Source: a virus
DNA: 54,711 bases
Virus record (IMG/VR): IMGVR_UViG_3300046513_000178
Location: 1-54,711 of that record
Strand: one strand, 5' to 3'
The translations under genes were made by a program, and so were the position numbers. A model generated the notes under the pieces. It saw nothing but the letters and a program-made list of their open reading frames with translations. It was not told the DNA's origin and made no database searches. Every line of letters starts with the position of its first letter. The stretch's first letter is position 1. Positions 1 through 54,711 of the stretch are shown here, piece by piece.

Positions 1-154
1 CATTCGTGCGGGACAGGGACTTCCACTTGTCGACCTCGGCCTGAAGAGTTTCGAGCGTCGGAGTCTGAGGGGTGCCGGCCTCGCCGGTCGGAGCGCCCTC
101 GGTGGAAGTGGTGCCAGCGTTCTGCGTGTTCTCGTCCATGCGTGATCCATCCAT
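1..154 (-). CDS. Scaffold protein, first copy, 3' part cut off by window start
   Basis: The 5' end of a leftward gene whose complete counterpart lies at 53411-54007. The start is either ATG at 154 or ATG at 139 (peptide beginning MDENTQNAGT). Compared with the complete copy it differs at several residues (for example T/A at position 5 from MDEN, P/E near 17, T/N near 28), so it is a divergent allele and not the same DNA read twice. It sits directly downstream of the portal in the late operon, separated by a hairpin with a T-run at about 168-190. Confidence 0.8.
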   Translation of the reverse strand, partial: MDGSRMDENTQNAGTTSTEGAPTGEAGTPQTPTLETLQAEVDKWKSLSRTN

Positions 155-163
155 TTCGGTGCA

Positions 164-192
164 TCAAAAAAGGCCCCCATTGCGGGAGCCTG
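164..192 (-). terminator. Hairpin with T-run between portal and scaffold
   Basis: Read on the minus strand, GGCTCCCG/CGGGGGCC-type arms are followed by a run of six T and GATGC. The same element recurs at 54017-54045. It lies inside the late operon, so it is more likely an attenuator or processing point than an absolute stop. A similar GCATC plus A-run precedes the endolysin at 38041. Confidence 0.5.
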
Positions 193-214
193 CGTAATGA
201 AAGGGATTAAGGGA

Positions 215-1675
215 TCAACCCTTAACCGGGTTCACAGCCTTGCGGGCTGCGTTACCAGAATTGCCCTGCGGCTGCTTGGCGGCAGCCTTCTGGACATTCG
301 AGCTAGGCTGGCCGGCCTGCTCGTTGGCCTGCTGAGCCGGATTGGGGAACTTCTTCGCCAGTTCCATTGCGGCCTTGGCGTCGTCCTCCCGCATCGACTT
401 AAAGCGGGCGATCTGCTGCGGTGTGTAACCCGCATCGGAAAGAAGCTGATCTGTCGGGACACCGATCATCTTCAGCTTCAGAAGTGCGTCCATGTGCTGG
501 CTTTCGGTCCGATTCTCTGGGTCACGCCATATGACCTCGGCACTCCAAGCCTCAGCACGCTTGTCCTTCATAACCTTGAATGCCAGGCGCATTACGCGTT
601 CCCAGCCTTCGCCGAAATGAAGCATTCGTTCGCGAGTCTTGGCGATAAGACCAGCCTCCGCGGCGGTTATGGACTCACCAGAGGGAGCCACACCGCCGTT
701 GTTCAGGAAGTAATGGAAGGGGATGCGGCTAGTGCTCGCCATGTGCTGAACGAGCATGTCTGCCAGCTTGACGTAATTCCCCAGGTCGGCTGCCTCGAAC
801 TGGCCGAACTTCACGTTCGGGTCCTCAGCCTGAAGCAGCTTGTCTACGGCAATCTTGAAAGGCTCGACCGGATTACCTGTGGCGTCCTCCACGATTTCCA
901 GGCCAGTGACATACCTTTGCGGCCAGGCCGCATACTCACTCGCCAGGAGAGCGTCAGACACGATCTTGTTCACCGCGTCCTGAAGCGGGATGACCGTGGT
1001 CAGGTCCGACAGAGGCTCACCTGTGAGGCGGGACCTGTTGTTCAGGGGAATGACAGGCACTTCGCCCAGGGGGTTCTTCACGGACTTGGCGGCCGAGGGG
1101 TTGGCCCAGCCGAAGGTGCCGGCCTGGAAGGTGTAGACGCGGTTGGCGAACCACAGAGTCGACCACTGGCGGCCCCAGTCGTCGGTGTAGAACTTCGCCG
1201 CGGCCTCGATCTCTCGACGGCTGCCAGGCTTGTACTGCACGACGACGTTCTCTGCCGACTCCAGCGTGATCGTGGGCTTGCCGTCAGAGTCGGCCCACAC
1301 CACAGCGAAGGCAGTGCCGTGGATCATCGCGTCCAGGTGGCCAGCGTTGGACTCCGCATCGAGGAAGTTCCGCTGCCAGATGTCCCGAGCGTCCTTGTCC
1401 GCGTCAGGCTCGTCCGTCATACGGAAGCCGTCGATGGCCAAGCGCTCGTTGACGCTGTCGATGATCAGGCCACAGAAGTTGTCCCGCCACTTCTCGAAGA
1501 TGTGGCCGAACTCGTTAAGGTGCCGCGCCTGCGCGAACACCAACTTCTGATGCTCCCCGTCGTAGTAGGCCGAATGACGCCGGTACCCCGTCCGGTGCCT
1601 CAGCAGCTTCGAGTGCAGATACTCAAGCCACTGAAGAGGATTACTCGGGACAGAGGCAATAACCGGTTCGCTCAT
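215..1675 (-). CDS. Portal protein (SPP1 gp6-like)
   Basis: 486 aa, full length for the phage portal family typified by SPP1 gp6. It forms the dodecameric ring at the capsid vertex through which DNA is packaged. The assignment rests on the N-terminal pattern after 'LRHRTGYRRHSAYYDGEHQ', the central 'IPFHYFLNNGG' stretch and the position between terminase and scaffold. ATG at 1675 directly abuts the large-terminase stop codon, so the two are probably translationally coupled. The C-terminal 60 residues are Ala/Gln/Asn-rich and low complexity. A second, about 95 percent identical allele appears at the window end. Confidence 0.93.
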   Translation of the reverse strand: MSEPVIASVPSNPLQWLEYLHSKLLRHRTGYRRHSAYYDGEHQKLVFAQARHLNEFGHIFEKWRDNFCGLIIDSVNERLAIDGFRMTDEPDADKDARDIWQRNFLDAESNAGHLDAMIHGTAFAVVWADSDGKPTITLESAENVVVQYKPGSRREIEAAAKFYTDDWGRQWSTLWFANRVYTFQAGTFGWANPSAAKSVKNPLGEVPVIPLNNRSRLTGEPLSDLTTVIPLQDAVNKIVSDALLASEYAAWPQRYVTGLEIVEDATGNPVEPFKIAVDKLLQAEDPNVKFGQFEAADLGNYVKLADMLVQHMASTSRIPFHYFLNNGGVAPSGESITAAEAGLIAKTRERMLHFGEGWERVMRLAFKVMKDKRAEAWSAEVIWRDPENRTESQHMDALLKLKMIGVPTDQLLSDAGYTPQQIARFKSMREDDAKAAMELAKKFPNPAQQANEQAGQPSSNVQKAAAKQPQGNSGNAARKAVNPVKG

Positions 1676-3238
1676 CTAGAAACCCACCACTCTGGATCGT
1701 CGTTTCTTCAGCCGCCCATCTGCGATGGCGTCAGCCCTCGCCTCGAACGCGAGAATTGAGCACACCGCTAGGTCGATCTTCTTTTTGGACCGGGGAGAAT
1801 CCTTGATGATCAAGGCCCCCTGGGGAACTTCGCGGGTAACCGCGTTGATCACGTGGCGGGTTATGTCCTCGTCGCCGTCGTGCTTCAAGTCCTGAACCAT
1901 GGCGGCAGAACGGAAACGTTCCGTCGCCTGCGCCATGCGTGTTGGCTTGTTGGTCCAGTACTCGTAAACGATGTCGTCGCCGTACTCGATAGACCAACGG
2001 CCAATGGCTTCCTGCCAGTAGGGCGGGTCACCGTAGAACCATTCGACCTTGTACGTGCGGAAGGCATTCGCTATCGCGGCCTCAACCGCGAGGACATCGA
2101 CTTCCCAGTCAGGCTGGTTCGGGTTCCGCGGATTCTCCTGAAGGTGCAACAGGAACAACTTGCCGTCCCGAAGTCGACACCCAACCGCGCCTGTCGCGTC
2201 TCCACGCAACGACCCATCGAATCCGATGGCTATCTGGTCGCCAGGAAGGATCGGATCATCCTCCGCGAGGCACAGATCCCACTCATCCTTGGACATCCAG
2301 CCGTCAGCGTTCTCCTGAATGTTGTTCAGGTAGAAGCGGTATGCGACGGCAGCTGGTGTACGCGGGTCCTGGATCGCGTCGGCGATGCCTTCAACGCCGA
2401 CCCAGTGGGAGTCCCCGTAGGCGTCGATGATGGCCGCAATGACCGCCTCACGGTCCTTGAGGTCTACGTCCTTCTCGGCCTCCACGCAGTCGTAGAGGAG
2501 GCGTGCAGCGGTCCCGAGGACGGCTTCATGCGTCCGCTGGGCAATGCTGTTTTCGTTGGGGTTATAGGCGTTCGTCGTCTCGATCAGACGAGAACCGGCA
2601 CCCGCTGTCTTCTGCACATTTCGGTCGAGCGTTTCCCAGACGTATACGCCCTGGTTCGACTCAATCCAGTGATGGACCTCGTCACACACGACAAAGGATG
2701 GCCGGGCACCTTCCAATCCACGAGAGGAAGACGTAACCGGCTCGATACGACCGGGCCGGCCATCCTTGAACTGGATCAGGCCCTTGCCGATTTCGATGTT
2801 GTACTCAGCCTCGGCAGGAGACTCAGCCAGCATTCCGCGAATCATGTCGCGGGTGTTAGCCGTCTGATCCAAAGAGGTGGCAGCAATCTGCACCAGAGGG
2901 AGCGGCACTCGCTTGCCGACAGGCATGCCGTTCTCATCGAAGTGAGAGAACCTAGCCGGGCCTACGAACTCAACAATGCAGAGTGCGGCGAGAAGTGGCG
3001 TCTTCCCCCACCCCTTAGCCCTACGTAGGGCCGCGGTGCGGTACAGCCAACGACCATTCTCGTCAATCGCGTACATCCAAAGGACGAAGCGCAATTGCTC
3101 AGGAGTGAACTTCCACGGCTGGCCGGCGTCCTCGCCGTCAGGCTGGACAATGTATTTCTGGGCCCACCGAATGATCTGGTAGCCGAGACTCCTAGTCGGG
3201 TGTGGGACGCCCTTCGGAATGTTTCCCGTCTGAGGCAT
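1676..3238 (-). CDS. Large terminase subunit (ATPase-nuclease)
   Basis: 520 aa. Packages DNA into the prohead using an N-terminal ATPase and cuts it with a C-terminal RNase H-fold nuclease. A Walker A variant lies at about residues 73-80 (RAKGWGKT), Walker B with the catalytic acid at about 182-187 (FVVCDE), and a nuclease acid in 'IGFDGS' near residue 337. The length is normal for actinophage TerL. ATG at 3238 is preceded by AGGAGGTG on the minus strand. Upstream is the small terminase, downstream the portal. Confidence 0.95.
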   Translation of the reverse strand: MPQTGNIPKGVPHPTRSLGYQIIRWAQKYIVQPDGEDAGQPWKFTPEQLRFVLWMYAIDENGRWLYRTAALRRAKGWGKTPLLAALCIVEFVGPARFSHFDENGMPVGKRVPLPLVQIAATSLDQTANTRDMIRGMLAESPAEAEYNIEIGKGLIQFKDGRPGRIEPVTSSSRGLEGARPSFVVCDEVHHWIESNQGVYVWETLDRNVQKTAGAGSRLIETTNAYNPNENSIAQRTHEAVLGTAARLLYDCVEAEKDVDLKDREAVIAAIIDAYGDSHWVGVEGIADAIQDPRTPAAVAYRFYLNNIQENADGWMSKDEWDLCLAEDDPILPGDQIAIGFDGSLRGDATGAVGCRLRDGKLFLLHLQENPRNPNQPDWEVDVLAVEAAIANAFRTYKVEWFYGDPPYWQEAIGRWSIEYGDDIVYEYWTNKPTRMAQATERFRSAAMVQDLKHDGDEDITRHVINAVTREVPQGALIIKDSPRSKKKIDLAVCSILAFEARADAIADGRLKKRRSRVVGF

Positions 3239-3251
3239 CCCACATCACCTC

Positions 3252-3677
3252 CTATGCGTCGTTAAGCAGCTTGAACAGCTCCTCGTCCATGTCAGAAACA
3301 GAAAGGTCCGGGTCCGCCTTTTCTGGCGTCTCCTCGGATTCGTCATCGATCTTCATGCGCAATCTGGCGCGGTCCTCGACCGTCGCGCCCCACTTGGCCA
3401 CCCGCATGCGGATCTCTGAGGCGTGCTTCAGCTCGCCCCGGTAGAACTCGTCCACCAGGCGCGTAGTGATCTCCAGCTCGGTCCAGTCCGTCTCGGACCA
3501 GCCCTGTGTCTGGGGGGCCGTGGACCAGGTGCGCCAGAAGCGCTTCCCCCCGGCCGTGGTGATCCCGAGGCCGCGGGGCATTTCCCGGCCCGGCTGGGCG
3601 GACGCCTCTAGCTCCTGGGCGTGCTCGTGCTTATTGCGCCTCACCGCGTTCGGCTTGGGCTTCGGTCCACGTGTCAT
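3252..3677 (-). CDS. Small terminase subunit
   Basis: 141 aa, highly charged. The N-terminus 'MTRGPKPKPNAVRRNKH' and the later 'WSETDWTELEITTRLVDEFYRGE' match the usual actinophage TerS family, which recognises packaging sites and hands DNA to TerL. The ATG at 3677 overlaps the stop of the 59-aa upstream gene (TGATG), implying coupled translation. It lies 13 bp upstream of TerL. Confidence 0.85.
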   Translation of the reverse strand: MTRGPKPKPNAVRRNKHEHAQELEASAQPGREMPRGLGITTAGGKRFWRTWSTAPQTQGWSETDWTELEITTRLVDEFYRGELKHASEIRMRVAKWGATVEDRARLRMKIDDESEETPEKADPDLSVSDMDEELFKLLNDA

Positions 3678-3856
3678 CAGAGCCTCACCTGACCTGCGTC
3701 AATGCCGTACAGATCCGCAAGGTCGTCCAGCTCATCGATCGCGTCCTGACGCCATCCCTTGCGCTGCTGGGCTTTGCTCGGCCTGGAGGCCGGCGCGGTG
3801 CTGCACCAGGTGAAGGGGCAGTCGTCGCAGTGGCCGTTGCAGTCGACGGCGTACAT
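3677..3856 (-). CDS. Small Cys-rich protein upstream of terminase
   Basis: 59 aa. ATG at 3856 has a clear GGAGG seven bases upstream. The N-terminus holds C-x4-C-x2-C and a further Cys (CNGHCDDC...WC), which could bind zinc; the C-terminus is acidic and helical. It overlaps the small terminase start by one base. I do not recognise a family. Its position as first protein-coding gene after the tRNAs suggests an accessory to packaging or an early member of the late operon. Confidence 0.7.
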   Translation of the reverse strand: MYAVDCNGHCDDCPFTWCSTAPASRPSKAQQRKGWRQDAIDELDDLADLYGIDAGQVRL

Positions 3857-3926
3857 GGCGAACCTCCGGAGTGAATGAATGAAAAAAGCCGCCCAGCCCC
3901 GGAGGGCGGACGGCAGGAAGATCGGT

Positions 3927-3998
3927 GTGCTCGACCGGATTCGAACCGGCGTCGCCTCCCGGAAGGGGAGGAGTCCTGGGCCGCTAGACGACGGGCAC
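3927..3998 (-). tRNA. tRNA-Glu (UUC), with C at position 33
   Basis: 72 nt on the minus strand fold as a cloverleaf. The acceptor GTGCCCG/CGAGCAC has one mismatch, the D arm GTCTAGCGGCCCAGGAC is typical of tRNA-Glu, the anticodon stem is CCTCC/GGAGG with loop CCTTCCG, and the T arm reads CCGGTTCGAATCCGG. The anticodon by position is TTC (Glu). The universally conserved U33 is C, and C32 could pair with G38, so function may be impaired. No CCA is encoded. Confidence 0.8.
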
Positions 3999-4059
3999 CG
4001 CTCAGGGTTCGGGTTGCGCGCGACCGGTTCCCTGGGCCTGCGGGTGCGACCCGCATGGC

Positions 4060-4132
4060 TCCCCGACCTGGACTCGAACCAGGGACCCGCGGATTAACAG
4101 TCCGCTGCTCTGCCAAGCTGAGCTATCAGGGA
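4060..4132 (-). tRNA. tRNA-Asn (GUU)
   Basis: 73 nt on the minus strand with a complete cloverleaf: acceptor TCCCTGA/TCGGGGA (one G-T pair), D arm AGCTCAGCTTGGCAGAGC, anticodon stem GCGGA/TCCGC with loop CTGTTAA (anticodon GTT), and T arm CCTGGTTCGAGTCCAGG. It is transcribed in the direction of the late operon, 61 bp upstream of the Glu tRNA. Confidence 0.93.
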
Positions 4133-4147
4133 TTAAAAGTCAGACTA

Positions 4148-4468
4148 TTACCTGTCTTCGTAGTAGGTCTTTGCGCGGTGACATGTCTTACACAGGGTCC
4201 AGAGGTTGCCTAGTTCCCATGTGCCGCCTTTGGCGATCGGGACAATGTGGTCTATCTCAAGGTCCGATCTTGCGTCGCATTTGCGACACTGAAAGCGGTC
4301 CCGGGCGAGCGTCTTGGCTCGCCTCGTCGACCAGTCACCAGGACGGCTCCGGTTGCGGGCCGAAACCCTGTCCCACCCCCGCCGTACCTGGTGAGACGCG
4401 CAGCGACCATCCTTCACAGTCACGGAGGTGCAGCCGTCTCGTAGACAGATGCTCTTGGCTCTCGGCAC
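4148..4468 (-). CDS. HNH endonuclease
   Basis: About 106 aa from a GTG at 4468, with a G-run some 9 bases upstream; the frame stays open to an ATG at 4546. The C-terminal half is a classic HNH nuclease: C-x2-C (CRKC), then 'LEIDHIVPIAKGGTWELGNLWTLCKTCHRAKT', giving the His-Asn-His core and a second zinc-binding C-x2-C. An N-terminal CLRDGC...C knuckle is also present. HNH proteins next to terminase genes take part in DNA cleavage during packaging in many siphophages; a free-standing homing nuclease is the alternative. Confidence 0.85.
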   Translation of the reverse strand: MPRAKSICLRDGCTSVTVKDGRCASHQVRRGWDRVSARNRSRPGDWSTRRAKTLARDRFQCRKCDARSDLEIDHIVPIAKGGTWELGNLWTLCKTCHRAKTYYEDR

Positions 4469-4925
4469 GGGCCCCCCATGGCTGCAAGGTCTATGGCCCC
4501 GGCCGGGTTCTTGTCTGGCAGCCGGGGCCGTCCTCCTGGACCACACCTTCGAAGGGTCAAGCGCACCCTCAACGAAGGGATCAACAGGAGGAAGTTCAAT
4601 GAGAAACAGCTGAGAACTAGGTTGGATCTTCCTAGTTCCGCAACGCAGTTTCTTAAGGTTTCAAGTTTCTTTACCAGAGTTACTCATAGGTAACTCTGAT
4701 CAGACTGATCGTTCGTTCGCTCGTTTCACTCGCTCTCTCACTAATGATGTATGTGTCCTGCAAGCAGGTGTCCGGATACATTTCTGAGAAGTGAGATACA
4801 GGTCACATGAAACTAAGTGGGTTTACTCTCTATTTGCATCGACAGGTTGCTACGAGAGCAAGCTGTATGTATGCTCCTCCAAGATCATCGACCACGACGA
4901 CCACAACGAAGGTGGGCCCAACCAG
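4469..4925. promoter_or_regulatory. Divergent control region with three inverted repeats
   Basis: Noncoding space between the leftward late block and the rightward repressor-like gene. It contains GAACTAGG-9-CCTAGTTC (4614-4638), CAGAGTTAC-6-GTAACTCTG (4675-4698) and an abutting GATCAG-1-CTGATC (4698-4710). It also has an AT-richer stretch and the 12-mer GATGTATGTGTC (4746-4757), which recurs at 24956. The placement fits operators for an immunity switch. No perfect sigma-70 promoter was identified. Confidence 0.6.
4675..4698. promoter_or_regulatory. 9-bp perfect inverted repeat, operator candidate
   Basis: CAGAGTTAC and GTAACTCTG separated by 6 bases, immediately followed by a second dyad GATCAG/CTGATC sharing one base. 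The arrangement resembles paired binding sites for a dimeric HTH repressor. It lies 228 bp upstream of the repressor-like CDS. Confidence 0.5.
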
Positions 4926-5423
4926 ATGACCAAGCTCCCCAGCGACGCTGAGATGACCAAGCTGTTCGTCTTGGGGCAGCTCAACAACCGGGAGATCGCA
5001 GACAAGTACGACGTCACACCCCAGGCCGTGAATAAGAGGTTCCAGAAGCTCGGGCTGGAGCGGAGGCCGTACTCCAACGACGCCAACGCCGAGATCGCGA
5101 AGGTGTGGAGGGTGGTAGCCACCCAGGGCGCCGACAGTCACCACGCCATCTTCTCGATCCAGACCCTCCGTCTGTGGCTGCGGCTCAGGCTCGGAGACAG
5201 AGAGCTATCGGACCGGCAGAGGCGTGACGCGCTGAACTTCGAGAAGCGAGTGCGAGAGAGGAACGTCGTCCTTGCCTACGACCCGGAGAAGGAGAAGCCC
5301 TTCTTCTGGGTGCCGCGGGAGGCGCGTGATGACCGCCTGGTGGTCCGCTACCCGAAGGAGAAGGGTGCGCCGCCGCTGGATGAGCTGGCCCGCTTCCGCC
5401 TCCCCGACGTGCCCTCTGAGTGA
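4926..5423 (+). CDS. HTH DNA-binding protein, immunity repressor candidate
   Basis: 165 aa from ATG 4926, with GAAGGTGGG upstream; an in-frame start at 4791 would add an unlikely N-terminus. Residues about 12-43 form a helix-turn-helix of the Trp-repressor/sigma-region-4 style (LGQLNNREIADKYDVTPQAVNKRFQKLGL). The rest is basic and helical, with a C-terminal proline/acidic tail. It is the first rightward gene, divergent from the late operon, next to several dyads, and is closed by a strong terminator at 5511. That placement, in a genome with an integrase, makes it the best repressor candidate. The TPR regulator at 23530 is the alternative. Confidence 0.65.
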   Translation: MTKLPSDAEMTKLFVLGQLNNREIADKYDVTPQAVNKRFQKLGLERRPYSNDANAEIAKVWRVVATQGADSHHAIFSIQTLRLWLRLRLGDRELSDRQRRDALNFEKRVRERNVVLAYDPEKEKPFFWVPREARDDRLVVRYPKEKGAPPLDELARFRLPDVPSE

Positions 5424-5510
5424 GTGGCAAACCGTCTCCGCAGATGTGGCCTTCAGGTGAGTGAATTCTGAAGGCCCGGCGAAACGGACAACTAGATCAA
5501 CTCAGGACAC

Positions 5511-5533
5511 GGCCCCGCAATGCGGGGCCTTTT
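5511..5533 (+). terminator. Intrinsic terminator after the repressor candidate
   Basis: GGCCCCGCA/TGCGGGGCC perfect stem with a one-base loop (more likely a 3-base AAT loop in practice), followed by TTTT. It isolates the HTH gene from the replication operon. Confidence 0.88.
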
Positions 5534-5758
5534 GCATTCCCAAACCAGATTCGAACTGGTTCTGAAGGGCTCCTTCGCAAATGGTTGTACGGGTTATGTC
5601 TCAGATGCATAACAGTGCAGGTGAAGGGTGGACATTACCGACGGGTAAGTGAGCCAAGGCACAGTTGTTTCGGGGGAATCTGTGGTTCCCCTTGGCATAA
5701 GGTCATGCTTGCGATCGCAACGAAGGGGACTGGTTGCGACCCGATGAAGGAGTGAAGA
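5534..5758. other. Intergenic region with a T-arm-like hairpin and a motif copy
   Basis: Holds AACCAG-ATTCGAA-CTGGTT (about 5542-5560), which on the minus strand resembles a tRNA T-arm, but no full cloverleaf can be built. It also holds the first copy of the GTTGYTTCGRGGG motif at 5664 with a GGGGAA/TTCCCC hairpin. No gene is evident. Confidence 0.5.
5664..5676 (+). promoter_or_regulatory. GTTGYTTCGRGGG motif, copy 1
   Basis: GTTGTTTCGGGGG. The motif's G-run forms a hairpin with downstream TTCCCC (5673-5691, GGGGAA/TTCCCC with loop TCTGTGG). It lies 83 bp before the 5759 gene. No convincing -10 is seen at 17 bp. Confidence 0.6.
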
Positions 5759-6121
5759 TTGGCCGGAACCGTGCTTAGCCTCGCCGTGCCTAACACGCAG
5801 GTGGAGCGACGCTTGGCTGTGCTGGACCTGATCGAGGCCAGCAACACGATCCAGACCAGGATCACTCGTGATGACAATTTGCTGATGGTGCACACCATCG
5901 CGACCGGGGTCGGTGAGTACTGGGACATCACCTACGGCGAGAACCTGTCCGACGGTGAGATTCAGGAGCTGGTCAACCTCGAAGAGCGGGCCTGGAGGGA
6001 CTACGGCGTCCGTCTCATCGACATCACTGTCGAGAGGCAGGAGAACGACTTCCCTCACCCTCTCTTCCCGAACAGCAAGCACCACACCTACGTCCGACTC
6101 TGCCCGAAGGCGGCCCGTTGA
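5759..6121 (+). CDS. Unknown protein, first gene of the replication operon
   Basis: 120 aa from a TTG start with AAGGAG six bases upstream; the nearby GTG at 5752 is out of frame. No family recognised. The sequence is mixed alpha/beta with no membrane segment and ends 'HHTYVRLCPKAAR'. Its TGA overlaps the TTG of the nuclease gene, so the two are probably translated together, suggesting a role with DNA processing. Confidence 0.75.
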   Translation: MAGTVLSLAVPNTQVERRLAVLDLIEASNTIQTRITRDDNLLMVHTIATGVGEYWDITYGENLSDGEIQELVNLEERAWRDYGVRLIDITVERQENDFPHPLFPNSKHHTYVRLCPKAAR

Positions 6122-6903
6122 CCCGCGACATCACTACCCAGCCCCGTTCCGTCTCTCAGACCCAGCAGTACGAAGACTGCGCCTGGAAGTTCTACCTCCA
6201 GCGTGTTGAGCGGGTAGTGCCCGTACCTGCCGCCTGGAGTGCGCATGGCACGGCCTTCCACAGCGCCGCTGAAGCCGTCGAGAGGTCGGGACGGACCATG
6301 ACAGCGGAGGAGGCCGTACAGCTCTTCTCCGACCAGTACAGCGCCCTGGTGAACAAGGCCCTGGACCAGGAGCCGAACACGGACCGGTGGCTGTCTGCCA
6401 ACGGCTCTGGCGGCGAGGACATCGAGCGCCGGTACGTCCTGGGCCAGGAGCACACACGCCGGTATGTGGAGTGGGCCCAGGAGAACCAGCCGGCCATCTG
6501 GATGACACCCAGCGGGGATGACGCGCTGGAGCTGTATTTCAAGGTGGAGATCGGAGGAGTCCAAGTCCGCGGGTACATAGACCAGTTGGTTTTGGACCCG
6601 GACGACACGGTGCGGGTCCGTGACCTGAAGACCGGCACCACCAAATCGAAGTTCCAGCTTCACACGTACAAGGTGGCTGTCGAGAAGGTCTACAACGTCC
6701 CTGTGAACAAGGGGGATTGGTACCTCGCCAAGAACGGGGGACTGTCCCGAGTCGTAAAGCTGGACGAGGTGACGGATGAGCAAGTGGGAGAGAGGTACGC
6801 CGCGATGGATGCAGGAGTCAAGCGAGGCGACTTCCCGGCGAAGCCTGGCTTCCTCTGTCGTTTTTGTGACATGAGGCACGCCTGTTCTTTTTCACGCCGC
6901 TAA
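6118..6903 (+). CDS. Cas4/RecB-like PD-(D/E)XK nuclease with Fe-S cysteines
   Basis: 261 aa from TTG 6118. The PD-(D/E)XK core is visible as His in 'HGTAFHSAAE', Asp in 'GYIDQLVL' and the D-x-K of 'RVRDLKTG'. One Cys near residue 21 (EDCAWKFY) plus three at the C-terminus (CRFCDMRHAC) match the one-plus-three cysteines that hold a [4Fe-4S] cluster in Cas4/AddB-type nucleases. Such phage exonucleases process DNA ends in recombination or replication. A RecA/DnaB-like ATPase follows. Confidence 0.88.
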   Translation: MTRDITTQPRSVSQTQQYEDCAWKFYLQRVERVVPVPAAWSAHGTAFHSAAEAVERSGRTMTAEEAVQLFSDQYSALVNKALDQEPNTDRWLSANGSGGEDIERRYVLGQEHTRRYVEWAQENQPAIWMTPSGDDALELYFKVEIGGVQVRGYIDQLVLDPDDTVRVRDLKTGTTKSKFQLHTYKVAVEKVYNVPVNKGDWYLAKNGGLSRVVKLDEVTDEQVGERYAAMDAGVKRGDFPAKPGFLCRFCDMRHACSFSRR

Positions 6904-6904
6904 A

Positions 6905-6934
6905 GTTGCTTCGGGAGAAAATCCGAGGTAAGCT
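6905..6934 (+). promoter_or_regulatory. Motif copy 2 with a -10 hexamer at 17 bp (promoter)
   Basis: GTTGCTTCGGGAG begins two bases after the nuclease stop. TTGCTT (6906-6911) is followed after exactly 17 bp by TAAGCT (6929-6934), a good sigma-70-like promoter. Predicted transcription starts near 6941, and a GCCCGC-TGA-GCGGGC hairpin with TTAACTTT follows at about 6950-6970. The initial transcript could therefore be attenuated before the next motif at 6983. Confidence 0.68.
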
Positions 6935-6982
6935 AAGAGTAGGAAAGAGGCCCGCTGAGCGGGCTTAACTTTAGCCACAAAA

Positions 6983-7012
6983 GTTGCTTCGGGGGGTCGG
7001 GAAACCGGCCCC
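6983..7012 (+). promoter_or_regulatory. Motif copy 3 with GAAA-tetraloop hairpin
   Basis: GTTGCTTCGGGGG (6983-6995); its G-run is the 5' arm of GGGGTCGG-GAAA-CCGGCCCC (6993-7012, one G-T pair, GNRA-type loop). It sits 18 bp before the start codon of the ATPase gene, so the structure would lie in the leader just upstream of the ribosome-binding site. Confidence 0.6.
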
Positions 7013-7029
7013 TCAAGGAAAGGTGACTG

Positions 7030-7845
7030 ATGTACTCGCTCGCACAGAGCATCGGAGTCAAGGGAGCGGCCGGCGAGCCGCTTCCCAGCCCCTTCAAGGG
7101 ACTCCAGAAGCAGGAAGTCGAGTTCCGCCGAGGTGAGTTCAGCCTCGTAGCCGCTGGCCCTGGTACGGGTAAGTCGCTCTTCGCTCTCAACCTGGCCATG
7201 TACGGCAACCTGCCCTGCCTTTACTGGTCCGCGGACTCCGGGGCCGCTACGCAGCTCTCACGCGCCACGGCCATCATCACGGGCGACAGCGTGAAGAGCA
7301 TCAAGAAGAAGCTGGTAGACGACGACTTCGGCGACTACGTGGGAGCCCTCGGTCAGCGCTGGTGGGTCCGCTTCAACTACGACGCCAGGCCCTCACCAGC
7401 CGACATGGAACGTGACCTCGCGGCCTATCACGAGGTGTTCGGCTGCTACCCGCATCTGTGCGTAGCCGACAACATCACCAACATCGACGGAGGCGAGGTC
7501 GGCGACGCCGAATCCTTCACCTTCGGCCTGGAAGGTATGTGCGAATACCTGGCCGAGATGGCTCGGGAAACCAAGTCGCACGTCCTGGCCCTGCATCACG
7601 TGGTCGGAGAATTCTCCGATGGACTCAAGCCCATTCCGCTCAGTGGCGTTAAGGGCAAGATCGGCCGAGTGCCGTCGCTCATCCTCACCATTCACAAGGA
7701 AATCGACGGCATGGACAGCACCATCCTCCATGTGAGCGCGGTGAAGAACCGCGAAGGCATGGTCGATGCGAGTGGCGAGACGTTCTCCTCGTACGACTTC
7801 AACAGGACCAACATGCGTCTTACTGATATCGACGCTGAGTTCTAA
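7030..7845 (+). CDS. RecA/DnaB-type P-loop ATPase (replicative helicase or recombinase)
   Basis: 271 aa from ATG 7030, with AAGGAAAGGTG upstream. Walker A is at about residues 43-49 (GPGTGKS); Walker B-like 'HLCVADNI' and the 'SHVLALHHV' and 'SLILTIHKE' strands follow the RecA fold of DnaB/KaiC-like ATPases. It lacks a DnaB N-terminal domain, as is common in actinophage single-domain helicase or RecA-like proteins. It lies between the nuclease and the primase, consistent with a replication role. Confidence 0.85.
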   Translation: MYSLAQSIGVKGAAGEPLPSPFKGLQKQEVEFRRGEFSLVAAGPGTGKSLFALNLAMYGNLPCLYWSADSGAATQLSRATAIITGDSVKSIKKKLVDDDFGDYVGALGQRWWVRFNYDARPSPADMERDLAAYHEVFGCYPHLCVADNITNIDGGEVGDAESFTFGLEGMCEYLAEMARETKSHVLALHHVVGEFSDGLKPIPLSGVKGKIGRVPSLILTIHKEIDGMDSTILHVSAVKNREGMVDASGETFSSYDFNRTNMRLTDIDAEF

Positions 7846-7859
7846 GTCACATCCTAAAA

Positions 7860-7889
7860 GTTGCTTCGGGAGAACGAAGCGCGTAAACT
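7860..7889 (+). promoter_or_regulatory. Motif copy 4 with a -10 hexamer at 17 bp (promoter)
   Basis: GTTGCTTCGGGAG, 14 bp after the ATPase stop. TTGCTT (7861-7866), a 17-bp spacer, then TAAACT (7884-7889). Predicted start near 7896, giving a short leader with GAGGGGAACGGAA as ribosome-binding site for the 7911 gene. GCTTCG/CGAAGC can also pair across the motif. Confidence 0.72.
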
Positions 7890-7910
7890 CAGAAGTAGAG
7901 GGGAACGGAA

Positions 7911-8258
7911 ATGAAGCAGCAGTTCACGGGTAGCGGATACACCATCGAGAAGGAGATCGTAGACGTGCTTCTCGAAAAGCAGCCCGAAATCTCTGCCGAC
8001 GACATCAAGCAGGCCGGCGGTGGAGTCGTCGCCGTAATCCTTCAGGTGAAGGACAACCGTCGATTCAATCTCAGGAGCCTGGCCCGCGATCTCGTCCGAG
8101 CTGGTGGCCGCGGTATCCATGTCGCCGCAATCAGCCTCCCTACGGCCCAGGGCCGCACCTGGAAGGTCGTCCCCCTCGACTATCTTCGCGACCTGGCCGA
8201 CGGCATGAACGACATGAAGATGCAGCTCCGTCTTGAGGCGGCCCTCCGACGTGGCTGA
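7911..8258 (+). CDS. Unknown 115-aa protein
   Basis: Starts at ATG 7911 after GAGGGGAACGGAA. No family recognised. It is a soluble, mixed alpha/beta protein with a basic middle section (KDNRRFNLRSLARDLVRAGGRG) and a helical C-terminus. It has its own promoter candidate and overlaps the start of the endonuclease VII gene, so it belongs to the DNA-metabolism cluster. Confidence 0.82.
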   Translation: MKQQFTGSGYTIEKEIVDVLLEKQPEISADDIKQAGGGVVAVILQVKDNRRFNLRSLARDLVRAGGRGIHVAAISLPTAQGRTWKVVPLDYLRDLADGMNDMKMQLRLEAALRRG

Positions 8259-8676
8259 ACCTCGCAAGGGCTATCGCCAGTGCGAGAAGTGCAGCAAGAA
8301 CCGGGCGGAGAAGTTCTACACGCCCCGAGGCAAGGTCTGTAGCACCTGCCGCAAGGCCACCAGGCGGACCGCGTCTCGAAACGCCCGCCTACAGGCCACC
8401 TACGGCCTCACGAACGAGGAATACCAAACTCTCTTCGAGGCCCAGGGCGGACGCTGCGCAATCTGCCAGGAAACCCGTCGCACAAACCTCGCCGTAGATC
8501 ATTGCCACAAGACCGAGGCAATTCGCGGTCTCCTCTGCCAGCGCTGTAACGGACAGCTTCTGGCGCGAGGTGCACGAGACAGACCCGAAGTGCTCCGACG
8601 AGCAGCTGACTACCTGGAGAACTTCCCTGCATGGGAAGTACTCGGCCCCCGGTACACATACGACAAGGACTCGTAA
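8251..8676 (+). CDS. Recombination endonuclease VII-like (HNH/His-Me finger)
   Basis: 141 aa from GTG 8251; an in-frame TTG at 8233 is possible. An N-terminal zinc knuckle (CEKC...CSTC) is followed by the endonuclease VII core: CAIC-x(n)-'LAVDHCHKTEAIRGLLCQRCNG'. The His-Asp-His residues and a second C-x2-C pair are intact. Enzymes of this family (T4 gp49) resolve branched DNA before packaging. GTG overlaps the preceding stop. Confidence 0.9.
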   Translation: MAEPRKGYRQCEKCSKNRAEKFYTPRGKVCSTCRKATRRTASRNARLQATYGLTNEEYQTLFEAQGGRCAICQETRRTNLAVDHCHKTEAIRGLLCQRCNGQLLARGARDRPEVLRRAADYLENFPAWEVLGPRYTYDKDS

Positions 8677-8813
8677 TGCCCGATGGCACCAACGTTGACG
8701 CCCGCGAATGGCGCGGGAATCGGAAGTCGTACGTCGACTCCTACCGCCGCTACGACTTTCCCGTCAGCACGAGGAAGATCGAAGATGAGCAGCCCGAAGC
8801 CTCCGATCAGTGA
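8676..8813 (+). CDS. Small unknown protein (45 aa)
   Basis: ATG at 8676 overlaps the endonuclease stop (TAATG), and the reading frame overlaps the start of the primase gene by 29 bp. The peptide is MPDGTNVDAREWRGNRKS followed by Tyr-rich and acidic segments. No family recognised; support comes from the tight start/stop coupling typical of this operon. Confidence 0.6.
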   Translation: MPDGTNVDAREWRGNRKSYVDSYRRYDFPVSTRKIEDEQPEASDQ

Positions 8814-9168
8814 AGTCCTGAATCACTACTACGGAGTGCCAGTCCAGCCCCGTAGTGGCTGGCAAAAGATTCTGTGCCCGCTGCACAACGAATCCAACCC
8901 GAGCGCATCCGTCAACACGGATAGGCAGCGCTGGAGCTGCTTTGCCTGTGATGTACGGGAGGACAGCTTGGACGTGATCATGCGAGAGGAAGGCTGTGGC
9001 TTCAAGCAGGCCCAGGAATTTGCAGATGGCCGGTTCAGTGCTGGCGGCGAAGGAGTACTTCAGTCAGTACGAGGGGAGCCCCGCCGAGGCGTACATGAAC
9101 GCCCGAGGTTTGGGACCCGTAGCGAGCCGGTTCGGGATCGGGTACGTCGGTTCGGCGAGAACTGGTGA
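8785..9168 (+). CDS. DNA primase, zinc-binding (CHC2-type) part
   Basis: 127 aa from ATG 8785. The DnaG zinc-ribbon is clear: 'ILCPLHNESNPSASVNTDRQRWSCFACDVREDSLDVIM', with CPLH and CFAC as metal ligands. After about residue 85 the frame loses similarity (Arg/Gly-rich), whereas the frame one base on continues as the primase core. The true coding path therefore probably shifts near 9020-9040, and residues beyond about 85 of this ORF may not be made as annotated. Confidence 0.8.
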   Translation: MSSPKPPISEVLNHYYGVPVQPRSGWQKILCPLHNESNPSASVNTDRQRWSCFACDVREDSLDVIMREEGCGFKQAQEFADGRFSAGGEGVLQSVRGEPRRGVHERPRFGTRSEPVRDRVRRFGENW

Positions 9169-9694
9169 CGAGCGGATGACGGGGATGCTTGCCGTCCCCT
9201 ATTTCCGCCCCGCAGGCGGTGACCATGCCGTCGCCACCATCAGGTATCGGTGCATAGCCGACGAGTGTGTGAAGGATGAGAACGGCGAGTACTACGCACC
9301 AACCCGCAAGGAACAGCACGCGGGACACGGCAAGTACCGGAGCCTTCCCGGTGACCATCCGCGCCTCTACAACACGGCGGCGCTGATCAAGCCGACTCCC
9401 TACATCGCCCTGAGTGAGGGGGAGTTCGACGCCGAGGCGTCCGAGCTGGCTGACGTTCCCTGTGCTGGCACCCAAGGCACCTCCGCCTGGCTGCCGTACT
9501 TCGATCCGGCCTTCGTCGGGTTCGAGGCGGTTTTCATCATCGCCGACGACGACGAACCGGGAATCGCCGCAGCCGACAAGCGGGCAGCGGAGATGCCGAA
9601 CAGCAAGGTCATCGTCCTCGGGGACGGGCACGACATCAATTCATTCATTCACACACATGGTGTGGACGAGTACCGGAAGAGGCTGGGCCTGTGA
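9026..9694 (+). CDS. DNA primase, TOPRIM catalytic part
   Basis: 222 aa if started at ATG 9026; the same frame opens earlier, at 8996. The TOPRIM signature is 'YIALSEGEFDAEAS' (catalytic Glu) and 'EAVFIIADDDEPGIAAADK' (DxD), as in DnaG-type phage primases. It overlaps the zinc-binding ORF by about 140 bp in another frame. The two halves either form one protein by frameshifting or act as two subunits; several actinophages also have a split primase. Confidence 0.85.
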   Translation: MAGSVLAAKEYFSQYEGSPAEAYMNARGLGPVASRFGIGYVGSARTGDERMTGMLAVPYFRPAGGDHAVATIRYRCIADECVKDENGEYYAPTRKEQHAGHGKYRSLPGDHPRLYNTAALIKPTPYIALSEGEFDAEASELADVPCAGTQGTSAWLPYFDPAFVGFEAVFIIADDDEPGIAAADKRAAEMPNSKVIVLGDGHDINSFIHTHGVDEYRKRLGL

Positions 9695-9885
9695 AGTCGA
9701 AGTGGGAGCCGGGAACGCGAGTCCGAGTCAAGGACGGGGTTAAGGAACTGGGCGGGGCGTTCGGAACCATCCAGGCCGTGAATTACGCCGAGTGGACCGA
9801 GGCCACCGCCGTCCTCCTGGACGACGACGAGTGGCGGATGGGTGCCTGGTTCGGGGATGGCGAGCTGGAAGAGGTGACCGTATGA
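9691..9885 (+). CDS. Small KOW/SH3-like protein
   Basis: 64 aa from GTG 9691, overlapping the primase stop (GTGA). 'WEPGTRVRVKDGVKELGGAFGTIQAV' has the G-x-x-V-x-V...G pattern of KOW/SH3-type beta barrels. Its relation to the N-terminus of the next gene (FKVGDRVVVVAP...GVISSV) suggests an ancient duplication. Function unknown. Confidence 0.75.
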   Translation: MKSKWEPGTRVRVKDGVKELGGAFGTIQAVNYAEWTEATAVLLDDDEWRMGAWFGDGELEEVTV

Positions 9886-10364
9886 GCCTGCGCTTCAAGG
9901 TCGGAGACCGTGTGGTTGTGGTGGCTCCCGCGGCCTACCGCCCGAGTGACATCGTGGCCGGCCTCTACTCGGACAAGGTGGGAGTCATCAGCAGTGTCTA
10001 CGCCGATGCGAGCCTTCCTTACCCCTACGAGGTGACCTTCGAAGGTGGCGGAAGCCTCTGCTTCACCGATAACGAGCTGATCCACGAAAGCGAGTTCCTG
10101 TTGGCCACGGCTGACCTTTCTTCTGCCTCAGAAGTTGTTTCGGGGGATACGCACGATGCCGTGAACCACCCGGCTCACTACACGTGGCTTCCGGGTGGCC
10201 TCGAAGTCATCGACATCACCAAGAACTTCGGATTCGTCCGAGGCAACGCACTCAAGTACCTGTTCCGTGCCGACTTCAAGGGCCGCACGGCCGAGGACCT
10301 GAAAAAGGCCCGCTGGTACATCGACTACGAAATCAAGCAGCTTGAGGCGGAGGAAACCCAGTGA
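9882..10364 (+). CDS. SH3-like domain fused to DUF3310
   Basis: 160 aa; ATG 9882 overlaps the previous stop (ATGA). Residues 1 to about 70 are a KOW/SH3-like barrel. Residues about 92-155 form the phage DUF3310 domain (VNHPAHYTWLPGGLEVIDITKNFGFVRGNALKYLFRADFKG...DLKKARWYIDYEI), a family linked to nucleotide kinase-like proteins in phages. The linker encodes a copy of the GTTGYTTCGRGGG motif (10134), so the DUF3310 part could also be transcribed separately. Confidence 0.82.
   Translation: MSLRFKVGDRVVVVAPAAYRPSDIVAGLYSDKVGVISSVYADASLPYPYEVTFEGGGSLCFTDNELIHESEFLLATADLSSASEVVSGDTHDAVNHPAHYTWLPGGLEVIDITKNFGFVRGNALKYLFRADFKGRTAEDLKKARWYIDYEIKQLEAEETQ
10134..10146 (+). promoter_or_regulatory. GTTGYTTCGRGGG motif inside a CDS
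   Basis: GTTGTTTCGGGGG lies in the linker between the two domains of the 9882 gene (peptide SEVVSGD). This is the only copy found inside a recognisable gene. No -10 is evident at 17 bp (GCCGTG). Confidence 0.5.
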
Positions 10365-11167
10365 AGCGAATAGTCGTCATCAGTGACACGCAGATGCCCT
10401 ACGAGGACAAGCGCGCGATGCGCAACGTCATCAACTTCATCGGTGACTACAAGCCTGACGAGGTAATCCAGATCGGGGACCTGGTGGACTACCCGGCCCC
10501 GTCCCGCTGGACGGCCGGCACTCGGTACGAGTTCGCCGGTGGAGTCATCCGAGACTCCGAGTACGCCAAGACCAACTTCATGGCTCCGCTCCGTGCCGTT
10601 TACGACGGCCCGCTGAAGATCCTCAAGGGCAACCACGACGAGCGGCCGGAAAAGTACCTGGAGAAGAACGCCCCTGCCCTGGCCGCTGACGACGTGCACT
10701 ACCGCTTCGAAAGCCTGCTCGATTTCGACGGATTCGGGGCCGAGCTGGCAGAGCCCTACTACGCCTTCGCCCCCGGTTGGGTGGCTATCCACGGACATGA
10801 GTCGCCCGGCCTCAATCAGGTCGCCGGACGCACCGCGGCCATGAAGGCAAAGAAGGCCGGTGCCTCCGTGGTCATGGGCCACACTCACCGGCTGGCCGTT
10901 TCCCCCGAGTCCCACGGGTTCGGCGGAAGGCTGAAGACCATCTACGGCTTCGAGGTTGGTCACCTCATGGACGTGCGTAAGGCCGGATACCTGAAGAACG
11001 GTCCGGCCAACTGGCAGCGAGGATTCGGCCTCTTCTACGCCTCGAAGTACGGAGCCACCCCGCACGCCATCCCGGTTGAGGACGACGGCTCCTTTGTCGT
11101 GGAAGGCGAGCGATACGGGGCCATCAAGCGCGGCACTAACGGCAAGTTTGCGAAGGCGGAGAAGTGA
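10361..11167 (+). CDS. Calcineurin-like metallophosphatase
   Basis: 268 aa from GTG 10361, overlapping the DUF3310 stop. The metallophosphoesterase motifs are in order: 'VVISDTQMPYEDKR' (D-x-Q in place of D-x-H), 'QIGDLVD' (GDxxD), 'LKGNHDERP' (GNHD/E), 'AIHGHE' and 'VVMGHTHR' (GHTH). It probably hydrolyses phosphodiesters of nucleotides or DNA ends; the exact substrate is unknown. Common in actinophage replication operons. Confidence 0.9.
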   Translation: MKRIVVISDTQMPYEDKRAMRNVINFIGDYKPDEVIQIGDLVDYPAPSRWTAGTRYEFAGGVIRDSEYAKTNFMAPLRAVYDGPLKILKGNHDERPEKYLEKNAPALAADDVHYRFESLLDFDGFGAELAEPYYAFAPGWVAIHGHESPGLNQVAGRTAAMKAKKAGASVVMGHTHRLAVSPESHGFGGRLKTIYGFEVGHLMDVRKAGYLKNGPANWQRGFGLFYASKYGATPHAIPVEDDGSFVVEGERYGAIKRGTNGKFAKAEK

Positions 11168-11724
11168 CTGACCTCAACTGGGACCACATCAACGAAATTG
11201 CGCAGAAGGTCTCCAGGGAGATGGCCCTGAAGTGGCCGGTCGTTGAAGCCGAAGATGTTCAGCAGGAAATCTTGGTCCACATGGTCGAGCAGGCGTCCTA
11301 CATCGCCAAGCGCCAGGACGACGACGAGTTCCTTCGGAAGGTGGCCTGGCGAGTCGCCAAGCAGTACGCGTCCAAGGAACAGAATCAGCGGGACCTCATG
11401 GACGGGCAGTACTACTACACGCCCGAAGAGGCCCGGAATGCACTGCGGACGTTCATGTACACCGACGAGGAAGTGTCTGCCCTCATCGGTAAGAAGGACG
11501 ACCTGTCCAAGTGCCGGATCACCGACAACATCATGTCGGCCCGGCTGGACGCCTCAGCCTCCATGCGCAAGCTGACCGACCGCTACCGAGACGTTCTCAC
11601 GAGGATTTTCATTTACGGCCTGCCTCCCAAGGACGACGCCGAACGCAAGATGTCGTACCGCGCCGTGGACGCCCTTGCCATCGCCATGAACAGCCACCTG
11701 CGCACCGGAAAGGCCGCCGCATGA
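11164..11724 (+). CDS. Sigma-factor-like protein
   Basis: 186 aa from GTG 11164, overlapping the previous stop. The N-terminal third resembles sigma-70 region 2 ('VEAEDVQQEILVHMVEQASYIAKRQDDDEFLRKVAWRVAKQYASKEQNQRD', with the DVQQEIL core). The C-terminus (LTDRYRDVLTRIFIYGLP...YRAVDALAIAMNS) resembles region 4. Related phage proteins are often annotated sigma-like without proof. It is a candidate activator of the repeated phage promoters, but the helicase-proximal location alone does not show that. Confidence 0.65.
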   Translation: MTDLNWDHINEIAQKVSREMALKWPVVEAEDVQQEILVHMVEQASYIAKRQDDDEFLRKVAWRVAKQYASKEQNQRDLMDGQYYYTPEEARNALRTFMYTDEEVSALIGKKDDLSKCRITDNIMSARLDASASMRKLTDRYRDVLTRIFIYGLPPKDDAERKMSYRAVDALAIAMNSHLRTGKAAA

Positions 11725-11927
11725 TCGAGACCCGCAAGCACTACGCCGAGGCAAACGTAGAGATCACGGTCGTCTACGACGACGGGCCCGAGAGCCTGAC
11801 TTACGTCCTGGTGGCCACCGAAGAGGGCACCGCGGAATTCAACCTCACCCCCGCCGACCTCAACGGCCTGACGGCCGTCCTGAACGAGGCCCAGGCCGCG
11901 AAGTACCGACACAACCTCTCCTTCTGA
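11721..11927 (+). CDS. Small acidic protein, unknown
   Basis: 68 aa; ATG 11721 overlaps the previous stop. Predicted beta-rich with alternating hydrophobics (VEITVVYDDG...LTYVLVATEE) and a helical tail. No family recognised. It sits between the sigma-like gene and the ribonucleotide reductase. Confidence 0.78.
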   Translation: MIETRKHYAEANVEITVVYDDGPESLTYVLVATEEGTAEFNLTPADLNGLTAVLNEAQAAKYRHNLSF

Positions 11928-11937
11928 AAGGCACTGC

Positions 11938-13944
11938 ATGACGTTCCCTACTGAGACCGCCCAGACCGTCTACGAGCGCACCTATCGGCGCGAGAAGCCG
12001 AACGGGGACCTGGAGACCTGGCCCGAGACTGTACGTCGAGTCGTGGACGGCAACCTCGCCCTTGTTGCGCCGCGCTACATCGAGGCGGGCGAGCGTGACG
12101 CCCTGGTCGAGCTGATCGAGAACTTCAAGCTGCTGCCCGCAGGCCGGCACCTGAAGTCGAGCGGTGTGAACGACTACGCGCTCAACAACTGTTGGGCCGC
12201 TGGCTGGGACTCCAGCAAGCCCGAGGAGCACTTCTCCTTCACATTGCTCCGCCTCGCTGAAGGAGGCGGTGTCGGCAGCAACTATTCGAACCGGTACCTG
12301 CACGACTTCCCGACTGTCGAAAACGCCCTGCGCGTCCACATCGTGTGCGACCCCTCGCACCCGGATTACCTCGACATGGTGGAAGCCGGTCTGATCTCCA
12401 CCGAGTACGCCTACACGTGGGCTGGTGCCTACGCGGTAGAGGACTCGCGGCAGGGCTGGGCAGACGCCCTGTCCGACCTGATCCGGACCGCACACCGCAC
12501 GGACGTGCAGCACGTGAACCGGGTCTACGACGTGTCCCGGGTCCGGCAGAAGGGTGCCCCCCTGAAGTCGTTCGGTGGCACCGCGAGCGGTCCCCAGCCG
12601 TTCGCCGAGCTGCTGATCAACGTCGGGCAGATCCTCAACGACGCGGCAGGCTGGCCGCTGTCGGGCATGGACGCTATGTCGATCGACCACGAGATAGCCC
12701 GCTGCATCGTGTCTGGGGGCGTTCGCCGGTCGGCTCGTATGTCGATCATGCATTGGGCTGACGGACAGATCGAGTTGTTCTTGGCGTCCAAGGCCGACAT
12801 GACGCAGCACTGGACCACCAACATCAGCGTCGAGATCGACACCGACTTCATCGAGAAGGCGAAGGCAGGCGACTACAAGGCCACTCAGGTACTCGCGCAC
12901 CTCGCCGAAGGTGCACTCTCCAACGGAGAGCCCGGCTTCTGGAACAGCAGCCTGACCGCAGAGGGGGAGGTCGACGGCACCTTCACGACCAACCCCTGTG
13001 GAGAGGCGACCCTCACCCCGTGGGAGCCGTGCAACCTCGGCTCGGTCAACCTGGGTGCGTTCGCGGACCGGTCCGGCCTGGTCGATCACGAGGGCCTGGA
13101 GCAGGCCCACCGGCTCATCACTCGGTACCTGATACGTGCCACGTGTGCTCCGGTGGAGGACCCCAAATCCGCGGCAGCCATCGCGAAGTACAGGCGAATC
13201 GGGGTGGGTCATCTCGGCTTCGCCGATTACCTGGCCAAGCAGGGCATTCGGTATTCGCAGGCGTTTGACGACTTGGGCGTGCGGGCGGACCTTCGTCTGT
13301 TCGCGGATGCCGTGGACAAGGCGGCGCGTGAGTACGCCAACATCATGCGCATCCCGGTCCCGATCAAGTCGCGGGTGGTTGCCCCCACGGGCACCACTTC
13401 GAAGGTGGCCGGCGCGTCGGGTGAGGGCATCCATGCTCCGTTCGCGACGTTCTTCAACCGGCGAATTCGGTTTTCCATGCTGGAGCCCGAGGAGGCCAAG
13501 AAGGTGGAGGAGTACAGGGAGAAGGGCTATCAGGTGGAGCCGTGCATCTACGCGGCGAACACCATGGTCGTCACCATCCCGACGAAGGACCCATTGGTGG
13601 ATCAGGTCTTGGACCCGTCCTACGTCGAGCATGCCGGGCAGCTCACCCTTGAGCAGATGCTCTCCGTACAGGCCCTCTACCAGGAGCTATGGGCCGACCA
13701 GGCGGTGTCCTACACGGCCTCCGTCGACCCGTCCAAGTACGACCAGGAGGACGTGATGGAAGTCCTTCTGCGGTTCATGCCCGAGCTGAAGGGGTCCACG
13801 ATCTTCCCCGAGCTGAGCCGTGCCCAGGCTCCGTACGAGCGGATCACCGAAGAGGAATACCGCAGGCAGGCAACTGCCCGCGGAATAGAGGTTTCTGACA
13901 CCTCGTATGACGAGGTCTGTGCGTCAGGTGCCTGTCCCATTTAA
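11938..13944 (+). CDS. nrdJ: Ribonucleotide reductase, adenosylcobalamin-dependent (class II)
   Basis: 668 aa from ATG 11938 after GAAAGG. Converts ribonucleoside triphosphates or diphosphates to deoxy forms using adenosylcobalamin. Seen: 'NNCWAAG', 'GGGVGSNYS', the active-site loop 'TNPCGEATL...CNLGSVNL' (about residues 350-370), 'APTGTTSKVAGASGEGI', and the C-terminal redox pair C-x4-C (VCASGACPI). No beta subunit is present, fitting class II. With ThyX and dCMP deaminase it supplies dNTPs for phage replication. Confidence 0.95.
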   Translation: MTFPTETAQTVYERTYRREKPNGDLETWPETVRRVVDGNLALVAPRYIEAGERDALVELIENFKLLPAGRHLKSSGVNDYALNNCWAAGWDSSKPEEHFSFTLLRLAEGGGVGSNYSNRYLHDFPTVENALRVHIVCDPSHPDYLDMVEAGLISTEYAYTWAGAYAVEDSRQGWADALSDLIRTAHRTDVQHVNRVYDVSRVRQKGAPLKSFGGTASGPQPFAELLINVGQILNDAAGWPLSGMDAMSIDHEIARCIVSGGVRRSARMSIMHWADGQIELFLASKADMTQHWTTNISVEIDTDFIEKAKAGDYKATQVLAHLAEGALSNGEPGFWNSSLTAEGEVDGTFTTNPCGEATLTPWEPCNLGSVNLGAFADRSGLVDHEGLEQAHRLITRYLIRATCAPVEDPKSAAAIAKYRRIGVGHLGFADYLAKQGIRYSQAFDDLGVRADLRLFADAVDKAAREYANIMRIPVPIKSRVVAPTGTTSKVAGASGEGIHAPFATFFNRRIRFSMLEPEEAKKVEEYREKGYQVEPCIYAANTMVVTIPTKDPLVDQVLDPSYVEHAGQLTLEQMLSVQALYQELWADQAVSYTASVDPSKYDQEDVMEVLLRFMPELKGSTIFPELSRAQAPYERITEEEYRRQATARGIEVSDTSYDEVCASGACPI

Positions 13945-13973
13945 TTGATGTGACCCCTTTCACTGCCCCAGAA

Positions 13974-13999
13974 GTTGCTTCGGGGGGTTGTTTCGAGGG
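13974..13999 (+). promoter_or_regulatory. Two adjoining copies of the GTTGYTTCGRGGG motif
   Basis: GTTGCTTCGGGGG (13974) and GTTGTTTCGAGGG (13987) lie head to tail with a 13-bp period, 29 bp after the nrdJ stop and upstream of the 14033 gene. The last G of the first is the first base of the second. No clear -10 follows either copy. Confidence 0.65.
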
Positions 14000-14032
14000 A
14001 AAATGAAGACAGAGGGAAGAGAGGAAAACGAC

Positions 14033-14569
14033 TTGAGCTACCCCGATCCTTTCGACGATCGATCCCCGTGGGATGAGCCGTCGACCCCCACCGATACCGC
14101 CACCACTGCACCGGAGACGCCTATGACCACTCCCGCCGCCACGTACGCCCCCAACCCGTTCAAGATCGGCCTGACGTTCAAGGCGTCGAGCGGCTATGAC
14201 GCGGAATGGATCACGCCCACCATCTACGGCGCGACTGCCGACGAGGTGGCCTCCCGCACGGTCGAGCTGGTTCAGGCCCTCAAGGACCACGGCGTCATCG
14301 AGCTGACCAGCAAGGCAGCCCAGTACACCCGAGAGCAGTTCAAGGGCGGTTCTGGTGGCGGAGGTTCAGCCCCGAAGCGCTTCGAGAACGGCCGAGTCGT
14401 GAACAAGGGCGCGGCCCCCTCTGGCGGTCCTGCCGATGACGACTGTGCTCACGGCCGGAAGCTGGTCGAGAAGGGCACATGGGCGGCCCTCTTCTGCCAG
14501 GCGCGCGAGAAGAGCGACCAGTGCGAGCCGCTGTGGCGACAGAAGGACGGCAGCTTCAAGGCCAAGTAG
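14033..14569 (+). CDS. Unknown protein, possible ssDNA-binding function
   Basis: 178 aa if started at TTG 14033 (GAGAGGA upstream, peptide MSYPDPFDDRSPWDEP); ATG 14003 in frame is an alternative. The N-terminus is Asp/Pro/Thr-rich and disordered. The middle (PFKIGLTFKASSGYDAEWITPTIYGATADEVASRTVELVQALKDHG) is compact. A Gly/Ser linker follows, then a C-terminal Cys/His segment (CAHGRKLVEKGTW...CQAREKSDQCEPLW). The layout and position resemble phage single-strand DNA-binding accessory proteins, but this is inference. Confidence 0.75.
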   Translation: MSYPDPFDDRSPWDEPSTPTDTATTAPETPMTTPAATYAPNPFKIGLTFKASSGYDAEWITPTIYGATADEVASRTVELVQALKDHGVIELTSKAAQYTREQFKGGSGGGGSAPKRFENGRVVNKGAAPSGGPADDDCAHGRKLVEKGTWAALFCQAREKSDQCEPLWRQKDGSFKAK

Positions 14570-14591
14570 CGCCTTCTCTCTTCCCCTAAAA

Positions 14592-14628
14592 GTTGTTTCG
14601 GGGGGTCAGGTGTCCGGCCTGGCCCCCC
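14592..14628 (+). promoter_or_regulatory. Motif copy with an 11-bp hairpin
   Basis: GTTGTTTCGGGGG (14592-14604); its G-run begins GGGGGGTCAGG-7-CCTGGCCCCCC (14600-14628, one G-T pair). The element sits between the stop at 14569 and ThyX at 14647. The hairpin is strong enough to act as a terminator or leader structure, though no T-run follows. Confidence 0.65.
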
Positions 14629-14646
14629 TCTCTTCCCCGGAGAGTC

Positions 14647-15354
14647 ATGACTGACGTCACCTTCCGCAGTGACATGTACGTCGACCTGATGAAGTCCGAC
14701 GCCAAGGATTTCGATGTGGCGATGGCGGCCCGAGTGTCCACCCTCGGCGCTGACGGACTCGACCTGAACAAGCCTGTCGAACCGCTCATCAACTACCTGA
14801 TGCGTGACCGGCACGGCAGCCCTTTCGAGCACACCTCGTTCACGTTCTACGTCGAGGCACCGATCTTCGTAGCCCGCGAGTTCTTCCGCCACAGGGCCGG
14901 ATTTTCGTACAACGAGGAGTCGGGTCGCTACAAGGAATTGCAGGGCGTCTTCTACGTCCCGGCCGACGGCCGGCCCCTGCGGCAGACCGGAAAGCCTGGT
15001 GCCTACGAATTCACCCTAGGCACCTACAAGCAATACATGGCTGTAAGCGGCGACCTGAAGCGAATCAGCACCGAGGCATACGGCACATACAAGCGCCTGC
15101 TGGATCTCGAAGTTGCCCGCGAAGTCGCCCGCATGGTGCTCCCGGTCAACATCTACACGTCGTTTTACGTGACCTGTAACGCCCGAAGCCTCATGCACTT
15201 CCTGAGCCTCCGCACGAAGCGCGAGAACGCCCGCTTCCCCTCCGGTCCCCAGCTCGAAATCCAGATGGTTGCCGACCAGATGGGAGAGCACCTTCGAAAC
15301 CTCATGCCGTACACCGCAGCCGCATTCGACAAGCACGGAAGGGTTGCCCCGTGA
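14647..15354 (+). CDS. thyX: Flavin-dependent thymidylate synthase
   Basis: 235 aa from ATG 14647 after CCGGAGAGTC. Makes dTMP from dUMP using methylene-tetrahydrofolate and FAD/NADPH. The ThyX signature RHR-x7-S is present as 'RHRAGFSYNEESGRY'. 'HGSPFEHTSFTFYVEAPIFVAREFFRHR' and the C-terminal 'SLMHFLSLRTKRENARFPSGPQLEIQ' also match the family. Part of the nucleotide-supply set with nrdJ and the dCMP deaminase. Confidence 0.96.
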   Translation: MTDVTFRSDMYVDLMKSDAKDFDVAMAARVSTLGADGLDLNKPVEPLINYLMRDRHGSPFEHTSFTFYVEAPIFVAREFFRHRAGFSYNEESGRYKELQGVFYVPADGRPLRQTGKPGAYEFTLGTYKQYMAVSGDLKRISTEAYGTYKRLLDLEVAREVARMVLPVNIYTSFYVTCNARSLMHFLSLRTKRENARFPSGPQLEIQMVADQMGEHLRNLMPYTAAAFDKHGRVAP

Positions 15355-15491
15355 TGAAAGCAGTCGCAGGAGCCCTCGCCCTGGTGCTCTTCATCGGAGC
15401 TGATGTCTGGGTCTGGACATCGGCCCCATGCGGCCTCTGGACCTACGCCAAGGCAGGAGAAACACCCGCCCGGTGTCTGATGCACCCTTGA
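15354..15491 (+). CDS. Tiny membrane or secreted protein (45 aa)
   Basis: ATG 15354 overlaps the ThyX stop (TGATG). MKAVAGALALVLFIGADVW gives a hydrophobic N-terminal segment of about 18 residues, which may be a signal peptide or anchor; two Cys (PCGLW, ARCLM) follow. No family recognised. First of four tiny hydrophobic proteins between ThyX and the polymerase. Confidence 0.65.
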   Translation: MKAVAGALALVLFIGADVWVWTSAPCGLWTYAKAGETPARCLMHP

Positions 15492-15673
15492 CCAATTTCA
15501 ATCACGTACTCGTCACCGGCTGGGATAACGGCGGAGTCGAAATCTCCTGCCTGCTCTGCGGTGAAGACATCGCCGCTGGTGGCTGTGACTGCTGCGAAGA
15601 AAACCAAGTCCTTCTGGCTGACCTGATTCAGGCGTCCCGTGACCACATGTGTAAGGAGCCCTCGAATGTATGA
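15473..15673 (+). CDS. Small Cys-rich (zinc-binding?) protein
   Basis: 66 aa from GTG 15473 (AGGAGA about 12 bases upstream) or 61 aa from TTG 15488, which overlaps the previous stop. It contains CLLC-GEDIAAGG-CDCC, a compact four-to-five cysteine knuckle likely to bind zinc. C-terminus helical. Unknown function. Confidence 0.68.
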   Translation: MSDAPLTNFNHVLVTGWDNGGVEISCLLCGEDIAAGGCDCCEENQVLLADLIQASRDHMCKEPSNV

Positions 15674-15776
15674 CTCCGCGGACCTTCTCTCCGTCTTCCT
15701 CGTGGGCCTGGTCGTAGGGGCCGGCCTACTGCTGAGCATCCTTATCCGGGCCGCCCGAAAGGCGATGCAGCAGTGA
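15666..15776 (+). CDS. Tiny single-span membrane protein (36 aa)
   Basis: ATG 15666 is preceded by AAGGAG at ideal distance and overlaps the previous stop. The sequence is short acidic N-terminus, about 22 hydrophobic residues (LLSVFLVGLVVGAGLLLSIL), then basic IRAARKAMQQ. It looks like a single transmembrane helix with a cytoplasmic basic tail. Unknown function. Confidence 0.65.
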   Translation: MYDSADLLSVFLVGLVVGAGLLLSILIRAARKAMQQ

Positions 15777-15862
15777 TCGAGTTCCTACAGCACGTCGCCG
15801 GATTCCTTTTCGGCTACCTGCTCGCCCGTCTCATCATCCGCGCTTTCGAAGGAACCAAGTAA
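15773..15862 (+). CDS. Tiny single-span membrane protein (29 aa)
   Basis: GTG 15773 overlaps the preceding stop (GTGA); the product VIEFLQHVAGFLFGYLLARL plus a basic tail is one hydrophobic helix. Its TAA overlaps the next ATG. Supported by start/stop coupling on both sides; no family recognised. Confidence 0.55.
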   Translation: MIEFLQHVAGFLFGYLLARLIIRAFEGTK

Positions 15863-16053
15863 TGGCTGACATCATCCGCGTCACTGTCGTCTTCGAGTAC
15901 GAGCCCGTTGCCGAGAACTACGGCGACCACGCCCATTCCATCGAGGCCATGGCCAAGCTGGACGAGGACGTAAACAACTGGGTCGACTACCCCGACGCGT
16001 ACGAAGATGACCTCGTTTCCGTGACGTACGAGGCGGTTTCCAATGCCTCCTGA
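15862..16053 (+). CDS. Small acidic protein, unknown
   Basis: 63 aa; ATG 15862 overlaps the previous stop. Beta strand (IIRVTVVFEYEP), an acidic helix, and a C-terminal strand (LVSVTYEAVSN) suggest a small alpha/beta fold. Its TGA lies within the next gene's start region. No family recognised. Confidence 0.75.
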   Translation: MADIIRVTVVFEYEPVAENYGDHAHSIEAMAKLDEDVNNWVDYPDAYEDDLVSVTYEAVSNAS

Positions 16054-16252
16054 GCGAAATCGGGCCGTTCTCTTCGCAGAGGCCGGCGCACGCCCAACCG
16101 TGGATAGCGAGGGCGAGGAAACCGTCACCGTAACGGCGACATTCCGTGCTGACGGCTACTCCTCCACCGAGCAAGTTCACATCAGCCTCTCGGCCGCCGC
16201 GACGCTGTATTTCGACCTCTCCGCGGCCCTCGAATTCCATACGGGGGACTGA
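16043..16252 (+). CDS. Small protein, unknown
   Basis: 69 aa from ATG 16043, overlapping the previous gene by 11 bp. 'EETVTVTATFRADGYSSTEQVHISLSAAATLYFDLSAAL' suggests beta strands followed by a helix. No family recognised. It is coupled on both sides to neighbouring starts and stops. Confidence 0.72.
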   Translation: MPPERNRAVLFAEAGARPTVDSEGEETVTVTATFRADGYSSTEQVHISLSAAATLYFDLSAALEFHTGD

Positions 16253-16338
16253 TGGTCGCCACGGCTCTCATCTCATTCATTCTCGGCATCTCTGCCGGTT
16301 CGGTCCTCACCTACCTGTTTACGACGCTGCGCCTGTAG
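16252..16338 (+). CDS. Tiny single-span membrane protein (28 aa)
   Basis: ATG 16252 overlaps the previous stop (TGATG). MVATALISFILGISAGSVLT followed by YLFTTLRL is entirely a hydrophobic helix with one terminal Arg. Fourth tiny hydrophobic ORF of the cluster, ending 16 bp before the DNA polymerase gene. Confidence 0.55.
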   Translation: MVATALISFILGISAGSVLTYLFTTLRL

Positions 16339-16354
16339 AGGCGGAAAGGTCCCG

Positions 16355-18178
16355 ATGCTCAGACTCTCCTACACGATCAAGCGTCAGACAGTACAGATCA
16401 ACGTCTGTGAGACGCCTTGGGACCTTGACCGCTTCATCGACTTCGTGGAAGCCAATCCGGCCCTTGGCTGGGACACGGAAACCACGGGCCTCAACTGGTG
16501 GGATGCCGACCGCGGCTTCCGAGTGCGACACGTCCAGTTCGGCAACGCACACGAATCCTGGGTGCTCCCCGTCGAGTACAACCCTGAGTTCGTAGCTGCC
16601 GCCATCTGGGCCGTACGCAGGGCGAAGGTGCTCATAGCCCACAACGGGACCTTCGATCAGCACGTGTTCGAAGCCTGCCTCGGCATCCCCCTGGAAGAGA
16701 TCGCGCCCAAGCTGCTCGACACCAAGATCCTCGCCCACCTGGTCGACCCTCGGGCCGTCAAGGAAGGCGGCCCCGGCCTCAAACTCGAAGAGCTGACGAA
16801 GCATTACATCGACCTCAAGTTGGCCGAAGAGGTCAAGGGCTCGATGCGGGAGATAGCCAAGAGGTACAAGGTCAAAAAGGAAGACATTTGGCCGATCGTC
16901 AAGACGTTCGACCTCGAATTCCTTCTGTATGCGGGCATGGACCCGGTGATTGCCTTCCGGCTCTTCCACATCCTCTACGCCATGGTGCCGGCCCGCTCCA
17001 AAAAGAAGGGCCTGATCGGCTGGGAACACCGCTTGGCCCACATCACGGCCAAGCTGGAGCGCACCGGATACCTGGTAGACGAGGCGTACGCCATGAAGCG
17101 TGTCGCCGAGTTGCAGGCGGAGGAAATCAAGTGGGTCGAGTTCGCTAAGCAGTGGGTTGAGAACGTCAACTCCAATCAGCAGCTCGTAGCGGCGTTCCAG
17201 AAGCTCGGCTTCAAGCTGACCAAGCGGACCGCCAAAGGCAACCTTGCGATGGATGCTGAAGTGCTTGACTCCATCGACCACCCGCTTGCCGAAGCAGTCA
17301 AGAGAGCGACCAAGGCCCAAAAGTGGAGGAAGACATGGTTCGAGAACGCCCTTAACGGACGTGACTCTCAGGGTCGGGTGCGGGCATCGATCAATTCGCT
17401 CCAGGCGCGCACGGCAAGGATGAGCATTACCGGCTCCATCCCGGCGCAGACGTTCCCCGCAGGGGACGGCTATGTGCGGCATTGCTTCCTTGCTGAAGAG
17501 GACGAGGTTTCCGTCTCGATCGACTTCGGAAACATGGAGCTGCGCGTAATGGCTGCCGCCTCTGGTGATCCGGTCATGCTCGATGCATTCCACCGAGACG
17601 AAGACCTGCACAACCTGACCGCCATCGCTGCATTCGGGCCCATGCCCGAGGGAGCCGACAAGCACCCGAAGCGAAAGGCGGGCAAGGGCACCAACTTCAC
17701 CGTCTGTTTCGGTGGTGGCTGGGGTGCTGTCTCCTCTCAGTGGGGCATTGAGGAGTCCGACGCCAAGCGAGCAGTTAAGGCGTTCTGGGATACGTACGTC
17801 GGTGTCAAGGCTTTCTCGGAGAAGCTACAGAAGGAAGCGCGGCGTACCGGTTACGTCTACACCGCGACCGGCCGGCGTCTGCCTGTAGACCGCGATCGGG
17901 CTTACGCCGCCTTGAATTACTACATCCAGTCCTCGGCACGGGACATCACTGCCCGAGCCCTTATCGAGTTGGACCGCGCTGGGTTTACCCCCTGGGTTCG
18001 TCTCGTGATTCACGACGAGATCGTTTTCTCCTTCCCCAAGGAGAGGGCGAAGGAACTGACCGAGCAGGCGGCCCGAATCATGGAGTTCGTCTTCAAGGGC
18101 CTGTTGGTCCCCGCGGATGGCGAGATCGGTGAGCGCTCTTGGGGTTCCGTCCTGGAACTGGAAGACAGCAAGCACTAG
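16355..18178 (+). CDS. DNA polymerase I-type (family A) with 3'-5' exonuclease
   Basis: 607 aa from ATG 16355 after GAGGCGGAAAGG. The N-terminal exonuclease has 'LGWDTETTGLNWWD' (D40, E42) and 'LIAHNGTFDQHVFE'. Polymerase motif A is 'SIDFGNMELRVMAAASGD', motif B region 'RKAGKGTNFTVCFGGGWG' (Phe where some polymerases have Tyr), and motif C 'LVIHDEIVFSFP'. No 5'-3' exonuclease domain, as usual in phages. This is the replicative polymerase of the phage. Confidence 0.96.
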   Translation: MLRLSYTIKRQTVQINVCETPWDLDRFIDFVEANPALGWDTETTGLNWWDADRGFRVRHVQFGNAHESWVLPVEYNPEFVAAAIWAVRRAKVLIAHNGTFDQHVFEACLGIPLEEIAPKLLDTKILAHLVDPRAVKEGGPGLKLEELTKHYIDLKLAEEVKGSMREIAKRYKVKKEDIWPIVKTFDLEFLLYAGMDPVIAFRLFHILYAMVPARSKKKGLIGWEHRLAHITAKLERTGYLVDEAYAMKRVAELQAEEIKWVEFAKQWVENVNSNQQLVAAFQKLGFKLTKRTAKGNLAMDAEVLDSIDHPLAEAVKRATKAQKWRKTWFENALNGRDSQGRVRASINSLQARTARMSITGSIPAQTFPAGDGYVRHCFLAEEDEVSVSIDFGNMELRVMAAASGDPVMLDAFHRDEDLHNLTAIAAFGPMPEGADKHPKRKAGKGTNFTVCFGGGWGAVSSQWGIEESDAKRAVKAFWDTYVGVKAFSEKLQKEARRTGYVYTATGRRLPVDRDRAYAALNYYIQSSARDITARALIELDRAGFTPWVRLVIHDEIVFSFPKERAKELTEQAARIMEFVFKGLLVPADGEIGERSWGSVLELEDSKH

Positions 18179-18186
18179 GAGAACGA

Positions 18187-18393
18187 ATGAAGCTGAGTGA
18201 GCTGATCATCGATGCAGTGAAGCAGTTGCAGGAGCACGGAGACATCCCCGTCGTCATTCCGGACTCTGGATGTGGCTGCTGTAAGGGCTACACCTACGAC
18301 CCTGCTGAGCCCGTGGTCGAGAAGGAGATCGAGGCGTACGGCACGCGCTACACCAAGCTCGAAGACGTTCCCGTGGCCTACGTGGTGCGGTGA
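18187..18393 (+). CDS. Small protein, unknown
   Basis: 68 aa from ATG 18187, eight bases after the polymerase stop, with AGGAGAAC upstream. 'MKLSELIIDAVKQLQEHGDIPVVIPDSGCGCCKGYTYDPAEPVVEKE' resembles small phage proteins with an N-terminal helix and a substrate-like hairpin; it is similar in layout to the 32261 gene (TVGELRKLLAGVPDDFQVIMSKDS). Function unknown. Confidence 0.78.
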   Translation: MKLSELIIDAVKQLQEHGDIPVVIPDSGCGCCKGYTYDPAEPVVEKEIEAYGTRYTKLEDVPVAYVVR

Positions 18394-18397
18394 GCCC

Positions 18398-18538
18398 TTG
18401 TATGACGACTTCGAGGTAATCGAGGGCTGTGAATGGTGCCAAAACCATGAGTCCGTAGGGCTTTTCAACATGTACGACGTAGAAACCGGCCTGTGTGCCG
18501 AATGTGCAGAAGACAACGACGCGGAGCGATGCGAATGA
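18398..18538 (+). CDS. Small zinc-ribbon protein (46 aa)
   Basis: TTG 18398 with GGTGAG upstream. The product holds two C-x2-C pairs (CEWC and CAEC) spaced by about 26 residues, the pattern of a zinc ribbon, and ends in acidic residues. It overlaps the next ATG. No family recognised. Confidence 0.6.
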   Translation: MYDDFEVIEGCEWCQNHESVGLFNMYDVETGLCAECAEDNDAERCE

Positions 18539-18804
18539 ACGAGAACGAGCCCAACGTGAACCCCTTCCAGTCCTTCTTCAACGAGCTGGAAGACCAGTTC
18601 AACGAGGCCCTTATGGAGAAGCGGGCCTCCGTGGCTGTCTCCGTCGCAGGGGTCGCCGGCCTGGTCTACCGCTCCGCAGTCGCCGAAGGCGTACCGGCCG
18701 ATCTGGCGAAGGCTTTCGCCGCCGAGTACTGGGACCGCGAGATGAACCCCCCGATCGTCGCGGAGGCCGGTCCCCTCTTCGACCTGGACGAGGAGGACGA
18801 GTGA
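18535..18804 (+). CDS. Small acidic protein, unknown
   Basis: 89 aa; ATG 18535 overlaps the previous stop. Helical N-terminus (FQSFFNELEDQFNEALMEKRASVAVSVAGVAGLVYRSAVAEG) and an acidic C-terminus (FDLDEEDE). A middle Ala/Val stretch is moderately hydrophobic, but not a clear membrane span. No family recognised. Confidence 0.72.
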   Translation: MNENEPNVNPFQSFFNELEDQFNEALMEKRASVAVSVAGVAGLVYRSAVAEGVPADLAKAFAAEYWDREMNPPIVAEAGPLFDLDEEDE

Positions 18805-18995
18805 GGTACCTCGTCCTCGTGGCGGTCATCGCCGTCCTGGTGATGGCCCTCACGGGGTGCGAGACGGACGACCGGAAGTGTCTCCAGTCGCATACCGACC
18901 TCATGCCCATAACCATGGTCAACGCCCAAGGGCAGCCCTACATCACGTGGATGCCCGTGGACACCTGTGACAAGTACGAGGAGCCGACGAAGTGA
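18801..18995 (+). CDS. Predicted small lipoprotein
   Basis: 64 aa from GTG 18801, overlapping the previous stop. It has a typical lipoprotein signal: MR, hydrophobic LVLVAVIAVLVMA, lipobox LTGC (Cys about 20). The mature part has two more Cys. A surface lipoprotein expressed from a replication-type operon could serve superinfection exclusion; that is inference. Confidence 0.7.
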   Translation: MRYLVLVAVIAVLVMALTGCETDDRKCLQSHTDLMPITMVNAQGQPYITWMPVDTCDKYEEPTK

Positions 18996-19159
18996 GGTCG
19001 TACAAGGTCCGCTGGACCGACGACGAAGGGCGACACATCACCTCCGTGTGCAGCTACAGCGAACGTGCCGCCCAGGTGCGTGTGCGGTTGCTGGAAGAGG
19101 CTGCCGCCTCGGACATCGAGACGTTCGAGGTCGACCCGTTCACGGGGGAGCCCAAGTGA
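18992..19159 (+). CDS. Small protein, unknown (55 aa)
   Basis: GTG 18992 overlaps the preceding stop and the TGA overlaps the deaminase start. 'RSYKVRWTDDEGRHITSVCSYSERAAQVRVRLLEEA' is a beta-beta-alpha pattern common in small actinophage proteins. No family recognised. Confidence 0.68.
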   Translation: MRSYKVRWTDDEGRHITSVCSYSERAAQVRVRLLEEAAASDIETFEVDPFTGEPK

Positions 19160-19581
19160 CTAACCGGCCTGACTGGGACGCGTACTTCCTGGGCATCGCG
19201 AAGGCTGTGGCAGCCCGCGGTGACTGCCTGCGGAAGCAGGTCGGTGCCGTCCTGGTGAGTCGTGACCATCGCATCGTCAGCACCGGCTACAACGGCTCAG
19301 CGCCAGGCGGAAAGAGCTGCCTGGCAGGGGAGTGCGAACGGTGTGCTGGAGACGCCCCCTCGGGGTCGTCGTACGAAGGCTGCATCGAGTACCACGCCGA
19401 ATGGAACGCGATCCTCTGGAGTCGTCCGGAGGACAGGCCCGGAGCCACGCTGTACGTCACGTTCAAGCCCTGTGGTGACTGCTCGAAGCTGATCGCTGGT
19501 GTGGGCATCACTCGCGTGGTGTGGGACTCGGGCGACTCGGCGGGCTGGTACGGGACGCCGCCCCAATTCATTCATTCCTGA
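19156..19581 (+). CDS. dCMP deaminase (CMP/dCMP zinc deaminase)
   Basis: 141 aa from GTG 19156. Deaminates dCMP to dUMP, the substrate of ThyX. Zinc site H-A-E ('EYHAEWNAI') and P-C-x2-C ('KPCGDCSKLI'). An N-terminal 'VGAVLVSRDHRIVSTGYNGSAPGG' and an extra Cys-rich insert (CLAGECERCAGD) match the ComEB/dCMP deaminase group. Last gene of the replication operon, followed by a motif copy and terminator. Its final codons contain an ATTCATTCATTC microrepeat. Confidence 0.93.
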   Translation: MTNRPDWDAYFLGIAKAVAARGDCLRKQVGAVLVSRDHRIVSTGYNGSAPGGKSCLAGECERCAGDAPSGSSYEGCIEYHAEWNAILWSRPEDRPGATLYVTFKPCGDCSKLIAGVGITRVVWDSGDSAGWYGTPPQFIHS

Positions 19582-19588
19582 CCAAAAA

Positions 19589-19601
19589 GTTGTTTCGAGG
19601 G
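19589..19601 (+). promoter_or_regulatory. GTTGYTTCGRGGG motif, end of replication operon
   Basis: GTTGTTTCGAGGG, 7 bp after the deaminase stop and 23 bp before a strong terminator. Only a short GGGG/CCCC pairing follows and there is no -10. A promoter here would read into the terminator and the small 19675 gene. Confidence 0.6.
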
Positions 19602-19623
19602 GTTCGGTGCCCCGGACATGCGA

Positions 19624-19654
19624 GGACCCCCCGACGCGGGATGTCGGGGGGTCC
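19624..19654. terminator. Strong bidirectional-type terminator
   Basis: GGACCCCCCGAC and GTCGGGGGGTCC form a perfect 12-bp stem with a 7-base loop, followed by TGTTGT. It separates the rightward replication operon from the leftward integrase. Confidence 0.82.
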
Positions 19655-19674
19655 TGTTGTGAGGAGACTAAGAG

Positions 19675-19812
19675 TTGAGCACCTTCGAGCCGATCAGTGT
19701 TGACGACTGGGTGACGCGGGAGCTGGGCAGCATTCTGCCTCTGCCCGAGGAAGCTAACCGAGAACTGCGAGCGATCCTCGGCCTTGCTGAGCACTCGACT
19801 TACGAGGGATGA
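19675..19812 (+). CDS. Small protein, paralogue of the 22017 gene
   Basis: 45 aa from TTG 19675 with GAGGAGA upstream. It overlaps the 3' end of the integrase on the opposite strand by about 59 bp. The pattern 'VDDWVTRELGSILPL' matches 'VDEWVSKQLETLLPS' of the 22017 gene on the other side of the integrase/attP. Small proteins of this type occur next to integrases of actinobacterial mobile elements; function unknown. Confidence 0.62.
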   Translation: MSTFEPISVDDWVTRELGSILPLPEEANRELRAILGLAEHSTYEG

Positions 19813-21427
19813 CCTTGATCAGGTTGGCGTCGAACGGTGCCCTCTTAGACCGACCCTCGGGGATGGGCAGGATGATCGCGGCGTGCATGATGCGGCCTAT
19901 GGCCATGCGCTTCTGAGTCAAGTCCATCCCATCCCACTTCGACCGGTCCCAACCGGAGTAGGTGTTGTTCGCGGCCTCGATCGCCGCGTGTTCCCTGCGG
20001 TCCTCTTCCAGGGTCGCAATCTGCTCTTCAAGCTGCGGCGTCAGCCGGTAGAACTGGTCGTCCGACACGGCTCCCTCCATCCATCTGGATTCGAGGGAGT
20101 CTTTTTTCGTTTTCAGGGCCGCCAGCTTCTCTTCGCCCTCCCACGGAGTCGTCTTCGCCTCCGCGTGCTTGAACTCCGCTTCAAGGGCCCGCTTCACCAG
20201 CTCTTCAAGGAACTCATCAACCTTCTGCAAGCTGCGGGCCGTCTTCCCGCAATCCAAGGTCACGCACTGATAGACGCAGTTGTCCGGGTTGCTCTTCGTC
20301 GGCCGGCGCACCCCTCCCATCTTGGCGTTGCAGATGGCCTTACCGTCTCTGCGAGTAGCACCACACCGCAGGAAGCCGCTGAAGAGGTACTTGCGTGCAC
20401 GGGATTCGGGGGCACCAGGAACCTTGCCTCCGCCGTTGGTCAGACGCATGCCCCGCTGTGCTCCGCGGCGCTTTGACAGGTCGCGGATCGCTTCCCACTC
20501 TTCAACCGTGGCAATCGTCTCCCACTTACCCATGACCGGCTTACCCGTCTTGGCGTCCTTGACGATCTCGCCGTGTACCTGGCGCATGCCGCAGATCACG
20601 GGATTGACGAGGAGCTGGCGGACCGTTTCTCCGTACCAGGGCTTCCCGGACGCTCCGACCGATCCCAGTTCGTTGAGGTCTCGGGCGATCGTCTTCCAGG
20701 CTTTGCCTTCGAGAGCCCAGTCGATCATCTTGCGGACGTAGGGGGCCTCGGCGGGGTCGAGGACCATGTTCACGGCCCGGCCCTCTTTGGGGTCCTGGGC
20801 GAGCCAGCCGAAGCGGCGTCGGCCGCCGGGAGTGGTGCCGTCCTGGGCACGTCTGCGCATGTTGCGCAGGATGCGTTCCTTCGTCTTGGAGACCTCGCCC
20901 TCGGAGACTCCCGAGTTGACGAGTCCGACGATGTTGCCGCCAACGCTGTGGATGTCGTAGGGCTTGCCCCGCTCGATGAAGATGCCGTCCGGCTCGGAGA
21001 TCACGGCGCGACGGAAGCGGATGTAGTCCTCGGGCAGTCGCCAGACTCGCTCGTACTCGGTGGCGACGATGGCGCGGACGGGGAAGCCCTCGGGGACCTT
21101 CCGGTGGAGCATGGCTCGGGTCATCTCGCGGAAGCTGGGGCGGACGATGTCCGGATCAGCCGCGGTGATGTTGTTGTCCTCGTAGAAGCGGACGATGGCG
21201 ATGCCGTGCTCTGCCGCTGCCTCTGCGTTGCCCTCGTGCTGGTGCCGGACTCCTCGCCCCTTCTCCTTCGTCTTGGCACTGGTGCTGGATCTGAGGGCCT
21301 GGTCCCCAGAGATCCGGGCGTAGTCGATGCCCGGTATCCGGTCCCCTAGCCACTGCTCGAAGGTCTGCCCCTCGGACAGGGCTCTGACCAGGTCAGGGTT
21401 CAGGTAGCTGCGCGAGGTGCCCGCCAT
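19754..21427 (-). CDS. int: Large serine integrase (site-specific recombinase)
   Basis: 557 aa from ATG 21427 with GGAGG upstream. The N-terminal resolvase domain has the catalytic Ser in 'YARISGDQ' (about residue 40) and 'RAIVATEYERVWRLPEDY'. A recombinase domain follows (VNPVICGMRQVHG), then a zinc-binding domain with C-x(n)-C pairs (FLRCGATRRDGKAICNAK...CVYQCVTLDCG) and a C-terminal coiled coil (LAALKTKKDSLESRWMEG...LEEQIATLEEDRREH). It would integrate the phage by attP x attB exchange. Leftward, 60-100 bp from the attP candidate. Confidence 0.97.
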   Translation of the reverse strand: MAGTSRSYLNPDLVRALSEGQTFEQWLGDRIPGIDYARISGDQALRSSTSAKTKEKGRGVRHQHEGNAEAAAEHGIAIVRFYEDNNITAADPDIVRPSFREMTRAMLHRKVPEGFPVRAIVATEYERVWRLPEDYIRFRRAVISEPDGIFIERGKPYDIHSVGGNIVGLVNSGVSEGEVSKTKERILRNMRRRAQDGTTPGGRRRFGWLAQDPKEGRAVNMVLDPAEAPYVRKMIDWALEGKAWKTIARDLNELGSVGASGKPWYGETVRQLLVNPVICGMRQVHGEIVKDAKTGKPVMGKWETIATVEEWEAIRDLSKRRGAQRGMRLTNGGGKVPGAPESRARKYLFSGFLRCGATRRDGKAICNAKMGGVRRPTKSNPDNCVYQCVTLDCGKTARSLQKVDEFLEELVKRALEAEFKHAEAKTTPWEGEEKLAALKTKKDSLESRWMEGAVSDDQFYRLTPQLEEQIATLEEDRREHAAIEAANNTYSGWDRSKWDGMDLTQKRMAIGRIMHAAIILPIPEGRSKRAPFDANLIKVIPRKSSAQQGRGSLAVLG

Positions 21428-21444
21428 GACGTAGCCTCCATGTA

Positions 21445-21469
21445 GTTGCTTCGGGAGTTGCTTCGGGTG
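21445..21469 (+). promoter_or_regulatory. Tandem GTTGYTTCGRGGG motif between int and attP
   Basis: Two copies with 12-bp period (21445 and 21457), both on the + strand, directly upstream of int, which is on the minus strand. TTGCTT of the second copy is followed at 17 bp by TTCATA (21481-21486), a weak -10 that would point through attP into the cbs segment. Bound protein here could also block the int promoter. An identical tandem occurs at 25684. Confidence 0.65.
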
Positions 21470-21486
21470 ATCGTAGCAGCTTCATA

Positions 21487-21528
21487 CATGTTTGCCGATT
21501 GACTAAGACGAGTGGATCGGCCAACATG
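21487..21528. other. attP: attP candidate for the serine integrase
   Basis: A 42-bp imperfect dyad: CATGTTTGCCGAT (21487-21499) and ATCGGCCAACATG (21516-21528) match at 12 of 13 positions. Inner ACT/AGT (21502-21504 and 21511-21513) are also symmetric. The centre is G21507-A21508, a non-palindromic dinucleotide as needed by large serine integrases. Its length and arm spacing fit known attP sites, and it lies just upstream of int. The cbs reading frame begins exactly at the central GA. Confidence 0.75.
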
Positions 21529-21974
21529 GGTTCAGCGAAGACACGGCGACGGAGCCGACCGCAGGAGACGTACTGAAGCAGAAGGAGGGAGGCGGCATCC
21601 CGAACTTCGTACACATGCACCCCACCGAGACCGTTGGGGCCGCAGTTGAGGTACTGAGGGAGTTCGGGGTATCGCAGATGCCGGTAGTGGCAAAGGGTGC
21701 TGGGCATCCCGATGTGATGGCCCCCGAGGTGATCGGGGCGGTGGACGAGCGAGTGTTGCTTCACGCACTCTTCGCCGATCGCGCCGGGTCAGGGGACCCG
21801 ATCGAGAAGCACATGAGCCCGCCACTGCCGGTTGTCGGATCGGGAGAACCGGTAGCACGGATGATGTCCGTGTTGGAAGGACGGGACGCGGCGGTGGTCC
21901 TGGTGGACGGCAAGCCCACCGGAGTGATCACCCGCCAAGACCTCTTGGCCTTCCTTTCCGACTCCACCGGCTGA
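21507..21974 (+). CDS. 3' segment of cystathionine beta-synthase: CBS-pair regulatory domain
   Basis: 155 codons open from the attP centre, with a TAA immediately before. The sequence DEWIGQHGF...AGDVLKQKEGGGIPNFVHMHPTET...LREFGVSQMPVV...HMSPPLPVVGSGE...GKPTGVITRQDLLAFLSD follows the C-terminal hinge and tandem CBS (Bateman) domain of actinobacterial cystathionine beta-synthase, beginning at the Asp of the hinge 'FND-x-W'. The PLP catalytic domain is absent. The first ATG (21615) has only a distant AAGGAGG and starts after homology has begun, so expression is probably by fusion to the host gene after integration. Confidence 0.85.
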   Translation, partial: DEWIGQHGFSEDTATEPTAGDVLKQKEGGGIPNFVHMHPTETVGAAVEVLREFGVSQMPVVAKGAGHPDVMAPEVIGAVDERVLLHALFADRAGSGDPIEKHMSPPLPVVGSGEPVARMMSVLEGRDAAVVLVDGKPTGVITRQDLLAFLSDSTG

Positions 21975-22016
21975 CAGCACGTCCCCTGCGGGACAAGACC
22001 TGTGCGGAGGAGAACC

Positions 22017-22166
22017 ATGGCTAAGAAGATCGAGACCTACCCGACCGTGGACGAGTGGGTTTCCAAGCAGCTCGAAACGCTGCTCCCGTCCATAGACCGG
22101 GACACCTGGGCAGAGCTGTGGACCGTCCTGAACCCGGACAGCAGCCACCAGGCCGAAGCAGCCTGA
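22017..22166 (+). CDS. Small protein, paralogue of the 19675 gene
   Basis: 49 aa from ATG 22017 with CGGAGGAG at good distance. 'TVDEWVSKQLETLLPSIDRDTWAELWTVL' matches the 19675 product. It follows the cbs segment by 42 bp and is closed by a terminator at 22186, so in a lysogen it would be co-transcribed with the hybrid cbs gene. Function unknown; excisionase or recombination directionality factor is one untested idea. Confidence 0.7.
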   Translation: MAKKIETYPTVDEWVSKQLETLLPSIDRDTWAELWTVLNPDSSHQAEAA

Positions 22167-22185
22167 CTCCTCCGCCTCAGCTAGA

Positions 22186-22210
22186 CGCCCCCGGCCATCG
22201 GCCGGGGGCG
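22186..22210 (+). terminator. Terminator after the cbs/22017 unit
   Basis: CGCCCCCGGCC-ATC-GGCCGGGGGCG, perfect 11-bp stem with a 3-base loop, 19 bp after the 22017 stop. A poor T-run follows (CTGTGCTGT). Confidence 0.7.
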
Positions 22211-22418
22211 CTGTGCTGTCTACGGCGCGAAGCGCCCGCGAGGGTTCGGACTCGCGCACAGGGGGCCTGTAGCGCGTGCAGACATGAGGCGGCCCCGATC
22301 GGCTCGGGGGAGAAACGACCGGGGCCTAACCAGCGGGCAGTACTCGGGGGGGAGACCACTGCCACGCTGGCACCCTTCGGGTGCCCATATGCGCTGGGCA
22401 TACTCATTCAGACACAGA

Positions 22419-22451
22419 GGAACCCCCCGTGTTGATGTCACGGGGGGTTCC
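22419..22451 (+). repeat. TTGATGT stem-loop 1
   Basis: GGAACCCCCCGTG and CACGGGGGGTTCC, a perfect 13-bp stem around the loop TTGATGT (22432-22438). The strongest of six such hairpins. No gene starts immediately downstream on the + strand. Confidence 0.75.
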
Positions 22452-22547
22452 ACTGCGACCCAGGAACACTGCGTTGCCCCCGGACCGTGGCACAGCTTAT
22501 TTCATTCATTCCCTGGGCGTGTGGGAGAGCTACAGCAGCCGTTGAAG

Positions 22548-22589
22548 ACCCACCCCGGCGCGACCGTCCAAAGAGGCTCCGGGGTGGGT
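22548..22589. terminator. Hairpin downstream of leftward operon (distal)
   Basis: ACCCACCCCGG and CCGGGGTGGGT, an 11-bp perfect stem around a 20-base loop. On the minus strand it lies after the 22637 gene and after the next hairpin; it may back up termination. Confidence 0.5.
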
Positions 22590-22596
22590 GCTTAGC

Positions 22597-22634
22597 CCTC
22601 GCCTGCCCACCACGGGGGGAGCAGACAGGCGAGG
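22597..22634 (-). terminator. Hairpin directly after the 22637 stop
   Basis: CCTCGCCTG and CAGGCGAGG, a 9-bp perfect stem with a 20-base loop, two bases after the stop of the last leftward gene. No T-run, so factor-dependent termination or a 3' stabiliser is possible. Confidence 0.5.
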
Positions 22635-22636
22635 AG

Positions 22637-22825
22637 TCATGAGGCGGGACGCGAGTCCCACTGCTGGTTGTAGGACCGGATGTAGTCCCGCACGATTTCG
22701 CAGCATGGCTCGCAGAAGTAGGCCGGGGCCGTCTGTCCGTCGTGCTCCACTGGCCCAATCCACACAACCAAAGTCGTCGTGTGGCACTTCAGGCACCAGC
22801 CGCGGACTAACGGCCGGCGCGTCAC
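22637..22825 (-). CDS. Small zinc-ribbon protein
   Basis: 62 aa, last of three leftward genes. Two C-x2-C pairs (CLKC and CEPC) separated by about 25 residues indicate a zinc ribbon; a helix (IVRDYIRSYNQQWDS) follows. It overlaps the upstream gene's stop (TGA/ATG). Similar small proteins are common in Streptomyces genomes and mobile elements. Function unknown. Confidence 0.78.
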   Translation of the reverse strand: MTRRPLVRGWCLKCHTTTLVVWIGPVEHDGQTAPAYFCEPCCEIVRDYIRSYNQQWDSRPAS

Positions 22826-23052
22826 TTCGGTTCCACGATCGCGTAGTCCTCGAAGATGCGCTGGAAGCGCTTGTGCCCTGTCTGGGCAGTGTGCTCGGCC
22901 ATCCAGTCGTTAGCGGCCTCGTCGCCGCCCAGCACGGGGGATGCCGCCTTGCACTCCACTTCGTCCCCAGACACGCAGACGGCCTTCCAGGTCAGTTCCC
23001 CGGACGGGTCCTGCTTGGTCACGTAGTCGATGAACCTCAGCACTGCTCTCAC
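22822..23052 (-). CDS. Small Streptomyces-type protein of unknown function
   Basis: 76 aa. The pattern 'VLRFIDYVTKQDPSGELTWKAVCVSGDEVECKAASPVLGGDEAANDWMAEHTAQTGHKRFQRIFEDYAIVEP' has a C-x(n)-C pair and the 'W-x-x-x-H-x-x-x-T-x-H-x-x-F' finish. It resembles a family of small proteins often encoded beside HTH regulators in Streptomyces (recall, not checked). Start overlaps the upstream stop. Confidence 0.8.
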   Translation of the reverse strand: MRAVLRFIDYVTKQDPSGELTWKAVCVSGDEVECKAASPVLGGDEAANDWMAEHTAQTGHKRFQRIFEDYAIVEPK

Positions 23053-23417
23053 AGGACGATGTGCCCGATCTTCTTCGCATAGACCTTCAAGAGCGCCTGG
23101 GTGAAGACACCCGTGTCCCGCATGTACTCGAAGGCTGTGTAGGTCGTCGTCAGCCCCGTAGGACGCTTCGGTTTGTCCAGGTGGGCATACGCCATGCGGT
23201 ACAGCTTCATGACCTCCTCGTTGTCCTCCGCCCCGAGGTCTTCGGACAGGAGCAGGGACAGGAGCCCGATCACCCGAGTCGTCTTGAAGTCGATGTCCTC
23301 ACGGGTGGAAGTGCTCAGCTCCATGGCCAGCACATCGTTCGTGACGGCAGTGATCGTCTCGACGTCGATAGCGCTGCTGTCACCTGTCTCAGACTCATGG
23401 ATCACGCTGAACACCAC
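23049..23417 (-). CDS. Unknown protein, first gene of the leftward trio
   Basis: 122 aa from GTG 23417 with GGAGAAGC upstream. Predicted all-helical (MYAHLDKPKRP, FEYMRDTGVFTQALLKVYAKKIGH). No family recognised. It is divergent from the HTH/TPR regulator at 23530, with 112 bp between, so they likely share control. Confidence 0.78.
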   Translation of the reverse strand: MVFSVIHESETGDSSAIDVETITAVTNDVLAMELSTSTREDIDFKTTRVIGLLSLLLSEDLGAEDNEEVMKLYRMAYAHLDKPKRPTGLTTTYTAFEYMRDTGVFTQALLKVYAKKIGHIVL

Positions 23418-23529
23418 GCTTCTCCCTCCGGTGATCTCTCACGCCATACGTAACCGTGTGCTCACGCACGGCGGTACCTTGGGAACCGAGGCAGGACATG
23501 AAAGCCATGAAAGTTGCCGGGGGTTGACG

Positions 23530-24864
23530 ATGGCTCAGAAGAAGCCGAACGAGGGCCTGGCCCGTCTCCTGCGCGAGGCCAACTGGACCGAGAGCCAGCT
23601 AGCCAGTGCCGTGAACAAGGTAGGCACGGAGGTAGGCCGGCCGTCGCGGTATGAGCAATCCGCGGTGAACCACTGGACCCGAGGCACCATGCCCCGGAAA
23701 GAGGCCAGGGCCGCGATCCTCGAAGCGTTCTCCCGTCGTCTCTTCCGCCCCGTCACGCACGCCGAGGCAGGGTTCCCCGCCCCAGAAGGCAATGGATCTC
23801 CACTAGGTACGGTGGAAGGTCTCTTGGACCTGGGGAGGCAAGACATGGACCCGTCTCGAAGGAGCGTCCTGGGCGCAGCCCTGTTCTCCGTGGCGCTGAC
23901 CATTCCCGACTGGCCCGACGTCGTGGGGCGCACCGAGGCGTTCGCGGCGGGCAGGGCGACGCGTATCGGCATGGGCGAAGTGCAGATGGTCGAGGCGATG
24001 ACCGAGCGCGTGAGCGGCCTGGACGACGAGTTTGGCGGCCGACATGCCCGCCCCATGGCTGCCACCTTCCTCGTGAACACTGTCGCGGGCTATCTGAAGG
24101 CCCAGGCGCCTGACTACGTGCGCAAGGCGATGATGAGCGCCGCTTCCGACCTCTGCTACCTCACTGGCTACATGGCAGTGGACGAAGGACTTCACGGCCT
24201 GGCTCAGCGGTACTACCTCAAGGCCCTGGAACTGGCCGGGGCCGCAGATGACCACCTGACCTACTGCACGACGCTCCGGGGCATGTCCGTGCAAGCGGTA
24301 GACCTCGGTCATGGGACCCATGCAATGCGTCTTGCCGACGCCGCGGCAGCAGCCTCCCCACAGGCCGGCCCCCGAATGCGGGCCTTCCTCGCAGGACAGC
24401 AGGCACACTCCGCTGCACAGCTCGGAAATAGGGACGAGGCCCTTCGGTACATGAAGGAAGCGGAAAAGGCGATGGAGGTGGCCGAGTCCCAGAGCAAGGC
24501 GTTCGGCTCCTACGACCCGTCCTCCCTCATGTACCACCTCGCACAGGTCCGTCACGAGCTGGGCGACGATGCCGGGGCCGTTGAGTCCATGATCGAGTCA
24601 AACCAGCTTCGACACAGCGTCTATAGGCGTGCTAAGGTGCGCCACCTCGGTTTGACAGCAGAGCGTCAGCTTGCTATAGGGCACCTCGAAGCCGCAGTGA
24701 AGTCCTGGGATGCCGCTTTGGACGATTATCCGGTGGTTCAGTCCGGTAGGTGCGATGAGCGTATGCGGGAAATGGTCTCCGTACTCACCCCCCACTCGAA
24801 GAACGTGCAGGTCAAGGCACTTCTGTCGCGTGCCAGGGCTGTAGGAGTCCCTGTAGCAGTCTGA
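23530..24864 (+). CDS. HTH (XRE-type) regulator with TPR-like repeats
   Basis: 444 aa from ATG 23530 (an upstream-open frame is ignored). The N-terminus is an XRE-like HTH (LARLLREANWTESQLASAVNKVGTEVG...SAVNHWTRGTMPRKEARAAILEAFSRRL). A linker with SRRSVLGAALFSVAL follows, then helical TPR-like repeats to the end (YYLKALELAGAADDHLTYCTTLRGM, AAQLGNRDEALRYMKEAEKAM). This architecture is typical of Streptomyces developmental and plasmid/phage regulators. Divergent from three small genes; it could control lysogeny or a host interaction. Confidence 0.85.
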   Translation: MAQKKPNEGLARLLREANWTESQLASAVNKVGTEVGRPSRYEQSAVNHWTRGTMPRKEARAAILEAFSRRLFRPVTHAEAGFPAPEGNGSPLGTVEGLLDLGRQDMDPSRRSVLGAALFSVALTIPDWPDVVGRTEAFAAGRATRIGMGEVQMVEAMTERVSGLDDEFGGRHARPMAATFLVNTVAGYLKAQAPDYVRKAMMSAASDLCYLTGYMAVDEGLHGLAQRYYLKALELAGAADDHLTYCTTLRGMSVQAVDLGHGTHAMRLADAAAAASPQAGPRMRAFLAGQQAHSAAQLGNRDEALRYMKEAEKAMEVAESQSKAFGSYDPSSLMYHLAQVRHELGDDAGAVESMIESNQLRHSVYRRAKVRHLGLTAERQLAIGHLEAAVKSWDAALDDYPVVQSGRCDERMREMVSVLTPHSKNVQVKALLSRARAVGVPVAV

Positions 24865-24868
24865 GGCC

Positions 24869-24893
24869 GGCCCCCCTCTTGGGTGAGGGGGCC
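24869..24893 (+). terminator. Terminator after the TPR regulator
   Basis: GGCCCCCCTC and GAGGGGGCC pair (one bulged C) around TTGGGT, five bases after the TGA. No T-run follows. Confidence 0.65.
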
Positions 24894-25683
24894 AGTGCAT
24901 AAGTAACAGCTCATCAGACTCTCTGTCTGAGGGTATATAAACCCCTTACAAAAAAGATGTATGTGTCAGCGGGCACTTTTAGAGGACGTCAGAGCCTCAA
25001 AGTGTGCCGCGGATCACCCCCACCCTCTTAATTCATTCATTCAGATGCCCTGACGAGGCGTCAGCGAGCCCAAACGGGCCGGTCAGAGGCCCTGAGAGCC
25101 GCCAGGAGGGCCCAGAAGGGGGTCTGAGGGGGGTTGGGAGGGGTTAGGGGCCGACAGGCCGGCACCGAGCTGTCTGCGGGCTTCAAATTCCTTAAACTCG
25201 TACACGTATCGAGGACAGCACCCCCGGTGGGTCCTCTCTGTATGCATGTATGTATTACCCCCGTGTGTGTATGTGTATGCACGAATGAATGAATACCTAT
25301 CCGGGGGCTTTATTCATTCACTCAGGCACGAGGGGTGAGGTAGCGCTCACGCTCGGCAACGTTCGGTGTGCTGGCCGGACGGTTGGGGGGTGCCTAGGGG
25401 TGCCGACAGGGCTACCTACTGGCGAGTAATGGTCAAGTGTGTGTAAAGCCTGGACCATGAGCGACCCAATGAATGAATAAAGGCAGGGTCAAGTCGAGGC
25501 CCTTTAGGTAAAGCATAGGCAAAGGTAAATCGCCGCCTTTGGACGTGCCAGCCCTTCCCTATGTGGCCTGCGTCACAGGGGTGGGGGGTATAAGTGTCCG
25601 TATTACCCACCTATGCCATATTGACATTCCCCTGCATGGTGATCTATCACGCGCATCTTCCCTACTTAGAGTGTGGGCAGGAA

Positions 25684-25725
25684 GTTGCTTCGGGAGTTGC
25701 TTCGGGGGGTGGCTAGACCTAATGT
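25684..25725 (+). promoter_or_regulatory. Tandem motif with a -10 hexamer (promoter)
   Basis: Copies at 25684 and 25696 (12-bp period). TTGCTT of the second (25697-25702) is followed after 17 bp by TAATGT (25720-25725), a good -10. The predicted start near 25732 coincides with ATG 25731, which opens a 17-codon basic peptide (MSPQRPRGKPLRKYRPR) ending at a CCCCGC-TAA-GCGGGG hairpin. The product may be a leaderless peptide or a short RNA. Confidence 0.6.
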
Positions 25726-26265
25726 TCTCCATGTCGCCACAACGACCGCGAGGAAAGCCCCTCCGGAAGTACCGCCCCCGCTAAGCGGGGAGATCAGGGA
25801 AACCGTAGAGAACGGGCCAGCGCGGACGGAGCGAATGAATTAAAGGGCATGCGTACGGCGTCCCTAGCCCTCACAAGGGGCCATACGACCGGAGCGCGAG
25901 TTACTTGATAACTGAAGAGTGGATAGGGCGTCTGGCAGCGAATAGGCCAGCATCCGAGCGCGAGTACTGACGTCAGTCTCAGTAGGCGCAGCGCTCCCAT
26001 AGCCTCACCGGCACTGTGTAGGCAGTGCGACGGGCATCTATGGGGAAGCGAGCAACGAACAGACCGACTTAGGAAGGGTCCTGGGGGCTACTCAGGAGCG
26101 ATAGGGAAAGCGTGATGACAGGTGTTGACCAGCTAGCTGACAGGGCGTCCTACCCACCTTCTGTCCCATCTAGGGGCCATGAATAGGACACGTCGTCAGC
26201 GTGTGCCGAATAGCCGGACCTGATCACCCGGTATCAATAGATCACCCCTGCTTTACGGGCAAAAA

Positions 26266-26278
26266 GTTGTTTCGAGGG
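26266..26278 (+). promoter_or_regulatory. GTTGYTTCGRGGG motif before the accessory island
   Basis: GTTGTTTCGAGGG; TTGTTT is followed at 16 bp by TAGGGC. It is 283 bp upstream of the first accessory gene, and the intervening leader has no gene. The subtype TTGTTTCGAGGG is shared with the copies at 27145 and 27958. Confidence 0.6.
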
Positions 26279-26560
26279 AGCGACGGGCTAGGGCCTGCGA
26301 TCTCGCCGACTGCACTTGAGAAACGACCCGCTTGCCCAGCTTCACCCTTGCATCACCCTGCAATACCAGCCGACACCACGTGTCCGGCGTGCGACGTAAG
26401 GGGCGACTGATACTCGCCTCTACCGGTCACGGCCCTAAGCGTGTGAGGCGCACACATCGCACGTCGAGTGCGTTTGGTGGGGGCAGTCATTCGACTGCCT
26501 TACGCCATGTCCACTCGAAACGGAAGAGTGGCGAACACAGCAGCCTAGAAAGGCGCGCGA

Positions 26561-26800
26561 ATGCTTGACCAGAAAGTCACGTTCAACGATAAGCGATACG
26601 TCGTGTGGGACGTCTACGGCGTCCACTACCTCACTGGAGAGACGCTTTACACGCTCCGCGCGGTCGACGGTAGCGGGTCCATTTCCGGTATCGGTGCGGG
26701 TGATTGGTCGCCCGTACTGGACGGCTACGGCTCCCGCTACTCGAACCCGCGACTGGACATGGGTCGACCCATGGTCACGTGCACTCTCGACCTGATCTGA
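26561..26800 (+). CDS. Unknown protein, first gene of accessory island
   Basis: 79 aa from ATG 26561 with AGAAAGG upstream. 'QKVTFNDKRYVVWDVYGVHYLTGETLYTLRAVDGSG' suggests a small beta-barrel-like fold. No family recognised. Followed 16 bp later by the next gene. Confidence 0.75.
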   Translation: MLDQKVTFNDKRYVVWDVYGVHYLTGETLYTLRAVDGSGSISGIGAGDWSPVLDGYGSRYSNPRLDMGRPMVTCTLDLI

Positions 26801-26816
26801 GAAGGGAAGTAAGGCA

Positions 26817-27131
26817 ATGCGCACTGACACCCGTAAGGCTTCCTGCGGCTGCACTGTGAAGCGCGGCCAGCACACCTACGAACAGAAGGTGTGGACGGTC
26901 GACGTGTACGACCGTGCGGGCAACCCGCTGGAAACGCTCGACGTCGTGGCGTCGAGTGGCCGGGCCGCTAAGTCGCGGCTCATGGTCGACCTGTACCGGG
27001 CGGGCATCATCGTGACCGCTCAAGGCTGGACGCTCATACCGGCCGGATTCACGACCCGTGAGCGGGAGTGCTGCCGGGATGCCCGGTGGTGCTGGGCATG
27101 CCAGATGCGAGCGGATGAGCGCTGCGCATAG
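26817..27131 (+). CDS. Unknown Cys-rich protein
   Basis: 104 aa from ATG 26817 with GAAGGGAAGTAAGG upstream. An N-terminal CGC pair and C-terminal cluster (CCRDARWCWACQMRADERC) suggest metal binding. The middle is alpha/beta (VWTVDVYDRAGNPLETLDVVASSGRAAKSRLMVDLYRAGI). No family recognised. A motif copy begins 13 bp after the stop. Confidence 0.75.
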   Translation: MRTDTRKASCGCTVKRGQHTYEQKVWTVDVYDRAGNPLETLDVVASSGRAAKSRLMVDLYRAGIIVTAQGWTLIPAGFTTRERECCRDARWCWACQMRADERCA

Positions 27132-27144
27132 CCATGCCCTGAAA

Positions 27145-27175
27145 GTTGTTTCGAGGGAATGAACGGGCCTAGTCG
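27145..27175 (+). promoter_or_regulatory. Motif copy with TAGTCG -10-like hexamer
   Basis: GTTGTTTCGAGGG; TTGTTT (27146-27151), 18 bp, TAGTCG (27170-27175). The hexamer overlaps the base of the TTGATGT stem-loop at 27174, so a start site here would fall within the stem. The same arrangement occurs at 27958. Confidence 0.62.
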
Positions 27176-27204
27176 TATCCCGGCATTGATGTTGCCGGGA
27201 TGCG
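27174..27204 (+). repeat. TTGATGT stem-loop 2
   Basis: CGTATCCCGGCA and TGCCGGGATGCG (12 bp with one T-G pair) around the loop TTGATGT (27186-27192). It is followed by GCTAAGTCTGGTCA and a second small hairpin CTGGTC-AATC-GACCAG, then the ribosome-binding site of the 27257 gene. Confidence 0.8.
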
Positions 27205-27256
27205 GCTAAGTCTGGTCAATCGACCAGCCACATACCTACGCCAGAAAGGCTCCACC

Positions 27257-27955
27257 ATGCTTACTCTCGCCCCTGAATACGGTCACGAAATTGCAGCCTG
27301 GCGTGCCAAGTTCACTGAGGCTGTCGAGGACTACGCGAGTCAGAGCTACGCCTATTCGCTGGGTCACTTCGAGACGGCGGCCGAAGACAACGACTGGGCG
27401 CACATTGGCCTGATCATGGACAACCTTCACCCCGCTTCGTCGTCCACCGACCAGCGCTATTACGGGTACGACACGGCCCGTTGGGCGCAGGGTGCGTCGA
27501 ATGCGGAAGCGATCGAAGAGGCGTTGAACGCTGCGGACGACGGCATGGGTTGGGCCTACGGGCCCGGTGAGACGTACGTCTTTGACGCGGACAATGCGGC
27601 GGTTGCTGCGGTCGTCGCGGAACTGGAAGGGGCGTTGGCCTCTTACGGATGGCTGAACGAAGAGCGCGCTTCCGAGCTGGAAGACGAAGAGAACCACCCG
27701 GACGACTTCACCTGCCACGCGGGCCACGATTGCGGCTGCTATGTGTCGTCTCACGAATGCTCGGACGTGTTCCGGGACGCTGTGGAGTCGGGCGACATCA
27801 CGTCGAAGATGACCGAATGGCACTGCATGTACTGCCAGGAAGACAGGGAGATCGGCCGCGAAGAGCGGGCGGTTATGGCGCTCATCCTGGCCCGGCGGTG
27901 GCACGAAGAAATTCAGGCGGCCGGTCAGACGACCGTGTTCATGTTCGTCGCATAA
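27257..27955 (+). CDS. Large unknown acidic protein of the accessory island
   Basis: 232 aa from ATG 27257 with AGAAAGG upstream. Strongly acidic and Trp/Tyr-rich. The central and C-terminal Cys/His residues (CHAGHDCGCYVSSHECSDVF and WHCMYCQED) could bind zinc. No family recognised. Its leader carries a motif copy, a TTGATGT hairpin and a second hairpin. High acidity beside ArdA would fit a DNA-mimic or anti-defence protein, but this is speculative. Confidence 0.78.
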   Translation: MLTLAPEYGHEIAAWRAKFTEAVEDYASQSYAYSLGHFETAAEDNDWAHIGLIMDNLHPASSSTDQRYYGYDTARWAQGASNAEAIEEALNAADDGMGWAYGPGETYVFDADNAAVAAVVAELEGALASYGWLNEERASELEDEENHPDDFTCHAGHDCGCYVSSHECSDVFRDAVESGDITSKMTEWHCMYCQEDREIGREERAVMALILARRWHEEIQAAGQTTVFMFVA

Positions 27956-27957
27956 AG

Positions 27958-27987
27958 GTTGTTTCGAGGGGTGGACGCTCTTAGTCG
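27958..27987 (+). promoter_or_regulatory. Motif copy with TAGTCG -10-like hexamer
   Basis: GTTGTTTCGAGGG two bases after the previous stop; TTGTTT (27959-27964), 17 bp, TAGTCG (27982-27987), again overlapping the foot of the following TTGATGT stem-loop. Confidence 0.65.
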
Positions 27988-28014
27988 CACTCGCCATTGA
28001 TGTTGGCGAGTGCG
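27986..28014 (+). repeat. TTGATGT stem-loop 3
   Basis: CGCACTCGCCA and TGGCGAGTGCG, a perfect 11-bp stem around TTGATGT (27997-28003). It is followed by GGCTATGTCCGGTCA and a TCCGG/CCGGA hairpin, parallel to the 27174 element although the stem bases differ. Confidence 0.82.
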
Positions 28015-28057
28015 GCTATGTCCGGTCACCCCGGATGCCCGACACATTGGAGGCGCG

Positions 28058-28255
28058 ATGCGCATTCGTAAGTACGTCGCGGGGGCCGCTGCTGCGGTCG
28101 TCCTGGTCCTGGCCGGTCACGTCACGGCGCACACCCCTACCGCGCATGACGGCGGGAGCGTGGCCACGTTCAACGACGGTTTCACCGAGAGCAAGTCGGA
28201 TGACTGCGAGATGGGTTTCGACCCCGCATGTTCCTGGCTCGCCGAGTCCCACTGA
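28058..28255 (+). CDS. Small secreted protein
   Basis: 65 aa from ATG 28058 with TGGAGGCG upstream. N-terminal signal peptide: MRIRK, hydrophobic AAAAVVLVLAGHVTA with AHT/AHD as likely cleavage region. The mature part is short and acidic, with two Cys (CEMGFDPAC) able to form a disulfide. It might act at the cell surface; function unknown. Confidence 0.72.
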   Translation: MRIRKYVAGAAAAVVLVLAGHVTAHTPTAHDGGSVATFNDGFTESKSDDCEMGFDPACSWLAESH

Positions 28256-28277
28256 CACCCCCCAGAAAGGCAACCTC

Positions 28278-28514
28278 ATGTCTCAGTACACCCGTGCCGT
28301 TGTCCTCACCCGTTCTGTACGCACCGTGTGTCAGTGCGGGGAGGGCGCAGAGGTGCGCTGCGTGTCGGATGGCTCGCTTGGGCGAGCCCTCGGCCTTACC
28401 GATCTGCCCACGGAGTCGGACGCCCGTACCGCGCTCGCAGTGTGGGAGGCAACGCACGAATGCGCCCCCACGGTCGCAGAGCTGATGTCCCTTCTCGGTC
28501 TGGACGTGCTCTGA
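28278..28514 (+). CDS. Unknown small protein
   Basis: 78 aa from ATG 28278 with AGAAAGG upstream. A CQCGEGAEVRC cluster sits near the N-terminus and a helical C-terminus (ARTALAVWEATHE...VAELMSLLGLDVL) follows. No family recognised. Two bases separate it from the next start. Confidence 0.7.
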   Translation: MSQYTRAVVLTRSVRTVCQCGEGAEVRCVSDGSLGRALGLTDLPTESDARTALAVWEATHECAPTVAELMSLLGLDVL

Positions 28515-28515
28515 C

Positions 28516-28758
28516 ATGCGACTCACTGACGTGCTGTGGTTCACGGCCGAGTGCGGCGAACCGTCCGGCGTACTCCTGCACTTGGGGACCGGCCCGGAAC
28601 ATGCCTACGTGTTCCCGCCGCGGCCGGTGCGGATGGACGTTGGCGACCTGGTGAACGGCCACGCCCCCTTCATCCCGTGGGACCGCTCAGACGCGGTTCT
28701 GCGGATGCATTACGAACACCTGCGGTCGACGCACCCCGAATCCCTCTACCTGGACTGA
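28516..28758 (+). CDS. Unknown small protein
   Basis: 80 aa from ATG 28516, tightly after the previous gene. Mixed alpha/beta ('LTDVLWFTAECGEPSGVLLHLGTGPEHAYVFPPRPVRMDVG'). No family recognised; arranged as part of the accessory operon. Confidence 0.7.
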   Translation: MRLTDVLWFTAECGEPSGVLLHLGTGPEHAYVFPPRPVRMDVGDLVNGHAPFIPWDRSDAVLRMHYEHLRSTHPESLYLD

Positions 28759-28769
28759 GAGACGCCCCT

Positions 28770-28907
28770 ATGTATGTCGCCCACATCGGCCCGGCCTGGC
28801 ACAAGCGGTTCAACGACTACGCGGAAGCGGTCGAGTACGCGGCCTCTTACGGGCTCCCGCCCGTGTTCGTTGAGCTGAACCTCTACAAGCGCAAGTACAC
28901 CCGCTAG
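28770..28907 (+). CDS. Small protein (45 aa), unknown
   Basis: ATG 28770 with weak GAGAG upstream. The sequence 'YVAHIGPAWHKRFNDYAEAVEYAASYGLPPVFVEL' ends in a basic tail (YKRKYTR). No family recognised. Followed by the 28922 hairpin. Confidence 0.6.
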   Translation: MYVAHIGPAWHKRFNDYAEAVEYAASYGLPPVFVELNLYKRKYTR

Positions 28908-28921
28908 CCGGTCGTGTGCCT

Positions 28922-28950
28922 GGCCCCCGGACGCTCGACGGCCGGGGGCC
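28922..28950 (+). terminator. GGCCCCCGG hairpin before ardA
   Basis: GGCCCCCGG and CCGGGGGCC with an 11-base loop ACGCTCGACGG. The same stem and a similar loop (ACGCAGGCCGG) occur at 35765. There is no T-run here, so termination is uncertain. Confidence 0.55.
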
Positions 28951-28995
28951 TCACTCATCACCGGACGCACCACACCACCTATGAAGGGGCACACC

Positions 28996-29550
28996 ATGCC
29001 GCGTATCTACGTAGCGAGCCTGACCGACTACAACCACGGCGTCTTGCACGGGGAATGGATCGACGCCGACCAGGACCCGGACGCCATACAGGACGACGTC
29101 AACGCCATGTTGGCCGAGTCGCCGACCGCGAAGCGGTACGGGGGCAAGGCTGAAGAGTGGGCGATCCACGATTACGACGAGTTCGACGGTATCGAGCTGG
29201 GGGAGTGGGAGTCGTTCGAGCGGGTCTCTGCGCTGGCATCCCTGTTGAAGGACAAGCCGGCCGTCCTCGTGGCCCATTTCGTTGAGGACGGTCACGCCCT
29301 CGAAGACATCCCCGACCTGATCTCTGACCGCCTCTTGGGCGAGTACGACGAGAGTACGGAACTGCGGGCGGTCGCAGCCCACCACGCCGAAATGTTCGAG
29401 GGACGCTCGGACATCCCCGAGGACATCGCCGCCCACCTGGGCGCGGTCGCCGAGTCCATGGCGCATGACGACATCAACGGTGGCGCGGTCTACACGGTCG
29501 AGGTTCGCGGCCCGTCCGGTGCCTCGTTCTACGTGCTGAGCAACGGCTGA
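28996..29550 (+). CDS. ardA: ArdA-type antirestriction protein
   Basis: 184 aa from ATG 28996 with GAAGGGGC upstream (ATG 28981 in frame is less likely). The ArdA hallmark N-terminus is clear: 'PRIYVASLTDYNHGVLHGEWIDAD', then 'IQDDVNAMLAESP', then 'AEEWAIHDYDEFDGIELGEW'. ArdA proteins are acidic DNA mimics that bind and inhibit type I restriction-modification enzymes. Its presence marks this island as at least partly a counter-defence region. Confidence 0.92.
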   Translation: MPRIYVASLTDYNHGVLHGEWIDADQDPDAIQDDVNAMLAESPTAKRYGGKAEEWAIHDYDEFDGIELGEWESFERVSALASLLKDKPAVLVAHFVEDGHALEDIPDLISDRLLGEYDESTELRAVAAHHAEMFEGRSDIPEDIAAHLGAVAESMAHDDINGGAVYTVEVRGPSGASFYVLSNG

Positions 29551-29576
29551 CGCTCGCCCCTCCCTCTCACATTCAC

Positions 29577-29601
29577 GCCGGGTCATTGATGTTGCCCCGG
29601 C
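29577..29601 (+). repeat. TTGATGT stem-loop 4 (terminator-like)
   Basis: GCCGGGTCA and TGCCCCGGC (one T-C mismatch) around TTGATGT (29586-29592), then CCTTTTTC. Located 27 bp after ardA and 31 bp before the next ATG. The T-run makes this copy resemble an intrinsic terminator. Confidence 0.78.
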
Positions 29602-29631
29602 CTTTTTCATGCCCTGGAAAGGACACACACC

Positions 29632-29958
29632 ATGCGTAACCCCTTCGCTCGCATCGTTGCCCACTTCCGTAAGCCTGCCTCGGTCGAGGTGGTTGAGATC
29701 GACTTCGGCACGCTCAACCGGTACACGGTCGTCCTGGACTGGGCGGGGGATTACGGGTTCTTCGACGCGCCCGTAATGCACATCGAGGCACCCAACCGGA
29801 TGGGCGCTTTCGAGGCCGCCCGCGAGGCTGCCTGGGAGGAGTACGCGGGGCACATTGACGAGATCCCCCAGGGTGCCGAGTACGACGACGTGGAGGCGTC
29901 AGAGCTGTGGTACTCGGTCGCGATTCTGGAGGGCTGGTCGGTCGAGGCGGCTGCCTGA
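29632..29958 (+). CDS. Unknown protein, paralogue of the 30036 gene
   Basis: 108 aa from ATG 29632 with GGAAAGG upstream. Basic N-terminus (MRNPFARIVAHFRKP), then 'NRYTVVLDWAGDYGFFDAPVMHIEAPNRMGAFEAAREAAWEEYAG' and 'LWYSVAILEGW'. The order and spacing match the next gene, so the two arose by tandem duplication. No family recognised. Confidence 0.75.
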   Translation: MRNPFARIVAHFRKPASVEVVEIDFGTLNRYTVVLDWAGDYGFFDAPVMHIEAPNRMGAFEAAREAAWEEYAGHIDEIPQGAEYDDVEASELWYSVAILEGWSVEAAA

Positions 29959-29980
29959 TCTGAACGGTTGAGTTTGGTTG

Positions 29981-30002
29981 CGGCCGGGCCAGTGCCCGGC
30001 CG
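29981..30002 (+). terminator. Hairpin between the paralogue pair
   Basis: CGGCCGGGC-CAGT-GCCCGGCCG, a perfect 9-bp stem followed by TTTCC. It is in the same relative position as the TTGATGT hairpin ahead of the first paralogue but with a different loop. Confidence 0.6.
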
Positions 30003-30035
30003 TTTCCATGCCCACCCGAACAGAAAGGGGCACCC

Positions 30036-30308
30036 ATGGTTCGCTCACTCATTACGCTCGCCGCTCGGCTCCGCCTGAATCCGTACACCGTTGTCCGTGA
30101 CTGGGACTCGGACATGTTCGATGCGGGATGCGATGACATCCGCGTCCAGGATGACCCCGAGGTATTCCACGTGTGGGCCGCCAATGCCTCGGACGCTTCG
30201 GATGAAGCCGACCGCTTGGCCGAAGAGAAGTTCGGGGAAGAGGTCGCGTACTTCCTGCACTCCGTAGCCGTGCTGCGTGGCCACGCCCCGTTGGTGGATG
30301 CCCGATGA
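30036..30308 (+). CDS. Unknown protein, paralogue of the 29632 gene
   Basis: 90 aa from ATG 30036 with GAAAGGGG upstream. 'NPYTVVRDWDSDMFDAG...VFHVWAANASDASDEADRLAEEKFGEEVAYFLHSVAVLRGH' aligns with the 29632 product (YTVV-x-DW, A-rich helix, SVA-x-L-x-G). Acidic. Its stop overlaps the next start. Function unknown. Confidence 0.75.
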   Translation: MVRSLITLAARLRLNPYTVVRDWDSDMFDAGCDDIRVQDDPEVFHVWAANASDASDEADRLAEEKFGEEVAYFLHSVAVLRGHAPLVDAR

Positions 30309-30517
30309 CGGTCAGCACCCTTTCCCGCTTCCGCTGTGCCAAGTACCAGCGCATAGAGGCCGAGTTCGCACATGAGGTCAAGAACCTGCACGGCACGGCG
30401 ACGCTCAACATGAATGACCAGGTGGCCCGTTCCGCGGCTACGTGGGAGCTGGGGGCGAAACGCTCGATGGCCCGAAAGCTAGACAGCCACTTGCGCCGCT
30501 GCGGCGTGTGCCGCTAA
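30305..30517 (+). CDS. Small basic protein, unknown
   Basis: 70 aa; ATG 30305 overlaps the previous stop (ATGA). Basic and helical, ending in HLRRCGVCR, a C-x2-C that could join a zinc site. The pattern 'MARKLDSHLRRCGVC' resembles zf-HC2-like anti-sigma knuckles only loosely. Unknown function. Confidence 0.68.
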   Translation: MTVSTLSRFRCAKYQRIEAEFAHEVKNLHGTATLNMNDQVARSAATWELGAKRSMARKLDSHLRRCGVCR

Positions 30518-30536
30518 CCCGAGATAGGAACCCCCC

Positions 30537-30845
30537 TTGAACATCTGTGACTTCTGCACGGCCAGCGCACCCGAGTGCGTCTACGTGATCCCCATGGGCT
30601 TCATGCCGTCCATCGGTGGCGTAATGCAGTTCGATGACGGCCGCTGGAATGCGTGCGCCGAGTGCGCGGCCCTGGTCGACGCTCGCCACCCCGGAAAGCT
30701 GGCCGCTCACGTCGTCGGCGTGATGGAGCGCGACGCCCTTAACCCCATGGTCCTGACGGCCGAAGGTCGGGCGGAGCTGCTCGTCATTCTGTCCACCCAA
30801 TACGCGGCCCTGTTCGACGCCAACCCCTCTAAGGAGAGCCTGTAA
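30537..30845 (+). CDS. Unknown zinc-finger-like protein
   Basis: 102 aa from TTG 30537 (GATAGGAA upstream). N-terminal CDFC and later CAEC give a four-Cys zinc ribbon (ICDFCTASAPECVYVIPMG...WNACAECAALVDARH). The rest is helical. Its stop overlaps the next ATG. Similar Cys-ribbon small proteins occur in Streptomyces plasmids and phages; function unknown. Confidence 0.72.
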   Translation: MNICDFCTASAPECVYVIPMGFMPSIGGVMQFDDGRWNACAECAALVDARHPGKLAAHVVGVMERDALNPMVLTAEGRAELLVILSTQYAALFDANPSKESL

Positions 30846-31225
30846 TGCCCTGGTCCTACGACGTGCACACCTGCGAGAGCGACAGTCACGACGGCTTCTG
30901 CGCAATGAAGCTCGTGAACGAATACGGGGAGGACTGGAAGGCCGCTTACAAGGACGCATCCGAGCGTCCGCACGCCTTCGTCATGCTCCGCAACACGGTC
31001 AACGGCCGGGAGGCCGTCAGCTTCATGCACACGGCCGGGGGCGGCCGTTGCCACACGTGCGCAAGGCACCGCGGACCGGCCTACGACATGGTGGGCCTCG
31101 GCCTGGTCTACCTCTGCGACCAGTGCATACGCGGGTTCTACGAGGACGCCTGCGACCGCGCGAAGGCGGGCGGCCGGTACCGCCCGGAGCCGTACCGGCC
31201 TGCCCTCGAAAAGGCCCTCGCCTAG
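30845..31225 (+). CDS. Unknown Cys/His-rich protein
   Basis: 126 aa; ATG 30845 overlaps the previous stop (TAATG). A C-terminal zinc-ribbon (GRCHTCARHRGPAYDMVGLGLVYLCDQCIRGF) has two C-x2-C pairs; the N-terminus has further Cys (CESDSHDGFC). No family recognised. Possibly nucleic-acid binding. Confidence 0.74.
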   Translation: MPWSYDVHTCESDSHDGFCAMKLVNEYGEDWKAAYKDASERPHAFVMLRNTVNGREAVSFMHTAGGGRCHTCARHRGPAYDMVGLGLVYLCDQCIRGFYEDACDRAKAGGRYRPEPYRPALEKALA

Positions 31226-31262
31226 TCGCTTGTGTCACCCCCAGAGGCTCGCCGGCCTGGGG

Positions 31263-31631
31263 GTGGTGCTGGCCACTGGGAAGGGAGAGCAGTTGGAAGT
31301 CGACCCCGAGGACGTACGGGCCTACATGGTCCGTCAGGGAATGCGGACGGCGGATGACCGCTCGCCGGTAACGCCTCCGGAAGTCCGCTTCTACGTCGAG
31401 TACAAGCCGAGGGATGACGCTCGGGACGCTCGCGAGGCAGAGCGGAAACGTCAATGGGCGGAGATGTGGGAACGCTCGAAAGCCGCGCAAGAGAAGCGCT
31501 GGCAGATGAAAGAGCACATGCGTAAGGCCCGTGAGTGGGGCCGCGAAAACGGATTCTTCGTAGGCACGCGAGGCCGGATACCGGCGCGTGTATGGACCGG
31601 ATACCAGAAAGCGATAGGGGAGGAACTGTGA
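31263..31631 (+). CDS. Lsr2-like DNA-binding protein (C-terminal domain)
   Basis: 122 aa from GTG 31263; a TTG at 31230 is in frame. The C-terminus 'MRKAREWGRENGFFVGTRGRIPARVWTGYQKA' follows the Lsr2 DNA-binding domain (W-x-R-E-N-G...R-G-R-I-P...Y), whose RGR clamps the AT-rich minor groove. The N-terminal Lsr2 oligomerisation domain is replaced by an unrelated region and a charged helix (RDAREAERKRQWAEMWERSKAAQEKRW). It may counter host xenogeneic silencing or act as the phage's own silencer. Confidence 0.8.
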   Translation: MVLATGKGEQLEVDPEDVRAYMVRQGMRTADDRSPVTPPEVRFYVEYKPRDDARDAREAERKRQWAEMWERSKAAQEKRWQMKEHMRKAREWGRENGFFVGTRGRIPARVWTGYQKAIGEEL

Positions 31632-31870
31632 GCCTGATGAAGCGATACGCCGAGGACTCCGAGGCACTGGCAGACCGCGCGGCGGTCATTGCCTGGACCG
31701 ATGACACAGACCAGCGCTTCGAGGAACTGAGGGCGCTTTACGCGGACTGCCACAAGGCGGCCGACATCTACGCCGACCCGGCTGCGGTCGCGGAACTGTT
31801 CGTGCAGAAGGTCACGGACACCTTCCATGAGGCACGCGGCCTGGTCGTCGGTCTCCCCGCTCTCGTCTGA
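31628..31870 (+). CDS. Unknown small acidic protein
   Basis: 80 aa from GTG 31628, which overlaps the Lsr2-like stop and has GGGGAGG upstream. All-helical and acidic (DSEALADRAAVIAWTDDTDQRFEELRALYADCHKAADIYADPAAVAELFVQKV). No family recognised. Confidence 0.7.
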   Translation: MSLMKRYAEDSEALADRAAVIAWTDDTDQRFEELRALYADCHKAADIYADPAAVAELFVQKVTDTFHEARGLVVGLPALV

Positions 31871-31889
31871 ACCCTGGAAAGGAACACCC

Positions 31890-32264
31890 GTGATCGAGAA
31901 CATCAAGCCGCAGGACACCTACGACCACATCTTCGGGGCCTCGTTCGACATGTACTCCTGGTGGGGAGTCGTCCGGGCGGAATGGGACCAGCGCGGCGAC
32001 GCTCCCGACTTCTGGAATGTGATTGTCCCCATCGATGACCCGTACAACGACGGGCCCGCGCTTGAAATGGTCGTGACGCACAACATCCTGTTGGGTGCCA
32101 TGTGGCGGATAGTCGACGGTCGAGTGTCCAAGTACGTGAGTCAGTACACGTACGAGGAATGCGTGTCCTTCCTGAAGGACGGGCCGGAACACGCGGACTT
32201 CGATGCGGACTCGGCCGACCAGGTAATGCAGGTCGCCACGCTCGGAGAGGTGGTTTACGGATGA
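31890..32264 (+). CDS. Unknown protein
   Basis: 124 aa from GTG 31890 with GGAAAGGA upstream. Acidic, aromatic-rich ('YDHIFGASFDMYSWWGVVRAEWDQRGDAPDFWNVIVPIDDPYND'). Its stop overlaps the next ATG. No family recognised. Confidence 0.74.
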   Translation: MIENIKPQDTYDHIFGASFDMYSWWGVVRAEWDQRGDAPDFWNVIVPIDDPYNDGPALEMVVTHNILLGAMWRIVDGRVSKYVSQYTYEECVSFLKDGPEHADFDADSADQVMQVATLGEVVYG

Positions 32265-32479
32265 CGGTTGGAGAGCTGCGCAAGTTGCTGGCAGGTGTGC
32301 CGGACGACTTCCAGGTGATCATGTCCAAGGACTCATGCGGGAATTACTACCGCCCGTTCTACCGGGCGACGTCCGGCGTGATTGATGCTGACCCACGCTG
32401 GATTGAGCCGCGCGAGGAATTTTGGCTGCCGGGGGAGCCGGAACCGACCGCTAACGCGGTCGTGTTCTACCCCGGGTGA
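32261..32479 (+). CDS. Small protein, unknown
   Basis: 72 aa; ATG 32261 overlaps the previous stop (ATGA). 'MTVGELRKLLAGVPDDFQVIMSKDSCGNYYRPF' is a helix-strand pattern shared with the 18187 product (LIIDAVKQLQEHGDIPVVIPDSG) and with many small phage proteins. Function unknown. Confidence 0.74.
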   Translation: MTVGELRKLLAGVPDDFQVIMSKDSCGNYYRPFYRATSGVIDADPRWIEPREEFWLPGEPEPTANAVVFYPG

Positions 32480-32497
32480 CGAACGCCTTTAGTGAGA

Positions 32498-32522
32498 GCC
32501 GGGGCATTGATGTTGCCCCGGC
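32498..32522 (+). repeat. TTGATGT stem-loop 5
   Basis: GCCGGGGCA and TGCCCCGGC, a perfect 9-bp stem around TTGATGT (32507-32513), 18 bp after a stop and 36 bp before the next gene. It is preceded by TTTAGTGAGA, similar to the TAGTCG-type bases before copies 2 and 3. No T-run follows (CTTCGC). Confidence 0.8.
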
Positions 32523-32558
32523 CTTCGCTATGGACGCTCGGACAAGGGGAGATTGAGC

Positions 32559-32744
32559 GTGAAAAAGATGGTTGAGGTCGTGCACTGCGATGCCTGCGAC
32601 AAGAAGGGCGATGAGCGGGACGCGACAACCGCACTTTCGGTAGCCGGGGATTCCTACGACCTGTGCGACGAGCACGGGGAGAAGTTCCGCGCCTACTTCG
32701 AAGCCCTGTTCACCACTGAGACGACGACCGCGCAGAGCGCGTAA
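32559..32744 (+). CDS. Small zinc-binding protein
   Basis: 61 aa from GTG 32559 (GGGGAG upstream); TTG 32553 in frame is possible. 'VHCDACDKKGDERDATTALSVAGDSYDLCDEHGEKFRAYFEAL' has C-x2-C and C-x2-H, a treble-clef-like knuckle seen in small actinobacterial proteins, some fused to Lsr2-type domains. It directly precedes the DUF3987 gene. Confidence 0.74.
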   Translation: MKKMVEVVHCDACDKKGDERDATTALSVAGDSYDLCDEHGEKFRAYFEALFTTETTTAQSA

Positions 32745-32755
32745 GGGATCAACAC

Positions 32756-34180
32756 ATGTCCAAGGCTTTTGAGTCCATGAAGTACGGCCCCATCGGTGAG
32801 GCCGTGACCAACGCGATGCCGCACACGGAGGCGGACCCGATAGGCGTGCTTGCGTCCACGCTGGCCGTGTTCTCGGCGGCCCTCAATGGCCGAGTCCTCA
32901 TGGAAGGGGGCAGGCCGGCCGTCATCTGGACGGTCCTTGTCGGCAAGTCCGCACTTGGTCGGAAGGGCACCGCGAAGCGGACCACTGACCGCATCTTGGC
33001 CCCGTCCATCGGTGGCTTCATGCACCAGCGCACGTTCGCGGGTGTCACGTCGGGCCCGTCCCTGGTGAACATGCTTTACACGCTTGAGATGGACTCCCCC
33101 CGCTCGGAGATGGGGCAGGACGGTCGGGCGCTGATCGTGGAAGAGGAATGGTCGGCCATCCTGAAGCGGTCGCGCCGTTGCCCGACTTTCAGTCAGCAGC
33201 TCCGCACCGCATGGGACGGGGCCCCGATCTCGAACACCACCAAGAAGGGCATCCAAGAGGTTGCGCGCCCTCTGCTGGGCTTCCACAGCCACATCACGCC
33301 GGGGGAGTGGGCGAAGTATGTGACCGCGACTGAGGCCCTGGGCGGTTCGTTCAACCGCCTGTTGCCGGTCCTGGTGGAGCGGTCGAAAATGCTCCCGTAC
33401 AACCACAAGCCGAAGATCGCGGAGACCAAGGCTCTCACGGAGGCGTACCACTGGGCGCTGCGTGAACAGCGGGTGATCGCTTTCTCGGCCGACGCCGGGC
33501 GTCGGTATGACGAGCTGCGGGCGATCATCGAGGACCGCATGGCGGAGATGCCCGAGCACCTGTCCTGCTACATGGAGCGGTCGGCCGAACAGGTCGCCCG
33601 AGTCGCTGCCATCTTCACGGCGTCCGAGCGTAAGACGAAGATCAGCCGCAAGGCTCTGGAAGCTGCCTGGGCTTTCGTCTCGTACTCCATGGCCAGTGTC
33701 GAGAAGCTGGTGATGGACTCCGCGAACGCTTCACAGAAGGCGGTCAAGACCGTGCCGGACATGGTCCGGGAGAAGCTGGAGATGTACGGCGGCGAGGTCA
33801 CCTCGACGCTTCTCCTGCGGTCGCTGGGTACGCGGGTCACGGCCGCGAGCCTGAAGGCGATGGTGGCTGACATGCCGGACGTGGAAATGACCACGGAAAA
33901 GCGGACGGCTGGCCGCGGGGCTCCCACGATCATTTACCGCCTGGTTGATGTCCAGGCGGAAGTGATCACGCCCGAAGAGCCCAAGCCGACGCCGGTTGAT
34001 GAGGTGAAGGTGCCCGTCAAGACGCCCAAGCGGAAGGTAGCGACGAAGCCTCGACTGTCCGTCGTCGGCTCCACCGAGCAGCCGGTGAAGGCCAGCAAGG
34101 CGGGGGCTAAGAAGAGCACGGTTCCCGCGAAGGCTCCCGCCCCCGCCTCCCTTGAAGAGCAGCTGGCCGCCCTCTTCTAA
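32756..34180 (+). CDS. DUF3987-type P-loop ATPase, likely replication-associated
   Basis: 474 aa from ATG 32756. 'YGPIGEAVTNAMPHTEADPIGVLASTLAVFSAALNGRV', a P-loop-like 'LVGKSALGRKGT', Walker B-like 'ALIVEEEWSAILKR', 'GHI'-type 'LGFHSHITPGEW' and 'GSFNRLLPVLVERSKMLPY' follow the DUF3987/YfjI family, found in phages, plasmids and ICEs next to primase functions. The C-terminal 80 residues are Lys/Pro/Ala-rich. No primase domain is present. It also contains TTGATGT stem-loop 6 within its coding sequence. Confidence 0.82.
   Translation: MSKAFESMKYGPIGEAVTNAMPHTEADPIGVLASTLAVFSAALNGRVLMEGGRPAVIWTVLVGKSALGRKGTAKRTTDRILAPSIGGFMHQRTFAGVTSGPSLVNMLYTLEMDSPRSEMGQDGRALIVEEEWSAILKRSRRCPTFSQQLRTAWDGAPISNTTKKGIQEVARPLLGFHSHITPGEWAKYVTATEALGGSFNRLLPVLVERSKMLPYNHKPKIAETKALTEAYHWALREQRVIAFSADAGRRYDELRAIIEDRMAEMPEHLSCYMERSAEQVARVAAIFTASERKTKISRKALEAAWAFVSYSMASVEKLVMDSANASQKAVKTVPDMVREKLEMYGGEVTSTLLLRSLGTRVTAASLKAMVADMPDVEMTTEKRTAGRGAPTIIYRLVDVQAEVITPEEPKPTPVDEVKVPVKTPKRKVATKPRLSVVGSTEQPVKASKAGAKKSTVPAKAPAPASLEEQLAALF
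33937..33959 (+). repeat. TTGATGT stem-loop 6, inside the DUF3987 gene
   Basis: CCGCCTGG and CCAGGCGG, a perfect 8-bp stem around TTGATGT (33945-33951), lying in codons for YRLVDVQAE. The stem differs from all others while the loop is identical. It is the only one inside a gene. Confidence 0.62.
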
Positions 34181-35643
34181 TGCGACACAACTTGAGAGCG
34201 CACCCCGAAGGGCGCTTGCAGTGCACCGCTTGCCGGGCCGCATTCCTGACGAAGGAGTCGGCCCGGCTCTCTGTTGCCTCGTGCCCTGAGATCCCGGTGG
34301 CGCACGGCCACCAATACGAGCGAGAGCACGTCCTCTACCCCTTCTCCTACACCCGAGGAGACGGGTACGGGCCTGACCGCTTGTGCGACGTAATCGGCTG
34401 CGAGCAGTGCGTAGGCCATGCCTGCGACTGCGACGTATGCGCCCAACGACTTGAAATCCCGAGCCTGCGAATCCTCATGGATAACCACGACGTAGGCCGT
34501 GCCCGCTCTATCAACTGGGAGATGGAAGACATGGAAAACGACCTCAAGACCAAGCTGGCCGGCGTCAAGCACGGCGACTACGTGAGCGCTTCGGGAGTCG
34601 ACACCCGAGGGCACAAGGTGACCCGCGTTGGCTTCCTGCTGTGGGAGCCGAAGGAGGTCAAGGCGCAGCGTGACGGGGTCTCGGTCAAGGCGTGGCGGGT
34701 GTTCGTGGGCGACAAGAGCCAGGACGCCACGGACCGTTCAACCTGGGTGACCATGTTCGGGGACACGGGAACGATCGAGCTGCTGACCGCCGACCCGGCC
34801 GGGATCGAGTGGCAGGACACCGAGCTGCGGGCGTGCGTCAGCTCGGCCGTCATCCTCTTCGGAGGCAAGGCCGGGAAGAGCAGCAAGGGCCCGAGCAAGG
34901 CCGTAAAGGTGAGCGTCACCTACACCGACAGCGGGGCGTACGAGCTGCGCGACCTGGAGACGCGCGAGCTGGTTGACACCATGCGTCTCCAGTCCCGCGT
35001 CTGGTGGGCGGCGATGCCCGATGCCCACTACAAGGCCATGGACGCTGACGGTTTCAAGGCCGCGATCCGCGGTCATGGTCCGGCTCTGGTCGAGGACGAC
35101 GACGAGCACCAGGACCAGGACGAGACGCCCGATCCCGAGTGGCAGAAGCGCAAGATGGGGGACTTCGTGAACTGGGGCAACGCTCCCCGGTACTTCCGCT
35201 ACGGCGGTCTCGCGAAGCGCAAGCCGAAGGTTGACGCCATGGTCCGTGTCCGGTGGGCGGAGTCCCGGTTCGGCATGAACAAACTGGTCGACGTGCACAC
35301 CAATGAGGTGGTGGACGAGGTGCACACGGCCTCGAAGATTTGGGCCGTCCCTGCCACTGACGAAGAGATCGTGGCCCTGCCGCCGCTGGTCGAGCTGCCC
35401 GACGCTCGCCCTGACTACTCGCTTCCGCCCGAGGAGCGGAACGAGCGCCTGGCGGTCGAGGAGGACCAGGAGGAAGAGGAGTACATCGAGCCGCGGAAGC
35501 CGATCCGGTCGGGTGTCCTCTTCGAAGGGTGGCTCGGGGAGAGGGACGAGACGGGGGGATTCAAGGTGTGGGACAACGCCCGACGCCGCGTGATCGGTTG
35601 GCTGAGCGCCGACTACACCATGTTCCGCCCGGTCGGGGCGTGA
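34180..35643 (+). CDS. Large unknown protein following the ATPase
   Basis: 487 aa; ATG 34180 overlaps the DUF3987 stop (TAATG). The N-terminal 90 residues hold a zinc-ribbon-like set (CTACRAAF) and a further Cys cluster (CDVIGCEQCVGHACDCDVC). From about residue 118 (MENDLKTKLAGVKHGDYVSASG) several beta-rich repeats end in acidic linkers (DDDEHQDQDETPDPE, EEDQEEEEYIEP). An internal start at 34531 could give a second product. No family recognised; tight coupling suggests work with the ATPase. Confidence 0.78.
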   Translation: MRHNLRAHPEGRLQCTACRAAFLTKESARLSVASCPEIPVAHGHQYEREHVLYPFSYTRGDGYGPDRLCDVIGCEQCVGHACDCDVCAQRLEIPSLRILMDNHDVGRARSINWEMEDMENDLKTKLAGVKHGDYVSASGVDTRGHKVTRVGFLLWEPKEVKAQRDGVSVKAWRVFVGDKSQDATDRSTWVTMFGDTGTIELLTADPAGIEWQDTELRACVSSAVILFGGKAGKSSKGPSKAVKVSVTYTDSGAYELRDLETRELVDTMRLQSRVWWAAMPDAHYKAMDADGFKAAIRGHGPALVEDDDEHQDQDETPDPEWQKRKMGDFVNWGNAPRYFRYGGLAKRKPKVDAMVRVRWAESRFGMNKLVDVHTNEVVDEVHTASKIWAVPATDEEIVALPPLVELPDARPDYSLPPEERNERLAVEEDQEEEEYIEPRKPIRSGVLFEGWLGERDETGGFKVWDNARRRVIGWLSADYTMFRPVGA

Positions 35644-35764
35644 CCTTGTCTCCTCTCCTCATGCCCCAGAAGCGCCCCTCACGACTCGTGCAGGGGCGTT
35701 ACTCGTCTCTGGCTACGAAGTGGCGAGACGGGGTCTGGAAGGACTGACCCCCCACTGAATTACG

Positions 35765-35793
35765 GGCCCCCGGACGCAGGCCGGCCGGGGGCC
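35765..35793 (+). terminator. GGCCCCCGG hairpin (repeat of 28922) with T-run
   Basis: GGCCCCCGG and CCGGGGGCC around ACGCAGGCCGG, followed by TTTCCC. Together with the 28922 copy it is a duplicated regulatory hairpin. It lies 122 bp after the 34180 gene. Confidence 0.68.
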
Positions 35794-35890
35794 TTTCCCA
35801 TGCCCGAAAGGGGGCCGAGTGGCGAGAGCGCCACCAAGTCGGACCCGCGTCCGACCAACACAAAAACTCGAGTATGGAGACAGAAACATC

Positions 35891-36364
35891 ATGAGCAAGG
35901 GCAAGTGGATCGCTGGCGGAATCGTCGCCCTGGTCGTCATCGGTGCTGCTTCGGGTGGCAACGACGACTCGTCCAAGCCGAAGGCGGACAAGCCCGCGGT
36001 GGTCCAGTCGGAGACGCCGAAGGCGGCCGACAAGCCGAAGGCCACCAGCAAGCCGAAGGCGGCCCCGAAGTCGGTCAAGGAGCAGTTCGCGGCCTACGTG
36101 ACCAAGCACGGCACGGCGACCGAGGTTGCTGCGGTCAAGCACGTCACGAAGGTCCAGGGCGGAGACGAGATCAACAACATCTTGGACACCGCCGACGTCT
36201 ACACCGACTACTCGGGCGGGATGTTCGGCCAGCACGGCAACGACGGAAAGCTGATCGCTTCGGCGTTCGCTGACTGGCAGAAGAGCCGGGGCAAGTCGAG
36301 TGACAACGGTCTGGTGACCGTGTACGACAAGGACGCCGAGACGCTGTCCAACGGCAAGTTCTAG
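35891..36364 (+). CDS. Membrane-anchored protein with Lys/Pro linker
   Basis: 157 aa from ATG 35891 (GGAGAC upstream). One N-terminal membrane segment (WIAGGIVALVVIGAASGG), a Lys/Pro/Ala-rich linker of about 45 residues (KPKADKPAVV...KPKAAPK), then a soluble domain (VKEQFAAYVTKHGTATEVAAVKHVTKVQGGDEINNILDTADVYTDYSGGMFGQHGNDGKLIASAFADWQKS). Proteins with this layout occur in Streptomyces phages and plasmids. It would face the cell exterior; superinfection exclusion is a guess. Confidence 0.8.
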   Translation: MSKGKWIAGGIVALVVIGAASGGNDDSSKPKADKPAVVQSETPKAADKPKATSKPKAAPKSVKEQFAAYVTKHGTATEVAAVKHVTKVQGGDEINNILDTADVYTDYSGGMFGQHGNDGKLIASAFADWQKSRGKSSDNGLVTVYDKDAETLSNGKF

Positions 36365-36376
36365 TCGCAGGTGAGA

Positions 36377-36402
36377 GGGGCCCCCGTCTCCACGGGGGCC
36401 CC
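36377..36402 (+). terminator. Strong terminator after the membrane protein
   Basis: GGGGCCCCCGT-CTCC-ACGGGGGCCCC, a perfect 11-bp stem, followed by ACTTTGTG. Confidence 0.78.
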
Positions 36403-36469
36403 ACTTTGTGTGCACAAATCAGCCACATATGATCACCAGTTACATGAGCCATGAGGGGGCGCGAGTTAC

Positions 36470-36751
36470 ATGCCACAGACGAACATCGAGTGGTGGGCGA
36501 TGATGCAGGGATCACACACCATGCTCGGGATACCCACGTACGAGGTGGGTGAGCTGACCGAGGACGGCGAGTACTACCACGTCACTTTCAGCTACTCGGA
36601 GAGCGACGAATTCGCGGCCGCCAAGCTGATCATGGCAATCATCAAGCAGCATCCGCGCAAGGTCACCGTTGAGCACGATGGCGAGCACATCCGGATCGGG
36701 TACTTCTACCCTGCCTATATGGGTGACCCGCACGAGAAGCGCCCTTACTGA
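36470..36751 (+). CDS. Unknown 93-aa protein
   Basis: Starts at ATG 36470 with GAGGGGGCG upstream. Soluble, alpha/beta ('YEVGELTEDGEYYHVTFSYSESDEFAAAKLIMAIIKQHPRKVTVEHDGEHIRIGYFYPAYMG'). No family recognised. It is the last rightward gene and converges on the lysis genes, separated by a bidirectional terminator. Confidence 0.75.
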   Translation: MPQTNIEWWAMMQGSHTMLGIPTYEVGELTEDGEYYHVTFSYSESDEFAAAKLIMAIIKQHPRKVTVEHDGEHIRIGYFYPAYMGDPHEKRPY

Positions 36752-36762
36752 TCTGAAACGAG

Positions 36763-36800
36763 AAAAAGCCCCCTACGCCTCACGGCGTAGGGGGCTTTTT
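36763..36800. terminator. Bidirectional terminator between early and late halves
   Basis: AGCCCCCTACGCC-TCAC-GGCGTAGGGGGCT, a 13-bp perfect stem flanked by A5 on the left and T7 on the right, so it works from both strands. It ends both the rightward accessory block and the leftward late operon. Confidence 0.95.
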
Positions 36801-36853
36801 TTATGTCCACTCTCACGCGGACGTTCTCTCACTCCGAAGCGGACCCCTCCGCC

Positions 36854-37153
36854 TCAGTACTGGGCAGGCGTACTCGCCTGGTCGGCCGATGCGTCGGCCG
36901 TCTTCTCCGCTGCGATGCCCTCAAGGGCCTTCTGCGCAGCCGCAGCACGGTCCCACGGGGACGTAGTGGCCAGCGCAGCAGCGGTCTTGGTGTCCTCGTG
37001 TCGCTGGGCAACCTCACTCACACCGAAGAGGGCCGCAGCAGTGGCTACAAGGCCCTCCCACGGGACGTCCGGGAAGAGGAACGCGGCCAGCGGGACCGCA
37101 GCCGCAGCAGCGCCAACGATTCGAACAGCGTGCTTCGAGATGAATTCATTCAT
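36854..37153 (-). CDS. Holin (probable)
   Basis: 99 aa from ATG 37153, with CTGGAG six bases upstream; a TTG at 37159 is in frame. Two hydrophobic segments at about residues 10-28 (VRIVGAAAAAVPLAAFLF) and 32-48 (WEGLVATAAALFGVSEV), followed by a charged Ala-rich tail. The layout matches small class II-type holins and it is the last gene of the lysis cassette after the endolysin. Its start codon region contains an ATTCATTCATTC microrepeat. Confidence 0.75.
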   Translation of the reverse strand: MNEFISKHAVRIVGAAAAAVPLAAFLFPDVPWEGLVATAAALFGVSEVAQRHEDTKTAAALATTSPWDRAAAAQKALEGIAAEKTADASADQASTPAQY

Positions 37154-37176
37154 TCGCAACTCCAGTCAGGAAAAGG

Positions 37177-38019
37177 TCACTTGCACTGAGACTTGGTCGG
37201 CTTGGCGCTCGCCTTCGGCTTGGTAGTCGTCTTGGGCTCGGTCGTCGCCTTCGGCGTCGAGCTGGCCTTCGGAGCGGAGGCCGGCACGGTCACCTTCTGG
37301 CCCGGCTGGATCACGTTGGCGTCCTTGATCCCAGGGTTGAGACCGAGGACGACCGCGAGGGACACACCAGCACTGGCAGCGATCACCCCGAGGGTCTGAC
37401 CGGACTTCACGACCACGGCCTTCGTCTTCGAGGAGCTGGGCTTGGCATGCGTCGCCGTCGAGCTGGCACCGACCGGGGCAGACGCCTTCGCGGCGTAGTG
37501 GTAACCGGCCTTCCCCTTCAGGGACGGGTCCGCGGTGGTCACACCCTCAGCGAAGGCAGGCAGGCCGTACCCGTAGGTGTTGGCACTCTTCCGGTCACGC
37601 TTACGCAGATAAACCCCGTTGCCTTCGGGGGAGCCATCCGTATTGGTATTGCCTTCCACAGTGGTGATCGTGGTCGCGTCGTATCCGACTACCAGGCCAG
37701 TGTGCGTTCCACCACCAGGGCCGAAAAATACCTGAGCGCCGACCGCGGGGTATTCGCTGAATCGGCCCTTCTGCCGGAACCAGTTCACTCCGTACGCGCA
37801 CGAAGCGGAGCGGGGGTAGAGGTCGGAGACGCCCGCCTTGAGTGCCACCCACGAAACGAAGAGCGCACACCAGGGGTATCCGCCCGCACTCACCCACGCC
37901 ATTCCCGGAACCTCGTTGGCGTACTTCTCCTTGTTGTTCCAGTGGCCTCCGGAAAAGCCTTCCCGGTAGCCCTCCTCGACCTTCGCGATACTCAATACCT
38001 TCGCAGCCTGACTGGCCAT
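37177..38019 (-). CDS. Endolysin: CHAP amidase/endopeptidase with LysM
   Basis: 280 aa from ATG 38019, with AGAGGGAG upstream. N-terminal CHAP domain (about residues 10-150): catalytic Cys in 'GYPWCALFVSW', His in 'THTGLVVGY', Asn/Glu in 'VEGNTNTDG'. A LysM domain near residues 205-250 (VVVKSGQTLGVIAASAGVSLAVVLGLNPGIKDANVIQPGQKVTVP) binds peptidoglycan. The Lys/Pro/Thr-rich tail ends in QCK. No signal peptide, so release depends on the holin. The CHAP part is paralogous to the 38360 gene. Confidence 0.93.
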   Translation of the reverse strand: MASQAAKVLSIAKVEEGYREGFSGGHWNNKEKYANEVPGMAWVSAGGYPWCALFVSWVALKAGVSDLYPRSASCAYGVNWFRQKGRFSEYPAVGAQVFFGPGGGTHTGLVVGYDATTITTVEGNTNTDGSPEGNGVYLRKRDRKSANTYGYGLPAFAEGVTTADPSLKGKAGYHYAAKASAPVGASSTATHAKPSSSKTKAVVVKSGQTLGVIAASAGVSLAVVLGLNPGIKDANVIQPGQKVTVPASAPKASSTPKATTEPKTTTKPKASAKPTKSQCK

Positions 38020-38040
38020 GTCGTCTCCCTCTGGGCATCA

Positions 38041-38065
38041 AAAAAGCCCGGACACGGCCGGGCTA
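38041..38065 (-). terminator. Hairpin with T-run upstream of the endolysin
   Basis: On the minus strand AGCCCGG and CCGGGCT flank a 6-base loop, followed by six T. It lies between the 38084 gene and the endolysin and could attenuate lysis-gene expression. Confidence 0.7.
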
Positions 38066-38083
38066 CACGTCGTTCTCTCGCCG

Positions 38084-38347
38084 TCAGCGGCGGAGCGAAT
38101 TAATTCGTTCAGGGTCAAGTGCGGTAAGTAGCTCGATGAGCCGAGCGTTCTCGGCCTCGATGCGAGTCAGCCGCTCTTTAATTTCATTCATGTCGTTCTG
38201 AAGTCGGTCAGCTCGGGCGCGCTGCGCCTCGGCCTCTTCCTTCCAGACCTTCGCGGTATTGGTCTGCCAAGCCGCCCTGACAATGATCAGGGCGGCAGCA
38301 ACAGCAGATATGAGACCCGCGTAATCGATGATGCTCTTAGGGCTCAT
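38084..38347 (-). CDS. Small membrane protein with coiled coil (lysis-associated)
   Basis: 87 aa. One N-terminal membrane helix (IIDYAGLISAVAAALIIVRAAW), then a charged coiled coil with heptads (EEAEAQRARADRLQNDMNEIKERLTRIEAENARLIELLTAL). Such proteins sit in actinophage lysis cassettes and may be a second holin or spanin-like factor; exact role unknown. Confidence 0.78.
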   Translation of the reverse strand: MSPKSIIDYAGLISAVAAALIIVRAAWQTNTAKVWKEEAEAQRARADRLQNDMNEIKERLTRIEAENARLIELLTALDPERINSLRR

Positions 38348-38359
38348 GGCTCTCCCCTA

Positions 38360-39340
38360 TTACGCAGGTGCGATGGTGGTAACGGTTCCGCTGGAACCCC
38401 TGTACTTAAGTGCACCGCTCTGCACGTAGAGAATTCCGCCACCACTCGGATTCGTGGTCGGGGCAGTGGTCACATTCTTGATGCTGACAACCGCTCCAGA
38501 ACTGCCGCCGAGATCCGCGGTGGTGCTACCGAGCTGAAGAGCCTTCGTGAAGTAGGCGATGGAACTGGTGATCTGAGCACCAGCGCCCGTGATCTCGAAA
38601 ACGTTGTTCCCGTCAGCGTCCTTGAATCGGACGATGGACGGGGCGGTAGAGGTGGCGCCAAGTACCTCAAGGGCTACGGTCGAGGAGTCGTTCTGCTGGA
38701 TGAATACGCGGCCTGCATGGGCTGCGCCGTCCACGCTCAGCGTGTCCGCGACCAGGTTGTTCGTCATCAGCCCGCCCGGCCGCAGCTCGGCCGGCCCAGG
38801 GCCCATGTGCGTGAGCGCGTAGGTGTATCCGGAGACACCCTTCTTCGCGGTATCGGCCGTGATGATGCCTTCGGGGTAGGCCGGAAGGCCGTAGCCGTAC
38901 ACATTCGCGTCGGAACGCTTGCGCTTACGGAAATAGATTCCGTCACCTTCGGAAGTACCGTTATCCGAGGTGTTCGCTTCGACCGTCCATATGTAAGTCG
39001 TGTCGTAGGCGTACACAATGCCGGTGTGATCCTGGCCCGAAGTTCCGTACATGACCTGAGCACCGATAGCCGGGTACCAGGACCAGCGGCCAGCGCTGTT
39101 GAACCACGTAACGGCAGCCGAGCAGTCAGCGGTACGAGGGAATAGCGACGCGCAACCGGCGCGCATCGCAACCCACGAGGTATAGACCGCGCACCAGGAC
39201 TGCCCCTGGGCCCAAGAAAGGCCGGGGACTTCCGCCGCAAACTTCTCGGCATTGGTCCAGCCACCCTCGGTGTATCCCTCCCGATAACCAACCTGACTCT
39301 TGGCTACAGCGATTACCTGCGCCATCAGTGAGTTACCCAT
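38360..39340 (-). CDS. Tail-associated CHAP hydrolase with fibre-type C-terminus
   Basis: 326 aa from ATG 39340, with GGAGGAATTA upstream. Residues about 5-150 are a CHAP domain (Cys in 'GQSWCAVYTSW', His in 'DHTGIVYAY', 'VEANTSDNG') paralogous to the endolysin. The rest (from about 200) looks like tail-fibre sequence: Thr/Ser/Gly-rich with 'ADTLSVDGAAHAGRVFIQQNDSS' and 'IKNVTTAPTTNPSGGGILYVQSGALKYRG', typical of trimeric fibre C-termini. Likely a virion hydrolase that opens the wall at infection. Confidence 0.85.
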   Translation of the reverse strand: MGNSLMAQVIAVAKSQVGYREGYTEGGWTNAEKFAAEVPGLSWAQGQSWCAVYTSWVAMRAGCASLFPRTADCSAAVTWFNSAGRWSWYPAIGAQVMYGTSGQDHTGIVYAYDTTYIWTVEANTSDNGTSEGDGIYFRKRKRSDANVYGYGLPAYPEGIITADTAKKGVSGYTYALTHMGPGPAELRPGGLMTNNLVADTLSVDGAAHAGRVFIQQNDSSTVALEVLGATSTAPSIVRFKDADGNNVFEITGAGAQITSSIAYFTKALQLGSTTADLGGSSGAVVSIKNVTTAPTTNPSGGGILYVQSGALKYRGSSGTVTTIAPA

Positions 39341-39353
39341 TAATTCCTCCTAG

Positions 39354-40880
39354 TCAGCTCTGAAGGAGCGTGTTAATTACTCCTGCGACGTAGGAGTTAC
39401 CGGCATCGGAAAGGTGCACAGAGTCAGTGCCGGCCGCACCCGGAGAAGCCGGGTTGGCCCAGTAGCCCTGCGCATTGAAGTAGTTCCAAGAATTTCGGCC
39501 CATGCTCCACAGGTCGACTAGCGCTGCTTCGAAGGACAACGCCAGGCCGTGAGCGCGGTCGACGTAATCCTGATAGCGCAGGTTCGAGAAGTCGGCGGTT
39601 CCGATGTGGGGGAGGGCGATGACAATGTCCGTTGCGCCGGTCAGCGAGCCACCATCGCGGATGTACGCGAGGTGCTGTCGCACAGTGGCCGCCCAAGCGT
39701 CAGCGGAGACGCCGTTCATAACGTCTTCGGGGCTGACCATGTAGACGGCCAGATCGGCCGGGTAACTCGGGCCGCCATTCCAGTCCAGTCGCCCGGAGGC
39801 GGTGTAGTGGGTAGCGAAACCATTCCGGCGCCCGAAGTTATTCACCACGGTTCCCGAGGCGTTCTCACCGGAGACACCGAATACCGAGAGGTACTGGCTG
39901 CTGGTGCCGGTGTGCGTCAGCTTCACCGTGTGAGTGCCAGCCGACAGGCCCGTGACCGTGGTCTTGCGAACGACCAGACCAGTCGTCGCGGTGTCCGTGA
40001 CTGCGACAGCGGTAGCGCCATCGATCGAGTACGACCAGGGCGAGTGAGCCCCGTCAGCGCTCAGGGTGTAGATGCCGACCGTGGTACCGCGCACCGTGAA
40101 GGTGAGCGTGGCGCCGTTGGTGTTGGCGTACAGGTAGCCCCAGCCAGGACCCATCTGGTATCCGCCGATGGACCAAGTACCGGACTGGGTTACCAGTCCG
40201 CCAGAGGTGGTCCACTGGGTGATAGCCGCGGCATCCGAACCGGAGATGCCCTGAGAGCTGAAGAGAGCCGAGTAGAAGCCCGTGCCTCCGTCGCCACAGG
40301 TGGCCTGAAGAGAGGTCGCCAGGACGCCCGGCCAACTCTTCGTGCGGAGGTTGGATGCGTAGAAGCCGACAGCCGAGCTGCCTCCGAAGACGGCTACGTT
40401 CGCCTTGCCGGTCCCCTGCTTCGCAGCGTCCCTCTTCGGTCGCCAGAACTCGCCCCAGCCGCTCGGGACGTAGACACCCTTTGCGCTCGCAGCAACGGAG
40501 TTCGGGGACTTCACCCACGAGGCAGCGGTGTTGCTGACGAAGTTGGCGTCAACGTACGCCCTGGTCCCATGCGGGTCGCTCGCAGCGAGGTGGGCTTCGA
40601 ACCGCTCGCCAACCGTGACGGAAGTCAGAGCGACCTTGCCGCCTCCGAAGTCGACCCACAGACGCTCCACACCATCGGGGCCGTAAAAGGTGGGAAGGAT
40701 GCCCTGAGCGTCAGCAGTCAGGGACGAGATCGGGGCCCCGTCAGCGTCGGTCAGGTCAGTGAGCTGGTTAGCCCCGCTTGTCGGGCCGTCCCACGCGGTA
40801 CCGGTGGCGTTAGGGACACGGGCACCGTTCACATCCTCGGCAACGTCAGCGGCAGAACCACCAAAGAGATTTCGTGCCAC
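39354..40880 (-). CDS. Tail protein with SGNH/GDSL hydrolase domain
   Basis: 508 aa from ATG 40880 after a GGAGGTGCC site. The N-terminal 140 residues are structural, with 'DLTDADGAPISSLTADAQGILPTFYGPDG' typical of tail-fibre attachment. The second part is an SGNH hydrolase: block I 'VAVFGGSSAVGF' and block V 'DSVHLSDAGNSYV' (Asp-x-x-His). A carbohydrate-binding-like insert lies between (GTTVGIYTLSADGAHSPWSYSIDGA). Such enzymes de-acylate surface glycans during adsorption. Confidence 0.87.
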   Translation of the reverse strand: MARNLFGGSAADVAEDVNGARVPNATGTAWDGPTSGANQLTDLTDADGAPISSLTADAQGILPTFYGPDGVERLWVDFGGGKVALTSVTVGERFEAHLAASDPHGTRAYVDANFVSNTAASWVKSPNSVAASAKGVYVPSGWGEFWRPKRDAAKQGTGKANVAVFGGSSAVGFYASNLRTKSWPGVLATSLQATCGDGGTGFYSALFSSQGISGSDAAAITQWTTSGGLVTQSGTWSIGGYQMGPGWGYLYANTNGATLTFTVRGTTVGIYTLSADGAHSPWSYSIDGATAVAVTDTATTGLVVRKTTVTGLSAGTHTVKLTHTGTSSQYLSVFGVSGENASGTVVNNFGRRNGFATHYTASGRLDWNGGPSYPADLAVYMVSPEDVMNGVSADAWAATVRQHLAYIRDGGSLTGATDIVIALPHIGTADFSNLRYQDYVDRAHGLALSFEAALVDLWSMGRNSWNYFNAQGYWANPASPGAAGTDSVHLSDAGNSYVAGVINTLLQS

Positions 40881-40959
40881 TCGGCACCTCCTGAATCAGG
40901 GCATAAAGAAAGGCCCTGCCGGATGAGCCGGGGGCCGAAGTATCTGTGAAAAGTGCGGG

Positions 40960-42018
40960 TTACTCGTTGAAAGCGTTCGCCTCGTACGTGCCAGAAATGT
41001 AGAGCGTCGAACCGGCCGGAAGTGCCCTGAGCCCGTCGAGGGCCTGGGCAAGATTCGTCCAGTTGGGCGTGTACAGGGTCAGGTTCGTGGAGTTAGTTGA
41101 AGTGTGCGCAAGGATCTGCATGGCATTCGGCATGTTGCCGCCCTCGTTGGGGTTCGAGAGGAACCCGGTGAGTACCTGCCGCATCGCCCCATTCGCGGGC
41201 TTCGGAAGCGTGGCACCGAGGTACCAGTTATTGCCCGAGACCGTGACTCCTGTGTCTTCGTAGGCCTCGAAAGTCATCGAAAAATTGATCATGTTCGGGG
41301 CTATCCAACGCCACCGGCCCTTGCGAGTAGGCGGAGAGGTCTTGCCGTTGAACATGCTGGGCGTGTAGGCGAGCGACTTACCGAGATGCCGGGTAGTCAG
41401 GTAGCCATCCCGGCCCTTAAAGCCTTCGGACTGGCTGTCGTTGTTGTTCGAGTCCATGTCGTACAGGAACGTGCCGACCTGCGTGTAAGGCGCGGTGAGA
41501 TCCGTGTTCCACGGGGAAGCCACGGGGGCCGGCATGTCGTACTGGTTGCGCGAACTGACCCCGATGGCAGCGTTGTTGCCGGGGACGGTCACCTCATGAA
41601 GAACCATGTCCCATGCGCCGCCAACGGTCCGTGAAGGCTGTGGGGCGATGGGAGTAGCCGCGGGCTGGCCCTGGAGCACAGCGAGGTTCACGGAGCCTGC
41701 CGCCAGGTCAGCGCGGATGACGATCAGGTCAGTACGGGAGTACTGGGTGGTGTTGTCGGCGATCGCGAGGGACTTGGTACCAGTCAGCTCGTAGTAGAAC
41801 CCGCCGACCCATGCCGTACCCGCTGCGACCACGATGTTCCGGGAACTGACGCTCGCAACGAACGGAAGGGCCCCATTCGTGTAGGAGGACGCGGTGAGAC
41901 GCGTGTCGATCCGGTCGCCTCCCCACAGGTGCGACATCTTCTGCCACTGCGCCTGAGAGACCGTATTAGAGCCGCCTGAACCATTGGCGGCCGAGAACGG
42001 ATAACTAAGTTCTGCCAT
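40960..42018 (-). CDS. Tail fibre/minor tail protein
   Basis: 352 aa; ATG 42018 overlaps the stop of the upstream gene. The N-terminus 'MAELSYPFSAANGSGGSNTVSQAQWQKMSHLWGGDRID' and 'YYELTGTKSLAIADNTTQYSRTDLIVIRADLAAGSVNLAVLQGQP' are characteristic of actinophage minor tail proteins downstream of the Gp37-like protein. Adsorption role. Confidence 0.85.
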   Translation of the reverse strand: MAELSYPFSAANGSGGSNTVSQAQWQKMSHLWGGDRIDTRLTASSYTNGALPFVASVSSRNIVVAAGTAWVGGFYYELTGTKSLAIADNTTQYSRTDLIVIRADLAAGSVNLAVLQGQPAATPIAPQPSRTVGGAWDMVLHEVTVPGNNAAIGVSSRNQYDMPAPVASPWNTDLTAPYTQVGTFLYDMDSNNNDSQSEGFKGRDGYLTTRHLGKSLAYTPSMFNGKTSPPTRKGRWRWIAPNMINFSMTFEAYEDTGVTVSGNNWYLGATLPKPANGAMRQVLTGFLSNPNEGGNMPNAMQILAHTSTNSTNLTLYTPNWTNLAQALDGLRALPAGSTLYISGTYEANAFNE

Positions 42019-43247
42019 TACATCCTCGCTTCTAGCTTCCTCAGCTTCTCGCGCATCTCGAATACGGTCTTGTACAGGTTCAGCGGGTTACCGGTGCCCT
42101 GTTCACCGATCTTCGGCGACACGGTTTCCGTCTTACCGCCGTCCTCGACCGTGATGTCAACCTCACGAACCAGGTCGCTGTATTCGGTGCCATCGGCAAT
42201 CACAGTCACCCGGTCACCCACGAAGTAATCGCGTCCGAACTTGAGCTGTGGCGTATCGATCGGGTAAATCTGAAAGTTGCCGTTCGGGGCACCATCTGAA
42301 AGGGCGGAATCCGCGGCATCGACAACGGCGGCCTTGGCCGACTCGAAGTCGGCATCCGTCATGGTGGCGGTGGCCTTCATCGGCTGACCGTTGGCGGGAT
42401 TGGTCTTCAGACCGAGGTCACGCCGATCAATGAATGTTTCACGCACCATGCCCCACTCAGCCTCGGAGGCTGAGTCAATCTTCTGGTAGATGTACCGCTC
42501 TGCTCCGTCGCCCTGGCAAGCGACGATGGCCCTGGTCGTGAAGGGTGCAGAGAGCGTCCACACGTACTCGCGCAGGTTGCCCAGCTCACTGGAGAAGCGG
42601 ACATCCGCGGACCGGTCCTGCGGGGAGAACACGTCCAGGACGATCTTCTGAACGTTGGGGTCATACACGAACCGGTAGCCGGTGCTCTTCGTGTCGATCC
42701 AGTCTTCGAACTTCGTGCCGATGACGTCGAACCGAAGCGAGTCATCGACCTTCGCGCCAAGGTTCGGGTCGGACCCGAGGACGACGCCCGGCGCCTGGCG
42801 GTCAGGGACCGCGCTCGACCCGAGAGCCCACGACAACTCCTGCCACAGAGCCGAGCCGGCCTTCGTAGAGACAGTGCGTGTAGCGGCACCCGTGTACTGC
42901 TGAGCAATCGTCTTCGTCGGGTTGGGGAAGGCCAGCCTGGAGTACACCAGCTTGTTGTCACAGGAGCCACCGACGTACAGCGAACCGGCCTCGGTGTGCT
43001 GATCAACCGTCCAGTAGTGCTGTATGTACTCGATGGGACCGGTCAGGACCGGCCTCTCTACCCCGTCCTGGTAGATCGCGACTCCTCCCCCTTTCTGGAG
43101 AAGGTCAGCCTGGGGCGTACCAGCCTTGATGAGCAGCGTCCATGAGCCTGCCTGGCAGTAGCGCACCACCAGGTCCAGCTTCAGCCACGTGTCGATTTCC
43201 CCTACTCGGTTAAGGTCGCGGTCGCGCACCTCGATTCGATAACCCAT
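42018..43247 (-). CDS. Minor tail protein (Gp37-like, baseplate hub)
   Basis: 409 aa from ATG 43247. 'YRIEVRDRDLNRVGEIDTWLKLDLVVRYCQAGSWTLLI' and 'GPIEYIQHYWTVDQHTEAGSLYVGGSCDN' follow the siphovirus Gp37-like family that forms the tail tip after the distal tail protein. The late section (FGRDYFVGDRVTVIADGTEYSDLVREVDITVEDGGKTETVSPKIG) is typical of this family's C-terminus. Four bases follow the upstream gene. Confidence 0.88.
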   Translation of the reverse strand: MGYRIEVRDRDLNRVGEIDTWLKLDLVVRYCQAGSWTLLIKAGTPQADLLQKGGGVAIYQDGVERPVLTGPIEYIQHYWTVDQHTEAGSLYVGGSCDNKLVYSRLAFPNPTKTIAQQYTGAATRTVSTKAGSALWQELSWALGSSAVPDRQAPGVVLGSDPNLGAKVDDSLRFDVIGTKFEDWIDTKSTGYRFVYDPNVQKIVLDVFSPQDRSADVRFSSELGNLREYVWTLSAPFTTRAIVACQGDGAERYIYQKIDSASEAEWGMVRETFIDRRDLGLKTNPANGQPMKATATMTDADFESAKAAVVDAADSALSDGAPNGNFQIYPIDTPQLKFGRDYFVGDRVTVIADGTEYSDLVREVDITVEDGGKTETVSPKIGEQGTGNPLNLYKTVFEMREKLRKLEARM

Positions 43248-43250
43248 AGA

Positions 43251-44249
43251 TCAGTAGCTTTCGTAGCGCGGATTGAATGAAAGACGAATGGATGCCGGGC
43301 CGCTGCCCGCCACCAGATTCACGTCAATCAGCGAGTCGCCAGGCGGGATGTTCCACAGCACCGGATTAGGTGCGAGCAGCGGGTAATAATTCGTTCCCTG
43401 GTCGTCCTTGAGGGTCTTGTAGCCAGGGCGAGAGTCAATGATCAGCGTGCGACCGCTGGGGATGACGTCCGCTCCCGTGCCCAGCGGGCCGATAGTGAAC
43501 GACTCACCAAACTCGTTGGTCAACGTGAGCTGCTTGACGGGGCCCTGGATTTCCCATGTGGGCCAGGCTTCAATGTCGCCGGGATTTGTGACGGGAACAA
43601 CCGTCTCAGAGGGAAGGCCCTCAGAAAGGCCAGGCGGCAGGAAGGTTCCGCCGTTGTTGAAGAACGGCTTGGCTGCGTCGAAGACCCAGTTAGCGGCCGT
43701 CAACTCGTCCGAGTAGAACCAGGGATCGAAGGCCGTGAACTGAAGCCCGTACTTCGCCCACGTGAAGCCTGCGTCGTCCGTTGATTCGCTGCCTTCCATA
43801 CCGGCCTTGTAGTAGCAGTACAGGTACCGCGGATTGCTGTTCGACTCGACAAACTTCAGCACGCAGTATCCGCGCTTCGGGTTGAGTGCGTTGACAAGCT
43901 GACGCTTCAGGTCGCGTACCGATCTGCGGTCGACGCCATGTAGGAAGACGGGGATCATGATTTCGCGTTGCGTGGCCCTGGCACCTCGGAACATTCCGCC
44001 GTCCAGGTTCGGGCTGTCATCGGAATGCAGCTCGAAAGGCGGGGTATCCAATCCAGTAGCACCAGGCAGCATGAATATGCTGGGCCAGGCACCACCGGCG
44101 AAACCGGTGAGGGGGATCTCGTCCCCCTCACCGTTGTTCCCTGCGATGGATACGAAGGTGCGCTGCCAGGCGACGCGGTCCGGTGGCTGAGGGCCGGCAT
44201 ACCCGTTTCTGTCCCTCAGTACTGCCGGTGCTACGGCGGGAATCGGCAT
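43251..44249 (-). CDS. Distal tail protein (Dit-like)
   Basis: 332 aa from ATG 44249. 'GYCVLKFVESNSNPRYLYCYYKAGMEGSESTDDAGFTWAKYGLQFTAFDPWFYSD' and 'NPGDIEAWPTWEIQGPVKQLTLTNEFGESFTIG' match phage tail proteins of the distal tail family, positioned after the tape measure as expected. It forms the hub joining tube and tail tip. Confidence 0.88.
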   Translation of the reverse strand: MPIPAVAPAVLRDRNGYAGPQPPDRVAWQRTFVSIAGNNGEGDEIPLTGFAGGAWPSIFMLPGATGLDTPPFELHSDDSPNLDGGMFRGARATQREIMIPVFLHGVDRRSVRDLKRQLVNALNPKRGYCVLKFVESNSNPRYLYCYYKAGMEGSESTDDAGFTWAKYGLQFTAFDPWFYSDELTAANWVFDAAKPFFNNGGTFLPPGLSEGLPSETVVPVTNPGDIEAWPTWEIQGPVKQLTLTNEFGESFTIGPLGTGADVIPSGRTLIIDSRPGYKTLKDDQGTNYYPLLAPNPVLWNIPPGDSLIDVNLVAGSGPASIRLSFNPRYESY

Positions 44250-44266
44250 GGCACACTCCTAATCGC

Positions 44267-47200
44267 TTAGAGACCTCCGTGAAGCGCCTCCGCGTACTGC
44301 ATTGCACGGAGCACCGACTGAGTGGTGTTCTCAGCCTTCGCCTCGTGAATGTGGATTTCGTACTTCTTTCCGCCGAGAATCCCGGCGGTGTCCTGGTCGT
44401 TGTAGACCCGCTCGCCTCCGCTGAAATTGATCAGCTCAGGCCCGCGCTCGCCTACGAGGGCGAGACCAGGCGAAGCAGAAGGGGTCCCGGTCCAATAGCC
44501 CTTGACCCCGGAGAGAGCCTTCGGCCACCCGGAGCCATACCGATGCGTTGCATAGTTCAGGCCCGCGTAGATGGAGGCCAGGCCGTTGGTGATGCCCAGC
44601 TTCTTATACGGTCCTGCGTATGCCGCGAACGTCTGCGGAATGGTCTGCATAAGGCCCTGGGACGGGTAGCCGGCCTTCGCATTGCTGTCCCAGTTGTTGA
44701 TTGCCTTCGGGTTACCTCCGGATTCAACCTGGATTCGGTGAAGCACCAGATCCGTGTAATCCAGGGACAGACCGAGTTCCTTCAGCACGCGCGTAACGCT
44801 GGGCTTCCATCGCTGGACTCCCTTACCGGGCGGGTCATCCATCGAGTACTTCGCGGATATGTCGCCCGGCTTCTTCGCGTTCAGCTGGTCCTTGTCCGAG
44901 AAGTCGAAGAGACCCTTCGTATTCGGAAGGGCTTCCTTCGCGGTCGAGTAGACATCCGACAGAACATCCCCGGCATAATCGAGCGGCGAAGACGAAATCT
45001 GCTTTACGGCCTTCACCATGTCGATCACCTGAGTGACCTCACCGGTGCCGACCTGCCACAGAGCATCGACCGTCTTCTTTACGGAGCCGACCGGATCAGT
45101 GATCAGATCCTTGGCACCGCCGACGATCGACTTCACAGAATCCCAGACACCACCGAACAGATTGTCGAAAGCGCCCGTCAGTGTCTTCGTGGAGAAGACA
45201 TCGCCGAGGAACGCTTCGCCGCGGTCGAGGATGTTCCCGTTGCCCTTCCAGACATCATCGTGGAAGTACTCGCCCAGCATCGGGGCGAAAGTTCCGCCGA
45301 GAATGCCGATCGCCTGACCCACAACCGTGGGAAGGCGCTTCAGGAACTTCCAGGAATCCTGCGTGACGAAGTTATAGATTCCGTCGAACTTCGTCGCGAC
45401 ATCCGAACCGACATAGCGGCTAGCTCCCGTGCCCGTGGCAAGCATTCCGCTCTGAACATCTCCACCAATGGGCATCGACGTTGCGTCGAAAGCCATGGTG
45501 TTGATCGCACCAGAAGCGTCAGGCCAGACGTTCTGCATGTGGATCATGTCGATGATCTTGTCGATACCGAATCGGCCGACAATGCCACCACCCGCGTAAC
45601 GCGACAGCTGGCCCTTGCGGGCCATCGCATTCCAGGAATGGATCAGCGGAGCACCAAGAGTCGCAGTCACCTCGGGGCGAAGGATCGCTTCACCAGGCGA
45701 CAGAATCGCTGGGACCGAGTCAACGCCGGGCATGTATCCCGGCAGGACGCCACCCGTGGCGAAGTGAGCCAAGTTGCCCTGACTCGTGATCACGCCGCCC
45801 GTGTACGGCTTCTTCGGCTTCCTCGGCTTGCCCGAGCCCGACGAACCGCCACTCTTGTGCTTGGCGATGTCGTCCAGGGAGCTGTTCAGGTTCCCGGCCT
45901 CGTGATCTGCAAGGTGCAGCGAGGTCTTCAGGTGGTCGACCTGATCCTTGACGTCCTTCAAGCTGCGGTTGTTCAGCAGCCCGACACGACCAGCAAGGGA
46001 GGAACCTCCCGTGCCCTGGCCGACCTTCTCGTACGCCTTGTCAGCGGCAGTGGTCAGCTTGTCGAACTGGGACTTGATGTCCTTCAGGCTTCGCCCATTG
46101 AGCAGACCAACCCGGCCCGCAAGGCTGGTGCCTCCCGTGCCCTGGCCGATCTTCCGGAAGGTGGCATCGGACGCGGCAGTCAGGTTCTCGAACTGCTTCT
46201 TGACCGTGGTCAGCTTGCGGTCGTTGAGTCCCTTGACGCGGCCTTGCAGCTCACCGGAACCGTTGCCGTCACCCACCTTCTTGTAGGTGTGATCCGCGGC
46301 AGTCGTTACCGCCGTGAACTCGCCCTTCAGCTTCTCCAGCTTCTTGCCGTCGAGGACGACGACGGAGTGAGCAGTGTCATCGATCTTGTTCTTCAGATCG
46401 GTGACCGTGCCGTGAGCCCCGTCGACCTCGACCTTGAGAGCCGTCAGCTTCTTGACGTCGAGCTGGGTGACCTCCTGCTGAGCGTTCTTCAGCTCGGCTA
46501 TCAGCTCACCCGTCTTGGTGTGCGTCTGGGTGATCTCGCCCTGTATCTGGGTGAGGTTGCTGTGGTTGAGAGGTTCGATCCCGTCCGTCCGGACCTGGCG
46601 GACCTCGCCGAGCGCAGCGTGAGCCGAAGACCTGATGCTGTTGTCCCGGCCGCCAAAGCGATTGATGATCTCCGTCATGGGGAGCCGGTCAACGCTCTTC
46701 AGCGCGTCCTTCAGGCGGTCCAGCTCCTCTTGGACCTTGCGCAGCTCCTTTTCCGCTTCACTGAGGTTGTTGGCATGCGCGTTCCGGGCATCAACGCTGT
46801 CTGTGGGGCGTACCCGCTGGGCTGCCGTACGGCGACGCTCTCTCCGACTGTCGCGGTAGTTCTGGGTGTTCTGCTCCCGCTGGTCCCGAAGGCGGTTCGC
46901 CTCGGACAGCTCGCCTCGGCCCGCTGCACGGCGGGCCAGGTTGTCAAGGTGGTTGTTGTCCGAGCGCAGGTTGCGCCTGCGAGTGCGCCAATCACCGAAG
47001 CTGTCGTAGCCAGTGACACGGGCTGCGTTGAGCCGTCCATAACCGGCCGCGGTGCGGAAGACACCGTTCTCACGGGAGGAGTTACCGACCCGTTGACGGT
47101 CTCGCGCACGACGGTCGTTGGTGGCCGTGTACTGGTCCCTGCGGGAGTCGTAGCCCGACAGGAAGCCATCACCAGAACGCGCAGACTTGACGCCGGACGC

Positions 47201-49384
47201 GACCTGGCGGCCGTAGCGGAACGTCCCCCGAGCACCCTTGGCGATCCCACCCAAAGCGGAGCCAGCCAGCTTGGCCGGCCCCAACATGAGTTGGAACATC
47301 TTGCCCAGCTTGCCGACCGTCTTGGAAAGAACGCCGAACCCGATAAGGAAAGGCGCTGCAAGGGCTGCCATCTTCGCGATCTTCAGCACGAAGTCCGTGA
47401 TCTGCGGATGAGCCTTCAGGAAGTCCGTCAGCTTGGAAATCCAGTCGACAAACGTCGTCAGCGTCTCAGCGAAGGTCTTGAGGATCTTCTCGACAGTCGG
47501 CTTCATGTTGCGGCCGATTTCGGGCAGCTTCTGAAGCATGCCGCCCTGGTACTGGACAGTACCGTCCTTCGTCTTGACGCGATGCCCCATAAGGGAAGCG
47601 CCAACACTGGTGTACTCGTACTGCCCGTCCTTGCCCTTCTTCTGGAACAGGGACCGGAGGTACTGGCCGCCGGCCTCCTTCATGTTCGAGAGGCGACCGG
47701 AAATGGTGCTGCTCGACAGCGAGGCAGCGGCACCCTTGACGTTGTTCTCGCCACCGTAATCAAGGATCGCCTGCTTGATGGCCTCGCCCCTAATGCCACC
47801 GGTTGCCTTGGCATTCTGGGAGATGTACATCATCTGTGCAGAGGCGGTGTATTCCTTCGGGATCTTGCCCGTCAGACCTGCGTCCTTCTGCTTCTTGACG
47901 AGATCCTTGTATTCCTTGTCGGTGTAAGGGCGGTCCTTCAGGCCCATCAGCTTGGCGATGTGCTCCATCGGCAGGTTGAGGTTCGTCTCAAGCTGCTTGA
48001 TGTTCGTCAAACTGGCGCGGTTCGTGTCGATCATCTTTTCCATGGCCCCGAAAGCCTTGGCGACCCGGTTAGGGTCCGTGACACCACCAGCAGCAGCAAT
48101 ATCACCGATAGACGACACCAGCTGGTAGGTTTCGCCCGCTACCTGCTTCGAACCCTTCGCATGAACCTTCGGGTCCTTGGAACCGAACTGCTTATTGTGA
48201 GAGCCAATGGCACGCGTGAACTGCGTACCGTAGGTCACCATGTCGTCGATGGAATACGGGGTCGCGACACCGTACTTCTGAAGTTCATCGAGCAGACCCG
48301 TGGTATCGGAGATCGTCAGGCCCAGCTTCTTCAACGCCGTCTGAGACTGCGCGAAAGAGTCAGCAGACTTGATACCAATCACCGAGATCGCAGTACCGGC
48401 AATGCCGAGTGGAGCAATCACCTTCGACGTGATCAGGGCGCCGGTCTCCGTGGCCAGCGTGCCCATGTTCTCAACGTCCTGAGACGCACCCCGCCACTTC
48501 TTCTTCATGGAGGCGAACGCAGTAGCCTGCGCAGTCGAGATTGACGCCATGGCCTGTCGGTGAGCGGCTATCTGCTCAAGAAGGTTCGCCTTGACAGCCT
48601 CAGTGACCTGGATTTCCCCAGCAATAGCCGTCTTCTGCTGGAGCCTGCGGTCCGCGACCATATCCCGGTACGCCTGCTGCTGAGCAGCGGCAGACTCACG
48701 GGCAAGGCGCTGCTGAGTGGCGTAAATTTCCCGGTCCACGCGGGCTTCGTCTTCAAGAGCCCTCTGCCTGACCTTGGCCGTCTCGGCGGCAGCCTTCTGC
48801 TTCGCCTTCTCAGCCGCCTGGACGGTCTTAGCGGACGTCGCTATATCCGCGGCTTCCTGCCGGGCAATGCGCTCGTTAGAGGTCCGTACGTACCTCTCGT
48901 ACTCCGCCTGCGCCTTCTCCTTGCGAGCCACGTTCTGTTGCTGCGCCTTAGCAGCAAGGGTGCCGGCCTCCGTCTCAGCGCGGAGCGTGGCAGCAAGCGC
49001 AGCCTGAGTGACCTTTGACGTCTCCTCGGCAAGAGCCTGCTTCTTCTCCTCAAACTGCTTGGCCTCGCGGAAGCGCTTAACGGCCTGCTCGCCGTACTGC
49101 TTGGTGAGGTCAGCCTCGATCTTCGCGATCACCTCGGCGGAGTCCTTCGCCTCAGCCTCAGCGGCCTGACCAGCCTTCTTTGCCTCAACACGAACGGCCC
49201 TCGACAGGCCCTTCATGCCCTCAGCGGTGGCGGCCGTGAACTCCTTGCCAGCCGCAAGGCCCGCCTTCTCCATGTCCTGAGCCATCTCGGCGCGGAACTT
49301 GCGAACCGCCTCTTCAGAAAGCCGGGGGTTGATCTCGATGTAACCGGAGCCAACCTTGATAGGTCCACGACCAGTAGCCGCCAT
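44267..49384 (-). CDS. Tape measure protein with C-terminal SLT-like domain
   Basis: 1705 aa from ATG 49384. The N-terminal 300 residues are a charged coiled coil ([26 protein letters not shown]...). Then comes the '[33 protein letters not shown]' region with hydrophobic spans. The middle has several similar repeats ([36 protein letters not shown] and [22 protein letters not shown]). Near residues 1575-1660 a lysozyme-like SLT domain is recognisable ([44 protein letters not shown]). It sets tail length and cleaves peptidoglycan. The opposite strand has a 1453-codon shadow ORF. Confidence 0.95.
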   Translation of the reverse strand: [1705 protein letters not shown]

Positions 49385-49394
49385 ACCCGGCCTC

Positions 49395-49805
49395 CTAAAG
49401 ATTGTTCATCTGCGTAAAGAAGTTGGTCAGCTCCTCACCGGACGCGAATTCGCTCTCGGCTGGCTTTGACTTCACCGGCTCATCGGAGCCAGGTCGGGGA
49501 AGAGGCTCAGGCAGCGGGATGTCCTTCTCGCTGCTATTGGCCCTGAGGAAGAGATAGTTGCTCAGCTCCAAAGCGTCGGAGACGCGAGCTAGCAAGTGTT
49601 CCGTCGAACCCCACTGTGTTGACTCGTCCATCGTGGCGAGCAAGGTGGATCGGCCAGCCTTGTGCATGAGTGAATTAATCAGCAGGTGAACCCTGCGCAG
49701 AGACAGCCGTCCACGCCACAAGTCGAGAAGGTCAATCCCGAAAAACTCAAGCAGGTCAGCTTCAAGTTCCTCGGGGTATTCCTTAATGACGCGGACGGTC
49801 GACAT
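49395..49805 (-). CDS. Tail assembly chaperone, frameshift extension (GT-type)
   Basis: 136 aa from its own ATG 49805, but it is also reached by a -1 shift from the upstream gene at GGGAAAC (49808-49814). 'MSTVRVIKEYPEELEADLLEFFGIDLLDLWRGRLSLRRVHLLINSL' is typical for the second chaperone before the tape measure in actinophages. The fusion product guides tail-tube assembly around the tape measure. Confidence 0.88.
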   Translation of the reverse strand: MSTVRVIKEYPEELEADLLEFFGIDLLDLWRGRLSLRRVHLLINSLMHKAGRSTLLATMDESTQWGSTEHLLARVSDALELSNYLFLRANSSEKDIPLPEPLPRPGSDEPVKSKPAESEFASGEELTNFFTQMNNL

Positions 49806-50095
49806 CAGTTTCCCGAGCCGGCCGACGCCTCGTTCACCTTGGTGGACAGCTCCTGGAAGTCACCGATCGTCGGGCGGGCGGCGCGGAACTCGGCCCACTT
49901 GTCCTCACCCACGATGATCTTCACGGCCTCCAGCTCGTCTTCGGCGTAGAGGAGGTCAAGCGGCATCTGCTTGGCAGGCGGGACCTCGAACTCGATACCG
50001 AGAAACGTGAACTTCGTCGGCTGCTCAGTGGCCTCGGCCTCGGCAGCGACGGTCTTCGGGGCAGTCTTACGGGCAGCAGTACGGGCAGCAGCCAT
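49805..50095 (-). CDS. Tail assembly chaperone, first ORF (G-type)
   Basis: 96 aa from ATG 50095. Ala/Thr/Lys-rich N-terminus, then 'PTKFTFLGIEFEVPPAKQMPLDLLYAEDELEAVKIIVGEDKWAEFRAARPTIGDFQELSTKV', typical of actinophage chaperones. The last codons TCG-GGA-AAC-TGA hold an in-phase slippery heptamer GGGAAAC; a -1 shift passes the stop and enters the next ORF through CTG-ATG. Confidence 0.9.
   Translation of the reverse strand: MAAARTAARKTAPKTVAAEAEATEQPTKFTFLGIEFEVPPAKQMPLDLLYAEDELEAVKIIVGEDKWAEFRAARPTIGDFQELSTKVNEASAGSGN
49808..49814 (-). promoter_or_regulatory. Programmed -1 frameshift site GGGAAAC
   Basis: On the minus strand G-GGA-AAC is an X-XXY-YYZ heptamer in the correct phase, immediately before the TGA of the first chaperone. 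The -1 frame is the frame of the second chaperone. This is the expected location for the universal siphophage tail-chaperone frameshift. Confidence 0.88.
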
Positions 50096-50193
50096 GGGAA
50101 CTCCAAAGGAAACGGGGGGTCATGGGGTGGGGTGAGAGAGAGTGGCCGGGGAATTTAGCCCTCCCCGGCAGAGGCTTTAAGCACAGACCCGAA

Positions 50194-50793
50194 TCACACG
50201 ACCAGGTCTTCGTCAGTGAGCACGTAGCCAAGCGACCCGTTGTAATCCAGGGCCTCGATGGTCAGCTCGTACTTCTGGGCCTCGGTGCGCTGAAGCGTGA
50301 TACCGCCACGGTCAGAAACCATGGCCCGCGGCACGACGCACCGGTAATTCTTGCCCTTGGTGGCCCAGTCCACGACGATGGAGATTTCCGAAAGCTCCGG
50401 AACACTGGACAGGTCCAGTCGGTAAACGCCGGTCGGAACCGGGGTAGCGTCATCCGTCATGACCTCGACCCACTTCGCACCGTAGAAAAGCTCGGTGGTG
50501 ATCTGGGAAGTCTCGATCAGGGTCGCCTTGATCTGGAACGAGGCACCCTTCACGTTGTACAGAACAGGAACCGCGGACTGCCACGCATTGACCGGGTCCG
50601 TCTCGATGGACGGGGTAATGGTGACACCGGACTCGTCCACGTAACCGAAGGACTTGTAACCGGCCGGCGAGGTCTTACCGCCATCACCTACACCCTCGGG
50701 AAGAACGGTGCTGCCAGTGCCACCAGTCGGAGCGGGGGCCATGAACAGTCCGCCGTTCGGGGCGAAACGAATCTTCTGAGCGTCATTCGCCAT
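50194..50793 (-). CDS. Major tail protein
   Basis: 199 aa from ATG 50793, with TTGAGGAGTTCC upstream. 'MANDAQKIRFAPNGGLFMAPAPTGGTGSTVLPEGVGDGGKTSPAGYKSFGYVDESGVTITPSIETDPVNAWQS' is typical of actinophage tail tube proteins. Tube subunits form stacked hexamers. It precedes the tail chaperones, as is standard. Confidence 0.92.
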   Translation of the reverse strand: MANDAQKIRFAPNGGLFMAPAPTGGTGSTVLPEGVGDGGKTSPAGYKSFGYVDESGVTITPSIETDPVNAWQSAVPVLYNVKGASFQIKATLIETSQITTELFYGAKWVEVMTDDATPVPTGVYRLDLSSVPELSEISIVVDWATKGKNYRCVVPRAMVSDRGGITLQRTEAQKYELTIEALDYNGSLGYVLTDEDLVV

Positions 50794-50818
50794 AAAGGAA
50801 CTCCTCAAGCGGGGAAAC

Positions 50819-50846
50819 AAAAAAGGGCCCCACAAGGGGCCCTTTG
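50819..50846. terminator. Hairpin between tail terminator and major tail genes
   Basis: AAAAAGGGCCCC-ACAA-GGGGCCCTTTGG, a 7-bp GC stem flanked by A and T runs, in the gap upstream of the highly expressed tail tube gene. Confidence 0.68.
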
Positions 50847-50869
50847 GTCTGGCTAAGCCAGGGGGGTAA

Positions 50870-51256
50870 TCAGTCCTCTACGAAGAAGACTGTGATCTCC
50901 CCGCCGTAGACGTGCTCGCTCGATGTCGAGTCCGGGTAGTACCGGGGAGAGGAAATCTCGGCAACGTCGAGAATCTGAGCGTTACCGATGACTTGGCCGG
51001 GCAGGTCTTCTAGGAAGTGCTCGCGGCAGATATAGGCCAGGCCGGCCGCCTGGGCACGGTCCTGGTCGTAAACGTCGTACTCGATGTCAGCGCGGTCCAT
51101 GCGGTCACGAACCATGCGGAAGCCACCGGAGTGGTTGAGGTAGATGGTGGTGTCTCCGACCTCACGGCCCACCAGGTCGCCCGTGGGTGCGTCCTCCGGG
51201 ATGTCCTGGAGTGTCCTGAGGTACTGCCACACCAGGTCAACGGGGTCCAGTTTCAT
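50870..51256 (-). CDS. Tail terminator/tail completion protein
   Basis: 128 aa from ATG 51256, overlapping the upstream gene by 4 bp. 'MKLDPVDLVWQYLRTLQDIPEDAPTGDLVGREVGDTTIYLNHSGGFRMVRDRMDRADIEYDVYDQDRAQAAGLAYICREHFLEDLPG' fits the tail terminator family by position (directly before the major tail gene) and size. Confidence 0.78.
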   Translation of the reverse strand: MKLDPVDLVWQYLRTLQDIPEDAPTGDLVGREVGDTTIYLNHSGGFRMVRDRMDRADIEYDVYDQDRAQAAGLAYICREHFLEDLPGQVIGNAQILDVAEISSPRYYPDSTSSEHVYGGEITVFFVED

Positions 51257-51606
51257 TCGACCCTCGCTCTCTCCAGAGCGCGCTTCAGGTAGTGGCGCCC
51301 GGGATGCCTGCGGCCACCTCGGTCCTTCCAGCCACGCTCTTGGAGCATCGCGTGCTTCACGTCCCGGTCAGGCTCAATGAGCACCTGGCCGTACCACTGG
51401 TTGAACATGGTCACGAAGGTTTCGATGTGCGGGGGAATGGTGTTCCAGTGCGGCTTGGTGCGGGCCCGAGGAGCAAGGGCCTTGGCGAAGGTCGCAATGT
51501 CCTCGGTGCGGAGGGCCACCAGGTCGCGGACCTCGTCATTCATGAGGAACTGCTCTTCCCACCCGCGATTCATACGCAGGGTGAACTTCACTTCAGCGTC
51601 AGCCAT
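51253..51606 (-). CDS. Head-tail connector / tail component (HK97 gp10-like)
   Basis: 117 aa from ATG 51606, which overlaps the preceding stop (TAATG). 'MADAEVKFTLRMNRGWEEQFLMNDEVRDLVALRTEDIATFAKALAPRARTKPHWNTI' is typical of actinophage head-tail joining proteins in this slot, with a basic C-terminus (GGRRHPGRHYLKRALERARVE). Confidence 0.8.
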   Translation of the reverse strand: MADAEVKFTLRMNRGWEEQFLMNDEVRDLVALRTEDIATFAKALAPRARTKPHWNTIPPHIETFVTMFNQWYGQVLIEPDRDVKHAMLQERGWKDRGGRRHPGRHYLKRALERARVE

Positions 51607-51935
51607 TAGCGCCTCACCCTCCGTGCCTGTAGGTAGATGTGGGAGAGGGAGCCTTGACGCCATACGCGCGGCTCTGACCTCACCTCGTACGTGATGCCGT
51701 CGACCACAAGCCGGTCCGTCGAGTCGACGTTGGCTGTGGGAGGCAGGAAGACCTTGACGTGGATGTCCGTCGTCTCTCGCTTAGGAGAGTCCGCCTCCGT
51801 GGTGGAGGCCGGTTGGACCGAAGCCGAACCGGCCCACACCTTCACGGCGTTGCCCCAGTCACGTTGCTTCGTGTAGGCATCCGCAACGATCTCTGCGCGA
51901 TAGACCTCGGCGAAGTCAGTGAAGTGACGGGGCAT
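51606..51935 (-). CDS. Head closure protein (head-tail stopper)
   Basis: 109 aa from ATG 51935. 'MPRHFTDFAEVYRAEIVADAYTKQRDWGNAV...SVQPASTTEADSPKRETTDIHVKVFLPPTANVDSTDRLVVDGITYEVRSEPRVWR' follows the head-closure family (SPP1 gp16-like): beta barrel with 'V-x-D-G-x-x-Y-E-V'. Position in the connector cluster agrees. Confidence 0.87.
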   Translation of the reverse strand: MPRHFTDFAEVYRAEIVADAYTKQRDWGNAVKVWAGSASVQPASTTEADSPKRETTDIHVKVFLPPTANVDSTDRLVVDGITYEVRSEPRVWRQGSLSHIYLQARRVRR

Positions 51936-51943
51936 GCAGACTC

Positions 51944-52297
51944 CTAGCAGTCGTAGCGGCGAAGGGGGAGTGAACCGACCTTGCGCCGGTACTTGCTCAG
52001 TGCCGTTCTGGTGTCCCGAGAGAGGCCCTGGTTTGAAGCGGTCTGACCGAACTGGGTCTCCAGCTCGCCAGTGCGCTCCAAGATCACGCCAGGGCTAACG
52101 GACAGCCAGCGGATTACCTCGGCACACACGACCGTCTTGAAGATGGCCGGGGGAGCAGTCCTGTCCCATGTGCCGGTGCAGTATTCGGAGACGAACGCGG
52201 ACGCGTCGTCAATGAACGCCTCTACGCGAGGCTTCTCGTCGTCAGCGAGTGGCCGCCCAAGGCGGGCGGCCACATCGTCTGAGGTGGCAAATGCCAT
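51944..52297 (-). CDS. Head-tail adaptor (gp6/gp15-like)
   Basis: 117 aa from ATG 52297. 'MAFATSDDVAARLGRPLADDEKPRVEAFIDDASAFVSEYC' is the typical start of the phage head-tail adaptor family (SPP1 gp15/HK97 gp6-like), all-helical, lying directly after the major capsid gene. Confidence 0.88.
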   Translation of the reverse strand: MAFATSDDVAARLGRPLADDEKPRVEAFIDDASAFVSEYCTGTWDRTAPPAIFKTVVCAEVIRWLSVSPGVILERTGELETQFGQTASNQGLSRDTRTALSKYRRKVGSLPLRRYDC

Positions 52298-52326
52298 GTC
52301 CCTCCCTTCAGTTAGGGAAGGTCAGG

Positions 52327-53391
52327 TCAGCCAGCGGCAGGCGTGTTGTGGGCGGTGATCTCCGCCTCGACGCCCTGAGCGACCAGGAGCTGTTCCGGGC
52401 GGCACACCTTCGCGTCGTAGATCACGCGGGACTTGACCGCGCTGGTGAACGTCTTCTCCGGGTTGTACGCCGCCATCTCGGCGAACGGCACGACGACGGA
52501 GACCGCGGAGGTCGAGCCCATGAACAGGTCGACGCTCGTGAACTTCTCGTTGCCCTTCTTGATGACCGGCGAGGACGGGCGGGCGTGGTTGCCCAGCGCG
52601 TTCGCGACCACGACCGGCAGGCCGAGAATCGAGCCGATCTGACCGGAGGCCACGACCGAACCGCCACCGCCGTGCTGCGATGCGTCGATGAACTTCTCGT
52701 CCCGCAGGAGGAGAGAGCGCATGCGCGGGGAGACGAACAGGTACCGGTCCTGCGGAGCAGAGCGGGTGTCCAGCACCTCAAGCATCTTCACCACGTAGTC
52801 GTAGACCGACAGCTTGTCCGTGTCGGGGGCGTTCACGTCAGTCGCCTGAACCTTGGAGATGGCACCCAGCTCCAGCGAGGGGAGACCGGACACGGTGGCG
52901 GAACGATTCTCCGCGCCGTTCAGGTCCTTGCCCTGAAGAGCCGCGAGCAGGGTGAGCGCAACCAGCTCGTCAATGGCAAGCGCGGTCTGACGCGCACGCT
53001 GCGAGACCAGGTTGGACATCAGGTCGATGCCGCCCTTGGTCTGGAGCTGGTGAAGAGCGTCGATCTCCAGGTGGAAGCTGGAGCCCTTCGCGACGGTCAT
53101 CTTCATGTACTCAAGGGCCGCGTGGTCGGCGTCACCGATCTCGCCGTATGCCTTCACCAGGCCCTTGTCAGAAACGGTCCCGTCAACGAAGTGCGGGATT
53201 CGGATTACGTCTCCCTCGCGCTTGAACTCGCCCTCATACTGGCGGTTCGTGAACGGGGAGGCACCGAGGATAAGGTTTTCCTCGATATCGGCAATGAGCT
53301 GGGAAGTCCAGACCTCGGGAATGAACTGACCCTGCGTGGTCTGGAGCTGACCGGCACCAGTGTTATTGCCAGCCTGAGAAAGAAATGCCAT
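52327..53391 (-). CDS. Major capsid protein (HK97 fold)
   Basis: 354 aa from ATG 53391. 'TQGQFIPEVWTSQLIADIEENLILGASPFTNRQYEGEFKREGDVIRIPHFVDGTVSD' and 'LLLRDEKFIDASQHGGGGSVVASGQIGSILGLPVVVANAL' match the HK97-fold major capsid family of actinophages. It follows the scaffold by 19 bp. No separate protease was seen. Confidence 0.93.
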   Translation of the reverse strand: MAFLSQAGNNTGAGQLQTTQGQFIPEVWTSQLIADIEENLILGASPFTNRQYEGEFKREGDVIRIPHFVDGTVSDKGLVKAYGEIGDADHAALEYMKMTVAKGSSFHLEIDALHQLQTKGGIDLMSNLVSQRARQTALAIDELVALTLLAALQGKDLNGAENRSATVSGLPSLELGAISKVQATDVNAPDTDKLSVYDYVVKMLEVLDTRSAPQDRYLFVSPRMRSLLLRDEKFIDASQHGGGGSVVASGQIGSILGLPVVVANALGNHARPSSPVIKKGNEKFTSVDLFMGSTSAVSVVVPFAEMAAYNPEKTFTSAVKSRVIYDAKVCRPEQLLVAQGVEAEITAHNTPAAG

Positions 53392-53410
53392 AGGTTACCT
53401 CACGGGTTTG

Positions 53411-54007
53411 TCAGATTTCGCCTCGCATAAGGGCGTCGAGCTGACCCGCCTTGCGGGCAGCATTGATCTCCTGCGGGGACATGCGGGAAAGGTCGTCGCG
53501 GCCGAGCTGCTGCACTCCGGAACCGCCCTGACGACCAAGGCCGAGGCCCTGTTCGAATTCAGGCTCAGCGACCGGCTTAGGGAGGGACGAGACGAAATTG
53601 CCGATCAGGTCGGCATTCACAGAGCCGTCCTCACCGAGGAACTTCGAGAGGTTCAGGAACTCGGCGGAAGGCAGCTCGACACCGACCTTTGCGGCCTGTG
53701 CACGAAGCTCGGCATCAGCAAGCCGAGTGCCGTATTCGGCAAGAGCCGCGGATCGGGCCTGCGCCTTGGCAGTCTCGACGGCCTTTTCGGCGTCGGTCAT
53801 GCCAGCCGTCTTGAGCTGGTCTCGCTCCGCAGAGGCGTCCTTCCACCGCTGTTCGTTCGTGCGGGAAAGGGACTTCCACTTGTCGACCTCGGCCTGAAGG
53901 GCTTCGAGGTTCGGCGTCTGAGGGGTGCCGGCCTCGCCGGTCTCAGCGCCCTCGGTGGAAGCGGTGCCTGCGTTCTGAGCGTTCTCGTCCATGCGTGATC
54001 CATCCAT
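53411..54007 (-). CDS. Scaffold protein, complete copy
   Basis: 198 aa from ATG 54007 (or 193 aa from ATG 53992, MDENAQNAGTASTEG). Acidic, disordered N-terminus; a coiled coil 'LEALQAEVDKWKSLSRTNEQRWKDASAERDQLK' and 'DAEKAVETAKAQARSAALAEYGTRLADAELRAQAAKVG'; C-terminal basic capsid-binding region ('MSPQEINAARKAGQLDALMRGEI'). Classic scaffold layout just before the capsid gene. The window start carries the 5' end of a second allele. Confidence 0.9.
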   Translation of the reverse strand: MDGSRMDENAQNAGTASTEGAETGEAGTPQTPNLEALQAEVDKWKSLSRTNEQRWKDASAERDQLKTAGMTDAEKAVETAKAQARSAALAEYGTRLADAELRAQAAKVGVELPSAEFLNLSKFLGEDGSVNADLIGNFVSSLPKPVAEPEFEQGLGLGRQGGSGVQQLGRDDLSRMSPQEINAARKAGQLDALMRGEI

Positions 54008-54067
54008 TTCGGTGCATCAAAAAAGGCCCCCATTCCGGGAGCCTGCGTAATGAAAAGGATTAAGGGA

Positions 54068-54711
54068 TCAACCCTTAACCGGGTTCACAGCCTTGCGGGC
54101 TGCGTTACCAGAATTGCCCTGCGGCTGCTTGACGGCAGCCTTCTGGACATCCGAGCTAGGCTGGCCGGCCTGCTCGTTGGCCTGCTGAGCCGGATTGGGG
54201 AACTTCTTCGCCAGGTCCATTGCGGCCTTGGCGTCGTCCTCCCTCATCGACTTGAAGCGGGCGATCTGCTGCGGTGTGTAACCCGCATCGGAAAGAAGCT
54301 GGTCTGTCGGAACACCGATCATCTTCAGCTTCAGAAGTGCATCCATGTGTTGGCTTTCGGTCCGATTCTCCGGGTCACGCCAAATGACCTCGGCACTCCA
54401 AGCCTCAGCACGCTTATCCTTCATGACCTTGAAGGCCAGGCGCATTACGCGCTCCCAGCCCTCTCCGAAATGGAGCATGCGTTCACGAGTCTTGGCTATC
54501 AGACCAGCCTCAGCGGCGGTTATGGACTCCCCAGAGGGAGCCGCACCACCGTTGTTCAGGAAGTAATGGAAGGGGATACGGCTCGTGCTCGCCATGTGCT
54601 GAACGAGCATGTCTGCCAGCTTGACGTAATTCCCCAGGTCGGCTGCCTCGAACTGGCCGAACTTCACGTTCGGGTCCTCAGCCTGAAGCAGCTTGTCTAC
54701 GGCAATCTTGA
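54068..54711 (-). CDS. Portal protein, second copy, 5' part beyond the window end
   Basis: C-terminal about 213 residues of the portal, open to the window edge. It corresponds to 215-858 of the first copy with no indels; substitutions include A/V after FLNNGG, D/E in AAMDLAKKF and V/A in DVQKAAVK. Differences stop at 54584; the remaining 127 bases are identical to 732-858. A different strain variant of the same gene, not a functional second portal. Confidence 0.9.
   Translation of the reverse strand, partial: KIAVDKLLQAEDPNVKFGQFEAADLGNYVKLADMLVQHMASTSRIPFHYFLNNGGAAPSGESITAAEAGLIAKTRERMLHFGEGWERVMRLAFKVMKDKRAEAWSAEVIWRDPENRTESQHMDALLKLKMIGVPTDQLLSDAGYTPQQIARFKSMREDDAKAAMDLAKKFPNPAQQANEQAGQPSSDVQKAAVKQPQGNSGNAARKAVNPVKG

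Follow-up and report, generated by a model that had tools for sequence, protein, structure and literature searches.

Gene-targeting integrases and replacement sequences

Bxb1 and the SCC elements encode large serine recombinases that act within a host gene or at its 3' end: Bxb1 integrates into groEL1 and alters its C-terminus, and the SCC elements target rlmH and preserve only its last codons. The E. coli prophage e14 is lambdoid and encodes a tyrosine integrase. It resides inside the metabolic gene icd and supplies the 3' end of this gene, the displaced native end surviving as a 163-bp pseudogene (PMC6379469). e14 in icd is an example of a known principle, the replacement sequence in attP, which keeps an integrase-targeted gene functional and is the usual layout (PMC10111431). 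The phiJoe-type elements of Streptomyces have a serine integrase and an attB inside a conserved gene, 74 bp from the gene end; no replacement domain is described for them, and some strains keep the recombination genes only (PMC5311408).

The DNA analysed here, referred to as the window, is the whole 54,711-base stretch of virus record IMGVR_UViG_3300046513_000178. The window lacks an end repeat and includes tailed-phage genes (tail, tape-measure, DNA polymerase and ribonucleotide reductase). At the attP site of a large serine integrase it carries the 3' end of a cystathionine beta-synthase gene (cbs), encoding the hinge and the regulatory Bateman (CBS-pair) domain. The phage shares its class of recombinase with Bxb1 and the SCC elements, neither of which is known to replace a domain. 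Where e14 provides a short and conservative 3' end, this phage provides a whole regulatory domain of 465 bp that is approximately 66% identical to the native one, and it does so with a serine recombinase. Being a Streptomyces-type phage, it resembles the phiJoe-type elements in its integrase, its association with Streptomyces, its attB inside a conserved gene and the occurrence of reduced elements, and differs from them in having a replacement domain. Like the elements of the TIGER/Islander literature (PMC10111431) it carries replacement sequence in or next to attP, but it differs from these in the 155-codon length of that sequence, in its divergence from the target and in its recurrence in hosts after prophage loss.

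The sequence-only reading of the window had called this layout unusual on the grounds that serine integrases usually disrupt their target. The premise is too strong, since a replacement sequence in attP is usual for gene-targeting integrases (PMC10111431); the layout is unusual in the size and divergence of the tail and in the use of a serine integrase, but not in the replacement sequence itself. In the open-access literature searched there is no report of a serine integrase with an attB in a cystathionine beta-synthase gene, nor of a whole regulatory domain being exchanged by a serine integrase. As far as searched, what is new here is that a serine integrase brings in a whole regulatory domain, about 66% identical to its native counterpart, which has repeatedly stayed behind in hosts.

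The attP site and its attached gene end

The features of the region are collected in Table 1. The integrase has a Resolvase catalytic domain (PF00239) followed by a Recombinase domain (PF07508), both above cut-off, and matches the PHROG integrase family with an E-value of 3e-61. The attP dyad sits 59 bp upstream of the integrase start. Its arms match at 12 of 13 outer positions and at 15 of 20 positions over their full length around the centre GA (21507-21508), which reproduces both the arm match and the centre reported from the sequence alone. The dyad ranks best in the surrounding 150 positions, where the runner-up reaches 10/20, and arm matches of at least 15/20 occur at only three positions in the entire window. 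The 11-bp core at its centre is found in 33 of the 35 native cbs hinges fetched. As is typical of serine integrases, the imperfect dyad beside the integrase gene has recombinant half-sites in a host: its left half is recovered in the attR of Streptomyces turgidiscabies Car8, and its right half in the attL of Car8 and of a second genome, G646 (Streptomycetaceae). Other Streptomyces encode integrases of about 39% identity, and cbs sequence is absent from their loci. A perfect 12-bp tandem repeat (AGTTGCTTCGGG, two copies at 21444-21467) lies between the integrase start and attP; its Car8 counterpart is degenerate.

Table 1. Coordinates of the integrase, attP and cbs-tail features in the window
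Feature	Position	Strand	Description
Large serine integrase gene	19754..21427	(-)	557 aa, P0001; Pfam Resolvase + Recombinase, PHROG integrase
attP dyad	21487..21528	(.)	CATGTTTGCCGATTGACTAA-GA-CGAGTGGATCGGCCAACATG; 42 bp, imperfect
In-frame TAA directly 5' of tail	21504..21506	(+)	read from sequence; blocks read-through from upstream in free phage
attP/native cbs common core	21507..21517	(+)	11 bp, GACGAGTGGAT; codons D-E-W-I/M; crossover region
Start-less cystathionine beta-synthase 3' end, hinge + Bateman (CBS-pair) domain	21507..21974	(+)	155 codons + stop
49-aa ORF just 3' of tail	22017..22166	(+)	kept in G646, stop-interrupted in Car8
GC-rich hairpin 3' of 49-aa ORF	22187..22209	(+)	GCCCCCGGCC-ATC-GGCCGGGGGC, read from sequence

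The frame that opens at the dyad centre does run for 155 codons to the stop at 21974, and three comparisons agree with its earlier assignment to the hinge and CBS-pair domain of actinobacterial cystathionine beta-synthase. It matches the C-terminal part of TIGR01137 only (profile positions 312-457 of 457, E 2.3e-33), it contains the Pfam CBS domain PF00571 (E 4e-12), and its full length aligns with the PDB chain of M. tuberculosis CBS (residues 309-463; Rv1077, E 2.5e-38), which is the closest solved structure and has the same hinge and Bateman layout (PMC9232105). The PLP catalytic domain is absent, as the sequence-only reading had claimed: the phage frame scores 115 bits against the TIGR01137 cut-off of 510, which the chimeric cbs of Car8 clears at 686 bits. 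The nearest cellular relatives of the tail are Streptomyces cbs genes. Because of the in-frame TAA directly upstream and a first in-frame start only at ATG 21615, the tail is without a start of its own. No sigma-70-like promoter is found near it by a scan covering part of the Streptomyces promoter types, and together with the absent start codon and the upstream TAA this makes the tail look silent in the free phage.

The 49-aa ORF downstream of the tail has no PHROG match and would in a lysogen be placed downstream of cbs in the same direction. Recombination directionality factors of some phages are small proteins encoded near the integrase gene (PMC5311408), which makes this ORF a candidate for such a factor. 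The hairpin that follows is a possible terminator; it is devoid of a T run and is not among the terminators listed by the scan.

Chimeric cbs genes and displaced native ends

The closest integrase in the genome collection, and the only one this near, is encoded by Car8 (88% identical). It sits 3' of a complete 462-codon cbs, the arrangement that the sequence-only reading had proposed to look for in Streptomyces genomes, and between two att half-sites. The Car8 gene is host sequence up to the 11-bp core and shares 95% identity with the phage tail over its last 154 codons; the junction reads ...GRGYLSKIFN-DEWIGQHGF... in protein and ATCTTCAACGACGAGTGGATCGGCCAACATG in DNA, and attL is AAGATCTTCAACGACGAGTGGATCGGCCAACATG. 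In attR, on the far side of the integrase start, a second, native-type cbs 3' end, 66% identical to the phage tail, follows directly on the phage left arm CATGTTTGCCGATTGA. This displaced end is near-complete; its frame meets a stop codon at the junction and shifts after GFL. About 2.3 kb, including the integrase and the other half-site, lies between the two tails. Window-like DNA in Car8 is confined to segments corresponding to 21507-22313, 19778-21486 and a short piece of 25181-25290, the other prophage DNA being gone. Of 12 positions in the attR core (L004 1270-1330), 5 deviate from the expected junction, with matching bases on either side, and the junction has therefore decayed. With the native tail frameshifted and the attR core altered, native cbs could no longer be recovered by excision. 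A structure prediction for the Car8 chimera, based on an alignment of 10 rows, gives a pLDDT of 44 and a pTM of 0.30 and is not used as evidence here.

In G646 the tail of a 462-aa cbs is 99% identical to that of the window. The phage-derived DNA runs on as far as position 22518 of the window, the integrase is gone, and 52 codons of the native tail are left 2.3 kb downstream. The fusion of a host 5' part to the phage tail at the hinge Asp, which had been predicted, is hence present in Car8 with the integrase between the halves and in G646 without it, in both cases on the basis of decayed prophages of relatives; the in-frame join gives a complete gene in each. In a third genome, G170, the phage-type tail has diverged further, and about 1 kb of other DNA separates it from a native tail that has decayed. 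On its minus strand, that intervening DNA (L080 2600-3130) encodes a collagen-like Gly-X-Y stretch, and it has no DNA match to the window; it may be a later insertion or derive from a different phage. Native-tail remnants thus lie downstream of phage-type cbs in all three genomes, and are near-complete but frameshifted in Car8, partial in G646 and decayed in G170. Among the genomes searched, one per species, neither an intact prophage in cbs nor an integrated copy of this exact phage occurs; what is present are decayed remnants of relatives.

It is proposed, with a probability of about 0.92, that a temperate phage swaps the 3' third of cbs by serine-integrase recombination between attP and the cbs hinge and that loss of the prophage leaves the tail behind. 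According to this proposal attP would sit at the 5' boundary of a copy of the cbs 3' third that has neither promoter nor start codon, and the integrase would recombine attP with the conserved hinge codons of host cbs, acting as attB, to yield the predicted junction GACGAGTGG. The phage hinge and Bateman domain would then continue the reading frame of the host catalytic domain under the host promoter, and the native 3' end would come to lie beyond the far end of the prophage. Since the in-frame fusion yields a full-length chimeric enzyme, the target gene would stay complete in the lysogen, and subsequent decay of the prophage would leave the phage-derived tail as the only regulatory domain of the cell. 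The sequences themselves show the layout of attP and tail, the chimeric cbs genes, half-sites that match, native tails in displaced position and phage-type tails scattered among hosts.

The native-tail remnants in three bacterial genomes show that phage integration can exchange the entire regulatory domain of an enzyme central to metabolism, and that the new domain can stay fixed in the host once the phage is lost. This is a concrete route to modular protein evolution, and it provides natural paired chimeras in which to probe how a Bateman domain determines allosteric regulation. A serine integrase whose att site is predicted to leave its target gene complete would also serve Streptomyces engineering.

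Breakpoints and conservation of the tail

Among approximately 700 distinct genomes drawn from the genus Streptomyces and the family Streptomycetaceae, eight have phage-type tails (Car8, G646, G170, G274, G659, G022, G677 and G683), and an order-level draw adds none. Their hinge motif is DEWI/DDWI..QHGF, as opposed to DEWM.DYGF in native genes. When each chimera is compared with its nearest native relative, a changepoint in divergence falls at gene nt 932 in seven of the eight genes, the first base past the 11-bp identity (nt 921-931), with support intervals of 925-934 or narrower (at most 10 nt) in Car8, G646, G170 and G659. This fits a crossover within the common core, where the dyad centre predicts it. 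The window and G646 tails differ at 22 bases; 18 of these are third codon positions, and one amino acid is changed. The resulting dN/dS is 0.05, and 0.09 against Car8, although selection in the phage phase is not separable here from that in the host phase as the tail has partly evolved in host chromosomes. For the catalytic part, dN/dS between Car8 and G646 is 0.03.

These data bear on the idea that the tail is a captured host fragment without a role, picked up beside the integrase gene by imprecise excision or transduction, and that the host chimeras arose by homologous recombination. Phages do acquire pieces of host genes, and the tail has its nearest cellular relatives in Streptomyces cbs. 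However, the tail begins at the dyad centre, the breakpoints of the chimeras lie at the att core, the reciprocal half-sites flanking the Car8 integrase are not expected from homologous recombination, and the protein sequence encoded by the tail is conserved (dN/dS 0.05-0.09), which together make this explanation very improbable.

Distribution of phage-type tails

In a tree of the tails, the nine phage-type sequences (eight genomes and the phage) form one clade with support of 100/98, and the native tails are joined by the displaced ones from Car8 and G646. The catalytic domains of these eight genomes are spread over their own tree, and the AU test rejects a single clade for them (p 2.4e-6). 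Without the deep-branching G022, G677 and G683 the p-value is 0.027, and for G170, G274 and G659 alone it is 0.065, so that the number of separate swaps is uncertain; more than one among the eight genomes is likely. The catalytic tree places Car8 and G646 next to each other with weak support (61/76), yet the G646 tail is nearer to that of the phage (dS 0.18) than to that of Car8 (dS 0.25).

A phage that merely copied tails native to some Streptomyces lineages, with vertical descent accounting for their presence in hosts, would be compatible with G022, G677 and G683, which lie deep in the catalytic tree, have no native remnant and show a weak breakpoint; these three may represent either old swaps or the lineage that donated the tail. 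For all eight genomes taken together, vertical descent is refuted by the native-type remnants downstream in Car8, G646 and G170, and G274 and G659 pair phage-type tails with native-type catalytic domains, leaving it hardly credible. The notion that integration simply breaks cbs, with the phage tail restoring nothing and excision reactivating the gene, as is described for several serine-integrase elements, such as those in sigK (skin, PMC5025042) and gerE (PMC5595907), can practically be dismissed, since in Car8 and G646 it is the chimeric frame that is complete and fully open, the native end is the broken one, decayed or truncated beyond rescue by excision, and the catalytic parts are still conserved (dN/dS 0.03).

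Possible regulatory consequences

In M. tuberculosis the Bateman module governs tetramerisation and activation by S-adenosylmethionine (SAM), and its removal converts CBS into a constitutively active, SAM-insensitive dimer (PMC9232105). Extrapolated across genera, this phenotype implies that a hinge cut leaving no tail would be expected to deregulate the enzyme rather than abolish it. The tetramer residues E388, R450 and L454 are kept in the phage-type tails. At the SAM site, E390 is replaced by V in eight of nine phage-type tails and is E in 34 of 35 native ones, and S393 corresponds to H in phage-type and D in native tails. W433 is R in all nine phage-type tails and A in all 35 native Streptomyces tails, and as the native enzymes also do without this residue the M. 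tuberculosis site map may not transfer. Given the differing site residues, altered SAM control of the chimera is plausible. We infer from sequence comparison that the integrase acts on the attP and cbs sites, that the chimera is functional and that the phage benefits. A more specific suggestion is that the swap is a form of lysogenic conversion, in which a different response to SAM or another nucleotide ligand would reset cysteine and H2S metabolism for the phage and hosts would repeatedly have kept the domain after prophage decay; this is tentative and on present evidence rather doubtful.

Related viral sequences

In scans of viral contigs with the integrase, the tail and the tail alignment, IMGVR_UViG_3300047472_000178 is the sole near-identical contig. 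Two further viral contigs matched the DNA pattern of the phage-type hinge; these are chance matches and encode no tail. The ribonucleotide reductase of the phage is encoded at window positions 11938-13944 (+) and matches PHROG 367 with an E-value of 3e-236. The single tail match in the phage collection, MT836143, carries no orphan tail, as its gene at 6340-7710 of MT836143.1 (locus L048) encodes a full-length cystathionine beta-synthase including the catalytic domain. The record is an unannotated and unverified 'Bacteriophage sp.' entry from human faeces and is probably bacterial chromosome rather than phage.
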